Shown here: piece by piece, positions 1 through 47,063 of the stretch
Position numbering within the stretch: the first letter of the stretch is position 1
Layout of the letters: every line of letters begins with the position of its first letter
DNA from: Desulfobacteraceae bacterium 4572_35.1
GTDB lineage: Bacteria > Desulfobacterota > Desulfuromonadia > Desulfuromonadales > Desulfuromonadaceae
Length of the DNA: 47,063 bases
Direction of reading: 5' to 3'
NCBI GenBank assembly: GCA_002084705.1
Contig: NBLX01000001.1
Span: 1-47,063, forward strand
Program-made: the position numbers and the translations under genes
The notes under the pieces: model-generated
Database searches by the model: none
Seen by the model: only the letters and a program-made list of their open reading frames with translations
What the model was told of the DNA's origin: nothing

Positions 1-171
1 TACCTTTAGAGCTCTTGCCCCACCTGAGCTTTCTAATACCACCAGTTCCTTGAATAATATCGCCAGTACTTGGATGCTCTGATAGGTACGTAATCAAATC
101 ATACCTTTCTTCGAGAGAAAGTAATTTAGCTATTTTTTTTGAAAGGGCTCTGTTTCGGCAACAGTAATCAT
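1..171 (-). CDS. RelE/HigB-type toxin of a type II TA system (partial, runs off the window edge)
   Basis: Reverse-strand translation from ATG at 171: MITVAETEPFQKKIAKLLSLEERYDLITYLSEHPSTGDIIQGTGGIRKLRWGKSSKG. This matches the VAET..F.....LL..EE...L..YL...P..GD.I.GTGG.RKLRW pattern of RelE/ParE-superfamily toxins. Confidence 0.8.
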
Positions 172-183
172 GTTTCAATAATA

Positions 184-198
184 TACTCCACTGGAGTA
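184..198. promoter_or_regulatory. Perfect palindrome TACTCCA-C-TGGAGTA just upstream of the toxin start; candidate TA operator
   Basis: 7-bp arms with 1-nt spacer, 12 bp upstream of the ATG at 171. Confidence 0.5.
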
Positions 199-299
199 CG
201 AGTCAAGAAGTAAAGCAATGAATGTAGTTAGAAAAATAACGATTGAGTTCACTGGCATGCTTGGAGCACAGCGGAAAAATTGTCCGCGTGTAGTGTAGC

Positions 300-533
300 G
301 CCTTGTGTACATCCAGCATGGGCATGAACTCATGGTGTGAAAGTCCCCCGTTGGAAGATCACCGCCAGAAAACCATGTTGTGGGTATGGCGTTAACAACT
401 AGCAAAAGGCAAGAGCTGTTTGCCCTACGAGAGGTTGGATTGCATTTCACCATGGTTGATGAACCGCCCTGTGCGGAGCCGCATGCAGGGTGGTGTGGGG
501 GGCGGGGGAGAAAAACCTCCGGCTACCCGATTA
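300..533 (+). ncRNA. Group II intron fragment without an RT ORF; 3' domain V/VI-like end at about 460-533, 5' boundary uncertain
   Basis: 'ggtgtgaaagtccc' domain I-like string, then 'tgaaccgccctgtgcggagccgcatgcagggtggtgtggggggcgggggagaaaaacctccggctacccgatt', which looks like the 3' end of bacterial group II introns. No RT/maturase ORF is present. Confidence 0.6.
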
Positions 534-613
534 GCTGATTTTGTTCTTGAAGTGATTACGGAGTACTTTTTTTACATATTCTGGTGCGTTCTCTTTTAAA
601 GCAAGAGAAGGGG

Positions 614-1027
614 TCAAATCTTCGGTTGACCTACCTTGAGCTGTTGGCAAACTTTACCATACATTTCCTGTACAACTGACTCCTGCTTCAGCGAACCCTG
701 AATACGGGCAATAGCCGTACTCACTGTACTGTAACGGTTAATATTAAAGATTGAACCTATCTCATTTAGTGTCTTCGAACTGTGCGCCCTGAGCACATAT
801 ATCGTCAAATCTCTCGGCACATTGGCCACACCACGTTGCATCTTAAATAGTTGATCCCGCTCAACATGGCAAACAGCACAGACCGCTGCCATCACCGAAT
901 GTTCATCTACTGATAAGACCTGCAGATTTGATAGCTCTTTATCCTGTACTGAAAAATCAAAACGCTCCCTGATTTTTTCGATAAATTCAGAGTCAACAGC
1001 AGACCTGACCACTTTGACCACTTTCAA
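614..1027 (-). pseudogene. C-terminal DnaA-like HTH domain of a REP-associated tyrosine transposase (RAYT), lacking the Y1 transposase domain
   Basis: Protein contains ...RGVANVPRDLTIYVLRAHSSKTLNEIGSIFNINRYSTVSTAIARIQGSL..., typical of the DnaA-like C-terminus of RAYT proteins. An in-frame stop lies just upstream and no HUH transposase motif is present. Confidence 0.6.
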
Positions 1028-1162
1028 ACCAGAGGTGATATTTTAAACCTACGTAGCTAATTGTTTGGATAAAAGAATTGATCAAGGGCTGGAGTCGTTG
1101 TTTCTTTTTTGTTGCTGATGCAGAATTTTAGCGAAGGGAACTCCCTCACTCAGGGTGAACCC

Positions 1163-1513
1163 TCAACCTGCTGGCAGAGAACCGCCGCAAAGAAATATCC
1201 CCTTGTTGGGGAAATCGCGACATAGTTGGGGTCGGTTGGCATAGTCAAGACAGCGATTGTCGCTAGCGAGCATTGTGCAGTTGAAGACCAGCAACCCCTG
1301 CTGGTCTCGGCCGATAATTTTGAAGCGGGAGAACTGAGGCTCGTTTTTTACCAGCCGTTCAAAGGTTCGTTTGGAACGGAGCCATCGCTTAGATTCCTCC
1401 AGTTGTAGTCGGCGGCAACAGGCCCCGCATTGGCGGCAATGACCGGTAAGGATCAATTCCTTACCGGTCAGACGCAATCTTAATTGTCGCCACCAGCCAG
1501 CGATGGAGATCAT
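1163..1513 (-). CDS. YkgJ-family cysteine cluster protein
   Basis: MISIAGWWRQL...GHCRQCGACCRRL...CLDYANRPQLCRDFPN; CxxCxxCC motif and C-terminal RPxxCRxFP; starts next to the trpB stop. Confidence 0.8.
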   Translation of the reverse strand: MISIAGWWRQLRLRLTGKELILTGHCRQCGACCRRLQLEESKRWLRSKRTFERLVKNEPQFSRFKIIGRDQQGLLVFNCTMLASDNRCLDYANRPQLCRDFPNKGIFLCGGSLPAG

Positions 1514-1514
1514 T

Positions 1515-2702
1515 TTACAGGTTGAGCTTGTCAGCGACAAAGTCGATATCTTTATCGCCGCGACCACTTAGATTGATCAGGATTTTTTTACCAGCCATCT
1601 GTGGTGCTATCCGTATCGCATGAGCCACGGCATGAGCACTTTCCAGCGCCGGGATTATCCCTTCGGTACGTGAGAGCATTACAAAAGCGTTCAGGCATTC
1701 TTTGTCTGTTGCGCTTTCGTACTGAACGCGACCGATATCTTTCAAATAACTGTGTTGAGGACCAATGCCGGGATAGTCGAGACCGGAGGCGATGGAGTAT
1801 ACCGGCAGTGGTTCGCCAGCATCATCTTGTAATAAGTAGCAACGCATGCCGTGAATTATCCCGGGTGACCCCTTGGAGATGGTCGCGGCATGGTCAGGGG
1901 TGTCGAGACCTAGTCCCGATGGTTCTACGCCAACCATGTTTACCTCTTTATCGTTGAGAAAAGCGGTGAACAGACCCATGGCGTTACTGCCACCACCGAC
2001 GCAGGCTACCAGAGTGTCGGGCAGGCTATTGGTCATCTCTTGAAATTGTTCACGCGCTTCTATGCCGACAATCTTTTGGAAGTCTCGTACCATTTGCGGG
2101 AAAGGGTGGGGGCCAACTACGGAGCCGATAGCATAGAAAAAGTTTTGAGGATCGCTCAGGTATTCTTCAAACGCGTTGTCAACGGCGTCTTTTAGAGATT
2201 TGGTTCCACGGGCTACCGGAATTACATTAGCACCCATCAGTTTCATGCGCAGGACGTTGGGAGCCTGCTTTTCAATGTCAATCTCCCCCATGTGGATTTC
2301 ACATTTTATCCCCACTAGAGCGCTGGCTGCCGCCAGAGCCACACCGTGTTGTCCGGCACCAGTCTCCGCCAGAATTTTGGTTTTACCCATTTTTTTTGCC
2401 AGCAGCGCTTCGCCGAGACAGTGATTTATTTTATGGGCACCGGTGTGATTTAAGTCTTCCCGTTTTAGGTATATCTCTGCTCCACCAAGTTGCTCAGTAA
2501 GGCGGCGGCAAAAGTAGATTGGGCTGGGACGACCAACGTAGTGACGTTGCAGGTCGTTGAGCTCATTTTTGAAATCATCGGAATCTTTTATCTCGTCGTA
2601 AGCAGCCGAGATATCGTCCATCACTTGTTTTAATTCCGGGGGCAGTTGTTGACCGCCGTATTCGCCGAAAAATCCTTGTTTGTCTGGGGAATTGGTGTTC
2701 AT
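1515..2702 (-). CDS. trpB: Tryptophan synthase beta chain
   Basis: Full-length match: [54 protein letters not shown]. Confidence 0.97.
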
Positions 2703-2723
2703 TGTTTCTCCTCGTAAAATAAT

Positions 2724-3620
2724 TTATTTGTGGCAATTTTTGCGGCGCATGTCTTCACGCCGTTGTTGATAGCCAGACGGTATATAGTGGGTGTAAGCAA
2801 AGCGAATGCCGAGGATGAACAGGGCACTCGCAACGCCGATTGCTGCACTGTATATCGGCGGTGTTATCAGGGCAATTCTGATCATTAGGGTGGCGACGGC
2901 AAAGCCGCTGTTGCGAAATGCAACCCTGTAGCAGGATCTATAGCGCATTGATATCAGCATGATGAGGATATCGCTGAAAATCAACAGGGTAAAAAAGGTT
3001 TCGAATGTTCTATCGACCTGATGAAAAAATAAGCTGTTCCACCAGTTGCCCACTAAAATTATGACGAAAGTAACCATCAATAGCAGGGCTATAAGCTTTT
3101 TGGTTATGATAAACCGCTTTGTTTCATGGTCATCGTCAATAAAGTTTTTTGGTTCAATTTGGCGATAATAAAAGTGCAGAATGATAAAAATAATCAATGA
3201 TGCGAACGCCAGTGCTGCAATGTTGAGGATAATGGCTGAAACTTCTTCCCATATGATTGGTTCCTGCATATGGGAGATTTGCTTGAAGATGTTTCTCAAT
3301 AAAACTAATGAGAGTATCTCCACCTGCTTACCCACCGATATAGATACTGAATGAGCTAAGCTGAAGATCAACCCGACGGCTTCCCATGCTAACACGATGG
3401 TAAACACCAGTTCGATGGCCTTGAGGTGATTGGTCGGGGTGTGTACCGCAATTTGGGCTGGCAACCAGCCGAACAGGTTAGCCTGTATGCTGAGTAACCC
3501 ACCAATAAAGATCAGTACCAACAGTGTGCTAACATAACGTTGCCCTTTTAGTCCCTCAAAGGCATGCTCTACGGTGTTGAAACAGTTATTTATTGTTTTG
3601 TAAGCAGGGTGGAGAACCAT
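2724..3620 (-). CDS. Integral membrane protein of unknown function
   Basis: 298 aa ORF with several hydrophobic segments; no recognised family. Confidence 0.75.
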   Translation of the reverse strand: MVLHPAYKTINNCFNTVEHAFEGLKGQRYVSTLLVLIFIGGLLSIQANLFGWLPAQIAVHTPTNHLKAIELVFTIVLAWEAVGLIFSLAHSVSISVGKQVEILSLVLLRNIFKQISHMQEPIIWEEVSAIILNIAALAFASLIIFIILHFYYRQIEPKNFIDDDHETKRFIITKKLIALLLMVTFVIILVGNWWNSLFFHQVDRTFETFFTLLIFSDILIMLISMRYRSCYRVAFRNSGFAVATLMIRIALITPPIYSAAIGVASALFILGIRFAYTHYIPSGYQQRREDMRRKNCHK

Positions 3621-3636
3621 AGTGGCCTCAAATAAT

Positions 3637-3801
3637 TTAGCGGTCTATATTGTGGCGTAACACACATAACACCACCACGTTTTTGTCAGTACATTCCAAT
3701 AGAAATTTTTGTCGTGCTTGCTCTGGATATTCGGCTGAAACTATGGTTTCACCGTATTCAGTGCCTTTTTGGTAGTGAATTTCAAACTCGGTCATCGACA
3801 T
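3637..3801 (-). CDS. Small conserved-looking protein of unknown function (54 aa)
   Basis: MSMTEFEIHYQKGTEYGETIVSAEYPEQARQKFLLECTDKNVVVLCVLRHNIDR; sits between lysA and the membrane protein on the same strand. Confidence 0.55.
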   Translation of the reverse strand: MSMTEFEIHYQKGTEYGETIVSAEYPEQARQKFLLECTDKNVVVLCVLRHNIDR

Positions 3802-3811
3802 ATTCCTTACA

Positions 3812-5077
3812 TTATTTTGTCGGGATAAATTCGTCACTGCTAAAGTTCTGAGTGGCAAAATAATCGGCCATTGTTTCAGCACGGCGGATCAGTTCAACTC
3901 TGCCATCGGTACGTAACAGCAGTTCCTGCGGGCGCAAGCGGCCATTGTATTGAAATCCCATGGCATGTCCGTGGGCACCGGAGTCGTGGATTGCCAGCAG
4001 GTCGCCCTCTTCAATCTTTGGCAGTTGGCGTTGGACGGCGAACTTGTCGTTATTTTCGCATAATGAACCAACTACGTCGTAGGTGGTGTCGGCGGGCTGA
4101 TCCTCTTTTCCGACAACATCAATATGGTGATACGCATCGTACAGAGCCGGGCGCATTAGCGCCGACATGCATGCGTCGACACCAACGTATTGGCGATAGG
4201 TATCTTTAAAGTTGATTGCCTTGGTGATCAGGCAGCCGTGGGGGCCAGTCATGAAGCGACCACTTTCCATATACATGCGTGGTACAAAGCCGTGCTCTTT
4301 TTTGAAGTCGTCAAACAGGGTTGTGATCTCCTGTGCCATGGAATCGATATCCAGAGCTTGCTGTTCAGGTTTGTATGGAATGCCAAAACCGCCGCCGATA
4401 TTGACAAATTCGAATTCAATGTCTAATTTCTGCTTAACCAATTCGGCTAAGGAGAGCACCATGCGTGCAGTTTCTACCATGTAGCTGTAGTCCAACTCGT
4501 TGGAGGCAACCATGGTGTGCAGTCCAAAGCGTTTGGCACCCCGTTGTTGAGCTAGACGATAAGCCTCAACCACTTGTTCGTGAGTTACCCCATATTTGGC
4601 CTCCACCGGGTTGCCGATGATAATATTGCCAGTGCGCCGTGGGCCGGGGTTGTAGCGGAAACAGATCAATTCAGGAAAGTTGGGTACTTTGTTTATCAGT
4701 GAGATATCGTCGAGGTTGAGGATGCAGCCTCCGTCCTGTTCAGCAAAGGCGAACTCTTCGGGACTGGTGTTGTTGGAAGTGAACATGATCTCTTCGCTGG
4801 TCGCACCAAGTTCACGACTCATAACTAGCTCGGGGATGGAACTGCAATCGAAACCGAAACCCATCTCCTTCATGATTTTAAGAATCTGCTTGTTTGGCAA
4901 GGCCTTAACGGCAAAATATTCACGAAAACCATCGATGCCGGAAAAAATTTGTTTCAGGTGGGCTCCGGTGGCGCGAATGCCCTCCTCATCGTAAATATGA
5001 AACGGTGTCCCATAATGTTCTGCTATTTCTGGCAACGCGGTGAAAAGGCGTTGCTTAAACCCTTCTGACATGGGCAT
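3812..5077 (-). CDS. lysA: Diaminopimelate decarboxylase-type PLP decarboxylase
   Basis: FAVKALPN, HTMVASNE, GGGFGIPY, ESGRFMTGPHG, CENNDKFA motifs of fold-III PLP decarboxylases. Confidence 0.9.
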   Translation of the reverse strand: MPMSEGFKQRLFTALPEIAEHYGTPFHIYDEEGIRATGAHLKQIFSGIDGFREYFAVKALPNKQILKIMKEMGFGFDCSSIPELVMSRELGATSEEIMFTSNNTSPEEFAFAEQDGGCILNLDDISLINKVPNFPELICFRYNPGPRRTGNIIIGNPVEAKYGVTHEQVVEAYRLAQQRGAKRFGLHTMVASNELDYSYMVETARMVLSLAELVKQKLDIEFEFVNIGGGFGIPYKPEQQALDIDSMAQEITTLFDDFKKEHGFVPRMYMESGRFMTGPHGCLITKAINFKDTYRQYVGVDACMSALMRPALYDAYHHIDVVGKEDQPADTTYDVVGSLCENNDKFAVQRQLPKIEEGDLLAIHDSGAHGHAMGFQYNGRLRPQELLLRTDGRVELIRRAETMADYFATQNFSSDEFIPTK

Positions 5078-5311
5078 GAATCTGTCTCCTTTTAAGTGCG
5101 GAAATGAATAAAATCAAATAGAACTGTGTGTTTTGTTGTTTTGTGAAACTTGAATTGTAAATAAAATGGGTCATACAGTGCAACTGCTATTTTGTTGATT
5201 ATGGGAGTTGTAACAAATTTTGTTCACAGATGGGGAGTGTTTAAGGTGTTAAATGGGCGCGGGAGATAGAATCCTCCCGCACCGAGATTGTGGGTTTGTG
5301 CAGCTGATTTT

Positions 5312-7703
5312 TTACTTCATGATGACAGAATTCTTGTTGGAGGTGCCACTGCCAGCAGCGATGTTGATGTTTTGACCAAAGCTCAAGGGGCTGTCGATAT
5401 CATTTACGGTAATACCTCTGCCCGATGTGACTGATACGCTGCCACCGACGCTGCTTCCATCTTTGATAATTATTGATCCCGAATTGGCTTCTGCGTGGGA
5501 ACCAAGAGCAAGGTTTACTGCTCCCGATTTAACTTTTGCTGAAAGGTTTCCACGTACTGAGCTATTTTCCACGATCACTGAGCCTAAATTTGCCGTAGCT
5601 TTATGCCCAGCAGCTAAATTAAGTGCGCCACCGGAAACTTTAGTGGTGATGTTGCCTCGTACGTAGCTGCCCCTGATTTTTGTTGTGGCCATGTTGGCTT
5701 CCGATCTATTGCCAACGGCCAAGTTGACGGCCGCACCGGCGACGGTGTTGCGGATATTTCCTTTTACTGTGCTGTTTCTTATGTCGGTAGCAGCCATGTT
5801 GGCGGTAGCTCTGTTGCCTGCTGCTAGGTTTATTGCTCCACCACCGACAGTGTTTTTGATATCACCTTGCACATTACTGTCGGCCATATTAACTGTTGCC
5901 ATATTCGCTTTGACTCTGTTGCCAGCGGCGAGGTTGAGCGCTCCGCCAGCTACCGTATTGGTTATATTTCCTTTGTAGTTGGAGTTTTTGATGCTGACAG
6001 CCGCCTGGTTAGCGGTTGCGCGATTTCCTGCTGCCAAGTTTAGTCCCGCTCCAGCGACAGTATTGATGATATTCCCTTTAACCGTGGAGCCCTTGATGTT
6101 GGTAGCTGCCTGATTAGCTTTAACTCTATTTCCCGCTGCAAGGTTAAGTCCGGCACCGGCAACAGTGTTGAATTAGCTTTAACTCTATTTCCCGCTGCAA
6201 GGTTAAGTCCGGCACCGGCAACAGTGTTGACCATGTTACCTTTAACATTGCCGCCTGATTTGCGCTGGCGCGATTTCCTGCGGCCAGGTTAAGCCCGGCA
6301 CCGCCGACGGTATTGATGATATTCCCCTTAACAGTAGAGCTTTCAATAGTGGCTGCTGCCTGATTGGCTTTTACCCTGTTACCCGCGGCAAGATTGACCC
6401 CTGCGCCGACGAGGGTGTTGACCACGTTTCCTTTAACAGTGCTGCCTTTAAGTGTAGTTGCGGCCTGATTAGCATCAGCTCTGTTGCCCGCCGCGAGGTT
6501 GACGGCGGCGCCGCCAACGGTGTTGATTGCAGCCCCTTGTAAGGTTGAATTTTTGCTACTAAATGCGGCTTGATTAGCTTTGACTCTGTTGCCCGCCGCA
6601 AGGTTTACCGTTCCGCCTATAATTGTATTGACTGCCGCACCTTTTAGTGTTGAGTCCTGCATAGTTGTGCTGGCTTGATTTGCCGTTGCTCTGTTGCCTG
6701 CTGCGAGGTTTACTGCCCCCAACGCGCCGATGGTGTTTACTGCTGCTCCTTTAATGGTGCTTCCTGTGGCGGAGGTGGACGCTTGATTAGCTTTTACCCT
6801 GTTACCCGCAGCGAGATTGAGGAAATTTTGACCAATAGCGGTATTAACCACAGCCCCTGAAACTTTTGAGTCTTGCAAGTTGGTTGCAGCCTGGTTCGCA
6901 GTTGCCCTGTTGCCGGCGGCAATGTTGAGAAGGTTCTGTCCCCCTGCGGTGTTGACGACAGCTCCCTTGACCTTGGAGCTTTCGATATTGATTGCTCCTT
7001 GGCGGGCGTTTACTCTATTGCCAGCCCCGATGTTGAGCAGGTTTTGAGCCGCAACAGTGTTTACCGTAGCGCCTTTAATTTTACTGTCGGAAATTTTGGT
7101 TGTTGCCTGGTCGGCTTCTACCCTGTTGCCGGCACCAATGTTAAGCATGTTTTGAGCTGCGCTGGTGTTGATAACCGCACCGCTTATTTTACTGCTTTCC
7201 ATAATGACTGAAGATTGCCCAGATTTTACCCGATTCCCCGCCGCGATGTTCAGAGCGTTCTTGCCTACGGCGGTGTTGAGAACTGCACCGCTGATATTGC
7301 TGTTTTTGACATTGACTGATGCCTGGTTGGCTGAAACGCGGTTGCCGGCGGCTATGTTGAGGTTGGTGCCGACCATGTTGGTATTGATCACTGCGCCACG
7401 TAGTTTTCCGCCGAGCTTGACAGAACCCTGTGTTGCATCGGCTCGGTTGCCGGCGGCCAGATTCAAACTTTGTTTGTCCATGTTGGTGTTTATAACCACA
7501 CCGGTCATGTTGAGGTTTTTCAGTGAAATGGAGCTCTGGGTGGCGCTGGATTTTTTGCCTACTGCAACGTTGATGTTTTTGTCAATCTTGTTAGGGATGT
7601 TGAGAACTGCTCCCTTTACTGTGGAGCCAGCATAGAGGGTTGAGGTGGGAAAAATAAGTGCGATAAAGATAAACGAACTGACAACCAAGGATGCGATTCT
7701 CAT
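5312..7703 (-). pseudogene. Secreted repeat protein (about 20 x 35-36 aa repeats) split into three frames: 6144-7703, 6040-6234 and 5312-6037
   Basis: Signal peptide MRIASLVVSSFIFIALIFPTSTLYAG, then tandem units such as VKGAVVNTAGGQNLLNIAAGNRATANQAATNLQDSK. Frames change at a deletion near 6246-6252 and at a 59-bp duplication (6113-6230). Confidence 0.85.
6113..6230. repeat. Exact tandem duplication of 59 bp (6113-6171 / 6172-6230)
   Basis: 'attagctttaactctatttcccgctgcaaggttaagtccggcaccggcaacagtgttga' occurs twice back to back; 59 is not divisible by 3. Confidence 0.95.
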
Positions 7704-7823
7704 TGCAGCGATCCTCCAAATAATTAGTGATGATATGTGAATATTTAAATTGACTAAATTTAAATTATAGCACACCTGCTAATGCTTTTTGGTTAAAAAA
7801 CATATGGTTTCGGCAGACACTAT

Positions 7824-8243
7824 TTAATTTGTTTTTTGTTGGTTGTCCAGTTTGTTAACGATATGGTCAGCAATTTTAAGGATTTCCAGTTCTTGATAGT
7901 TGTAGCGTGAGGTAGAATGATGGTTGCCTATTATCTCGCATATTTTTTTAATTTTTTCAGGTGCCAAGTTTGTGGCGCTCAACATCTTCTTGACCAATGG
8001 CGGGCCGTATTGTTCCTGTGTTTTGCCGGTGTTGTATCCCAGTTCTGCTTCTGATGGTTTAATTCCGACATCATGCAGAATAGCGCTGGCAATTACGATC
8101 TCTTTATCCGCCTGCGGATAATCGTTTAATGTTTCTTCGGCGTGTTTTAATACCTCAATGGCGTGAGTTATGCGCCGATAGTCCTCCTCAAAAAAAATCG
8201 CCATAATTTTTATCAGTTGGCCTTTAAGTCGCTCATTTTCCAT
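7824..8243 (-). CDS. HD-domain phosphohydrolase
   Basis: MENERLKGQLIKIMAIFFEEDYRRITHAIEVLKHAEETL...ASAILHDVG...IIGNHHS...ILKIADHIVN; HD-domain metal-binding pattern. Confidence 0.85.
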   Translation of the reverse strand: MENERLKGQLIKIMAIFFEEDYRRITHAIEVLKHAEETLNDYPQADKEIVIASAILHDVGIKPSEAELGYNTGKTQEQYGPPLVKKMLSATNLAPEKIKKICEIIGNHHSTSRYNYQELEILKIADHIVNKLDNQQKTN

Positions 8244-8393
8244 AGGATTTATGCTTCCTGCTGTTTGGTGGTGTAATTTTCTGTGGCAGTGACCAGTATG
8301 TAGCTTCGCATGTAAGGGCCGAAAAGGTCTATTTTTAGCTGTCCACATTGCAGTTGTTCCATGCAGTTTACTGCTGCTGGGGCGAGTTTATGT

Positions 8394-8651
8394 TTATTCC
8401 ACTTTTATTCCCAGTTGTGCCAGCGTCTTTATTAGATCTTTGCTGTTGAACCCTTCGGCAAAACATCCGCAGTCGCAGTATGGCTCAAAACCTTTTACCT
8501 GCATGAGCAAACATTCTACAATGGTTTCTTTGCCAGAAAATTCAGTCGAATTTTGGCTAACTTTACGTAATGGGGTAAGTAGTTCCTCCGGTAGTTCGCC
8601 GTGTTTGTATTCTTCATCAATAGCTTTATTTAATTGTTGGAATAGCTCCAT
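8394..8651 (-). CDS. Small protein of unknown function with a CDCGC motif
   Basis: MELFQQLNKAIDEEYKHGELPEELLTPLRKV...KGFEPYCDCGCFAEGFNSKDLIKTLAQLGIKVE. Confidence 0.6.
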   Translation of the reverse strand: MELFQQLNKAIDEEYKHGELPEELLTPLRKVSQNSTEFSGKETIVECLLMQVKGFEPYCDCGCFAEGFNSKDLIKTLAQLGIKVE

Positions 8652-8715
8652 AATGTGGTTCCTCTTGTTTCGATGTTGGCTGATTGTAAGATTTTCTGCC
8701 GTCAAAGATGGCGTA

Positions 8716-8729
8716 AAATGATATCATTT
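8716..8729. promoter_or_regulatory. 14-bp perfect palindrome AAATGATATCATTT upstream of the 8394-8651 ORF
   Basis: Read directly from sequence. Confidence 0.35.
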
Positions 8730-9006
8730 GCAACAGTTGACTGAAGATGCGTGAATATTACTGTCCTTACTCATAGGGTAATGCAACTATGAATAACCAT
8801 ACGATACGGGACGGTATGGGGAAAATATGGTTGTGTTGTTTGCTGCGATGAAGGTACGCCGGGTGTGTTTGAGTTAGGGAAGGACAAAGCGGATAAAATT
8901 ATGTAAAAAATTGTCATAAACAAAGTGGTTAGTTGGTTTGTTCAGGATGTCACGTAAAATAGGTTATTGTTATAAATTAAATTGTTTTTTTAAGGAGAAT
9001 AGACCT

Positions 9007-10416
9007 ATGCGGCGAACAAAAATAGTGTGTACAGTTGGACCGGTATCGGCTTCAGAACCGATCTTGAATCAGATGCTCAGCGCTGGAATGGATGTGGCGC
9101 GACTTAATTTTTCCCATGGTGACCATGCTTCTCATGGTAAATTGATTAAGGTTATTCGCGAATTAGCCCAGCGTGCAGGTAAGCCAGTGGCGATTTTGCA
9201 GGATTTATGCGGACCTAAAATTCGCCTGGGTATTCTCCCTGAGGAGGGGATCAGGTTGGTGCCCGGTGAGGTGGTGACACTGTGTGCCCTGGCACAAGTG
9301 CCACCTGAAGCGATACCGGTTGACTGCCCGATTCTGCATGAGGATGTTCGTGTGGGTGATGCCATCATGTTGGCAGATGGCTTGATGGAGTTGTGTGTTG
9401 ATGCGATCGAAGATGGCTTGGTGAAGTGTAGGGTGATCACCGGTGGTATTGCCTATTCGCGAAAGGGGGTCAATCTTCCAGCGAGTAACTTGAGTATTCC
9501 AGCTTTTACCGAAAAGGATAGAGCTGATCTGCTGTTTGGTCTGGAGCAGGGGGTGGATATTGTTGCGCTCTCTTTTGTGCGCAGCGCTGCCGACTTGATG
9601 CAGATACGTACTATGCTGGATGGTGCTGTATCGCGTCCCAAATTGATAGCGAAGATAGAGAAGCCACAAGCTATAGATAATATAGATGAGATTCTTGATT
9701 TGGTGGATGGGATTATGATTGCTCGCGGAGATCTCGGAGTTGAGATGCCGCTGGAGCGGGTGCCGGTGTTGCAGAAGCAGTTGATTAAGCAGGCTCGATT
9801 AAGGGGGCGCAGTGTTATAACTGCCACCCAAATGTTGTCAAGTATGGTTGCCAGTCCTCGTCCGACTCGTGCTGAAGCAACGGATGTGGCAAATGCTATT
9901 TATGATGGTACCGATGCGTTGATGTTGTCCGATGAAACCGCATCCGGTAAATATCCGGTGGTTGCAACCGAGGTTTTAAATCGAATCGCAATTGCTACTG
10001 AACCTCATGTCGGTAATGAACAGGAGATGAGTCAAGAGCTATATTCAAGTACGCCGTCCATATCGTGGGCAGTGGGTAGAGCTGCGGGGTGGTTGGCTAA
10101 TGATCTTGACGCTGGGGCAATTCTTGCTTATACGCAGTCTGGTTTTACTGCTGGTTGTGTCGCCCGTTTTCGTCCTGGTTGTCCTATAGTAGCCATGACT
10201 CCAGATGAACAGAGTTGTCGACAAATGAATTTGTTGTGGGGGGTGGTGCCGGTATTGATCGATGCGTGCAGCAGTATCGACGAGATGTTTGCTCTGGCGC
10301 GCCAGGAGGTGCAACGGCGTAAGCTGGTGGCTGCCGGGGAACGTATAATTGTAACGGCGGGAGCACCGTTGTGGCAGCCTGGTTCGACAAATTTGTTAAA
10401 GGTTATTCAGCTATGA
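9007..10416 (+). CDS. pyk: Pyruvate kinase
   Basis: MRRTKIVCTVGP, GMDVARLNFSHG, AKIEKPQAIDNIDEI, GIMIARGDLGVEMP, TATQMLSSM; 'aaggagaat' RBS upstream of ATG 9007. Confidence 0.97.
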   Translation: MRRTKIVCTVGPVSASEPILNQMLSAGMDVARLNFSHGDHASHGKLIKVIRELAQRAGKPVAILQDLCGPKIRLGILPEEGIRLVPGEVVTLCALAQVPPEAIPVDCPILHEDVRVGDAIMLADGLMELCVDAIEDGLVKCRVITGGIAYSRKGVNLPASNLSIPAFTEKDRADLLFGLEQGVDIVALSFVRSAADLMQIRTMLDGAVSRPKLIAKIEKPQAIDNIDEILDLVDGIMIARGDLGVEMPLERVPVLQKQLIKQARLRGRSVITATQMLSSMVASPRPTRAEATDVANAIYDGTDALMLSDETASGKYPVVATEVLNRIAIATEPHVGNEQEMSQELYSSTPSISWAVGRAAGWLANDLDAGAILAYTQSGFTAGCVARFRPGCPIVAMTPDEQSCRQMNLLWGVVPVLIDACSSIDEMFALARQEVQRRKLVAAGERIIVTAGAPLWQPGSTNLLKVIQL

Positions 10417-10459
10417 CAAATGGGTTCTATCCGTAAACATGGAAATTGGGGGAAACAAT

Positions 10460-11023
10460 ATGCAGACAGAGCGCCGAGAAGTGTTATTACACGCATTGCA
10501 GGATGACAATGTGAAGGTGCGCCGTGCTGCGGCAGCAGCACTGGAGGCAATTGACAGCCGCTACAGTTTAAGCGTTATTCGGGAGAAGCTGGCTGCGGAT
10601 GATCGTCAGCAGCGTGTGGCTGCGGTGTATGCTTTGCGTTTATTGGATAGTAGTGAAAGTGTAGATCTGTTGCTGGGGCTGCTGAACGATTCTGATGAGG
10701 ACGTGCGTGCGGTTGCGGTACAGGTGCTGGGGGAAAAGCGCTTACCCCAAGCTCTGCCCGCGTTATTGCAAGCACTTAAGGATCCAGTTGTTGCCGTTGC
10801 CGTTTATGCGGCGCTAGCTCTTGGTGGATACCGAGATGTGCGCATTATCCCATATCTGGAGGTGGTTTGTCGTCATGAAAGAAGTGAGCTAACGTGCGCA
10901 GCGTTGGCTGCTTTGGGGGTTATGGGCTTTGCGCAGGTTGAAGCGTTGTTGTGTGAATACGCTAGAGATCAGCGTCCAGATGTTCGTATTGCCGCATTGA
11001 CAGCATTGGGGAATCTACACTGA
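10460..11023 (+). CDS. HEAT-repeat protein
   Basis: Multiple 'VRRAAAAALEAI', 'VRAVAVQVLGE', 'VRIAALTALGNL' HEAT/PBS-lyase-type repeats. Confidence 0.85.
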   Translation: MQTERREVLLHALQDDNVKVRRAAAAALEAIDSRYSLSVIREKLAADDRQQRVAAVYALRLLDSSESVDLLLGLLNDSDEDVRAVAVQVLGEKRLPQALPALLQALKDPVVAVAVYAALALGGYRDVRIIPYLEVVCRHERSELTCAALAALGVMGFAQVEALLCEYARDQRPDVRIAALTALGNLH

Positions 11024-11040
11024 AGGAGCCTCAGCCTGGT

Positions 11041-12399
11041 TTATTGCAGGAGCTTCTGTTCGGTACTGCTGGTAAGAGTTTTTCTGATATCGATGTTGTG
11101 GATCAGTGGATCCACTTCGCCAACTATATTTTTACTGCTGTTGTCCAGTTCTATTTCGTACTGGTTGTCCACCTGGTTGCCATAACCGTCTTTTATAATG
11201 CGTACCGTACTGTTTTCTATGTTTAGGTTATCCATGTTGACCACTAAGCCTATTTCATTGTTGAACAGACGCACCACACTTCCTACGGGGAAAGTTCCTA
11301 GTGTTTGTTGCAAAGCATGAAAATAACGTGGATGTAGTTGTGTCCCTGAAAGGTTGCTCATTATGGTGATGGCATCACGGGGGGTGTTGGGGTGTCGGTA
11401 AGGGCGTGTGGTGGTGATGGCATCGTAGGTGTCGGCAACAGTGGCGATATCTACAAGTTCTGAATCTATAAAATCCTGTTTAGGTGCAGGGTAGCCGCAG
11501 CGGTCATAGTGGTGGTGGTGACCTAGAATAATGGAAATCATCTTAGGATGGATATTGTCCATTTCCTGCGCAATCTGTGCTCCAAACTCCGGATGTTGTT
11601 TGATCTTCTGATATTCCTGTGGTGACAACCTGCCAGGTTTTTTAATTATTGCTGGGTTTATTTTCAGTTTTCCAAGGTCGTGAAGGAGACTGCCAACGCC
11701 CAAAATATGGAGATCATCGTCGCTGAGTTGGCAAGCTCGTCCGATAGCCAGAGCGATAACTGACACATTTACCGAGTGGGTGAAGGTGTAGTCGTCGTAG
11801 TCTTTAATCCTGCTCAGTGCCAATAGTGCATAAGGGTTTTTTATGGTCTGGCGCACCATTTTAGCTATGGCAGGAAATATTTCGTTGGATGGTGGCACCA
11901 AGCCGGTGTTGATGAAGTGCCCAACTTTTTCGATGGCGTGGATGGCTTCATCGTAGGTAGCTCGTGCCCCAGTTCTTCCCTTATCGCTATCCTCTTTGCG
12001 GCTCATGTAGTGGATGTTGTTAATATTGTGATGTTCTAATGTCTGGTTGAAATTATCACCGTTAAGGTTGCCCTGAGAAAGTAATGCGGTAAAACGTTGT
12101 AGCTCTTCTAGTTGTAGTTTGCAGGAAATTATAAAACCTCTGATTTTGTGACGTATTAACAGCTTGGCAATAGCTGTTGCGGCAGGATTGTCTTCCTGAC
12201 ATAGATGTTTATTTATAAACAAGGCTTGTTCAATTATGCCGATGTTGATGTCTTGTTCCTTTTGCCACACTGACTGTAATGATTCCCATAGGGAGGTGTG
12301 CAGAGCTACGTTGGCTGGATGCTTGTGCGGGTAGAGTGCTAAACCGTTAAGGGCGGCAGAAAATGTGAGGAGAAGGTGATTGAGTGAATTGTCAGGCAT
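11041..12399 (-). CDS. HD-GYP domain protein (putative c-di-GMP phosphodiesterase)
   Basis: SLLHDLGKLKI, PEFGAQIAQEM, GHHHHYDRCGYP, VDIATVADTYDAITTTRPYR motifs; likely start MPDNSLNHLLL at 12399. Confidence 0.9.
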   Translation of the reverse strand: MPDNSLNHLLLTFSAALNGLALYPHKHPANVALHTSLWESLQSVWQKEQDINIGIIEQALFINKHLCQEDNPAATAIAKLLIRHKIRGFIISCKLQLEELQRFTALLSQGNLNGDNFNQTLEHHNINNIHYMSRKEDSDKGRTGARATYDEAIHAIEKVGHFINTGLVPPSNEIFPAIAKMVRQTIKNPYALLALSRIKDYDDYTFTHSVNVSVIALAIGRACQLSDDDLHILGVGSLLHDLGKLKINPAIIKKPGRLSPQEYQKIKQHPEFGAQIAQEMDNIHPKMISIILGHHHHYDRCGYPAPKQDFIDSELVDIATVADTYDAITTTRPYRHPNTPRDAITIMSNLSGTQLHPRYFHALQQTLGTFPVGSVVRLFNNEIGLVVNMDNLNIENSTVRIIKDGYGNQVDNQYEIELDNSSKNIVGEVDPLIHNIDIRKTLTSSTEQKLLQ

Positions 12400-13975
12400 C
12401 GCTTGATTCTCCGCGCAGGCGTAGCGCATGTCGGGCAGCTGTGGCCAATGTGCGCTGATGCCCTTTGCTGGCGCGCTGTAAAGCTTTGAGGCTGGCTTCA
12501 TCTTTGAAGTGGCTCAGAGCTGTAGCGGCCTGGCAGCGGATTTCGTTGTATTCGTTGCGTTTTATGATCTTTGTTTTTTGTAACAGGTGCAGCAGTGTTG
12601 GAATTGCCTTGGGATCGCCAATTTCGCCCAAAGCAACTATGGCGACCTTAATTAGCCCTTTTTTGTTCAGGGTTGGATCAAACTGCGTCGCAATATGTAT
12701 CAACGGTTGAACTGCTATCGGATCGCCAAGAGCACCGAGGGCTAAAATTATTTGCAACGGGAAATTACCAGTATCTGTATTTAGTTGGTGAATAAGTGCT
12801 TGGCTGGACTCTGTACTTTTAATCCGTGCCAAGGCACGAATTGCCTCATTTACAACGCGCGCATCCTGATGTTGAAGCTGTTTTACAAAAATGGGTATGA
12901 GTTGTTTATCTCGGCTCTCTGCAAGGATGGCGATGGCGTTGCGTACCACAAACCAGCGCTCATCCCCCAAACTGTCAATTAAGGGTGAGAATGCTTTTTC
13001 TCCCTGATTTATGAGTAGTTGATTGATGAATTTACGCAGTTTGTGGTTGAGCTCGATGGCAAGACGGTCGATAAGGAAGTTAATAATGTTATTGTCCAAC
13101 TCGCTAATAATGCGTCGAGAGGTCGCCTGCTTGCTGGTGTTTATCGTTTCGTCGATGAGGAGGTTAACTGTTTCTCTGGTGCTCAGAGAACGCAGAGCTT
13201 GTTTTAATACTGTGATGTAACGTTTATCTAGCGATGTATTCTGAAGCCAGAGATCGATTTGCTGGAATGCTGGCAGTGTTTGTTGCGGGATGTTGCCTTG
13301 TAGGGTCAGACGCATATTGCGGGTGAGATGTCCCAGCAGTTTCAGGAATTGATTCTCTTTCTCTGGGACGGGGTTGTGGAGAATTGCATCCAACCGCTGT
13401 AGCAATGATTTTATAGAGTCTGTTTGTTCTTTGATCTGAAGAACGTCTGTGGTGGCGTTGAGAGATCCGATGGAGTTGTCCGAGGCGAAATTTACCTCTG
13501 ATGTTTGCTGAAACTCCAGATTTTGTTTGCGGTTGATAGCTGCAGTCAAATTCATTTCGTTAACGGCAATGGTGGAGATTAGCTGCCGATCGAGCAGAGT
13601 GGTGATGCCCCCTTGAGCAACTATGGTTGCTGGTTCGTTGCTGACAAGCCGTGCAAAATCGAGCAAATGATGACCGCGCAGGTCGTCAAAAACTGTTAGC
13701 ACCTTAATTTTATGATAAAAAAACCGTTGAGCTAAAGCCTCGGGAAGGGGGTTTTTAGTTTTTACAGGGTGGGTGTCTATTAAAAAACCGTGACGCGATA
13801 CACTTAGAACCAAGGGTTCGTGGCTGGTGGCTGTAACTGCATTGAATAGCTGTATTGCTTGTTTAATGGCACCGTTCAATGAAGGATGGCCGTCTGGATA
13901 ATAACAGGTTGCTTTTAGTAGTTTAGCCATGCCTATTAGGGCATTTTCTACTTTTTTTTCGTTTGTGTCATCCAT
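12392..13975 (-). CDS. HEAT-repeat protein with an N-terminal domain resembling that of the adjacent HD-GYP protein
   Basis: C-terminal HEAT repeats (DERWFVVRNAIAILAE, DARVVNEAIRALARI, IGDPKAIPTLLHLL); overlaps the HD-GYP start. Confidence 0.85.
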   Translation of the reverse strand: MDDTNEKKVENALIGMAKLLKATCYYPDGHPSLNGAIKQAIQLFNAVTATSHEPLVLSVSRHGFLIDTHPVKTKNPLPEALAQRFFYHKIKVLTVFDDLRGHHLLDFARLVSNEPATIVAQGGITTLLDRQLISTIAVNEMNLTAAINRKQNLEFQQTSEVNFASDNSIGSLNATTDVLQIKEQTDSIKSLLQRLDAILHNPVPEKENQFLKLLGHLTRNMRLTLQGNIPQQTLPAFQQIDLWLQNTSLDKRYITVLKQALRSLSTRETVNLLIDETINTSKQATSRRIISELDNNIINFLIDRLAIELNHKLRKFINQLLINQGEKAFSPLIDSLGDERWFVVRNAIAILAESRDKQLIPIFVKQLQHQDARVVNEAIRALARIKSTESSQALIHQLNTDTGNFPLQIILALGALGDPIAVQPLIHIATQFDPTLNKKGLIKVAIVALGEIGDPKAIPTLLHLLQKTKIIKRNEYNEIRCQAATALSHFKDEASLKALQRASKGHQRTLATAARHALRLRGESSDA

Positions 13976-14021
13976 GACCACCCCTCCGGGATGTGATTAA
14001 AACAAGTTGGTGCGTTAGTTG

Positions 14022-15311
14022 TTAAATCGCCAGACTGGCGAAAGCCTGAGCTGCTGCGTCAATGGTTTGATCCAAGTCGTCTTTAGAGTGGGCGATGCTC
14101 ATAAAACCTGCCTCAAATTGCGATGGCGCAATATTTATTCCTGCTTCAAGCATGGAGCGGAAGTAGCGGCTGAACGCTTCAGTATCGCTGGTTAGGGCAT
14201 CATTAAAGTTGTTTACCGGGCCAGAGCACAGATAGGTACAGAACATGCCGCCGACACGTTGTAGGCAGGTGCTTACGCCGGCACTAGTTGCTGCCTGACG
14301 CAATCCAGCTTCGAGGTAAGCGCTTTTCTCTTCAATCTGTTGATAGAAACCATCTTCTTGTAGCAGCTTCAAGGTGGCAATGCCGGCGCTCATGGCTAGA
14401 GGGTTGCCTGACAGGGTTCCAGCTTGATAGATCCCACCTTCAGGTGAAAGTTGTTCCATGAGCTCACGCTTGCCGCCAAAGGCACCGACGGGCAAACCGC
14501 CGCCAATGATTTTGCCCAGACATACTAAATCGCCACGGACGTTAAAGCGTTCCTGAGCGCCACCGTAGGCAACGCGGAACCCAGTCATCACTTCGTCAAT
14601 GATAAGGACAATCCCTTCGGTGTCGCATAGTTCACGCAACCCGGGTAAAAATCCTGCGACAGGGGGTACGCAGCCCATGTTGCCAGCGATTGCCTCGAGA
14701 ATGATGCAGGCGATCTCCCCCTTGTTTACGGCTACTATCTGTTTCACCTCTTCAAGGTTGTTGTAGGTAGCGGTCAAGGTGTATTTGGCGCAATCGGCGG
14801 GAATGCCAGGAGATGTGGGTACGCCAAAGGTCGCGGCACCACTGCCGGCTTTCACCAGTAGGGAATCGGCATGACCGTGGTAGCAACCATCGAATTTAAG
14901 GATTTTGTCGCGACCAGTACAGCCACGGGCAAGGCGGATGGCGCTCATGGTGGCTTCGGTGCCTGATGACACCATGCGAACTTGTTCGATGTTTGGATAT
15001 GCCTCACATACCATGTTGGCGAGTTCAACCTCTTTGTAGGTTGGTGCGCCAAATGAAGCGCCATTGGTAGCTGCCTGTTGAATCGCCTCAACTACCTTAG
15101 GGTGACAGTGACCAAGGATCATTGGTCCCCATGAGCCAACGTAGTCGATATATGCGTGACCGTCGGCATCGTAAATTTTGGAGCCAGTAGCCCGTTCGAT
15201 AAATAAGGGGTTGCAACCGACAGATTTAAAAGCTCGTACCGGGCTGTTTACCCCCCCAGGTATTATTTGTTTAGCTTGAGTGAAATATTTTGCTGATTTA
15301 ATGTGTTTCAT
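14022..15311 (-). CDS. hemL: Glutamate-1-semialdehyde 2,1-aminomutase
   Basis: [101 protein letters not shown]. Confidence 0.97.
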
Positions 15312-15505
15312 GGTTCTCCCTTGAGCGGCCCCCATGAGCAGCTATTGCTATTTGTGTTTGTAAATTGATATAATTTGTATCCATTAAAGTTTTTAGTATA
15401 TTCGTGAGAAGAATTATTGAAAATAGCATGATCTGATAGTGGTGTCAAGGCGTGCTAATTTAGGTAACAGGTTGTTTTTAAAGGAGTATTGGTGGTGGAG
15501 CTGTT

Positions 15506-16099
15506 ATGATTTTAGGTGTTACTGGTGGTATCGCTTCGGGAAAAAGCACTGTGGCTGAAATGCTGCATGACCTTGGAGCTGTGGTGGTGAGTGCCGACCA
15601 GTTGGCGCGTGAGCTTGTGGTGCCCGGCAGTCAGTTGTTGGATGTGTTGCGGCAGCGTTTTGGGGCGCAAATTATTGCTGCGGATGGCGCTCTTGATCGT
15701 GCCCGTTTGGGAGATTCTGTCTTTGCTGATTCGGCTGCTCGTCACGACCTGGATGGGATAATGCACCCAGCTATAGCGGAATTATCGCAACGGCGTCTCA
15801 AGGAGGCTGTACAGCAGTCCAGTGGTGGTTTGGTGGTGTATGAAGCGCCTCTGTTGTATGAAGCTGGAGCCAGTGGACGGGTTGACAAGGTGTTGGCGGT
15901 TATTGTTGCGGATGCGGTTCAACTGCAGCGTCTGTGCCAACGCGATAATTGCGATATTGATGCAGCACGGCAGAGAGTTGCGGCGCACATGCCTCAGAGT
16001 GAAAAGGCTCGTCGTGCCGATTATGTTATAGATAATTCCGCAGGTGTTGAACATTTGCGACAGCAGGTAGCGGCACTGTATCGGCAGCTTGTGACTTGA
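15506..16099 (+). CDS. coaE: Dephospho-CoA kinase
   Basis: MILGVTGGIASGKSTVAEML, VVSADQLAREL, VYEAPLLYEAG, ADYVIDNS. Confidence 0.95.
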   Translation: MILGVTGGIASGKSTVAEMLHDLGAVVVSADQLARELVVPGSQLLDVLRQRFGAQIIAADGALDRARLGDSVFADSAARHDLDGIMHPAIAELSQRRLKEAVQQSSGGLVVYEAPLLYEAGASGRVDKVLAVIVADAVQLQRLCQRDNCDIDAARQRVAAHMPQSEKARRADYVIDNSAGVEHLRQQVAALYRQLVT

Positions 16100-16108
16100 A
16101 GATAAAAC

Positions 16109-16146
16109 AACAAAGCGCAGACAGCTATTGCTGTCTGCGCTTTGTT
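16109..16146. terminator. Bidirectional terminator-like hairpin between coaE and the IclR-family gene
   Basis: Perfect 17-bp stem AACAAAGCGCAGACAGC-TATT-GCTGTCTGCGCTTTGTT. Confidence 0.85.
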
Positions 16147-16165
16147 AGTGATCTGTTTTGGCAGG

Positions 16166-16948
16166 TTACTGACGATAACCCAAGCGTGTTGACAAGGTTG
16201 CGGCAGCCTCCATCACCAGTGGAACCAGTTCCTCGTCGATGCGCTCGTCGGTAAATCGCATGGATGGACCTGAAAGGCTGATGGCGCCGACAATGCGGCG
16301 GGTATAATCGTATATTGGAGCGGCAATACAACGTACTCCTGGATCCATCTCTTCATTGTCGATGGCGTATCCCAGTTTGGCAACTTGGATCAATTCGGTT
16401 TTCAGCTTGTCTATGCTGTTGATAGTGTTTGCTGTATAGCTCTTCAATTCTTTATTTAATAGTGCCTCAAGTTCCTCTTCGGACAGGTGGGATAAGTGTA
16501 CCTTTCCGGCTGCGGTGCAATAGGCTGGTAAACGTGATCCAACTCGTGAAACAACACGTACGGTCATGTCCGTTTCAGCAACATCCAGATAAACGACACT
16601 ATCTTCTTTGAAAATAGCGACATAGGCAGTTTCGTTGCATTGTTCTACTAGCTGCTCCAAAGTTAATTTTGCCTGGCGTAATAATCCCATTTGCTTGATG
16701 AACGTTTGTCCAAGTTCCAGTGATTTTAGCCCAAGACGATAGTTTTCTGTGGCCTTGTTTTGCTCTATATACCCGCGGGATTCAAGGGTGGCTAGAAGGC
16801 GAAACACATTGTTTTTGTGTAGTTTTAACCGCTTGCTCAACTCGGTTACGCCAAGTTCATCAATGTCGTCATGAAACTGCTCTAGCAGGTCAAGCGCATG
16901 GGAAACGGCTTGTATGATATATTCTGATTTATCTTTTTTTGTTGGCAT
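16166..16948 (-). CDS. IclR-family transcriptional regulator
   Basis: N-terminal wHTH (HALDLLEQF...LSKRLKLHKNNVFRLLATLESRGYI) plus IclR effector domain (YCTAAGKVHLS, GYAIDNEEMDPGVRCIAAPI, GAISLSGPS). Confidence 0.93.
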   Translation of the reverse strand: MPTKKDKSEYIIQAVSHALDLLEQFHDDIDELGVTELSKRLKLHKNNVFRLLATLESRGYIEQNKATENYRLGLKSLELGQTFIKQMGLLRQAKLTLEQLVEQCNETAYVAIFKEDSVVYLDVAETDMTVRVVSRVGSRLPAYCTAAGKVHLSHLSEEELEALLNKELKSYTANTINSIDKLKTELIQVAKLGYAIDNEEMDPGVRCIAAPIYDYTRRIVGAISLSGPSMRFTDERIDEELVPLVMEAAATLSTRLGYRQ

Positions 16949-17344
16949 TGTTGTTCCCCATTTAACGTTAAAAACAACCTAGATGTTGTTGAAAAAACAG
17001 ACAAACGAAAGCCTGTCTACAAAATTATGTTCTGTGTGTCAAGCTTATACGGACAAAAACCAAATAAAAGACTGCTGTATTTATCTGCTTAATCTTTATC
17101 CTGCTGGTTAAAGCCATTCTTTTGTGAAATCGAAATCGCGAAAAGACAATTTCAAATACCTTTTTATAAAATATAGAATGTTGTTTTAAAGTTGTCAAGA
17201 GAAGAGGTGGTAAATAATTTATAATTATTCTGATTGGGGAAAAATGTTCGATTTATCAGATAGATATGAATTTGGTGAAAATATAACACTTGAAGTATGT
17301 GGTTAATCTAAATGCTGAACAATGGCAATGGTTGCCGAGTGGCT

Positions 17345-18559
17345 TTATCCTTTGTCCGAAGCCGTGGTGCTTTTTATCACCTCATTGAGCACGGTTGTGG
17401 CAAAACTGCCGGTGGGCAAGGCGAAGCTCAGATGCAAGGTGTTGTGTTGCTGTCGACAGTTTGTCTGTTTTAGTGGAACCCGCAATGGTCGCCGTTCACC
17501 GCTTAATTTTAATCCGGGGAGTTGGTTGAATGACTTGTCGTTCAGCTTCTCTTTCTCTAGAAGGGCTTGTTCTATAATCCCCGTTTGACCGTTGGCGTAC
17601 ATCACTTTATGACCGGGTAGCATGCCGCTGGGGCTTATCTCAAGGCGGTCTGCTCTTGGTTGTTCAGCCTCCGAATCCTCAACACGAAAGCAGGCTCCTT
17701 TGTTGTGGATATAGGCGATATCGCCGGGCCAAAGGATGTCGATGGAGTCGAGGCGCATCTGTACCTGTCGATCAAATAGATGGGATTGGTACGCGCTTAA
17801 ATATAGGCGCAGAAGTTTGCGCGGTAATGTTAGCACTGCCTGACGGTGGTCTTTGCCTTTTAACAGTGCGTGGAGCAGTCGTCGTTCATCGCGAAATCTA
17901 CCCGGGAGTGTCGCTAGTGCCTCATCAATGTTTCCATTGCAATAAGCCGTTGCCGCCTGCTGCCAGCGTTGATTGCTGATCTTTTCCGGATTGCCGATGA
18001 TCAATTGTGCCGCTTCAGAAAACTCTCCACCTACGATTGCTTTACCGACTAGATGATTGCTGCCTAACACGCCATAGCGCTGGCTGCCAAAAAAGTTTGG
18101 CACACCTGTGTGCTCCAGAATATTCAGAATATCCAGAGCGCGTTGTTCGGCATCTTCAACAACTTCATGAATTGCAATGTGGAAGCGATTGCCATGTAGA
18201 TGTCCAAGGCGCAGTTTGTTAGTGTGGTAGTTGCTATCTAAAATGGTGATGTTCTCAATGTCGAGCTTGGCTATTTTCCTCTTGTCAACAGGGGGCAGAG
18301 ATATGGTCTGACGACTTATTGCCTGGGCATCTTTCAAACCTGCGTAGCCGATCTCCTGCTCACGGATTCCAAGGGCTGTCGCTATCCGCTGCATCATGGC
18401 AAAAGTACTCATCCCTTTTTTTTCTACGCGCAGATACAGATGTTCACCATGACCACATGGTGCGTATGCGGGAATCTCCTCAACGATAAAATCTTCAGGG
18501 TTGTCCTTGATGGTGCCGCCGACCCCAGCGAACGCAGTGGTCAGGTATGGGTAATTCAT
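17345..18559 (-). CDS. truD: tRNA pseudouridine(13) synthase
   Basis: DFIVEEIPAY, YAGLKDAQAISRQTISLP, GVPNFFGSQRYG, YLSAYQSHLFD. Confidence 0.93.
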   Translation of the reverse strand: MNYPYLTTAFAGVGGTIKDNPEDFIVEEIPAYAPCGHGEHLYLRVEKKGMSTFAMMQRIATALGIREQEIGYAGLKDAQAISRQTISLPPVDKRKIAKLDIENITILDSNYHTNKLRLGHLHGNRFHIAIHEVVEDAEQRALDILNILEHTGVPNFFGSQRYGVLGSNHLVGKAIVGGEFSEAAQLIIGNPEKISNQRWQQAATAYCNGNIDEALATLPGRFRDERRLLHALLKGKDHRQAVLTLPRKLLRLYLSAYQSHLFDRQVQMRLDSIDILWPGDIAYIHNKGACFRVEDSEAEQPRADRLEISPSGMLPGHKVMYANGQTGIIEQALLEKEKLNDKSFNQLPGLKLSGERRPLRVPLKQTNCRQQHNTLHLSFALPTGSFATTVLNEVIKSTTASDKG

Positions 18560-19254
18560 TTTACCTCCAGGGTGTGGCGGTTGCGAAATCCCATTGTCGT
18601 TGCCGGTAACATGTGTGCATGCAGTGTGAACTGGGCATCTCTGCGGTGGTGCTGAAAATAGACAGGCAGTCCTTGTTTGGCAAAGCGGCGCATGTATTTT
18701 GACTGAGGATAATCGTTAAGCTGGTTTGTGTAGCAGCAATCAAGCTGATTTGTGTAGCCGTCTAGGGTGGATAGTGTCTCAGCTACCTGTTGTGCGTAAT
18801 TTTCCACGTCGGTTACAAAGTACAGATCTCCCTGAGGCTTGAGATAGTATAACATTTGGGTCAGAAAAGTGTGGCTGACCAAGCGTCGAGAGCGATGGCG
18901 TTTTTTTGGCCAGGGATCGGGGCAGTTGATGTAGATGGCGCTGAGCATGTCGGCATGACCAAATTGGCTGAGCAGATAGCGTGCCTCCATCCGCATGACT
19001 CGTACATTGGTCAATGCGCTGGTGTCAATGCGGCGACATGTTTTGTAGCAGCCTTTGTTGTAGATATCTATGGCAATAAAGTTTATGTGTGGTTGTTGGG
19101 CAGCGCGTTGGATGATGAAATCACCAATGCCGCAACCAATTTCCAGTGCCAGTGGTTGTTGTGTGGGAAACAGCAGGGCCAGGTTTTGCTGTGTAGGCAA
19201 TTTCCAGGCATCAATAAATGTTGGAGAAGTTATCTCTATTTTGCGTTGTGTCAT
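18556..19254 (-). CDS. trmB: tRNA (guanine-N7-)-methyltransferase
   Basis: LALEIGCGIGDFI, NCPDPWPKKRHRSRRLV, LYFVTDVENYA; ATGA-type overlap with truD. Confidence 0.93.
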   Translation of the reverse strand: MTQRKIEITSPTFIDAWKLPTQQNLALLFPTQQPLALEIGCGIGDFIIQRAAQQPHINFIAIDIYNKGCYKTCRRIDTSALTNVRVMRMEARYLLSQFGHADMLSAIYINCPDPWPKKRHRSRRLVSHTFLTQMLYYLKPQGDLYFVTDVENYAQQVAETLSTLDGYTNQLDCCYTNQLNDYPQSKYMRRFAKQGLPVYFQHHRRDAQFTLHAHMLPATTMGFRNRHTLEVK

Positions 19255-19515
19255 AGTTTAAGTTCAGTTGGTCTGGGGTAAAGATTAAAATTGTTGGCAA
19301 CAATTACCACAACCTGTGGCGAAAGGCAATTTGTTCAGGTGATATGTGGATATTCTGCCTTCGTGAAAAATAGCGGTTGTTGGTGGCAGTTAATGGCGAA
19401 AAATCTTGAATTAACTACCATGCCTAGTTATTCTGTGCAGTTGCTATTGCCGTGGTGGTTGTAAATTTATACTTAAAGATTGTCAAGTTTGTGTTGAATT
19501 TAAAATATAAAGGAG

Positions 19516-20541
19516 ATGCTTATGCTTATCGTTATGGAACATAGTGCTACTGATTATGAGGTGGAACAGGTCAAGACAGCTGTTCACACCATGGGACTTG
19601 AGGCTGAGCCGATTCCTGGCAGTGAGCGCACAGCCATCGGAGTGCTCGGTAATCAGGGCTATGTGGAAGATGCAACTATCCGCAATTTGCCTGGGGTAAG
19701 AGAAGTGATCCATGTGAGCAAGCCCTACAAGCTGGTCTCGCGTGATTTTCATCCACAACCGACTTTGGTACAGGTGGGATCGGTTACGGTGGGTGATGAT
19801 GCCGAACCGGTGGTGATGGCGGGGCCGTGCTCGGTTGAGAGTGAAGAGCAGATGATGGCTAGTGCGCAGGCGGTAAAGGAGGCTGGAGCAGATATCTTAC
19901 GCGGTGGAGCCTTCAAACCCCGTACTGGACCGCACACATTTCAGGGCTTGGGGGTAGATGGATTAAAGCTGTTGCGTCAGGCTGGCGATGAATATGATAT
20001 GCCCGTGGTAACTGAGGTTATGCGCATTGGTCAATTGGATGATGTTTGCTGTTATGCCGACGTGTTACAGATTGGCGCGCGCAACATGCAGAACTTTGAT
20101 CTGCTCAAAGAGGTGGGCAAGCTTGATTACCCCGTGCTGCTCAAGCGTGGCATGAGTGCCACCATCGAAGAGTTTTTAGCTGCCGCTGAATATATCCTTG
20201 CCGAGGGGAACTCCCGCCTGATTCTGTGTGAGCGGGGGATCCGAACCTTTGAACGGGCTACCCGCAATACTCTCGATCTTTCTGTGGTGCCGTTGATTCG
20301 TCAACTGAGCCACCTGCCGATTATTGTCGATCCTAGTCATGCTACGGGTGTGCGCTCGCTGGTGCCTATTATGGCAAAAGCAGCTCTGGTTGCTGGTGCT
20401 CATGGTTTGATGATTGAAGTTCATCACGCTCCAGAGCAGGCTTTATGTGATGGTGCACAAAGTCTTGATGGCGCAGAATTTAATCAGTTGATGGGTGAAC
20501 TGAATGGTTTGCAGAACTATCTGGTTTCTAAAAAGGACTAA
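19516..20541 (+). CDS. aroF: 3-deoxy-7-phosphoheptulonate synthase with N-terminal ferredoxin-like domain
   Basis: VMAGPCSVESEEQM, LRGGAFKPRTGPHTFQGLG, GARNMQNFDLLKEVG, IVDPSHATG; N-terminal VMEHSAT...EVIHVSKPYKLVSR. Confidence 0.95.
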   Translation: MLMLIVMEHSATDYEVEQVKTAVHTMGLEAEPIPGSERTAIGVLGNQGYVEDATIRNLPGVREVIHVSKPYKLVSRDFHPQPTLVQVGSVTVGDDAEPVVMAGPCSVESEEQMMASAQAVKEAGADILRGGAFKPRTGPHTFQGLGVDGLKLLRQAGDEYDMPVVTEVMRIGQLDDVCCYADVLQIGARNMQNFDLLKEVGKLDYPVLLKRGMSATIEEFLAAAEYILAEGNSRLILCERGIRTFERATRNTLDLSVVPLIRQLSHLPIIVDPSHATGVRSLVPIMAKAALVAGAHGLMIEVHHAPEQALCDGAQSLDGAEFNQLMGELNGLQNYLVSKKD

Positions 20542-20547
20542 CGCAAA

Positions 20548-21891
20548 ATGACCATGAATAGTGTGATGGCTAGCATAAACAGCTTTGTCTGGGGGCCGGT
20601 GATGCTGGCTTTTTTGGTGGGAACCGGAATCCTGCTCACTCTGCGTCTTAGTGGAGTACAGTTGCGTCAGCTGCCGCATGCGCTGAAACTGGTGTTTAGC
20701 CCCGGAGACGATGGCGCGGGCGATATCACTCCATTTCAAGCGTTGACCACGGCATTGGCGGCAACAATTGGTACTGGTAATATAGCTGGTGTAGCTACCG
20801 CCATATATTTAGGTGGGCCCGGAGCTGTGTTTTGGATGTGGGTGTGTGCACTGTTTGGTATGGCTACCAAATATGCGGAGGCGGTGCTGGCAGTTCACTA
20901 TCGCCAGTTGTTGCCCGATGGCACCATGCAAGGTGGTCCTATGCGCTATCTGGCGCAGGGCTTGGGGCAAAAATGGCTGGGGGTGTTGTTTGCAGTCATG
21001 GGCAGTATTGCCGCCTTTGGTATCGGCAGCATGGTGCAATCTAATTCCGTTGCGGTTGCCCTGGAGTCGACGCTGGCGGTGCCATCGTTATATACCGGAG
21101 TGGTGTTGGGCATTCTGGCGGCGGTGGTGATTATTGGGGGGATCAAGCGTATTGGTCATGTGACGGCAAAACTGGTGCCTATCATGGCGGTGCTTTATGT
21201 TGTGGCAGCCGGCACAATCCTAGTGTTGAACTGGGAGATGATCCCAGCAGCATTTGCCCTGATCTTTGAGCATGCTTTCAATCCAACTGCGTCAAGCGGA
21301 GGTTTTGTCGGTGCCTCTGTGGCTATGGCGGTACGTTTTGGTGTGGCGCGCGGGGTGTTTTCCAACGAGGCTGGACTGGGCAGTGCTCCTATTGCTCACG
21401 CTGCGGCAAAAACATCCAGCCCTGTACGCCAGGGGCTGATAGCGATGACCGGGGTGTTTTTCGATACCCTGATTGTCTGCACCATGACGGCGCTGGTAAT
21501 TTTGACTTCTGGACTATGGGATTCTGGTGCTAGTTCCAGCGCGTTGACGGCGGCAGCATTTCAGGCTGCGTTACCTCAAAGCGGTGGTCTTATCGTCGCT
21601 CTGTCGCTGGCGGTGTTTGCCTATTCCACTATTATTGGTTGGGCCTATTATGGTGAACAGTGTATCGAATATGTTTTTGGTCTGCGTGCCCGTACTCCAT
21701 ACCGTTATCTGTTTTGTCTGCTAATTGTTGTTGGTGCAGTTCAAAAGGTTGCCTTTGTGTGGGATTTTTCCGATACAATGAATGGTGCCATGGCGATTCC
21801 CAATCTGATCGGTCTTGTCGGTTTGTCAGGAGTTGTGGTTAAGCTGACACGAGATTATTTTGCAACTAACTCGTCCATAAAGCGACCATAA
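20548..21891 (+). CDS. Sodium:alanine/glycine symporter (AGCS family)
   Basis: PFQALTTALAATIGTGNIAGVATAI, GGPGAVFWMWVCALFGMATKYAE, GVFSNEAGLGSAPIAHAAA. Confidence 0.93.
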   Translation: MTMNSVMASINSFVWGPVMLAFLVGTGILLTLRLSGVQLRQLPHALKLVFSPGDDGAGDITPFQALTTALAATIGTGNIAGVATAIYLGGPGAVFWMWVCALFGMATKYAEAVLAVHYRQLLPDGTMQGGPMRYLAQGLGQKWLGVLFAVMGSIAAFGIGSMVQSNSVAVALESTLAVPSLYTGVVLGILAAVVIIGGIKRIGHVTAKLVPIMAVLYVVAAGTILVLNWEMIPAAFALIFEHAFNPTASSGGFVGASVAMAVRFGVARGVFSNEAGLGSAPIAHAAAKTSSPVRQGLIAMTGVFFDTLIVCTMTALVILTSGLWDSGASSSALTAAAFQAALPQSGGLIVALSLAVFAYSTIIGWAYYGEQCIEYVFGLRARTPYRYLFCLLIVVGAVQKVAFVWDFSDTMNGAMAIPNLIGLVGLSGVVVKLTRDYFATNSSIKRP

Positions 21892-21903
21892 AGGCGGTTA
21901 AAG

Positions 21904-24189
21904 GTGGCTGAAGCGGGGGATAAAACATTGCCGGAGTGCGTGGCTGTAGTGTTGTTGGCACCATTGCCGCGCCCTCTTACTTATCTGGTTCCCGCACAGC
22001 TGCGTGGGCAGCTTGTTCTTGGTCATCGCGTCCGTGTACCCCTTGGCAGTCGCAGCGCTGTCGGTATAGTAATTGAGCAGCTTGATAGCACCGCCATCGC
22101 CGCCATCGTCAATGCTGGTGCCAAGCTTAAAGCGGTCGCCGAATTACTGGATAAAGATCCCGTTGTCGATAATGACTTGCTGACATTTGTCCGCCGTGCC
22201 AGTACCTATTACCTCTTCCCCTTTGGATTAGCACTAAAAACTGCTTTGCCGGCTGGTCTGGCCTCCATCACCGCTGCACCCAAGGTTAAACAAACTACCG
22301 TTTACACTCGTGCTGAAGGGACAATATCGCTGCGCGGTACACGTCAGAAAGAGGTGCTCGCCTACATCGAACAGGCTGAAAAACAGGGTGAAAAACAGGG
22401 TGGTGTTGAGCTGGCTGAGCTGTGCCAACAATTTCCCTCCCCCTACAGTGTACTGAGCCGCTTGGAAGAGCTCGGCTTGATCAAGTCATGCCAGCGCGAA
22501 AAACAGCGCGATCCATTTCTCGGTATTGTCGTTACCGCAGATAGCGAGCTACAACTCAATGAGGAACAGGACGCTGCCTTAAATTCAATATGTTCAGCCA
22601 CTACCCAAGATAAATTCAGCCCTTTTTTACTCCATGGAGTAACCGGTAGTGGAAAAACAGAAATTTATCTTCAGGCAATAAAGGCGGTAGTTGCTGCCAA
22701 CCGTCAGGCTTTGGTGCTGGTGCCGGAGATCGCTTTGACGCCGCAGTTGGTGGGTCGCTTTCGGGCGCGTTTTGAAGGGCAGCAGATACGCATTGGCGTG
22801 CTCCATTCCGGGTTGAGCGTGGCAGAGCGCTACGATATGTGGCGCGCCATAATGCGTGATGAGATCCATATCGTTATTGGTGCACGTTCGGCGGTGTTCG
22901 CTCCCCTGGCGCATTTGGGGATAATTGTTGTCGACGAAGAGCACGACAGCAGTTATAAGCAGAGTGAGGGCTTTCGCTATCATGGTCGTGATCTGGCTCT
23001 GATGCGAGGACAGATGGCTCAGGTTCCGGTGGTTCTCGGTAGCGCCACCCCGGCGCTGGCCAGCTGGCAGCGAGCTCAGCAGGGATTGTTAACCCAGCTC
23101 TCTTTGCTCAACAGAGTTGGCGCGCGTACTCTGCCATCTGTCGAACTGGTGGATATGACCGGTGCTGAAGTTGAAACAGGGCTGTCGCAACAGTTACGTG
23201 ACGCCATAGCCGCCACCCTGGAGCGCCACGAACAGTGTCTGTTGTTGCTCAACCGACGAGGTTATGCGCCGTATCTGTTATGTGGTGATTGTGGTGCCAG
23301 CTACCGTTGCCCCAATTGTGAGATAACCCTGACCTGGCATCGTCAGGCTGGGCAACTGCGTTGTCATTACTGTGATTATACCCAACCTCCAAGTGAGGTA
23401 TGCCCCCGATGTGGCGGTGTTGCCATGGAGCCTGAGGGGATGGGTACTGAGCGTTTGGCGGCGGAGTTGCAACAGATGTTTCCTGCGGCGCGAATTGCGC
23501 GCATGGATCGTGATGCAACCAGCGCCAAGGGGAGCCAACAGAATATTTTTAACCGCATGGAAAACCGTGAGATCGATATCCTTGTTGGCACCCAGATGGT
23601 CGCCAAAGGGCACGATTTTGCCGGAGTTACCTTGGTCGGGGTAGTCGATGCCGATGCGGCGCTTAATTTCCCCGATTTTCGTTCTGCCGAGCGTAGCTTT
23701 GCGCTGTTAGCACAGGTTGCCGGACGTGCCGGACGGGGTGAAGTGGAGGGTCGGGTGCTGGTGCAGACCTATGCTTCCGATAACCCAGTGCTGGAGTGTG
23801 CTATGGAGCACGATTATATCCGCTTTGCCGAGCAAGAGTTGCCCCTGCGGCAACTGTTGTATTATCCCCCCTTCGGATATCTGGTAAATCTGTTGTTGTC
23901 CGGTCTTGACCAGCAGGCGGTGGAACATAGCGCCGAACTATTGGCTACAAATCTGCAGGGCGAGATTGGCAATGGCAAGGTTGGTAATGGCGATGCCGGT
24001 GTGGAAGTGCTGGGACCGGCTCCGTGTCCGCTCTTTCGCTTGCGCAATCGTTATCGAATGCAGATCTTGCTCAAGGCGCAGACGCGACCGCCTCTGCGTC
24101 AACTTCTTGCGCAAATGGCGCAGTGGCAAAAACTTATTGATAAAAATGTTGCCCTGGTCGTTGATGTTGACCCCGTCGATATGATGTAA
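21904..24189 (+). CDS. priA: Primosomal protein N' (replication restart helicase PriA)
   Basis: LLHGVTGSGKTEIYLQAI, VVDEEHDSSYKQ, LLNRRGYAPYLLCGDCG, zinc-binding cysteines, AGRAGRG. Confidence 0.96.
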   Translation: MAEAGDKTLPECVAVVLLAPLPRPLTYLVPAQLRGQLVLGHRVRVPLGSRSAVGIVIEQLDSTAIAAIVNAGAKLKAVAELLDKDPVVDNDLLTFVRRASTYYLFPFGLALKTALPAGLASITAAPKVKQTTVYTRAEGTISLRGTRQKEVLAYIEQAEKQGEKQGGVELAELCQQFPSPYSVLSRLEELGLIKSCQREKQRDPFLGIVVTADSELQLNEEQDAALNSICSATTQDKFSPFLLHGVTGSGKTEIYLQAIKAVVAANRQALVLVPEIALTPQLVGRFRARFEGQQIRIGVLHSGLSVAERYDMWRAIMRDEIHIVIGARSAVFAPLAHLGIIVVDEEHDSSYKQSEGFRYHGRDLALMRGQMAQVPVVLGSATPALASWQRAQQGLLTQLSLLNRVGARTLPSVELVDMTGAEVETGLSQQLRDAIAATLERHEQCLLLLNRRGYAPYLLCGDCGASYRCPNCEITLTWHRQAGQLRCHYCDYTQPPSEVCPRCGGVAMEPEGMGTERLAAELQQMFPAARIARMDRDATSAKGSQQNIFNRMENREIDILVGTQMVAKGHDFAGVTLVGVVDADAALNFPDFRSAERSFALLAQVAGRAGRGEVEGRVLVQTYASDNPVLECAMEHDYIRFAEQELPLRQLLYYPPFGYLVNLLLSGLDQQAVEHSAELLATNLQGEIGNGKVGNGDAGVEVLGPAPCPLFRLRNRYRMQILLKAQTRPPLRQLLAQMAQWQKLIDKNVALVVDVDPVDMM

Positions 24190-24232
24190 TGCTGGCATCG
24201 CGAAAAATTGAAGATCTTTCAAGGAGTTTTTG

Positions 24233-24373
24233 ATGACGAAATTGATGAGATATGGCGAGTCGATCTCTTTGTGCGGATTTACTTTTGGTTGTCAGAGTGC
24301 CTGTTTTGCCGCTATGAAAAAAGCGGGGGATGGGGCAAATAGTTCTATGTCTGATTTGAAAGCGCAGCAATAA
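24233..24373 (+). CDS. Small ORF (46 aa) of unknown function between priA and mltA
   Basis: Strong SD 'aaggag' followed by ATG at 24233: MTKLMRYGESISLCGFTFGCQSACFAAMKKAGDGANSSMSDLKAQQ*. Below the size limit of the supplied track. Confidence 0.45.
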   Translation: MTKLMRYGESISLCGFTFGCQSACFAAMKKAGDGANSSMSDLKAQQ

Positions 24374-24382
24374 TTGGTTGGC

Positions 24383-25558
24383 ATGGTGGCTAGCTCGGAA
24401 GGGGTAGGACGCGCTGAACAGTTTTTTATTATCTGGCGCGTGCTCAGTATTTTGTTGTTGCTTACGGTGTTAATCAGTTGTGCGCCATCACCACCAGCTC
24501 CTGAAACACCGACTTTGCCGTTGAAATTGGTCAGTTGGGATGATCTGCCCGGTTGGACACAGGATAACCATGTTGCGGCTCTGCGGGCTTTCCGTGCCAG
24601 TTGCCGCAGTTTGAAAAAACGTCCTGATTGGCGCGATAGCTGCGAGGTGGCGCAGCTAGAGGTAGATGAAAAAGGAGCTCGGGCTTTTTTCCAACACCAC
24701 TTTCGTCCGTGGCAACTGGTTAATGAGGATGGCAGTAGCGATGGATTGATTACAGGTTACTATGTCCCTGATCTGGCTGGCAGTCGTAACTCCAGCACTA
24801 TCTTCCCCTACCCAATATACAAAAAACCGGACGATCTCCTCTCTATAGATTTGACCTCGGTTTATCCTGAATTGCGTGGATATCGTTTGCGTGGTCGTTT
24901 AGTCGGGCAGCGGGTTGTCCCTTATTTCAGCCGCGAACAGATTGATAGTTATGAGCAACCTCTCCATGGTCAAGAGTTGTTCTGGGTTGGTGATCCGGTT
25001 AAATTGTTCTTCCTGCAGATTCAGGGTTCCGGTCGTATAAATCTTGAAGATGGTACGCAGGTGATGGTGAGTTATGCCGAGCAGAATGGGCATCCATATC
25101 GTTCTATAGGTAAGCTGCTGTTGGAGCGGGGTGCAATGACACGTGATCAGATGTCGATGCAGAAGATCGCTGCCTGGGGGCGGAACAATCCGCGTAAGGT
25201 GCAGCGTTTGCTCAACGAAAACCCCAGTTATGTGTTTTTTCGGCCTTTGGACGCAGGGGTTACAACGCCACCCGGAGCGATGGGGATCCCCTTGACTCCG
25301 CAGCGCAGCATCGCCGTTGATCCCCGTTTTATCCCCCTCGGTGCTCCAGTGTTTTTGTCGACCACCTTTCCCGGTAATGAAAAACCTTTGCAACGCCTGA
25401 TGGTAGCTCAAGATACAGGAGGAGCCATCAAAGGGAGGGTGCGTGCAGATTTTTTCTGGGGTGTTGGGGATGAAGCAGGCAGTTACGCGGGTAAGATGAA
25501 ACAGTCAGGCAGGATGTGGGTGTTGTTGCCAAAGGGGATAAATATGCCCCGAAAATAA
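24383..25558 (+). CDS. mltA: MltA-type membrane-bound lytic murein transglycosylase (lipoprotein)
   Basis: Lipobox LLTVLISC; GLITGYYVPDL, DPVKLFFLQIQGSGRI, VAQDTGGAIKGRVRADFFWG. Confidence 0.93.
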   Translation: MVASSEGVGRAEQFFIIWRVLSILLLLTVLISCAPSPPAPETPTLPLKLVSWDDLPGWTQDNHVAALRAFRASCRSLKKRPDWRDSCEVAQLEVDEKGARAFFQHHFRPWQLVNEDGSSDGLITGYYVPDLAGSRNSSTIFPYPIYKKPDDLLSIDLTSVYPELRGYRLRGRLVGQRVVPYFSREQIDSYEQPLHGQELFWVGDPVKLFFLQIQGSGRINLEDGTQVMVSYAEQNGHPYRSIGKLLLERGAMTRDQMSMQKIAAWGRNNPRKVQRLLNENPSYVFFRPLDAGVTTPPGAMGIPLTPQRSIAVDPRFIPLGAPVFLSTTFPGNEKPLQRLMVAQDTGGAIKGRVRADFFWGVGDEAGSYAGKMKQSGRMWVLLPKGINMPRK

Positions 25559-25572
25559 AATATTTCCGGGGC
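25546..25572. terminator. Hairpin overlapping the mltA stop codon, followed by a T-rich tract
   Basis: GCCCCGAAAATA-aaa-TATTTCCGGGGC, then 'aattgtatttttt'. Confidence 0.7.
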
Positions 25573-25607
25573 AATTGTATTTTTTGCTATCTGTTGTGTT
25601 GAAAAAG

Positions 25608-26768
25608 TTAAAATTCAATCGCCAACTGAGCTGTCACGATATCGCTTTTATCGTCGTTCTCGAATTTCTCGTGCAGATATTCTAAAGAGACAGTGGTGTA
25701 ATCAATTACAGCAACACTGGCTGCGGCAACGTAGCGACTCTCGGCTATAAAATCCCCTGCATCATCTGAACCCTGATAAGCGATGGCAACGGATGTTTCC
25801 CGCTCTGCAACATCAAAGGTGTAGCACACTTCGGTGTTCCATGCTGCTATGGCATCCCCTTTAATCTTGATACCGTTTAACAGATATTCAGGATCATCCA
25901 GAGCACCAATATATTCACCAATAAGTGTAAAGTTGGCGATGTCGATAACAATATGGGCGCCAAAGCCGTCTACGTAGTCATTTAATTCAAGGGTATCGTT
26001 GTTTAGAGCTGCCGCGTCTACTTCCTCTTCAAAATGGTCACCCCAACCATCCGAATCTATGAGGTTGTTGATGTAGTGTGCGCCGACATCAACGTTAAAG
26101 TTCTCTTGCTCCAGAGTGTAGCCAACCGTTGCCCCATAGTTATCTACATGGCTGTCTTGCCCCTCCTCATCAATGTCGCCATTGAAGAAATAGACAGCAC
26201 CATAAAAGCCCCCTTGCTTAAAGCCTATCTCCACGGCGCTTTCGTTTATTTCACCCAATTCAAGGGTCAATGGATCGGAGACCATGTTGGAGGTGAAATT
26301 ACCAAAAGGGAGGTAAAATTTACCGGCACGCAGGTAGGCGGGGAATCTCTCTTCACCATCGATAAGGATAAAACCTTCATCTACCTCAACTGATTCGTCG
26401 CTATCCTCTTCCCACAGCAGCACTACGTGACCGCTAACGTGTTTGGCGATTGCGACATCAACACCGAGTTCTACGGTTGCCAAGGTGATATCACTGGAGT
26501 CTTCATCGTTTAGTGTCGGCTCGTCGAAATTTGTTTTTCCGTAAACGCCTTCAACTTCAATTAAGCCATTGAAACTTATACGCTGTGCCAATGAACTTAG
26601 CGCGGGATTGGTTTTTGTTTCGTTGTTTGTTTGTCCTGCCAATTTTTCTTCTAGCTTGGTGATGCGAGCAAGCAGTTCGTCGTTGCTAAGTTCCTGTGCA
26701 AAGGCTGATGTAACCACAACGCTGATTAGGCTCAGGGTGATTGTCGCTACGATTAAACTTTTTCCCAT
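25608..26768 (-). CDS. LbtU-like outer membrane porin
   Basis: Signal peptide, coiled-coil segment (NDELLARITKLEEKL), FNGLIEVEGVYGKTNF, AYLRAGKFYLPFGNF.SNMVSDPLTLELGE, beta-rich C-terminus ending AIEF. Confidence 0.8.
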   Translation of the reverse strand: MGKSLIVATITLSLISVVVTSAFAQELSNDELLARITKLEEKLAGQTNNETKTNPALSSLAQRISFNGLIEVEGVYGKTNFDEPTLNDEDSSDITLATVELGVDVAIAKHVSGHVVLLWEEDSDESVEVDEGFILIDGEERFPAYLRAGKFYLPFGNFTSNMVSDPLTLELGEINESAVEIGFKQGGFYGAVYFFNGDIDEEGQDSHVDNYGATVGYTLEQENFNVDVGAHYINNLIDSDGWGDHFEEEVDAAALNNDTLELNDYVDGFGAHIVIDIANFTLIGEYIGALDDPEYLLNGIKIKGDAIAAWNTEVCYTFDVAERETSVAIAYQGSDDAGDFIAESRYVAAASVAVIDYTTVSLEYLHEKFENDDKSDIVTAQLAIEF

Positions 26769-26819
26769 TTTCCGTTCTCCTGTTAAATATTGTGAGTGAT
26801 TGTTTCTCATGTTGAGCTT

Positions 26820-26839
26820 GTGATCCCCACATCAAGGGG
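26820..26839. repeat. Copy of a dispersed repeat (GTGATCCCCACATCAAGGG core) overlapping the feoC 3' end
   Basis: The 19-nt core CCCTTGATGTGGGGATCAC recurs at 33336-33354; about 30 of 34 nt match over the wider alignment. Confidence 0.65.
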
Positions 26840-27056
26840 CACAGGTTTCATATATCTGCGTAGTTCCATGTTCACAATGGCAGCATCCTTTTGAGCATCC
26901 GCTTTGAGCCACATGTTTTATTATCACCCCCTTACGTGTTAACAGTTCCAGCATGGGGGTTATGGCATTGGTTTCCATTCTGAAATGGGTTGTTATTTCA
27001 TGAAGGGTCGCCATTTTTTTTTCGGCAAGGTATTTTTTTATCGCTATGGGGGTCAT
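26832..27056 (-). CDS. feoC: FeoC-like wHTH protein with Cys-rich C-terminus
   Basis: MTPIAIKKYLAEKKMATLHEITTHFRMETNAITPMLELLTRKGVI...CSKGCCHCEHG; directly downstream of feoB. Confidence 0.85.
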   Translation of the reverse strand: MTPIAIKKYLAEKKMATLHEITTHFRMETNAITPMLELLTRKGVIIKHVAQSGCSKGCCHCEHGTTQIYETCAP

Positions 27057-27082
27057 TTTAATATTCCTGTCTTTTGCTGAAT

Positions 27083-29404
27083 TTATATTTTTGCCTCTGC
27101 GGGCATCGCTACTCCCACATTTTTTTTGTTGCCGATAACCTTCATTATGGTCACGACTGTGGCAAAAATAGATAACATACCGATGATCCACATGATGGAG
27201 CTGGTGAAATGGGAACCAATAGTTGCCGTTTGATAAAAAACAACTGCGGCGAAGTAAGCAATAAAAGTGGTCCAAAAACCGGCAAAAAGGGTCCACTTTA
27301 AGTTGGTTTCTCTGTACACGGCGGCAATAGCGGCACTACAGGGAAAATAGAGCAGAATGAAAAGCAGGTAGGCAAAAGCTGCCGCTTTAGAGCCAAACAG
27401 TGAGACCATGGAACCAAAGGTGCTTTTGTTTACCCCTTGCTCTGCTGCGGCTGTTGCTGTGTCATTCACATCGCCAATGGAAAGACCCAAAGGATCGAGA
27501 AATGTTCCGGCCAGGTCGGATAAGTTGGCTGGAATAGTGGCAAACGATTCAGCAATTGCTCCACCAAAATTAAAGGGCTCTTCCCCGGTTTCTTTCGCTG
27601 CACCATTGTCCATGCCGCTGTACAGGGAGTTGAGGGTGCCAACAACAGCTTCCTTGGCAAAAATTCCGGTAAACACTCCAACCGTGGCAGGCCAGTTCTC
27701 TTCGCTGACACCAAGGGGACTCAGTATCGGTGTAATAGATTTACCGATGGACGAAAGTGTCGAATCCTCAGTGTCCTGATGTCCAAAAGTGCCATCGCTT
27801 CCAAGGGAATTCAAAAATGCCAGCACTACAATTACTGGTATCAAAACTTGACCAGCTTTAAACAGGAAGGTTTTTAATCGATCAAAGGTGCGCAGAAAAA
27901 CCGCTTTGATCGTTGGTCTATGGTAGGGGGGGAGTTCCATCACAAATGGAGTTATTTCACCCTTGAGAACAGTGCTTTTCAGTAGCAGACCGGTGATGAC
28001 CGCGAAGGCTATCCCTATAAGGTAAAGTAAAAAAACCAAATTTTGTCCACCGGAGGGGAAAAAGGCGGCGGCAAACAGTGCGTAAACCGGCAACCTGGCA
28101 CCACACGACATAAAAGGGTTCATCATTATTGTAAGGATACGATCACGTTCATTTTCCAGGGTTCTGGTTGCCATGATAGCGGGAACGTTACAGCCGAATC
28201 CAACCAGCATAGGGATGAACGATTTACCCGGCAATCCAACCATGCGCATGAACCGATCCATAACAAACGCGGCTCGTGCCATATAGCCAGAATCTTCCAA
28301 TAGCGAGAGGAAAAGGAACATGAAGCCGATGGGAGGAATAAAGGTTGCCATGGTTTGGATGCTGCCGCCAACGCCGTCGGCCAGCAGAGTTGTCAGCCAT
28401 TCCGGGGTATGCAACGATGAAAGAAGGGCTCCAAATCCATCGACAAAAATAGTGCCAGCTAAAATATCAAAAAAATCGATAAAGGCACCGCCCAAGTTGA
28501 TGGTGAACATAAACATCAAATACATAGCCATGAGAAAAACAGGAATTCCCCAGACCCGGCTGAGGACTACTCGATCAAGTTTTTCGGAAAACGGATCACT
28601 TACCTGGTTTGTTTTTTTGACACAGTTGCCGGTTATGGTGTTGATAAATTCATAGCGGGATGAAGCGATGAGAATATCAATATCTTCGTCCAGTTCATCT
28701 TCAATAGCTTTTTGTAGCAGTAACACCTTTTTTTGAGCTTCCTCACTCACCATGGCGGCGATTGATTCATCAGCTTCAAAGAGTTTAATGGTTAACCAGT
28801 CGCTGCTATATCCCCCGGTTTCGGCAACGTCTTGAATAAATGGTTGCATCTCAATAAATGCTGCCTGCAATTGTTTAGGGTAGTTAATGGATGCTGTCGA
28901 TGATTTTTTTTGTGGAGCAAGGCTGTTAATTGCATCTTTAAGTTGGGCTATCCCCTGTTTTTTATTGACAACCAGCGGTATGATTGGGCACCCGAGTTGT
29001 GCAGCCAGGGCTTCGACATCAATTTTAATTTGCCGATCCCTTGCGACATCCATCATGTTCAGGGCGATGATGATGGGCGCATTCATCTCCAGCAGGTGGG
29101 TAGTTAAGTAAAGATTTCTCTCAATATTAGCGGCGTCTACAATATTGATAATAAGGTCTGCTTCGCCGGAAAGAACATAATCTCGGGTAACAGCTTCATC
29201 AATTGAAGATGCCGATAATGAATATATCCCCGGAGTGTCAACTAGCTCAATGGCGCAGTTGTTGTGTTCATAACTGCCGGTTTTGCGGTCGACGGTTACC
29301 CCTGGCCAGTTACCAACGTGTTGTCGGGCTCCAGTTAATGCATTAAATAGCGTGGTTTTTCCACAATTTGGATTGCCCACCACGGCAACAGTAAAATGAT
29401 ACAT
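27083..29404 (-). CDS. feoB: Ferrous iron transport protein B
   Basis: VAVVGNPNCGKTTLFNALTGARQHVGNWPGVTVDRKTG, LVDTPGIYSL, ALNMMD, Gate/FeoB core GFGCNVPAIMATRTLE. Confidence 0.97.
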   Translation of the reverse strand: MYHFTVAVVGNPNCGKTTLFNALTGARQHVGNWPGVTVDRKTGSYEHNNCAIELVDTPGIYSLSASSIDEAVTRDYVLSGEADLIINIVDAANIERNLYLTTHLLEMNAPIIIALNMMDVARDRQIKIDVEALAAQLGCPIIPLVVNKKQGIAQLKDAINSLAPQKKSSTASINYPKQLQAAFIEMQPFIQDVAETGGYSSDWLTIKLFEADESIAAMVSEEAQKKVLLLQKAIEDELDEDIDILIASSRYEFINTITGNCVKKTNQVSDPFSEKLDRVVLSRVWGIPVFLMAMYLMFMFTINLGGAFIDFFDILAGTIFVDGFGALLSSLHTPEWLTTLLADGVGGSIQTMATFIPPIGFMFLFLSLLEDSGYMARAAFVMDRFMRMVGLPGKSFIPMLVGFGCNVPAIMATRTLENERDRILTIMMNPFMSCGARLPVYALFAAAFFPSGGQNLVFLLYLIGIAFAVITGLLLKSTVLKGEITPFVMELPPYHRPTIKAVFLRTFDRLKTFLFKAGQVLIPVIVVLAFLNSLGSDGTFGHQDTEDSTLSSIGKSITPILSPLGVSEENWPATVGVFTGIFAKEAVVGTLNSLYSGMDNGAAKETGEEPFNFGGAIAESFATIPANLSDLAGTFLDPLGLSIGDVNDTATAAAEQGVNKSTFGSMVSLFGSKAAAFAYLLFILLYFPCSAAIAAVYRETNLKWTLFAGFWTTFIAYFAAVVFYQTATIGSHFTSSIMWIIGMLSIFATVVTIMKVIGNKKNVGVAMPAEAKI

Positions 29405-29407
29405 CGG

Positions 29408-29656
29408 TTACACCCCCTCTACTAACAGCACCGCAGCTTCCTGCTTGCGCAGGCTTAAATTGTAGCCGCGAACCACTATTTCAACGGGGTCACCCATGGG
29501 GGCAAGGCGGTTAATGGTAAATTCTGTTCCTTTGGTAAGTCCCATGGCTAATAACTTCTTTCTATATGCTTTGCCGCTGTCCTTAAAGCCAACGACTTTA
29601 CCTTTATGACCTACAGTCATATTTGCCAATGATGTTTTTGCCGGTGAAATTGTCAT
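29408..29656 (-). CDS. feoA: FeoA-domain protein
   Basis: GHKGKVVGFKDSGKAYRKKLLAMGLTKGTEFTINRLAPMGDPVEIVVRGYNLSLRKQEA. Confidence 0.93.
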   Translation of the reverse strand: MTISPAKTSLANMTVGHKGKVVGFKDSGKAYRKKLLAMGLTKGTEFTINRLAPMGDPVEIVVRGYNLSLRKQEAAVLLVEGV

Positions 29657-29659
29657 TTT

Positions 29660-29920
29660 TTAATTCTCCCTTGTCACTTCTATTTTCAATGCCATTCCGC
29701 CACCAAAGGCGTAACGGTTAGATCCCTTAGCTATCAAAATAGCTCCTTTGCCTTGGCGGTGAATGACCTCGATCTTGTCATTTACCTTAATACCCATACT
29801 GAGCAATTTTTCCTGAATCTTGCGCCCTTGCCGTAGCGATACAATTCGCACCGATTCACCTTCTGTTGCCATGGCAAGAGGGAATGCAGGGGGCAGGTGT
29901 TGATGGTGTGTGTTTTCCAT
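29660..29920 (-). CDS. Second FeoA-domain protein
   Basis: EGESVRIVSLRQGRKIQEKLLSMGIKVNDKIEVIHRQGKGAILIAKGSNRYAFGGGMALKIEV. Confidence 0.9.
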   Translation of the reverse strand: MENTHHQHLPPAFPLAMATEGESVRIVSLRQGRKIQEKLLSMGIKVNDKIEVIHRQGKGAILIAKGSNRYAFGGGMALKIEVTREN

Positions 29921-29950
29921 GACTAAAAGTCCTTTCGTGCTAATCGCAAA

Positions 29951-29965
29951 TGAAAAGCATTTTCA
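29951..29965. promoter_or_regulatory. Fur-box-like dyad TGAAAAGCATTTTCA upstream of feoA
   Basis: Perfect 6-3-6 palindrome resembling TGATAATNATTATCA. Confidence 0.6.
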
Positions 29966-29995
29966 ATATCAGATGGGAGGGGAATGTAACGATAT

Positions 29996-30010
29996 TGATA
30001 ACCATTGTCA
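29996..30010. promoter_or_regulatory. Fur-box-like dyad TGATAACCATTGTCA upstream of feoA
   Basis: Differs from the 7-1-7 Fur consensus TGATAATNATTATCA at two defined positions. Confidence 0.7.
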
Positions 30011-30150
30011 ATAGGTAAATTGGTTATTTGTTTTTATGGAAAAGGGTGGCTTCTTTAACGAGAGTTTTCTCTATGATTGTATTTTGCAACGTGAAAGCCT
30101 GATTCTGGGAATTTATTTGTTTTACGGTAGGGGTTGCGAGTGAATACAAA

Positions 30151-30186
30151 AAAAGCCGCAGTACGGTGTCCGTTACTGCGGCTTTT
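30151..30186 (-). terminator. Rho-independent terminator of the quinone oxidoreductase gene
   Basis: AAAAGCCGCAGTA-CGGTGTCCGT-TACTGCGGCTTTT; T tract in minus-strand sense. Confidence 0.88.
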
Positions 30187-30221
30187 ATCTGTTTAATGAT
30201 TAAGTATGGAGGATGTTGTTG

Positions 30222-31214
30222 CTAGCCCTCGCTTATTTTTAGCACGATTTTGCCAAAATGCTTATCTTCTTCCATCATGCGGTGGGCTTCAACGATTTCA
30301 TCGATGGTGAACACTTTTTCGATGATTGGGACTATGGTGCGGTCAGCGAACTTGGGTAGGGCGCGGCGGGTAAACTCGGCGATTATGTCACCTTTTTCAG
30401 CTACGGGTCGGGAGCGTAGCACCGAACCGATGATCTGCTGCCGTTTTACCATCATCAAGGCAAGGTTTAATTCAGCTTTGATGCCGCTGATGATGCCAAT
30501 GATTACTAATTTGCCGGTATATCCGAGGGAGTTCATGTTGGGAGCCAGGTATTTAGCGCCAACGTGATCGAGGATGAGATTTACCCCTTTTTTATTGGTA
30601 AATTCTTTAATTTGTGGGGCAAAATCCGGTGTTGTGGTGTAGTCAATTACCAGATCAACGCCCAACTTTTTAACTCGCTCCATTTTTTCGGGGCTGGAAG
30701 TTACCACCAGCTTGGTGTTGGGGGTGAGTGCCTTGGATAGTTGAACCGCTGCGGTATTAACGCCGCCGCCGCCGCCATGGAAGATAGCTGTTTGATTGTC
30801 CTGCAGGTCACCGATCATGAATACGTTGAGAAATGCGGTGATGTAGCTTTCGCAGACACAGGCACCCTCTTCAAAGCTCATGCTTTCGGGTAGGGTCATT
30901 ACATGGTTGTCGTAGGCCACGGCGTATTCAGCGTAGCCGCCGCCACCGACAAGGGCGATTACACGATCGCCAACCTTCCAGCCTTTAGCATCACTGCCTA
31001 GTTCTGCGATAACACCGGAAACTTCCAACCCTAAAATCTCTGAATCTCCCGGAGGTGCAGGATATTTGCCGGCGCGTTGTACCAAGTCGGGGCGATTGAT
31101 GCTGGTGGCAACAACTTTAATTAATACCTCGTTGGCCTTAGGTGTTGGCTTGTCAATTTCTCCAACTTTTAATACTTCAAGTCCGCCAAATTCGTCGAGA
31201 ACTACTGCTTTCAT
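30222..31214 (-). CDS. NADPH:quinone oxidoreductase / zinc-type alcohol dehydrogenase-like protein (MDR family)
   Basis: MKAVVLDEFGGLEVLKVGEIDKP, NRPDLVQRAGKYPAPPGDSEILGLEVSGVI, IFHGGGGGVNTAAVQL. Confidence 0.9.
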   Translation of the reverse strand: MKAVVLDEFGGLEVLKVGEIDKPTPKANEVLIKVVATSINRPDLVQRAGKYPAPPGDSEILGLEVSGVIAELGSDAKGWKVGDRVIALVGGGGYAEYAVAYDNHVMTLPESMSFEEGACVCESYITAFLNVFMIGDLQDNQTAIFHGGGGGVNTAAVQLSKALTPNTKLVVTSSPEKMERVKKLGVDLVIDYTTTPDFAPQIKEFTNKKGVNLILDHVGAKYLAPNMNSLGYTGKLVIIGIISGIKAELNLALMMVKRQQIIGSVLRSRPVAEKGDIIAEFTRRALPKFADRTIVPIIEKVFTIDEIVEAHRMMEEDKHFGKIVLKISEG

Positions 31215-31388
31215 GTTTTGATCTCCTTCAATTTTTTTAATAAGAAATAAAACCCGATGCGATTATGCTTAATGGATGGAAAAATAAAACGATGTTGTGA
31301 ATTATAGGGATTCCTGTGCTGTATGCAACAGGAAAAGCAATTCGTTTCCTGAATAGTATCAATTTTCCGCTATTTGTTTTTCTGCTCT

Positions 31389-31472
31389 GGCAGGAGTGGT
31401 TTTAACCGCGAAAGTGTCGCGTAATAGCGTGTTTATTGCACAATCATTCGCGAATAAATTTGCTCCTACGAT
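31389..31472. repeat. REP/BIME-like pair: GGCAGGAGTGGTTTTAACCGCGAAAG (31389-31414) and inverted ATTCGCGAATAAATTTGCTCCTACG
   Basis: Both halves resemble the widespread GTAGGAGCGG/AAYTT...RCCGCGA REP consensus, arranged in opposite orientation in an intergenic region. Confidence 0.65.
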
Positions 31473-31500
31473 AAAGCGGAAGCTCAGTGCTAATAAGGAT

Positions 31501-32220
31501 TCATTTTGATATTGGTTGTCGGTGAAAGCGGTAGCCACGCCCACGAACAGTGGTAAAGTGCAGAGGATGTGAAGGGTCGATTTCAAAGTATTTACGTAAT
31601 CTGACTATGAAATTATCGAGGGTGCGCGTCTCGGTGTCTGGATCTACCTCCCATACCGATTTTAGCAGAAAGGCGCGTGATAAAACTTCCCCCTCATGGT
31701 TGAAAAATACTCGTAACATTTTAACTTCAAGCTCGGTTAACTGGATCGGATTTGATCCACCGCTGACGTTGCCGGTGTTCAGATCGATATGGTATGAGCC
31801 GAAGTTGTAGCTGTTGTCTTGTGCTGCAATCTGACGATACCACCCCGAGCGGCGCAACATTCCGGCGATACGCAGCAACAGTTCATCGAGAACGAAGGGT
31901 TTGGCTAGGTAATCGTCAGCTCCTTCGGCAAGTCCTTCGATCCGATCCTGGTCGCCGTTCATGGCGGTAAGCATGAGGATGGGTAACTGTGGATCGATTT
32001 GGCGGATGTGGTGACACAGGGATAGCCCGTCCATTTTTCCGGGGAGCATGCGATCGAGGATTGCCAGGGAGAATTGGTAGTTATCTAGCTTGATAATGGC
32101 TTCTTCAGCTGTTACCGCATGGATAACCTGATAGCCCTCCTGCTGGAGATTGAATATCAATCCCTGGGCGATATGCAACTCATCTTCAACCAGCAAAATG
32201 CAGACTGTTTCGTTGTTCAT
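31501..32220 (-). CDS. OmpR/PhoB-family response regulator
   Basis: CILLVEDELHIAQGL, LAILDRMLPG, LMLTAMNG, YLAKPF; C-terminal wHTH LRKYFEIDPSHPLHFTTVRGRGYRF. Confidence 0.95.
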   Translation of the reverse strand: MNNETVCILLVEDELHIAQGLIFNLQQEGYQVIHAVTAEEAIIKLDNYQFSLAILDRMLPGKMDGLSLCHHIRQIDPQLPILMLTAMNGDQDRIEGLAEGADDYLAKPFVLDELLLRIAGMLRRSGWYRQIAAQDNSYNFGSYHIDLNTGNVSGGSNPIQLTELEVKMLRVFFNHEGEVLSRAFLLKSVWEVDPDTETRTLDNFIVRLRKYFEIDPSHPLHFTTVRGRGYRFHRQPISK

Positions 32221-33167
32221 GGTTTCGACTCATCTATTCTGGGCAAAACAATATGAAAAGTTGTCCCCTGTTGCGTTCCGTCGCTGTGGAGGGTGATTTT
32301 CCCTTTGTGCCGTTTGATGAGGGCGCGGGCTATAAACAGTCCCAGACCGGAGCCCTTAATATGGCTATCTTCCTGATGCTGGCGATAAAACAGACGAAAA
32401 ACTTTATGTTGTTCACTAAGTGGTATACCGCGTCCCTTGTCGCGTATCAGCAGATTGCACCTGCCCTGTTCCCCATTAAGCTCGACCCATATTTGCGCCG
32501 GTGGATCGGAGTATAACACTGCATTTTCCAGCAAGTTGCGCAGCACCATTGTTAAAGAATCTGGTTCTATCCTGGCGAAGACGTTGTTGTCAATAGCGCG
32601 CGTCAGGATGGTATCATCAGCCTGACTGTTACCCCACTGGTCCAGGTAGTCGTTGAGAAATTGTGACAGATTGTGTGGACGCAGCGCCAGTCGCCAGCGG
32701 GTCTGTTCCAGCCTGTTGGCTGTTAGCAGCTTATTTATCAGGCTGGTGAGTCGTTCGGTGTCTGTCAGCATGGTGGCGACAAAGCTGTCTAACTGCTGAG
32801 TTTCGGGGTGGTGGCGTTTGATGGTTTCCAGGTGCAGCTGAATAGAAGCTACGGGCGATTTCAGTTCGTGGGTAACCTGAGCGATGAAGTTTTTTTGTTC
32901 ACGGTTGAGAGCGAGTTGGCGGCGCCAATAGATAAAAATAACGTAAACTCCGACTAGAATTACTATCAATAATAGAATTCCCTCGACCAGGATGATCCAA
33001 TCAACTTCTGAGTGAAACAACTCTGGGCTGTATTTTTCGGCAATATTTCGTAATTTACGGTGGCTGCCGAGAAACCAATTGATCCAGAATACAACCACCA
33101 CTATCCAGGTTAATTGGATGGCAATAAAGGCGACAAGGGGGCTGATGTTGGGACGTTGTAGTTTCAT
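32217..33167 (-). CDS. Sensor histidine kinase
   Basis: Two TM segments, FIAQVTHELKSPVASIQLHLE, NLLENAVLYSD, RDKGRGIP, GSGLGLFIARAL. Confidence 0.95.
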   Translation of the reverse strand: MKLQRPNISPLVAFIAIQLTWIVVVVFWINWFLGSHRKLRNIAEKYSPELFHSEVDWIILVEGILLLIVILVGVYVIFIYWRRQLALNREQKNFIAQVTHELKSPVASIQLHLETIKRHHPETQQLDSFVATMLTDTERLTSLINKLLTANRLEQTRWRLALRPHNLSQFLNDYLDQWGNSQADDTILTRAIDNNVFARIEPDSLTMVLRNLLENAVLYSDPPAQIWVELNGEQGRCNLLIRDKGRGIPLSEQHKVFRLFYRQHQEDSHIKGSGLGLFIARALIKRHKGKITLHSDGTQQGTTFHIVLPRIDESKP

Positions 33168-33279
33168 GTCAGTTTACTTACCATTGTTGGGGGCTTGAAA
33201 ACAACCTCGGAAGCTGTTGCTTTTGACAAAAATCTACAGTGAAACCTGCTGTTTTGAAACTAACTGGTGACGATTTAGC

Positions 33280-33354
33280 ACACATCCATGATCCCCATAG
33301 CAAGGGTGTTTGTCGCCATGGATGGGTTCATGTGTCCCTTGATGTGGGGATCAC
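33280..33354. repeat. Imperfect inverted repeat carrying two copies of the GATCCCCA...CAAGGG unit
   Basis: ATGATCCCCATAGCAAGGGTGT (33289 onward) versus reverse complement of TGTGTCCCTTGATGTGGGGATCAC (33331-33354). Confidence 0.65.
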
Positions 33355-33536
33355 GCGCTCATCAGAATAGTTGCAACTAATTTTACATAACTATTACATT
33401 TGACCGGTTCCGTCTCTGGTAGCATGCGTTTTTAGAAAAATAGGTTTTAATACTATTCAGCCTATCTTAAGTAGATTACGTAGAATAGTTGCCAAATAGT
33501 TTATTTGTTGCCTGAACTTAATATTTGGAGAGAGTT

Positions 33537-34592
33537 GTGAGCCCATTAACTATAGGAAAATATACCGTCCCCTATCCACTTATTCAGGGGGGGATGGGGG
33601 TGCGCGTGTCGGCGGCACGTTTAGCTGGAAATGTGGCCAAATGTGGTGGTGTTGGTCTGATAGCCACGGCAGGATTGGTGTTGAACAGCCCATACAAAGA
33701 TAAGCACAATTATTTTGAAGCTGATGCGATGGCCCTGAAAGAGGAGCTGCGCAAGGCCTATGAAATTGCTCCCGATGGGGTCATTGGCACCAACTGTATG
33801 GTGGCGGTAACAAATTACGACGACGTGGTGCGTGCCAGTTGTGAGGGAGGTGCAAAAATCCTTGTTACCGGTGCTGGGTTGCCTCTAACTTTGCCGGGTT
33901 TAACTGCTGATTATCCCGATGTCGCTTTGGTTCCAATTGTTTCATCTGTACGCGCAGCTCGGTTGATTGCGCGTAAGTGGAGCAAGTCGTATAACCGCTT
34001 GCCCGACGCGGTGGTGGTTGAAGATCCAGATACCGCAGGAGGTCATCTCGGCGAAAAAATGGAAAATATTGGCACAGGTGAATATGATCAATATGCCACG
34101 GTACGCGAAGTGAAAGCTTATTTTCGTGATGAGTGGGATTTAGATATCCCAATTATTGCCGCAGGTGGTGTGTGGGATCGAGCCGATTTGGAATATGCCC
34201 TGGCTAATGGTGCCGATGCGGTGCAGATGGCCAGCCGTTTTGTGTGTACCGAAGAGTGTGATGCCGACGCTGCCTTTAAACAGGCGTATCTTGATTGTAC
34301 CAAGGAAGATATTGGCTTGATCATGAGTCCGGCAGGGCTGCCAGGGCGCGCCTTGAAGGGTAATCTCGACAAAATTCGTGCTCATGATATTGATGGTAAG
34401 GTAAGTTGTCCCTCTGCTTGTTTGAAGAAATGCAGTTATCGTAAATCAAAAGACTGCTTTTGTATTGTCCATGCGTTAGATCGTTCCCAGCAGGGTGATC
34501 GCGAGACTGGATTGATTTTTTGTGGCACCAATGCCTGGAAATCGGATAAAATTGAAACGGTTGCGGATATTTTTGCCGAACTGTTTGATTGA
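33537..34592 (+). CDS. Nitronate monooxygenase / 2-nitropropane dioxygenase-like flavoprotein
   Basis: YPLIQGGMGVRVSAARLAGNVAKCGGVGLIATAG, VVVEDPDTAGGHLG, IPIIAAGGVWDRADLEYALANGADAVQMASRFVCTEE. Confidence 0.92.
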   Translation: MSPLTIGKYTVPYPLIQGGMGVRVSAARLAGNVAKCGGVGLIATAGLVLNSPYKDKHNYFEADAMALKEELRKAYEIAPDGVIGTNCMVAVTNYDDVVRASCEGGAKILVTGAGLPLTLPGLTADYPDVALVPIVSSVRAARLIARKWSKSYNRLPDAVVVEDPDTAGGHLGEKMENIGTGEYDQYATVREVKAYFRDEWDLDIPIIAAGGVWDRADLEYALANGADAVQMASRFVCTEECDADAAFKQAYLDCTKEDIGLIMSPAGLPGRALKGNLDKIRAHDIDGKVSCPSACLKKCSYRKSKDCFCIVHALDRSQQGDRETGLIFCGTNAWKSDKIETVADIFAELFD

Positions 34593-34641
34593 TTGCTTTT
34601 GGCATCCATACTTAATATACAAATTAATAAAACATCCTCTT

Positions 34642-34672
34642 CCAGCGAATCAGCTTATTGCCGATTCGCTGG
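34642..34672 (+). terminator. Rho-independent terminator downstream of the nitronate monooxygenase gene
   Basis: CCAGCGAATC-agcttattgcc-GATTCGCTGG followed by TTTTGGTTT. Confidence 0.8.
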
Positions 34673-34722
34673 TTTTGGTTTGTGCCTGGCAAGTGGTTAA
34701 AATTAAGAAAGAATAGGCAGTT

Positions 34723-35226
34723 ATGAAAACTAATATTACACTTATTGGTATGCCCGGTGCTGGCAAGAGCACTGTTGGCATAGTTTTGGCCAAAAATATG
34801 AGTATGGGGTTTATTGATACCGATATCCTGATTCAAATTAATCGCCAGCAGTCGTTGCAGAGTATTTTGGATACTAAAGGTTATCTGTATTTACGTCAGG
34901 TTGAAGAGGAGGAGATTCTGCGTTTGAATATCGATAACCAGGTGATAGCTACCGGAGGTAGTGCCGTATATAGCACCAAGGCTATGCAATATCTTCAGCA
35001 GATTTCAACTGTTGTTTTTCTTGATGTCAGCCTGGATGAGATTCGGCGACGAATTCATAACTTTTCTACGCGTGGTATTGCTTGTGCGCCAGATCAAAGT
35101 TTTGAGGAACTTTTTGCTCAGCGATTGCTGTTATACCGTCGCTATGCCGATGTAACTATTGATGGTAGTTGTGCTGCGCAGGAGGAGATTGCCGAAACGA
35201 TTGAGAAACTTGTCACAAGTTTATAA
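34723..35226 (+). CDS. aroK: Shikimate kinase
   Basis: ITLIGMPGAGKSTVGIVLAKNM, FIDTDILIQ, IATGGSAVYS. Confidence 0.9.
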   Translation: MKTNITLIGMPGAGKSTVGIVLAKNMSMGFIDTDILIQINRQQSLQSILDTKGYLYLRQVEEEEILRLNIDNQVIATGGSAVYSTKAMQYLQQISTVVFLDVSLDEIRRRIHNFSTRGIACAPDQSFEELFAQRLLLYRRYADVTIDGSCAAQEEIAETIEKLVTSL

Positions 35227-35583
35227 GCTAAAAACAATTTTGAGGGCGGCATCAATTTTTTCCATATCGGTGCTAGCTAGCGTGCCACGAATTTTGATTA
35301 AACGATGACGATGGTTAACAGGGCGTGTTTGCAAGCAATCAGCTATTGATTGTTTGTTTAAACCGTTGTTTGGTGAAGGTAGAAGATCCACATTGGTGCG
35401 GATGCGATTTTTTTTATCGTTCCACTGTGTAACTGGCACCACTTGAATGACGGGCACCCGCTCATTGTACACATCGTTGGTCACTATCACACATGGTCTG
35501 ATCTTGCCGGTTTCAGAACCTTGCGTAGGGTCAAGGTTGACATCAATAACCATGCCCCTTTTTAATAAACTTATTCCGGCCAT
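35221..35583 (-). CDS. MazF/PemK-family toxin
   Basis: LKRGMVIDVNLDPTQGSETGKIRPCVIVTNDVYNERVPVIQVVPVT...LPSPNNGLNKQSIADCLQTRPVNHRHRL. Confidence 0.92.
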   Translation of the reverse strand: MAGISLLKRGMVIDVNLDPTQGSETGKIRPCVIVTNDVYNERVPVIQVVPVTQWNDKKNRIRTNVDLLPSPNNGLNKQSIADCLQTRPVNHRHRLIKIRGTLASTDMEKIDAALKIVFSL

Positions 35584-35804
35584 GGGGCTGTTGGTTCCTC
35601 GGTTAAAGATTGCAGTTCTTTATCGGCGGAGTAAACTTCAGCATAAAGGTTCGCCGATCGTTTAAGCGTTTCCAGCTCAAGTTCTTGGCGTAACTTGTCA
35701 ATTGCAGCGCGTAGCATGGAGCTTTTATCTTTAAATCCATAAGATTTATACCCATTTAAAAAATCAACCTGATTTTCTTCAACGCTAAATTTGGCTTGTT
35801 TCAT
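35571..35804 (-). CDS. Antitoxin of the MazF-type TA pair (RHH-like)
   Basis: MKQAKFSVEENQVDFLNGYKSYGFKDKSSMLRAAIDKLRQELE...; its 3' end overlaps the toxin start. Confidence 0.88.
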   Translation of the reverse strand: MKQAKFSVEENQVDFLNGYKSYGFKDKSSMLRAAIDKLRQELELETLKRSANLYAEVYSADKELQSLTEEPTAPWPE

Positions 35805-35998
35805 TTGCTGTGTCCCTCCAATCTTGCAATGTATCCCCAATGCTGGTACCAATAATACGGCCCATTAAAGGTGCGTGTCAATTGTAAAGCGAACATATCC
35901 AATATACGATTGCGAAACTTGTCACTGGTTCCGATCTGGGGTAGACTATGCAACCGTAAAAAATACGTTAGCACATAAATTTTCAGGAGAGCCAACCC

Positions 35999-37111
35999 AT
36001 GGCCGATCAAGAAGAAAAATATATTCCCAAGTGGATAGCTTGGGAAACCACCCGCCGTTGCAATCTGTCCTGCGTTCATTGCCGTTGCTCTTCCGATATG
36101 GATGCGGCATCTGGCGATTTTACCACCGAGGAAGCTTATAAGCTCATCGATGACATCTGTGAGGTCTCCAAACCGGTGCTGGTGTTGTCGGGTGGAGAGC
36201 CGTTGATGCGCCCCGATCTATTTGATATCGCCCGTTACGGTACGTCTAAAGGGTTGCGGATGTGTATCGCTACCAATGGCACATTGGTAACTGACGAAAT
36301 TTGCGCTCAGATGAAAGATGCCGATATCAAGATGGTTTCCCTGTCTCTCGATGGTTCCACTGCCGAGATTCATGATAATTTTCGCCAGAGTCCCGGAGCA
36401 TTTGCCGGGGTTATTCATGCTGCTGAAACCCTGAAGCGTAACGGGATAAAATTTCTGATTAATTCATCTTTTACCAAACGTAATCAGGACGATATTGGGA
36501 ATACTTTTCATTTGGCCAAATCGCTTGGTGCCACGGCATGGTATATGTTCATGATTGTTCCCACTGGTCGTGGCGAAGAGATAATGAACGAGTTGGTCTC
36601 CAAGGACGATTATGAGGAGATCTTGAAGTGGCATTATCAGCAGGAGAAAAATGAAGACGATATCCTGATGCGTCCTACATGTGCTCCCCACTATTACCGC
36701 ATTGTTCCGCAGATGTCGAAAGAGGAGGGTTTTGAGTTTGAGCGGCGCAGCCTCACTTTTTCCACAGGAGGTGGCAAGGGGTGTATTGCCGCGCAGAGTA
36801 TTTGCCTTGTCGATTGCTTTGGCAATCTCAAGCCATGTTCCTATTTTCACTCATCTGTTGGCAATGTTAAGCAACAGTCGTTTAAGGATCTATGGTTTAA
36901 CTCGAAGGTGTTTAACGAACTGCGCGATTTTTCCAAGTACAAAGGAAAATGTGGTGAGTGCGAATATATCGGCGTTTGTGGCGGCTGTCGGGCGCGTGCC
37001 GATGCTGTGTATGGTGACTATCTGGCCGAAGAACCGTTCTGTAACTATATACCCAGCAAGACCCGTAAACGTTTGGAAAAAGAGGCGGCAGAAAACGGAT
37101 CGAAAAATTGA
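35999..37111 (+). CDS. Radical SAM/SPASM protein (NirJ/AhbD-like), adjacent to hemE-hemH
   Basis: CNLSCVHC [4Fe-4S] motif; [13 protein letters not shown]-terminal SPASM-like cysteines ([12 protein letters not shown]...[15 protein letters not shown]). Confidence 0.88.
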
Positions 37112-37112
37112 T

Positions 37113-37181
37113 GTATGGGCGCTGCTTGTCGCGCCCTGAGGTGATACTTGCAATAAATGGCGTGGCAAGCAGCGCCCATAC
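37113..37181. repeat. Long inverted repeat (BIME-like) between the radical SAM gene and hemE
   Basis: GTATGGGCGCTGCTTGTCGCGCC ... GGCGTGGCAAGCAGCGCCCATAC; 21 of 23 Watson-Crick pairs. Each arm also folds as GGGCGC...GCGCCC. Confidence 0.8.
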
Positions 37182-37210
37182 GTATAGAATTTTAACAGGA
37201 GAATGCCCAA

Positions 37211-38245
37211 ATGGCAGAGTATAATTTTATTAAAGCATGTTTTTGCCAGCCCGTTGATCGTGTGCCGGTGTGGTTGATGCGTCAGGCCGGGCGTTATCTG
37301 CCGGAGTATCGAGCAGTGCGTGCCCAGGGTGCCGGAACTTTTCTTGACCTGTGTAAAGATCCACAACGCAGCGCTGAGGTTAGTGTTCAGCCAATAGATA
37401 TTCTTGATGTCGATGCGGCGATCATGTTCTCCGATATTCTCACCCCCATTGAGCCTATGGGGATGGCGCTTGATTTTGTGCCCGGCCCGGTATTCGCCAA
37501 CCCTGTGCGTACCAGTGCCGATGTAGATGCTTTAGTTGTACCGGAGAATATGGCAGAAGCGGTTCCCTACGTGCCGCAGATTATCCAACGTTTGCGCCAG
37601 CAGCTCGAAGGGCGTGTGCCGCTTATCGGTTTCGGTGGTGCTCCATTTACTCTGGCTTGTTATATGGTTGAGGGGAAAGGTAGCAAGGATTTTGCTGCCC
37701 TGAAACGGATGATGTATGGTGACCCCGAGTTGTACCGTACCCTGATGGAAAAAGTTACCGAGATGGACTTGCGCTATCTGAATATGCAGATTGAGGCGGG
37801 GGCGCAAACAATTCAAATTTTTGATACATGGGGCGGGCTGGTCTCTCCGACAGATTTTGAAAAATTTGTTTTACCCTACACCAAAAAGTTGATTGCTGGT
37901 TTAAATCGTAAAGATATTCCTGTCATCTATTTTGTTAAGGGCTCTGGCACCATGCTTGAGCTGGTGAAGGAAGCAGGCAGTGACGTTATCGGTCTCGATT
38001 GGCATATCAACCTTGGCAAGGCTAGGGATATTCTGGGAGACGATGTAGCGGTTCAGGGTAATCTCGATCCGTCAGTTCTCTATGCCCCACAGCCTTACAT
38101 TGAGCAGGAGGTGCAGCGTATCCTCAACGAAAATGATGATCGTCCCGGCTTTATTTTTAACCTTGGTCACGGAATTACACCATCCGTCGATCCGGCAAAT
38201 GCCATCTTCATGGTCGATGCGGTTCATCGTCTTAGTAAGAAATGA
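37211..38245 (+). CDS. hemE: Uroporphyrinogen decarboxylase
   Basis: RVPVWLMRQAGRYLPEYRAVR, AIMFSDILTPIEPMG, GFGGAPFTLACYMVEG, FNLGHGITPSV. Confidence 0.97.
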   Translation: MAEYNFIKACFCQPVDRVPVWLMRQAGRYLPEYRAVRAQGAGTFLDLCKDPQRSAEVSVQPIDILDVDAAIMFSDILTPIEPMGMALDFVPGPVFANPVRTSADVDALVVPENMAEAVPYVPQIIQRLRQQLEGRVPLIGFGGAPFTLACYMVEGKGSKDFAALKRMMYGDPELYRTLMEKVTEMDLRYLNMQIEAGAQTIQIFDTWGGLVSPTDFEKFVLPYTKKLIAGLNRKDIPVIYFVKGSGTMLELVKEAGSDVIGLDWHINLGKARDILGDDVAVQGNLDPSVLYAPQPYIEQEVQRILNENDDRPGFIFNLGHGITPSVDPANAIFMVDAVHRLSKK

Positions 38246-38326
38246 TGTATTTTTGTAGCTGTTCAGTAAAAAGGTAATGACGAAAGGGCGGTGCGATGAG
38301 CATCGCCTTTTTAAATTTTTTGGGAT

Positions 38327-39295
38327 GTGAAAATAGTGGCACAAACAAAAAAAGCGTTGATATTGCTCAATATGGGTGGCCCTGATTCGTTGGAAGCTGT
38401 TGAGCCATTTCTCTATAATCTGTTTTCCGACCGTGATCTTATCCAGTTGCCATTAGGGGTGTTGTTACAAAAACCATTTGCCCGCTTGATCTCTTATTTT
38501 CGGGCGAAAACTGTGCGGGAAAATTATCGCCGTATCGGGGGGAGATCGCCCCAATTGGACTGGAGCCGGTTGCAGGCAGAAAAAATTGCGGCACAATTAG
38601 GTGAGCAGTGGCGCGGATATGTTGTTATGCGCTACTGGGCTCCGCGTGCCGATGAGGTGGTTGAACAGTTGCGCGCCGATGGGATAACACAAGCAGTTGT
38701 GGTTTCACTGTATCCCCACTATACCGCAGCAACAACGGGCAGCAGTATCAAGGATTTTAAAAATTCGCTTTATCGGTTGTATCCCGACATGGCGTGTAAA
38801 TTTGTTGAGGAGTGGCACGACTGGTCGCCATATCTTGATGCGCTGGCAGAATGTATAACTGATGCCATGGGGCAGATGCCGACCCGTGAGCACGAACGGC
38901 TAACAATTTTGTTTTCTGCTCATGCTCTGCCTCAAAAGTTTATAGACCGTGGCGATCCTTACCAGCAACATATCGATGAAACCATAGCTGGGGTGATGGC
39001 GAGAGTTGGTGATTATTCATATCAGGTTGGTTATCAAAGCCGTAGCGGCCCGGTAAAGTGGATGGGACCAGATACCCGTGATGTTATCGCTGCTGTGGGC
39101 AAGGAGCAGCGGTCATTGCTGGTGGTGCCGGTATCTTTTGTTTCTGATCATATCGAAACTCTAGAAGAGGTGGATGTGGAGTTTTGCGAGCTTGCTTTGC
39201 AGTGTGGTGTGCCGTGGTTTGGGCGGGTGCCAGCATTAAATGATAGAGGATTATTTATTAATGCGCTCAAAGAACTTGTTTTGCGCTATACCTAA
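38327..39295 (+). CDS. hemH: Ferrochelatase
   Basis: ALILLNMGGPDSLEAVEPFLYNLFSD, AMRYW-like VMRYWAPRADEV, LFSAHALPQKFIDRGDPY, YQSRSGPVKWMGPDT. Confidence 0.95.
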   Translation: MKIVAQTKKALILLNMGGPDSLEAVEPFLYNLFSDRDLIQLPLGVLLQKPFARLISYFRAKTVRENYRRIGGRSPQLDWSRLQAEKIAAQLGEQWRGYVVMRYWAPRADEVVEQLRADGITQAVVVSLYPHYTAATTGSSIKDFKNSLYRLYPDMACKFVEEWHDWSPYLDALAECITDAMGQMPTREHERLTILFSAHALPQKFIDRGDPYQQHIDETIAGVMARVGDYSYQVGYQSRSGPVKWMGPDTRDVIAAVGKEQRSLLVVPVSFVSDHIETLEEVDVEFCELALQCGVPWFGRVPALNDRGLFINALKELVLRYT

Positions 39296-39373
39296 TCTAT
39301 CAACAGTTAAGTCCAATATGCTGAATACAGTATTATTTTTTAGCCTGATAAAATAGGCGACAGGGGGGATGAC

Positions 39374-39742
39374 ATGAGTCTGAGCGTTGGTCGTGAACCA
39401 AATACCATGATGAAAGTGGTTATTTTAACTCATAATTACCGAGTAGTAGGTCGAGTCTATATCAAAAAAGGTCTACGGCTTACCGATATGGTTTGTGATG
39501 CACGCCAGTTTATAGCGGTAGCTGCGGCACAGGTGTGGGAACGTCAGAGTGGTAATAATCTGTTGCAGGCCGGTTTTATCAATGTCAGCCGTGATGAAAT
39601 AGAAATTATTCTCCCTGCCGATGAAGTTGATTGCAGTGTTGATGATATTGGCAGTCTTGGCACGTGGATGGTGCAGCAAGGGCAAAAATGTGAGGATGAA
39701 CAATTCCATCCGCAGTTGGATGTTGATATCGATGTTGATTAA
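39374..39742 (+). CDS. Conserved-looking protein of unknown function upstream of pilT-like genes
   Basis: MMKVVILTHNYRVVGRVYIKKGLRLTDMVCDARQFIAVAAAQVWE...; same strand and tight spacing with the pilT-like gene. Confidence 0.7.
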   Translation: MSLSVGREPNTMMKVVILTHNYRVVGRVYIKKGLRLTDMVCDARQFIAVAAAQVWERQSGNNLLQAGFINVSRDEIEIILPADEVDCSVDDIGSLGTWMVQQGQKCEDEQFHPQLDVDIDVD

Positions 39743-39777
39743 TTAGATCGTTGCCGCAATGCTTGGGAGAGAGAATT

Positions 39778-41253
39778 ATGATCGAATTTGATCTATTTGT
39801 TGAAAAAGTGGTGTTGCACAACAAATTAGCGACATCGGAATATCTTCAGCAGGCCAAAGATTATCTTGCCAGTCATCCGGAGATGGAGTTGAGTGAACTG
39901 CTGGTTCGCGCCAAAGTGCTTAGCCAGGGACAGGTTGAAAAAGTAAGGGAGAAATATAATCTAACTGTTGTGGGAGAACAAAGCGCGATATCAGAACAAT
40001 CTTCCGTGTCGCAGCATGGCGCTACGGTCAGTGCTGCGCAAACGGCAGGGTCGCAGCCAGCGGCTGGTGCTATTGAGCATCTGAATGGGGTGGCGGTCGA
40101 ACCCCCTGTGTCGGCGCCAGCCGCGAGTATCTGCGCCGATCCGGCAACTTTCACCACAATCGAACAGTATCTCGGTTACGCCCGTCAACTTGGAGCTTCC
40201 GATCTGCATATCAATGCTGGAGCTGCGCCCCTGATTCGTAAGGATGGTCAGTTGCAGCCGTTGCTTCGCCAACCATTCACTGCTCAGGAGAGCAAGGATC
40301 TGTTGTTTAGCGTACTCGATGGTGCTCAGAAAGAGATCTTAACTGCTCAAATGGCCCTGGATACCTGTTGCCAGGTTGCCGGTCTGGGCCGTTATCGCAG
40401 CTGTTTTGCCCATCAAAGTCGGGGCTGGGATGGTTCTTTTCGCATTGTTGATCAGCAGGTGCCAAGTTTTGAAGCGTTGCAATTACCCGAGCAACTGAAA
40501 CAACTCACTGAATATAATCAGGGTTTGGTGTTGCTTGCCGGACCTGGCGGTTGCGGTAAGACCACTACCATGGCGGCTATGATCGAACTGATAAATCAAC
40601 AGCGCGATGAGCATATCATCACCATGGAAGATCCCATTGAGTATGTGTTTACTCCGGTGAAATCGCATATAAGTCAGCGTCAGGTGGGAGCGCATACCTT
40701 GAGTTTCTCTGCCGCGTTACGCGCTGCCTTGCGTGAAGATCCCGATATAATCATGATCGGTGAACTGCGTGATCGTGAAACTGCGACTCTGGCCATTTCA
40801 GCGGCGGAAACGGGGCATTTGGTGTTTGCTTCACTGCATACCACCGGCGCTGGACAGACCATCAGCCGCATCCTCGATTTTTTCCCCGCCGATCAACAGG
40901 GGCAGATTCGTTCAATGATCAGTGAGTCGATCCGCGGCATCATCTGCCAACGGCTGATTCCGCGTAGTGATGGTGATGGGCGTGCCCTAGCGTTGGAGAT
41001 TCTGTTTAACAACACCGCCATCAGTAATCTGATTCGAGAAGATCGTATGTTCCAGTTGCCGACTATGATGCAGATAAATCGCGATAAAGGGATGTGCCAG
41101 TTAGAGGATTCGCTGCAGCAGTTGGTTGAAGCTCAGGTGATAGATGGTGTCGAGGCGTGGTTTGAGGCGACCAACAAGACACCATTTAAACAGTTTCAGC
41201 CGGAGTCTGAAAGCAGTGCGACAGTAGAGGAGATTGATAATGGCAAAAATTGA
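39778..41253 (+). CDS. PilT-like ATPase with N-terminal extension and Ala/Ser-rich linker
   Basis: LGASDLHINAGAAPLIRKDG, AGPGGCGKTTTMAAM, EDPDIIMIGELRDRETA, ASLHTTGAGQTISRILDFFP. Confidence 0.9.
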   Translation: MIEFDLFVEKVVLHNKLATSEYLQQAKDYLASHPEMELSELLVRAKVLSQGQVEKVREKYNLTVVGEQSAISEQSSVSQHGATVSAAQTAGSQPAAGAIEHLNGVAVEPPVSAPAASICADPATFTTIEQYLGYARQLGASDLHINAGAAPLIRKDGQLQPLLRQPFTAQESKDLLFSVLDGAQKEILTAQMALDTCCQVAGLGRYRSCFAHQSRGWDGSFRIVDQQVPSFEALQLPEQLKQLTEYNQGLVLLAGPGGCGKTTTMAAMIELINQQRDEHIITMEDPIEYVFTPVKSHISQRQVGAHTLSFSAALRAALREDPDIIMIGELRDRETATLAISAAETGHLVFASLHTTGAGQTISRILDFFPADQQGQIRSMISESIRGIICQRLIPRSDGDGRALALEILFNNTAISNLIREDRMFQLPTMMQINRDKGMCQLEDSLQQLVEAQVIDGVEAWFEATNKTPFKQFQPESESSATVEEIDNGKN

Positions 41254-42307
41254 CAGGCTCTTTGATCTCATGCTCGAATGTGGCGCGTCCGATTTACACC
41301 TGTTGCAGGGGCAGCCGCCAAAGGTTCGTGAACACGGGCGCATGGTTGCTCTGGCTGGTGAGGCCGCCATTGATGAAGCGACAATTGTGGATTATCTCAA
41401 GGAGATATGTGAACCGGAACGCTGGAGCCTGTTCCTCGAACAACATGACATGGATTTTGCCTACGAAAAGGACAATAACGCTCGTTTTCGCGCTAACTAT
41501 TATGGTCAGCTGCATGGTATGGGGGCGGTGTTCAGGGTTATTCCCACAAAAATATTGACCCTCGAGGATCTGCACCTGCCCGCAGTGATCAAGTCGTTTG
41601 CTGCCTTGCGTTCAGGCCTGGTTTTGGTCACTGGTCCCACCGGCAGCGGTAAATCAACCACGCTGGCAGCCATAATCGATTACATCAATGACAATTATTC
41701 ACGTTATATCCTGACCATCGAAGAACCTATCGAGTTTGTCCATCCCAATAAACGCAGTGTATTCTGTCAGCGCGAAGTTGGCAGCGACGTTGCTTCATTC
41801 GCTGACGGTTTGCATACCGCTTGTCGTCAGGATTGCGATGTTATTCTGGTGGGTGAGATGCGCGATTATGAGACCATCTCCTTAGCGCTGTCGGCGGCCT
41901 CCATGGGCACATTGGTGTTCGGCACTTTGCATACTAATTCAGCAGTAAAAACCATCGATCGCATCATTGATGTGTTCCCCGCCGATCAGCAGGGGATGGC
42001 GCGTACCATGCTGGCTGATTCGTTGCGAGGCATCTGTGCTCAGCTGCTATTGAAAAAACAGGGCGGTGGTCGCATAGCTGCCAACGAAATTTTGCTCGGT
42101 ACAACAGGGCTTTCTGCGAGTATCCGGGAAAACAACATCGGTAATATCCGCAACATTATCCAGGGGGGCAAGCGTCAGGGTATGCAGATGATGGATGATG
42201 TGCTGGCTGACTACTTAAGTCAGGAGCTAATCACAGAGGAAGAAGCATACATGAAAGCACAGGATAAAAATCGTTTTGCGTTAAAGGATGAGTTGACTGG
42301 GGAGTAG
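41240..42307 (+). CDS. PilT/PilU-type twitching motility ATPase
   Basis: CGASDLHLLQGQPPKVREHG, TGPTGSGKSTTLAAIIDYIN, CDVILVGEMRDYETI, GTLHTNSAVKTIDRIIDVFP. Confidence 0.93.
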   Translation: MAKIDRLFDLMLECGASDLHLLQGQPPKVREHGRMVALAGEAAIDEATIVDYLKEICEPERWSLFLEQHDMDFAYEKDNNARFRANYYGQLHGMGAVFRVIPTKILTLEDLHLPAVIKSFAALRSGLVLVTGPTGSGKSTTLAAIIDYINDNYSRYILTIEEPIEFVHPNKRSVFCQREVGSDVASFADGLHTACRQDCDVILVGEMRDYETISLALSAASMGTLVFGTLHTNSAVKTIDRIIDVFPADQQGMARTMLADSLRGICAQLLLKKQGGGRIAANEILLGTTGLSASIRENNIGNIRNIIQGGKRQGMQMMDDVLADYLSQELITEEEAYMKAQDKNRFALKDELTGE

Positions 42308-42386
42308 TGGTGCATCCTCCCCAGCGCCATTTTTCAAATTTACTTGTTTGTGCTGGATTTATTGCCGTATTGCTGTGCAACCGCTT

Positions 42387-43286
42387 TTACAGACCCAGTT
42401 TGTTGAGTTGCTTAAGTAACTCTTTTTGTTCGCTGGTCAGTTTTTTTGGGACTTGAACCATGATTTGTGCATACAGATCTCCGGCGGCATGTTTGCCGTG
42501 AGCTGGTACACCGTGACCCTTGAGGCGTATTTTACTACCGTTGCCGGTTCCTGCCGGAATTTTGATCCTTTTTTCCCCTTCTAAGGTTGGAACTGTGGCG
42601 CTGGTGCCAAGACATAGACCGCTGAAAGGTACGTTGACTTGAACTTGCAAGTTGTTGCCTTCGCGTTGGAACACAGGATCGTTGTCAACAGTTACTTCCA
42701 GTAGCAGATCTCCGGCTTTGCCACCTCTGGGGCCGGGGCCACCTTTGCCGGCCACGCGTAGTTTTTGCCCGCTTTCAATGCCGACCGGAATCTTAACCTG
42801 TATCTGTTCGCTTTGGTTGTTGTGCTGATAATGGATCATCCTCTCGCCACCACTTACAGCTTGCCGTAGCGGAATGTTGACTCTCATTATATAGTCTTGT
42901 CCCTTTACCGCTTGTGGGCGACGTTGATGGTAGGTGTGAGATTGGCTGCTGTGACCGCCGCGCCCACCAAACAGTTGGCTGAAAATATCTTCACCGCCAC
43001 CAAATTCACGGAATATATCGCCAAAGTCAGCACCACGGAAAATATCTTCTTGCGAGTAGCGTTGGTGAAAATCGGTGTCGCCAAACTGGTCGTATTGTTG
43101 TTTCTTTTCGCTATCGCTGAGTACTGCGTACGCTTCGCTGATCTCCTTGAAACGCTCTTCAGCTTTTTTATCACCGGCATTTTTGTCGGGATGATATTTT
43201 ACCGCCAGTTTACGGTACGCTTTTTTTATTTCAGCTTCAGACGCCGTTTTTTCGATGCCTAGAGTTGCATAGTAATCTTTAGCCAT
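42387..43286 (-). CDS. DnaJ/CbpA-type co-chaperone
   Basis: KDYYATLGIEKTASEAEIKKAYRKLAVKYHPDKNAGDKKAEERFKEISEAYAVLSD; DnaJ C-terminal domain without the Cys-rich zinc finger. Confidence 0.93.
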   Translation of the reverse strand: MAKDYYATLGIEKTASEAEIKKAYRKLAVKYHPDKNAGDKKAEERFKEISEAYAVLSDSEKKQQYDQFGDTDFHQRYSQEDIFRGADFGDIFREFGGGEDIFSQLFGGRGGHSSQSHTYHQRRPQAVKGQDYIMRVNIPLRQAVSGGERMIHYQHNNQSEQIQVKIPVGIESGQKLRVAGKGGPGPRGGKAGDLLLEVTVDNDPVFQREGNNLQVQVNVPFSGLCLGTSATVPTLEGEKRIKIPAGTGNGSKIRLKGHGVPAHGKHAAGDLYAQIMVQVPKKLTSEQKELLKQLNKLGL

Positions 43287-43511
43287 AATTGCTCCTGTTG
43301 TATATTGCCATATCTGCTTAAATCGGGTTGGTTCGTACGGATAAATATAAGTCCACCTTCATCCAAGGTCAAGGTCAAGGGGAGAAGTTGTATAAATTTG
43401 TTGTTACAGCAGAGGTATTTATTGAAATGATGCTATAGTGGCTCGAATATTTGACCTTGGTTGATGATTTCGCAAAAATGAGTAAGATGGCTTAAATAAG
43501 GAGTAATAAGG

Positions 43512-44915
43512 ATGACAAAAGTTGTTGTGATTGGTGCCGGTGTTTCAGGGCTGGCTACCGCTTATGCATTAGAGCAAGGTGCTGCTGCGGAAAATATTGA
43601 CCTAGAGGTGACGGTGTTGGAAAAGCAGAGCCGTTGTGGCGGGAAAATATGGAGCCGTCACGAGGATGGTTATCTGTGTGAGTGGGGGCCTAACGGTTTC
43701 CTTGATAATAAGCCAGCTACCTTGGAGTTGTGCAATGGTTTAAGTATTTCCGATCATCTGTTGCGTTCAAATGATAATGCTCGTAAACGTTTTGTGTTTA
43801 GCGACAATCAATTGCACAAATTACCGGAAAATGGTGGGCAGTTTTTTGCGTCCAAGTTGTTGAGCTGGCCGGGCAAATTACGCTTGATTGGTGAGCTGCT
43901 GGTTGCTGCCAAAAAGGATGAAAAAGATGAAACTCTGGCTGAGTTCGGTCGGCGGCGCTTAGGTGTTGAAGCTCTGGATAAGTTGATAGCTCCTATGGCT
44001 GGTGGAATTTTTGCCGGCGACCCAGAGACAATGAGTGTTAAAAGCTGTTTCCCGCGCATTGCTGAATTGGAACAGCAGTATGGTGGTTTGCTCAAGGCTA
44101 TGATTAAGATGGCGCGCCAAAAGAGGGCAGAGCGCAAGGCTGGCAAGCAGGTGGCGAGTGCTGCTGGCCCCGGCGGGGTGTTAACTTCATTTAATGATGG
44201 CATACAGCAATTAACTGATGCTCTGGCACTGGCCATCAATGGCGAAATTAAGAGCGGTATCGGTGTAGATAGTATCGAATATTTTGATGATTATCTGTTG
44301 GGGCTGAGTGATGGCAGTTTGCTCAATGCCGACGTGGTGGTTAGTGCTGCCCCTGCCAATGCTACCGCCTCCATGTTTAAAAAATTGCATAAGGGGGCCT
44401 CCTCTTTGTTGGAGGGGATACCCTACGCACCGATGAACGTGGTGTGTCTTGGTTACGATAAAGAGCAGCTTAGTTGTAATTTAGATGGCTTTGGTTACCT
44501 TATCCCCCGCAAAGAGGGGTGTTCGGTATTAGGTACTCTCTGGGATTCTAGTATTTTCCCTTTTCGCGCTCCACAGGGTAAAGTGATGTTGCGTTCCATG
44601 ATGGGGGGAGCAACGCGACCGCAGGCCGCCGATTTAAGCGATGATCAGGTGCAAATACTGGTGCAGGCGGATCTGGAGCGGATAATGGGGATAAGTATAG
44701 ACCCAGAATTTGTGCGCATATTTCGTCATCAACATGCAATACCTCAATATATCCGTGGTCACGCTGATCTGGTTAAGCAGGTTCGCAATGAATTGTTGAC
44801 GCTGCCGGGGCTGTTTTTAACGGGTAACGCCTATGATGGTATCGGGCTGAATGACTGTGTAAATAATGCCAATAACACGGCACAGCAGGTGTTGAATTAT
44901 GTAGCAAAGAAATAG
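43512..44915 (+). CDS. hemG: Protoporphyrinogen oxidase (oxygen-dependent-type flavoprotein family)
   Basis: VVVIGAGVSGLATAYAL, EKQSRCGGKIWS, EWGPNGFLDN, PMAGGIFAGDPETMSVKSCFPRI, NAYDGIGLNDCV. Confidence 0.92.
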   Translation: MTKVVVIGAGVSGLATAYALEQGAAAENIDLEVTVLEKQSRCGGKIWSRHEDGYLCEWGPNGFLDNKPATLELCNGLSISDHLLRSNDNARKRFVFSDNQLHKLPENGGQFFASKLLSWPGKLRLIGELLVAAKKDEKDETLAEFGRRRLGVEALDKLIAPMAGGIFAGDPETMSVKSCFPRIAELEQQYGGLLKAMIKMARQKRAERKAGKQVASAAGPGGVLTSFNDGIQQLTDALALAINGEIKSGIGVDSIEYFDDYLLGLSDGSLLNADVVVSAAPANATASMFKKLHKGASSLLEGIPYAPMNVVCLGYDKEQLSCNLDGFGYLIPRKEGCSVLGTLWDSSIFPFRAPQGKVMLRSMMGGATRPQAADLSDDQVQILVQADLERIMGISIDPEFVRIFRHQHAIPQYIRGHADLVKQVRNELLTLPGLFLTGNAYDGIGLNDCVNNANNTAQQVLNYVAKK

Positions 44916-45070
44916 AGATATGCATTCATCATGAGAATCTTTACGCTATTACCAATGTGGAAGCTCTATTGCCGCGGTTGAACTGTTGACCACAGATGAC
45001 GCTTGCGTTAGTTTGTTCAACTAACCATCATGCCTATATAATTTGCCAACATAGATTAGAGAAATAACAG

Positions 45071-46657
45071 ATGCGAAAATCAAATCAGCAACAAGTGGAT
45101 ATCCGGCGTACGTTCGGGATTATCAGTCACCCCGATGCGGGTAAAACTACTTTAACCGAAAAATTGTTGCTCTATGGTGGCGCAATTCAGATGGCTGGGG
45201 CGGTAAAATCGCGTAAATCTGCGCGCCATGCCACCAGCGACTGGATGGCAATGGAGCAGGAGCGGGGGATATCAGTTACCTCGTCGGTGATGAAATTTAA
45301 TTATCGTGATTACGAAATTAATCTCCTTGATACTCCCGGTCACCAGGACTTTTCCGAAGATACATACCGCGTTTTAACGGCGGTGGATAGCGCCTTGATG
45401 GTTATTGACAGCGCCAAAGGGGTTGAAACTCAGACACGCAAGTTGATGGAAGTGTGTCGCATGCGCAATACCCCTATTTTAACCTTTGTCAACAAGCTGG
45501 ATCGCGAGGGGTTGGCACCACTGGATATACTGGCAGATATCGAAGAGACTTTGCAGATTGAGTGCGCTCCGTTGTCTTGGCCCATCGGTATGGGTAAGCG
45601 TTTCAAGGGGACCTACAATCTGTTCAAAAAACAGCTGCACCTTTTTTCTGCGTCGGACAATGAGCGGATCAGCAGTGGTATCGTTATTGATGATATAAAT
45701 GATTCCCGTCTGGATGAGCTGCTGGGTGATCAGGCTGACGAATTACGGGAAGATATCGAATTGCTTGAGGGGGCGGCAAACCCTTTCAGTCTCGACGATT
45801 ATCTGCGCGGCAACCAGACTCCGGTATTCTTTGGCAGCGCCATAAACAATTTTGGGGTGCAGGAGATGCTGGATGCCTTTGTTGAGTTAGCACCATCGCC
45901 GATACCGCGTCAGACCACCACCCGCGAAGTATCGCCCTATGAGGAGGATTTCAGCGGCTTTGTGTTTAAGATTCAGGCCAATATGGATCCGGCTCATCGC
46001 GACCGCATCGCTTTTATGCGGATCTGTTCAGGACATTTTAAGCGCGGGATGAAGTTGCGTCATCACCGTATCGGCAAAGATATAACCGTCGCCAACGCTA
46101 CCATCTTTATGGCACAGGATCGTAGTCACGTTGAGGATGCCTACGCCGGCGATATCATTGGGGTGCATAATCACGGCACCATAAAAATAGGGGACACTTT
46201 TACCCTCAAAGAGCCGTTGAAGTTTGTCGGTATTCCCAGTTTTGCGCCGGAGCATTTTCGCCGTGTGCGTCTCAAAGATCCGCTAAAAACCAAACAGTTG
46301 GATAAAGGGTTGAAACAGTTGGCGGAAGAGGGCGCGGTGCAGTTGTTTCGCCCCATAAGCGGTAGCGATTATATCCTTGGCGCGGTGGGTGTGTTGCAAT
46401 TTGATGTGATAATGTCGCGTTTACATGCCGAATACAATGTTGAAGCGGTATATGAGCCGATAAATTATGCTACAGCGCGCTGGATAGGTTGCGACGATAA
46501 AAAGCTCATGGAGCAGTTTGAGAAAAAGAATCGTTCGGCGCTGGCGTATGATGCAGAGGGTAATCTGACATTTTTAGCTGCCAGTGAGTGGCGCTTACAG
46601 CACACCATTGATGAGTGGCCAGAGGTTGTGTTTAATAAGACCCGCGAACACTGCTGA
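45071..46657 (+). CDS. prfC: Peptide chain release factor 3
   Basis: [56 protein letters not shown]. Confidence 0.96.
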
Positions 46658-46672
46658 TAAGGATAGTTGATC

Positions 46673-47063
46673 ATGAAAAAACAAAAAATTTCGCAAATAA
46701 CTTGCTCATGTGCTAGCGAACTGCCACAGGATGTGGCTTGCCAAATAGTTATTACCGATGAAAAACATTGGCCGGAGCTGGCTGGTGAGTTGTCGCCGAG
46801 AAGTGATGCTGGCATGCTTCAGCAAGTTAGCGACGATGGCGAATTTAACGCTAAGGCAGGGGAGACATTGTTATTACATGGCGGTGGTGAAATCCCACGC
46901 CTGTTGTTGATCGGTCTATCGGCTCAAACAGCGGCTGCCGCAGAGCAGTATCGTGCAGCTGCCGCTTTAGCGGTGCAGCAGTTGCGTCAGCGCAAGTTAA
47001 CCAGTTGGGTGTTTGACCTCAGTGCTATCGTTAACGTTGGCGATGGAGATGTAGCTACTGTGG
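46673..47063 (+). CDS. pepA: Leucyl aminopeptidase N-terminal region (partial at window edge)
   Basis: ATG 46673: MKKQKISQITCSCASELPQDVACQIVITDE...DGEFNAKAGETLLLHGGGEIPRLLLIGLS; resembles the M17 N-terminal domain. Confidence 0.7.
   Translation, partial: MKKQKISQITCSCASELPQDVACQIVITDEKHWPELAGELSPRSDAGMLQQVSDDGEFNAKAGETLLLHGGGEIPRLLLIGLSAQTAAAAEQYRAAAALAVQQLRQRKLTSWVFDLSAIVNVGDGDVATV

Follow-up and report, generated by a model that had tools for sequence, protein, structure and literature searches.

A frame-broken tandem-repeat gene of Desulfobacteraceae bacterium 4572_35.1 as a probable orphan subunit of an undescribed CsgG/HfaB-type export system

The stretch of DNA analysed (hereafter the window; 47,063 nucleotides of contig NBLX01000001.1, part of a draft genome that is 87% complete) carries on its minus strand, at positions 5312–7703, a gene for a long repeat protein that is broken in the present assembly. 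An earlier sequence-only reading had placed the gene at these coordinates, which are correct, and had described a signal peptide followed by about 20 units of 35–36 residues; both features were seen. The signal peptide was read by inspection as MRIASLVVSSFIFIALIFPTSTLYAG (residues 1–25; 7629–7703, minus strand). It is followed by 13 tandem units of 35–36 residues each, which form a beta-solenoid in the model described below (6249–7619, minus strand), by further tandem units beyond the break (5504–6169, minus strand) and by a 63-residue C-terminal cap (5312–5503, minus strand), which the alignment also places in operon-encoded long repeat proteins and whose pattern is ..EANSGS..SG.G...ND...P....N.N.A.G..S.KNSV..K.

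With 13 units upstream of the break and 6 to 8 downstream, the total is about 21. The unit consensus is close to S.VKGAVVNT..G..NLAAGNR..ANQA.T.I, and the units are spaced by 35 or 36 residues in the first open stretch. Self-identity at an offset of 36 was 37.5% over the first 460 residues versus at most 16% in 1000 shuffles, so that the period is not a product of chance. The immediately flanking genes, a decarboxylase-like gene (3812–5077) and an HD-domain-like gene (7824–8348), both named by inspection, are unrelated to the repeat gene, as had been noted. A 10-bp stem-loop without a T-run lies past the stop codon (5256–5283, minus strand; z −4.5); no promoter or terminator rose above chance, and the sigma-54 pattern occurred at chance frequency. 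Near the contig start, Rfam matched a group II intron (RF00029) at positions 462–531 of the plus strand (42.3 bits; gathering score 40).

The reading frame is lost at a lesion (6113–6250, minus strand) composed of a perfect 59-bp tandem duplication (6113–6230) and a 19-bp shortfall in the adjoining unit, which measures 86 bp versus 105 bp for the others; neither half of the gene reads into the other. Such a break had been implied by the earlier mention of a repaired protein of 783 residues. Strong constraint at the protein level is evident in both halves, which differ from the homologue in the related genome G013 by 0.18–0.25 non-synonymous and 0.84–0.87 (saturated) synonymous differences per site. 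The G013 homologue is itself cut within its repeats, between two contig ends (C31 and C60, corresponding to L019 and L020), and short-read assemblies therefore probably under-count the long repeat gene. As the protein is constrained on either side of the break and the homologue is divided over contig ends, the frame break is most likely an assembly fault in the repeat. It is unlikely, though a chance worth keeping in mind, that the window copy is instead a genuine pseudogene, which would concern this copy rather than the family and would be compatible with the explanation preferred below. The sequence does hold two frame-breaking changes; against this reading stand the conserved halves, the division of the G013 gene at a like repeat and the fact that short-read assembly typically produces errors of this kind, a perfect duplication among near-identical 105-bp units.

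The first 485 residues of the repeat protein were modelled with AlphaFold2 from 16 input sequences. The best of five models (pLDDT 84.5, pTM 0.83) was a regular all-beta repeat, which we read as a predicted beta-solenoid, and the others ranged down to a pLDDT of 40.9. One unit may make up one layer of the solenoid. The prediction supports the beta-solenoid proposed earlier. A Foldseek search with the model against the PDB and viral libraries returned nothing below 0.001.

By way of homologues in related genomes, a second and shorter repeat protein was found, encoded beside a lipoprotein, and scanning named genomes with this operon lipoprotein yielded 27 exporter loci from Desulfuromonas, Geomonas, other Desulfobacterota, Nitrospirota and a few bins labelled otherwise. 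One of them (L041) belongs to Geomonas sp. Red32, which is not a metagenome bin. The usual gene order is the long repeat protein (when present), the short repeat protein, a small secreted protein (in 25 of the 27 loci), the CsgG/HfaB-like lipoprotein, a protein of about 115 residues, an LPP20-family protein (22 of 27), a protein of about 95 residues and a DUF2807 protein. By our count, a repeat protein of this family lies upstream of the exporter in all 22 loci with enough upstream sequence. The search for homologues with conserved neighbours, recommended earlier as a check, uncovered a conserved operon that encodes a CsgG-like exporter in related Desulfobacterota and Nitrospirota. Nearly all of the operon repeat proteins keep a unit of 36 residues, and the long forms reach 972 residues. 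On a Nitrospirae contig, a further repeat-like protein of 241 residues is encoded past the gene for the ~95-residue protein (L033, 4138–4863). No riboswitch was found near the repeat gene or the operon at the Rfam gathering score; c-di-GMP/glycine tandem riboswitches have been reported ahead of csgG-like genes (PMC9481103).

In its N-terminus, its repeat and its C-terminal cap, the window protein matches the operon's long repeat protein. Over the last 183 residues, which include the cap, it is 44–49% identical to long repeat proteins whose genes lie immediately upstream of exporters on contigs of Desulfobacterota and Nitrospirota, and 74% identical to the G013 homologue. Since the cap is common to the long form and absent from the short forms, and the alignment finds it in the window protein together with the 36-residue unit, the window gene is assigned to the long subunit. 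Among 136 genomes of the order, the exporter was found in seven and the full long cap in two, namely the window genome and G013, which match by construction because the long-subunit profile was built with their sequences. A phylum sample contained the exporter in 8 of 396 genomes, and the system is patchy in distribution. The long repeat gene lies outside the operon in the window genome and likewise in G013.

The lipobox cysteine is invariant in the exporter lipoproteins. Pfam CsgG matched 10 of 25 members weakly (best E 2.9e-4), the member shown falling short of the curated cut-off, and NCBIfam HfaB matched 16 of 25 (best E 1.3e-4), far under its curated cut-off; sequence profiles of exporter, repeat and cap gave no relevant match in the PDB. 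The AlphaFold2 model of the exporter comprises an alpha/beta domain and long beta-hairpins, and its best Foldseek match in the PDB was CsgG (6l7c, E 5.8e-10), with all of the top 25 matches being CsgG. The lipobox cysteine and the model indicate an outer-membrane lipoprotein with a predicted CsgG fold, of distant kinship to CsgG itself in view of the modest TM-scores (0.46 for the best match, by target). Extra C-terminal regions are present, with weak matches to peptidoglycan-binding or TPR models. Two variants (L034, 7001–8599, and L041, 6941–8596) have 532 and 551 residues, respectively, versus the usual 430–490, and these are probably the two members with TPR matches; at L058 (6935–8301) the exporter gene consists of two overlapping frames, being broken or frameshifted in the assembly. 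The LPP20 protein shows profile similarity to FlgP-like outer-membrane lipoproteins.

Within the window's own genome, a gene for the LPP20 protein was detected (E 7.7e-129); on contig C92 it begins only 80 bp inside the contig end and has a RecQ-like gene nearby, as in G003. The exporter directly precedes the LPP20 gene in G003 and is placed in the same way in the same-genus genome G009. The exporter, the short repeat protein and the small protein were not found in this 87% complete assembly, and C92 stops where the exporter sits in G003 and G009; an assembly gap would account for the three missing genes, which may be present in the genome. The operon is absent from the glnA contig, unlike in G009. 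The earlier statement that there is no export cluster holds next to the gene and gives a misleading picture of the genome, where the LPP20 gene of the operon lies at a contig end.

The sequence-only reading had noted a resemblance to Fap and curlin repeats; membership of either family is not supported. The repeat protein gave nothing credible in Pfam, NCBIfam or PHROGs, matches to endonuclease V, a biotin carrier and a phage adaptor being sub-cut-off chance matches; a phage or plasmid homologue was not found either. The curlin repeat (PF07012) was absent from the repeat protein by Pfam and, like CsgE and CsgF, was found in none of six genomes (the window's own, 87% complete, and five related ones), while the E. 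coli controls were found. It is highly improbable that the protein is a genuine FapC-type subunit whose fap neighbours have been lost. The published FapC motif resembles the core NVAAG..N of the window repeat (PMC12392863), with a unit of 38–39 residues against 36 here, and with a 242-unit profile the FapC pieces from the PDB ranked 6th, 8th and 12th of 603 sequences including shuffles, profile comparison giving a probability of 49%. However, these pieces score 6.6–7.7 bits and their shuffled versions up to 10.7 bits, and FapC was absent from PDB sequence searches and fold searches with the repeat protein. About 21 tandem units without linkers also differ from the usual three with linkers in FapC, and the exporter of the family is CsgG-like rather than a FapF barrel. 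The likeness to Fap and curlin is real to the eye without establishing membership. A stand-alone, non-polymerising beta-helical adhesin or pentapeptide-like protein is somewhat less improbable, though still quite doubtful. It would suit the solenoid model, and weak pentapeptide-repeat matches occur in 5 of 16 repeat proteins, among them short homologues (best E 3.2e-7); the matches of the short form to PDB pentapeptide proteins (E 4e-9) we judged to be compositional. The window protein has no pentapeptide match, though, and its period of 35–36 residues shows nothing of the A(D/N)LXX units with 20 residues per coil, 36 being no multiple of 5 or 20. Pentapeptide folds were not significant in Foldseek, and the linked CsgG-like exporter in 22 of 22 loci argues against a protein acting alone.

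The strongest rival, drawn by analogy, is an anchor like HfaABD of the Caulobacter holdfast, in which the repeat proteins would form a short coat tying polysaccharide to the outer membrane, with no long fibres. HfaA resembles CsgA and is amyloid-like, and its export, along with that of HfaD, is attributed to HfaB (PMC6707917). HfaB is also, by member count, the best-scoring named relative of the exporter. Even so, this alternative has only a small chance of being correct, slightly below that of the pseudogene: the HfaB matches fall well short of the cut-off, the scanned operon proteins hold no other holdfast match and come with LPP20 and DUF2807 genes instead, and the long repeat forms of up to 972 residues fit a short coat poorly. 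We consider it probable that the window gene codes, as an orphan copy, for the major (long) subunit of an undescribed CsgG/HfaB-type exported fibre or coat system. Against this explanation stand the lack of exporter, short repeat protein and small protein in the window's own assembly, the position of the gene outside the operon in both the window genome and G013, its broken frame, the spread of the repeat models and their fold without a solved match, the absence of recognised CsgE and CsgF counterparts and the pentapeptide matches. The secreted, functional-amyloid-like beta-solenoid proposed at the outset is supported by the solenoid model and the exporter operon of relatives; an assignment to Fap or curlin is not supported.

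Under the preferred explanation of an exported fibre or coat, the repeat protein would enter the periplasm by the Sec pathway and, still unfolded, cross the outer membrane by way of a ring that the CsgG-like lipoprotein would form. Once outside the cell, each 36-residue unit would fold into beta-strands stacked in a solenoid, and repeat subunits would join at their ends to give a fibre or surface coat, the units probably stacking into a stiff surface fibre. The short repeat protein perhaps starts assembly, as is thought for CsgB or FapB. In the window genome, the long gene would lie apart from the operon, with the remainder of the operon across an assembly gap. Export by the CsgG-like lipoprotein, polymerisation, amyloid character and a role in adhesion or biofilm formation are all putative.

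Like curli (CsgA/CsgB, CsgG, CsgE, CsgF), the system has two repeat subunits bearing signal peptides, encoded in one operon with a CsgG-like outer-membrane lipoprotein, and its subunit is, in the model, a beta-solenoid. Unlike curli, it has units of 36 instead of about 22 residues, no match to the curlin repeat, CsgE or CsgF, extra C-terminal regions in the exporter, and added LPP20 and DUF2807 genes. The Caulobacter HfaA/HfaB/HfaD system shares a CsgG-family protein, HfaB, as the exporter's most frequent named relative and an amyloid-like partner at the surface, whereas the matches are weak and the gene set and repeat architecture differ. With Pseudomonas Fap (FapB/FapC/FapF), the common traits are the NVAAG..N core, a similar unit length and two related repeat subunits; the sequence and fold matches are not significant, and many linker-free units and a CsgG-like exporter set the present system apart.

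To our knowledge, few secreted amyloid systems of bacteria have been worked out in molecular detail. Open-licence literature on CsgG together with LPP20, Geobacter, Desulfuromonas or Desulfobacterota contained no description of the operon system, which would make it a so far undescribed relative of curli export scattered through sulfur- and metal-reducing bacteria. The chances are about even that it represents a separate CsgG-dependent functional amyloid lineage, with a long/short pair of 36-residue solenoid proteins and LPP20, DUF2807 and small secreted proteins, patchily distributed in Desulfobacterota and Nitrospirota, which curli and Fap models fail to detect. If so, the CsgG-family exporter would serve a further, unrelated kind of repeat and would have acquired different fibre partners on more than one occasion, and sediment bacteria would have an additional candidate matrix fibre, with a testable operon gene set in the named strain Geomonas sp. 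Red32.
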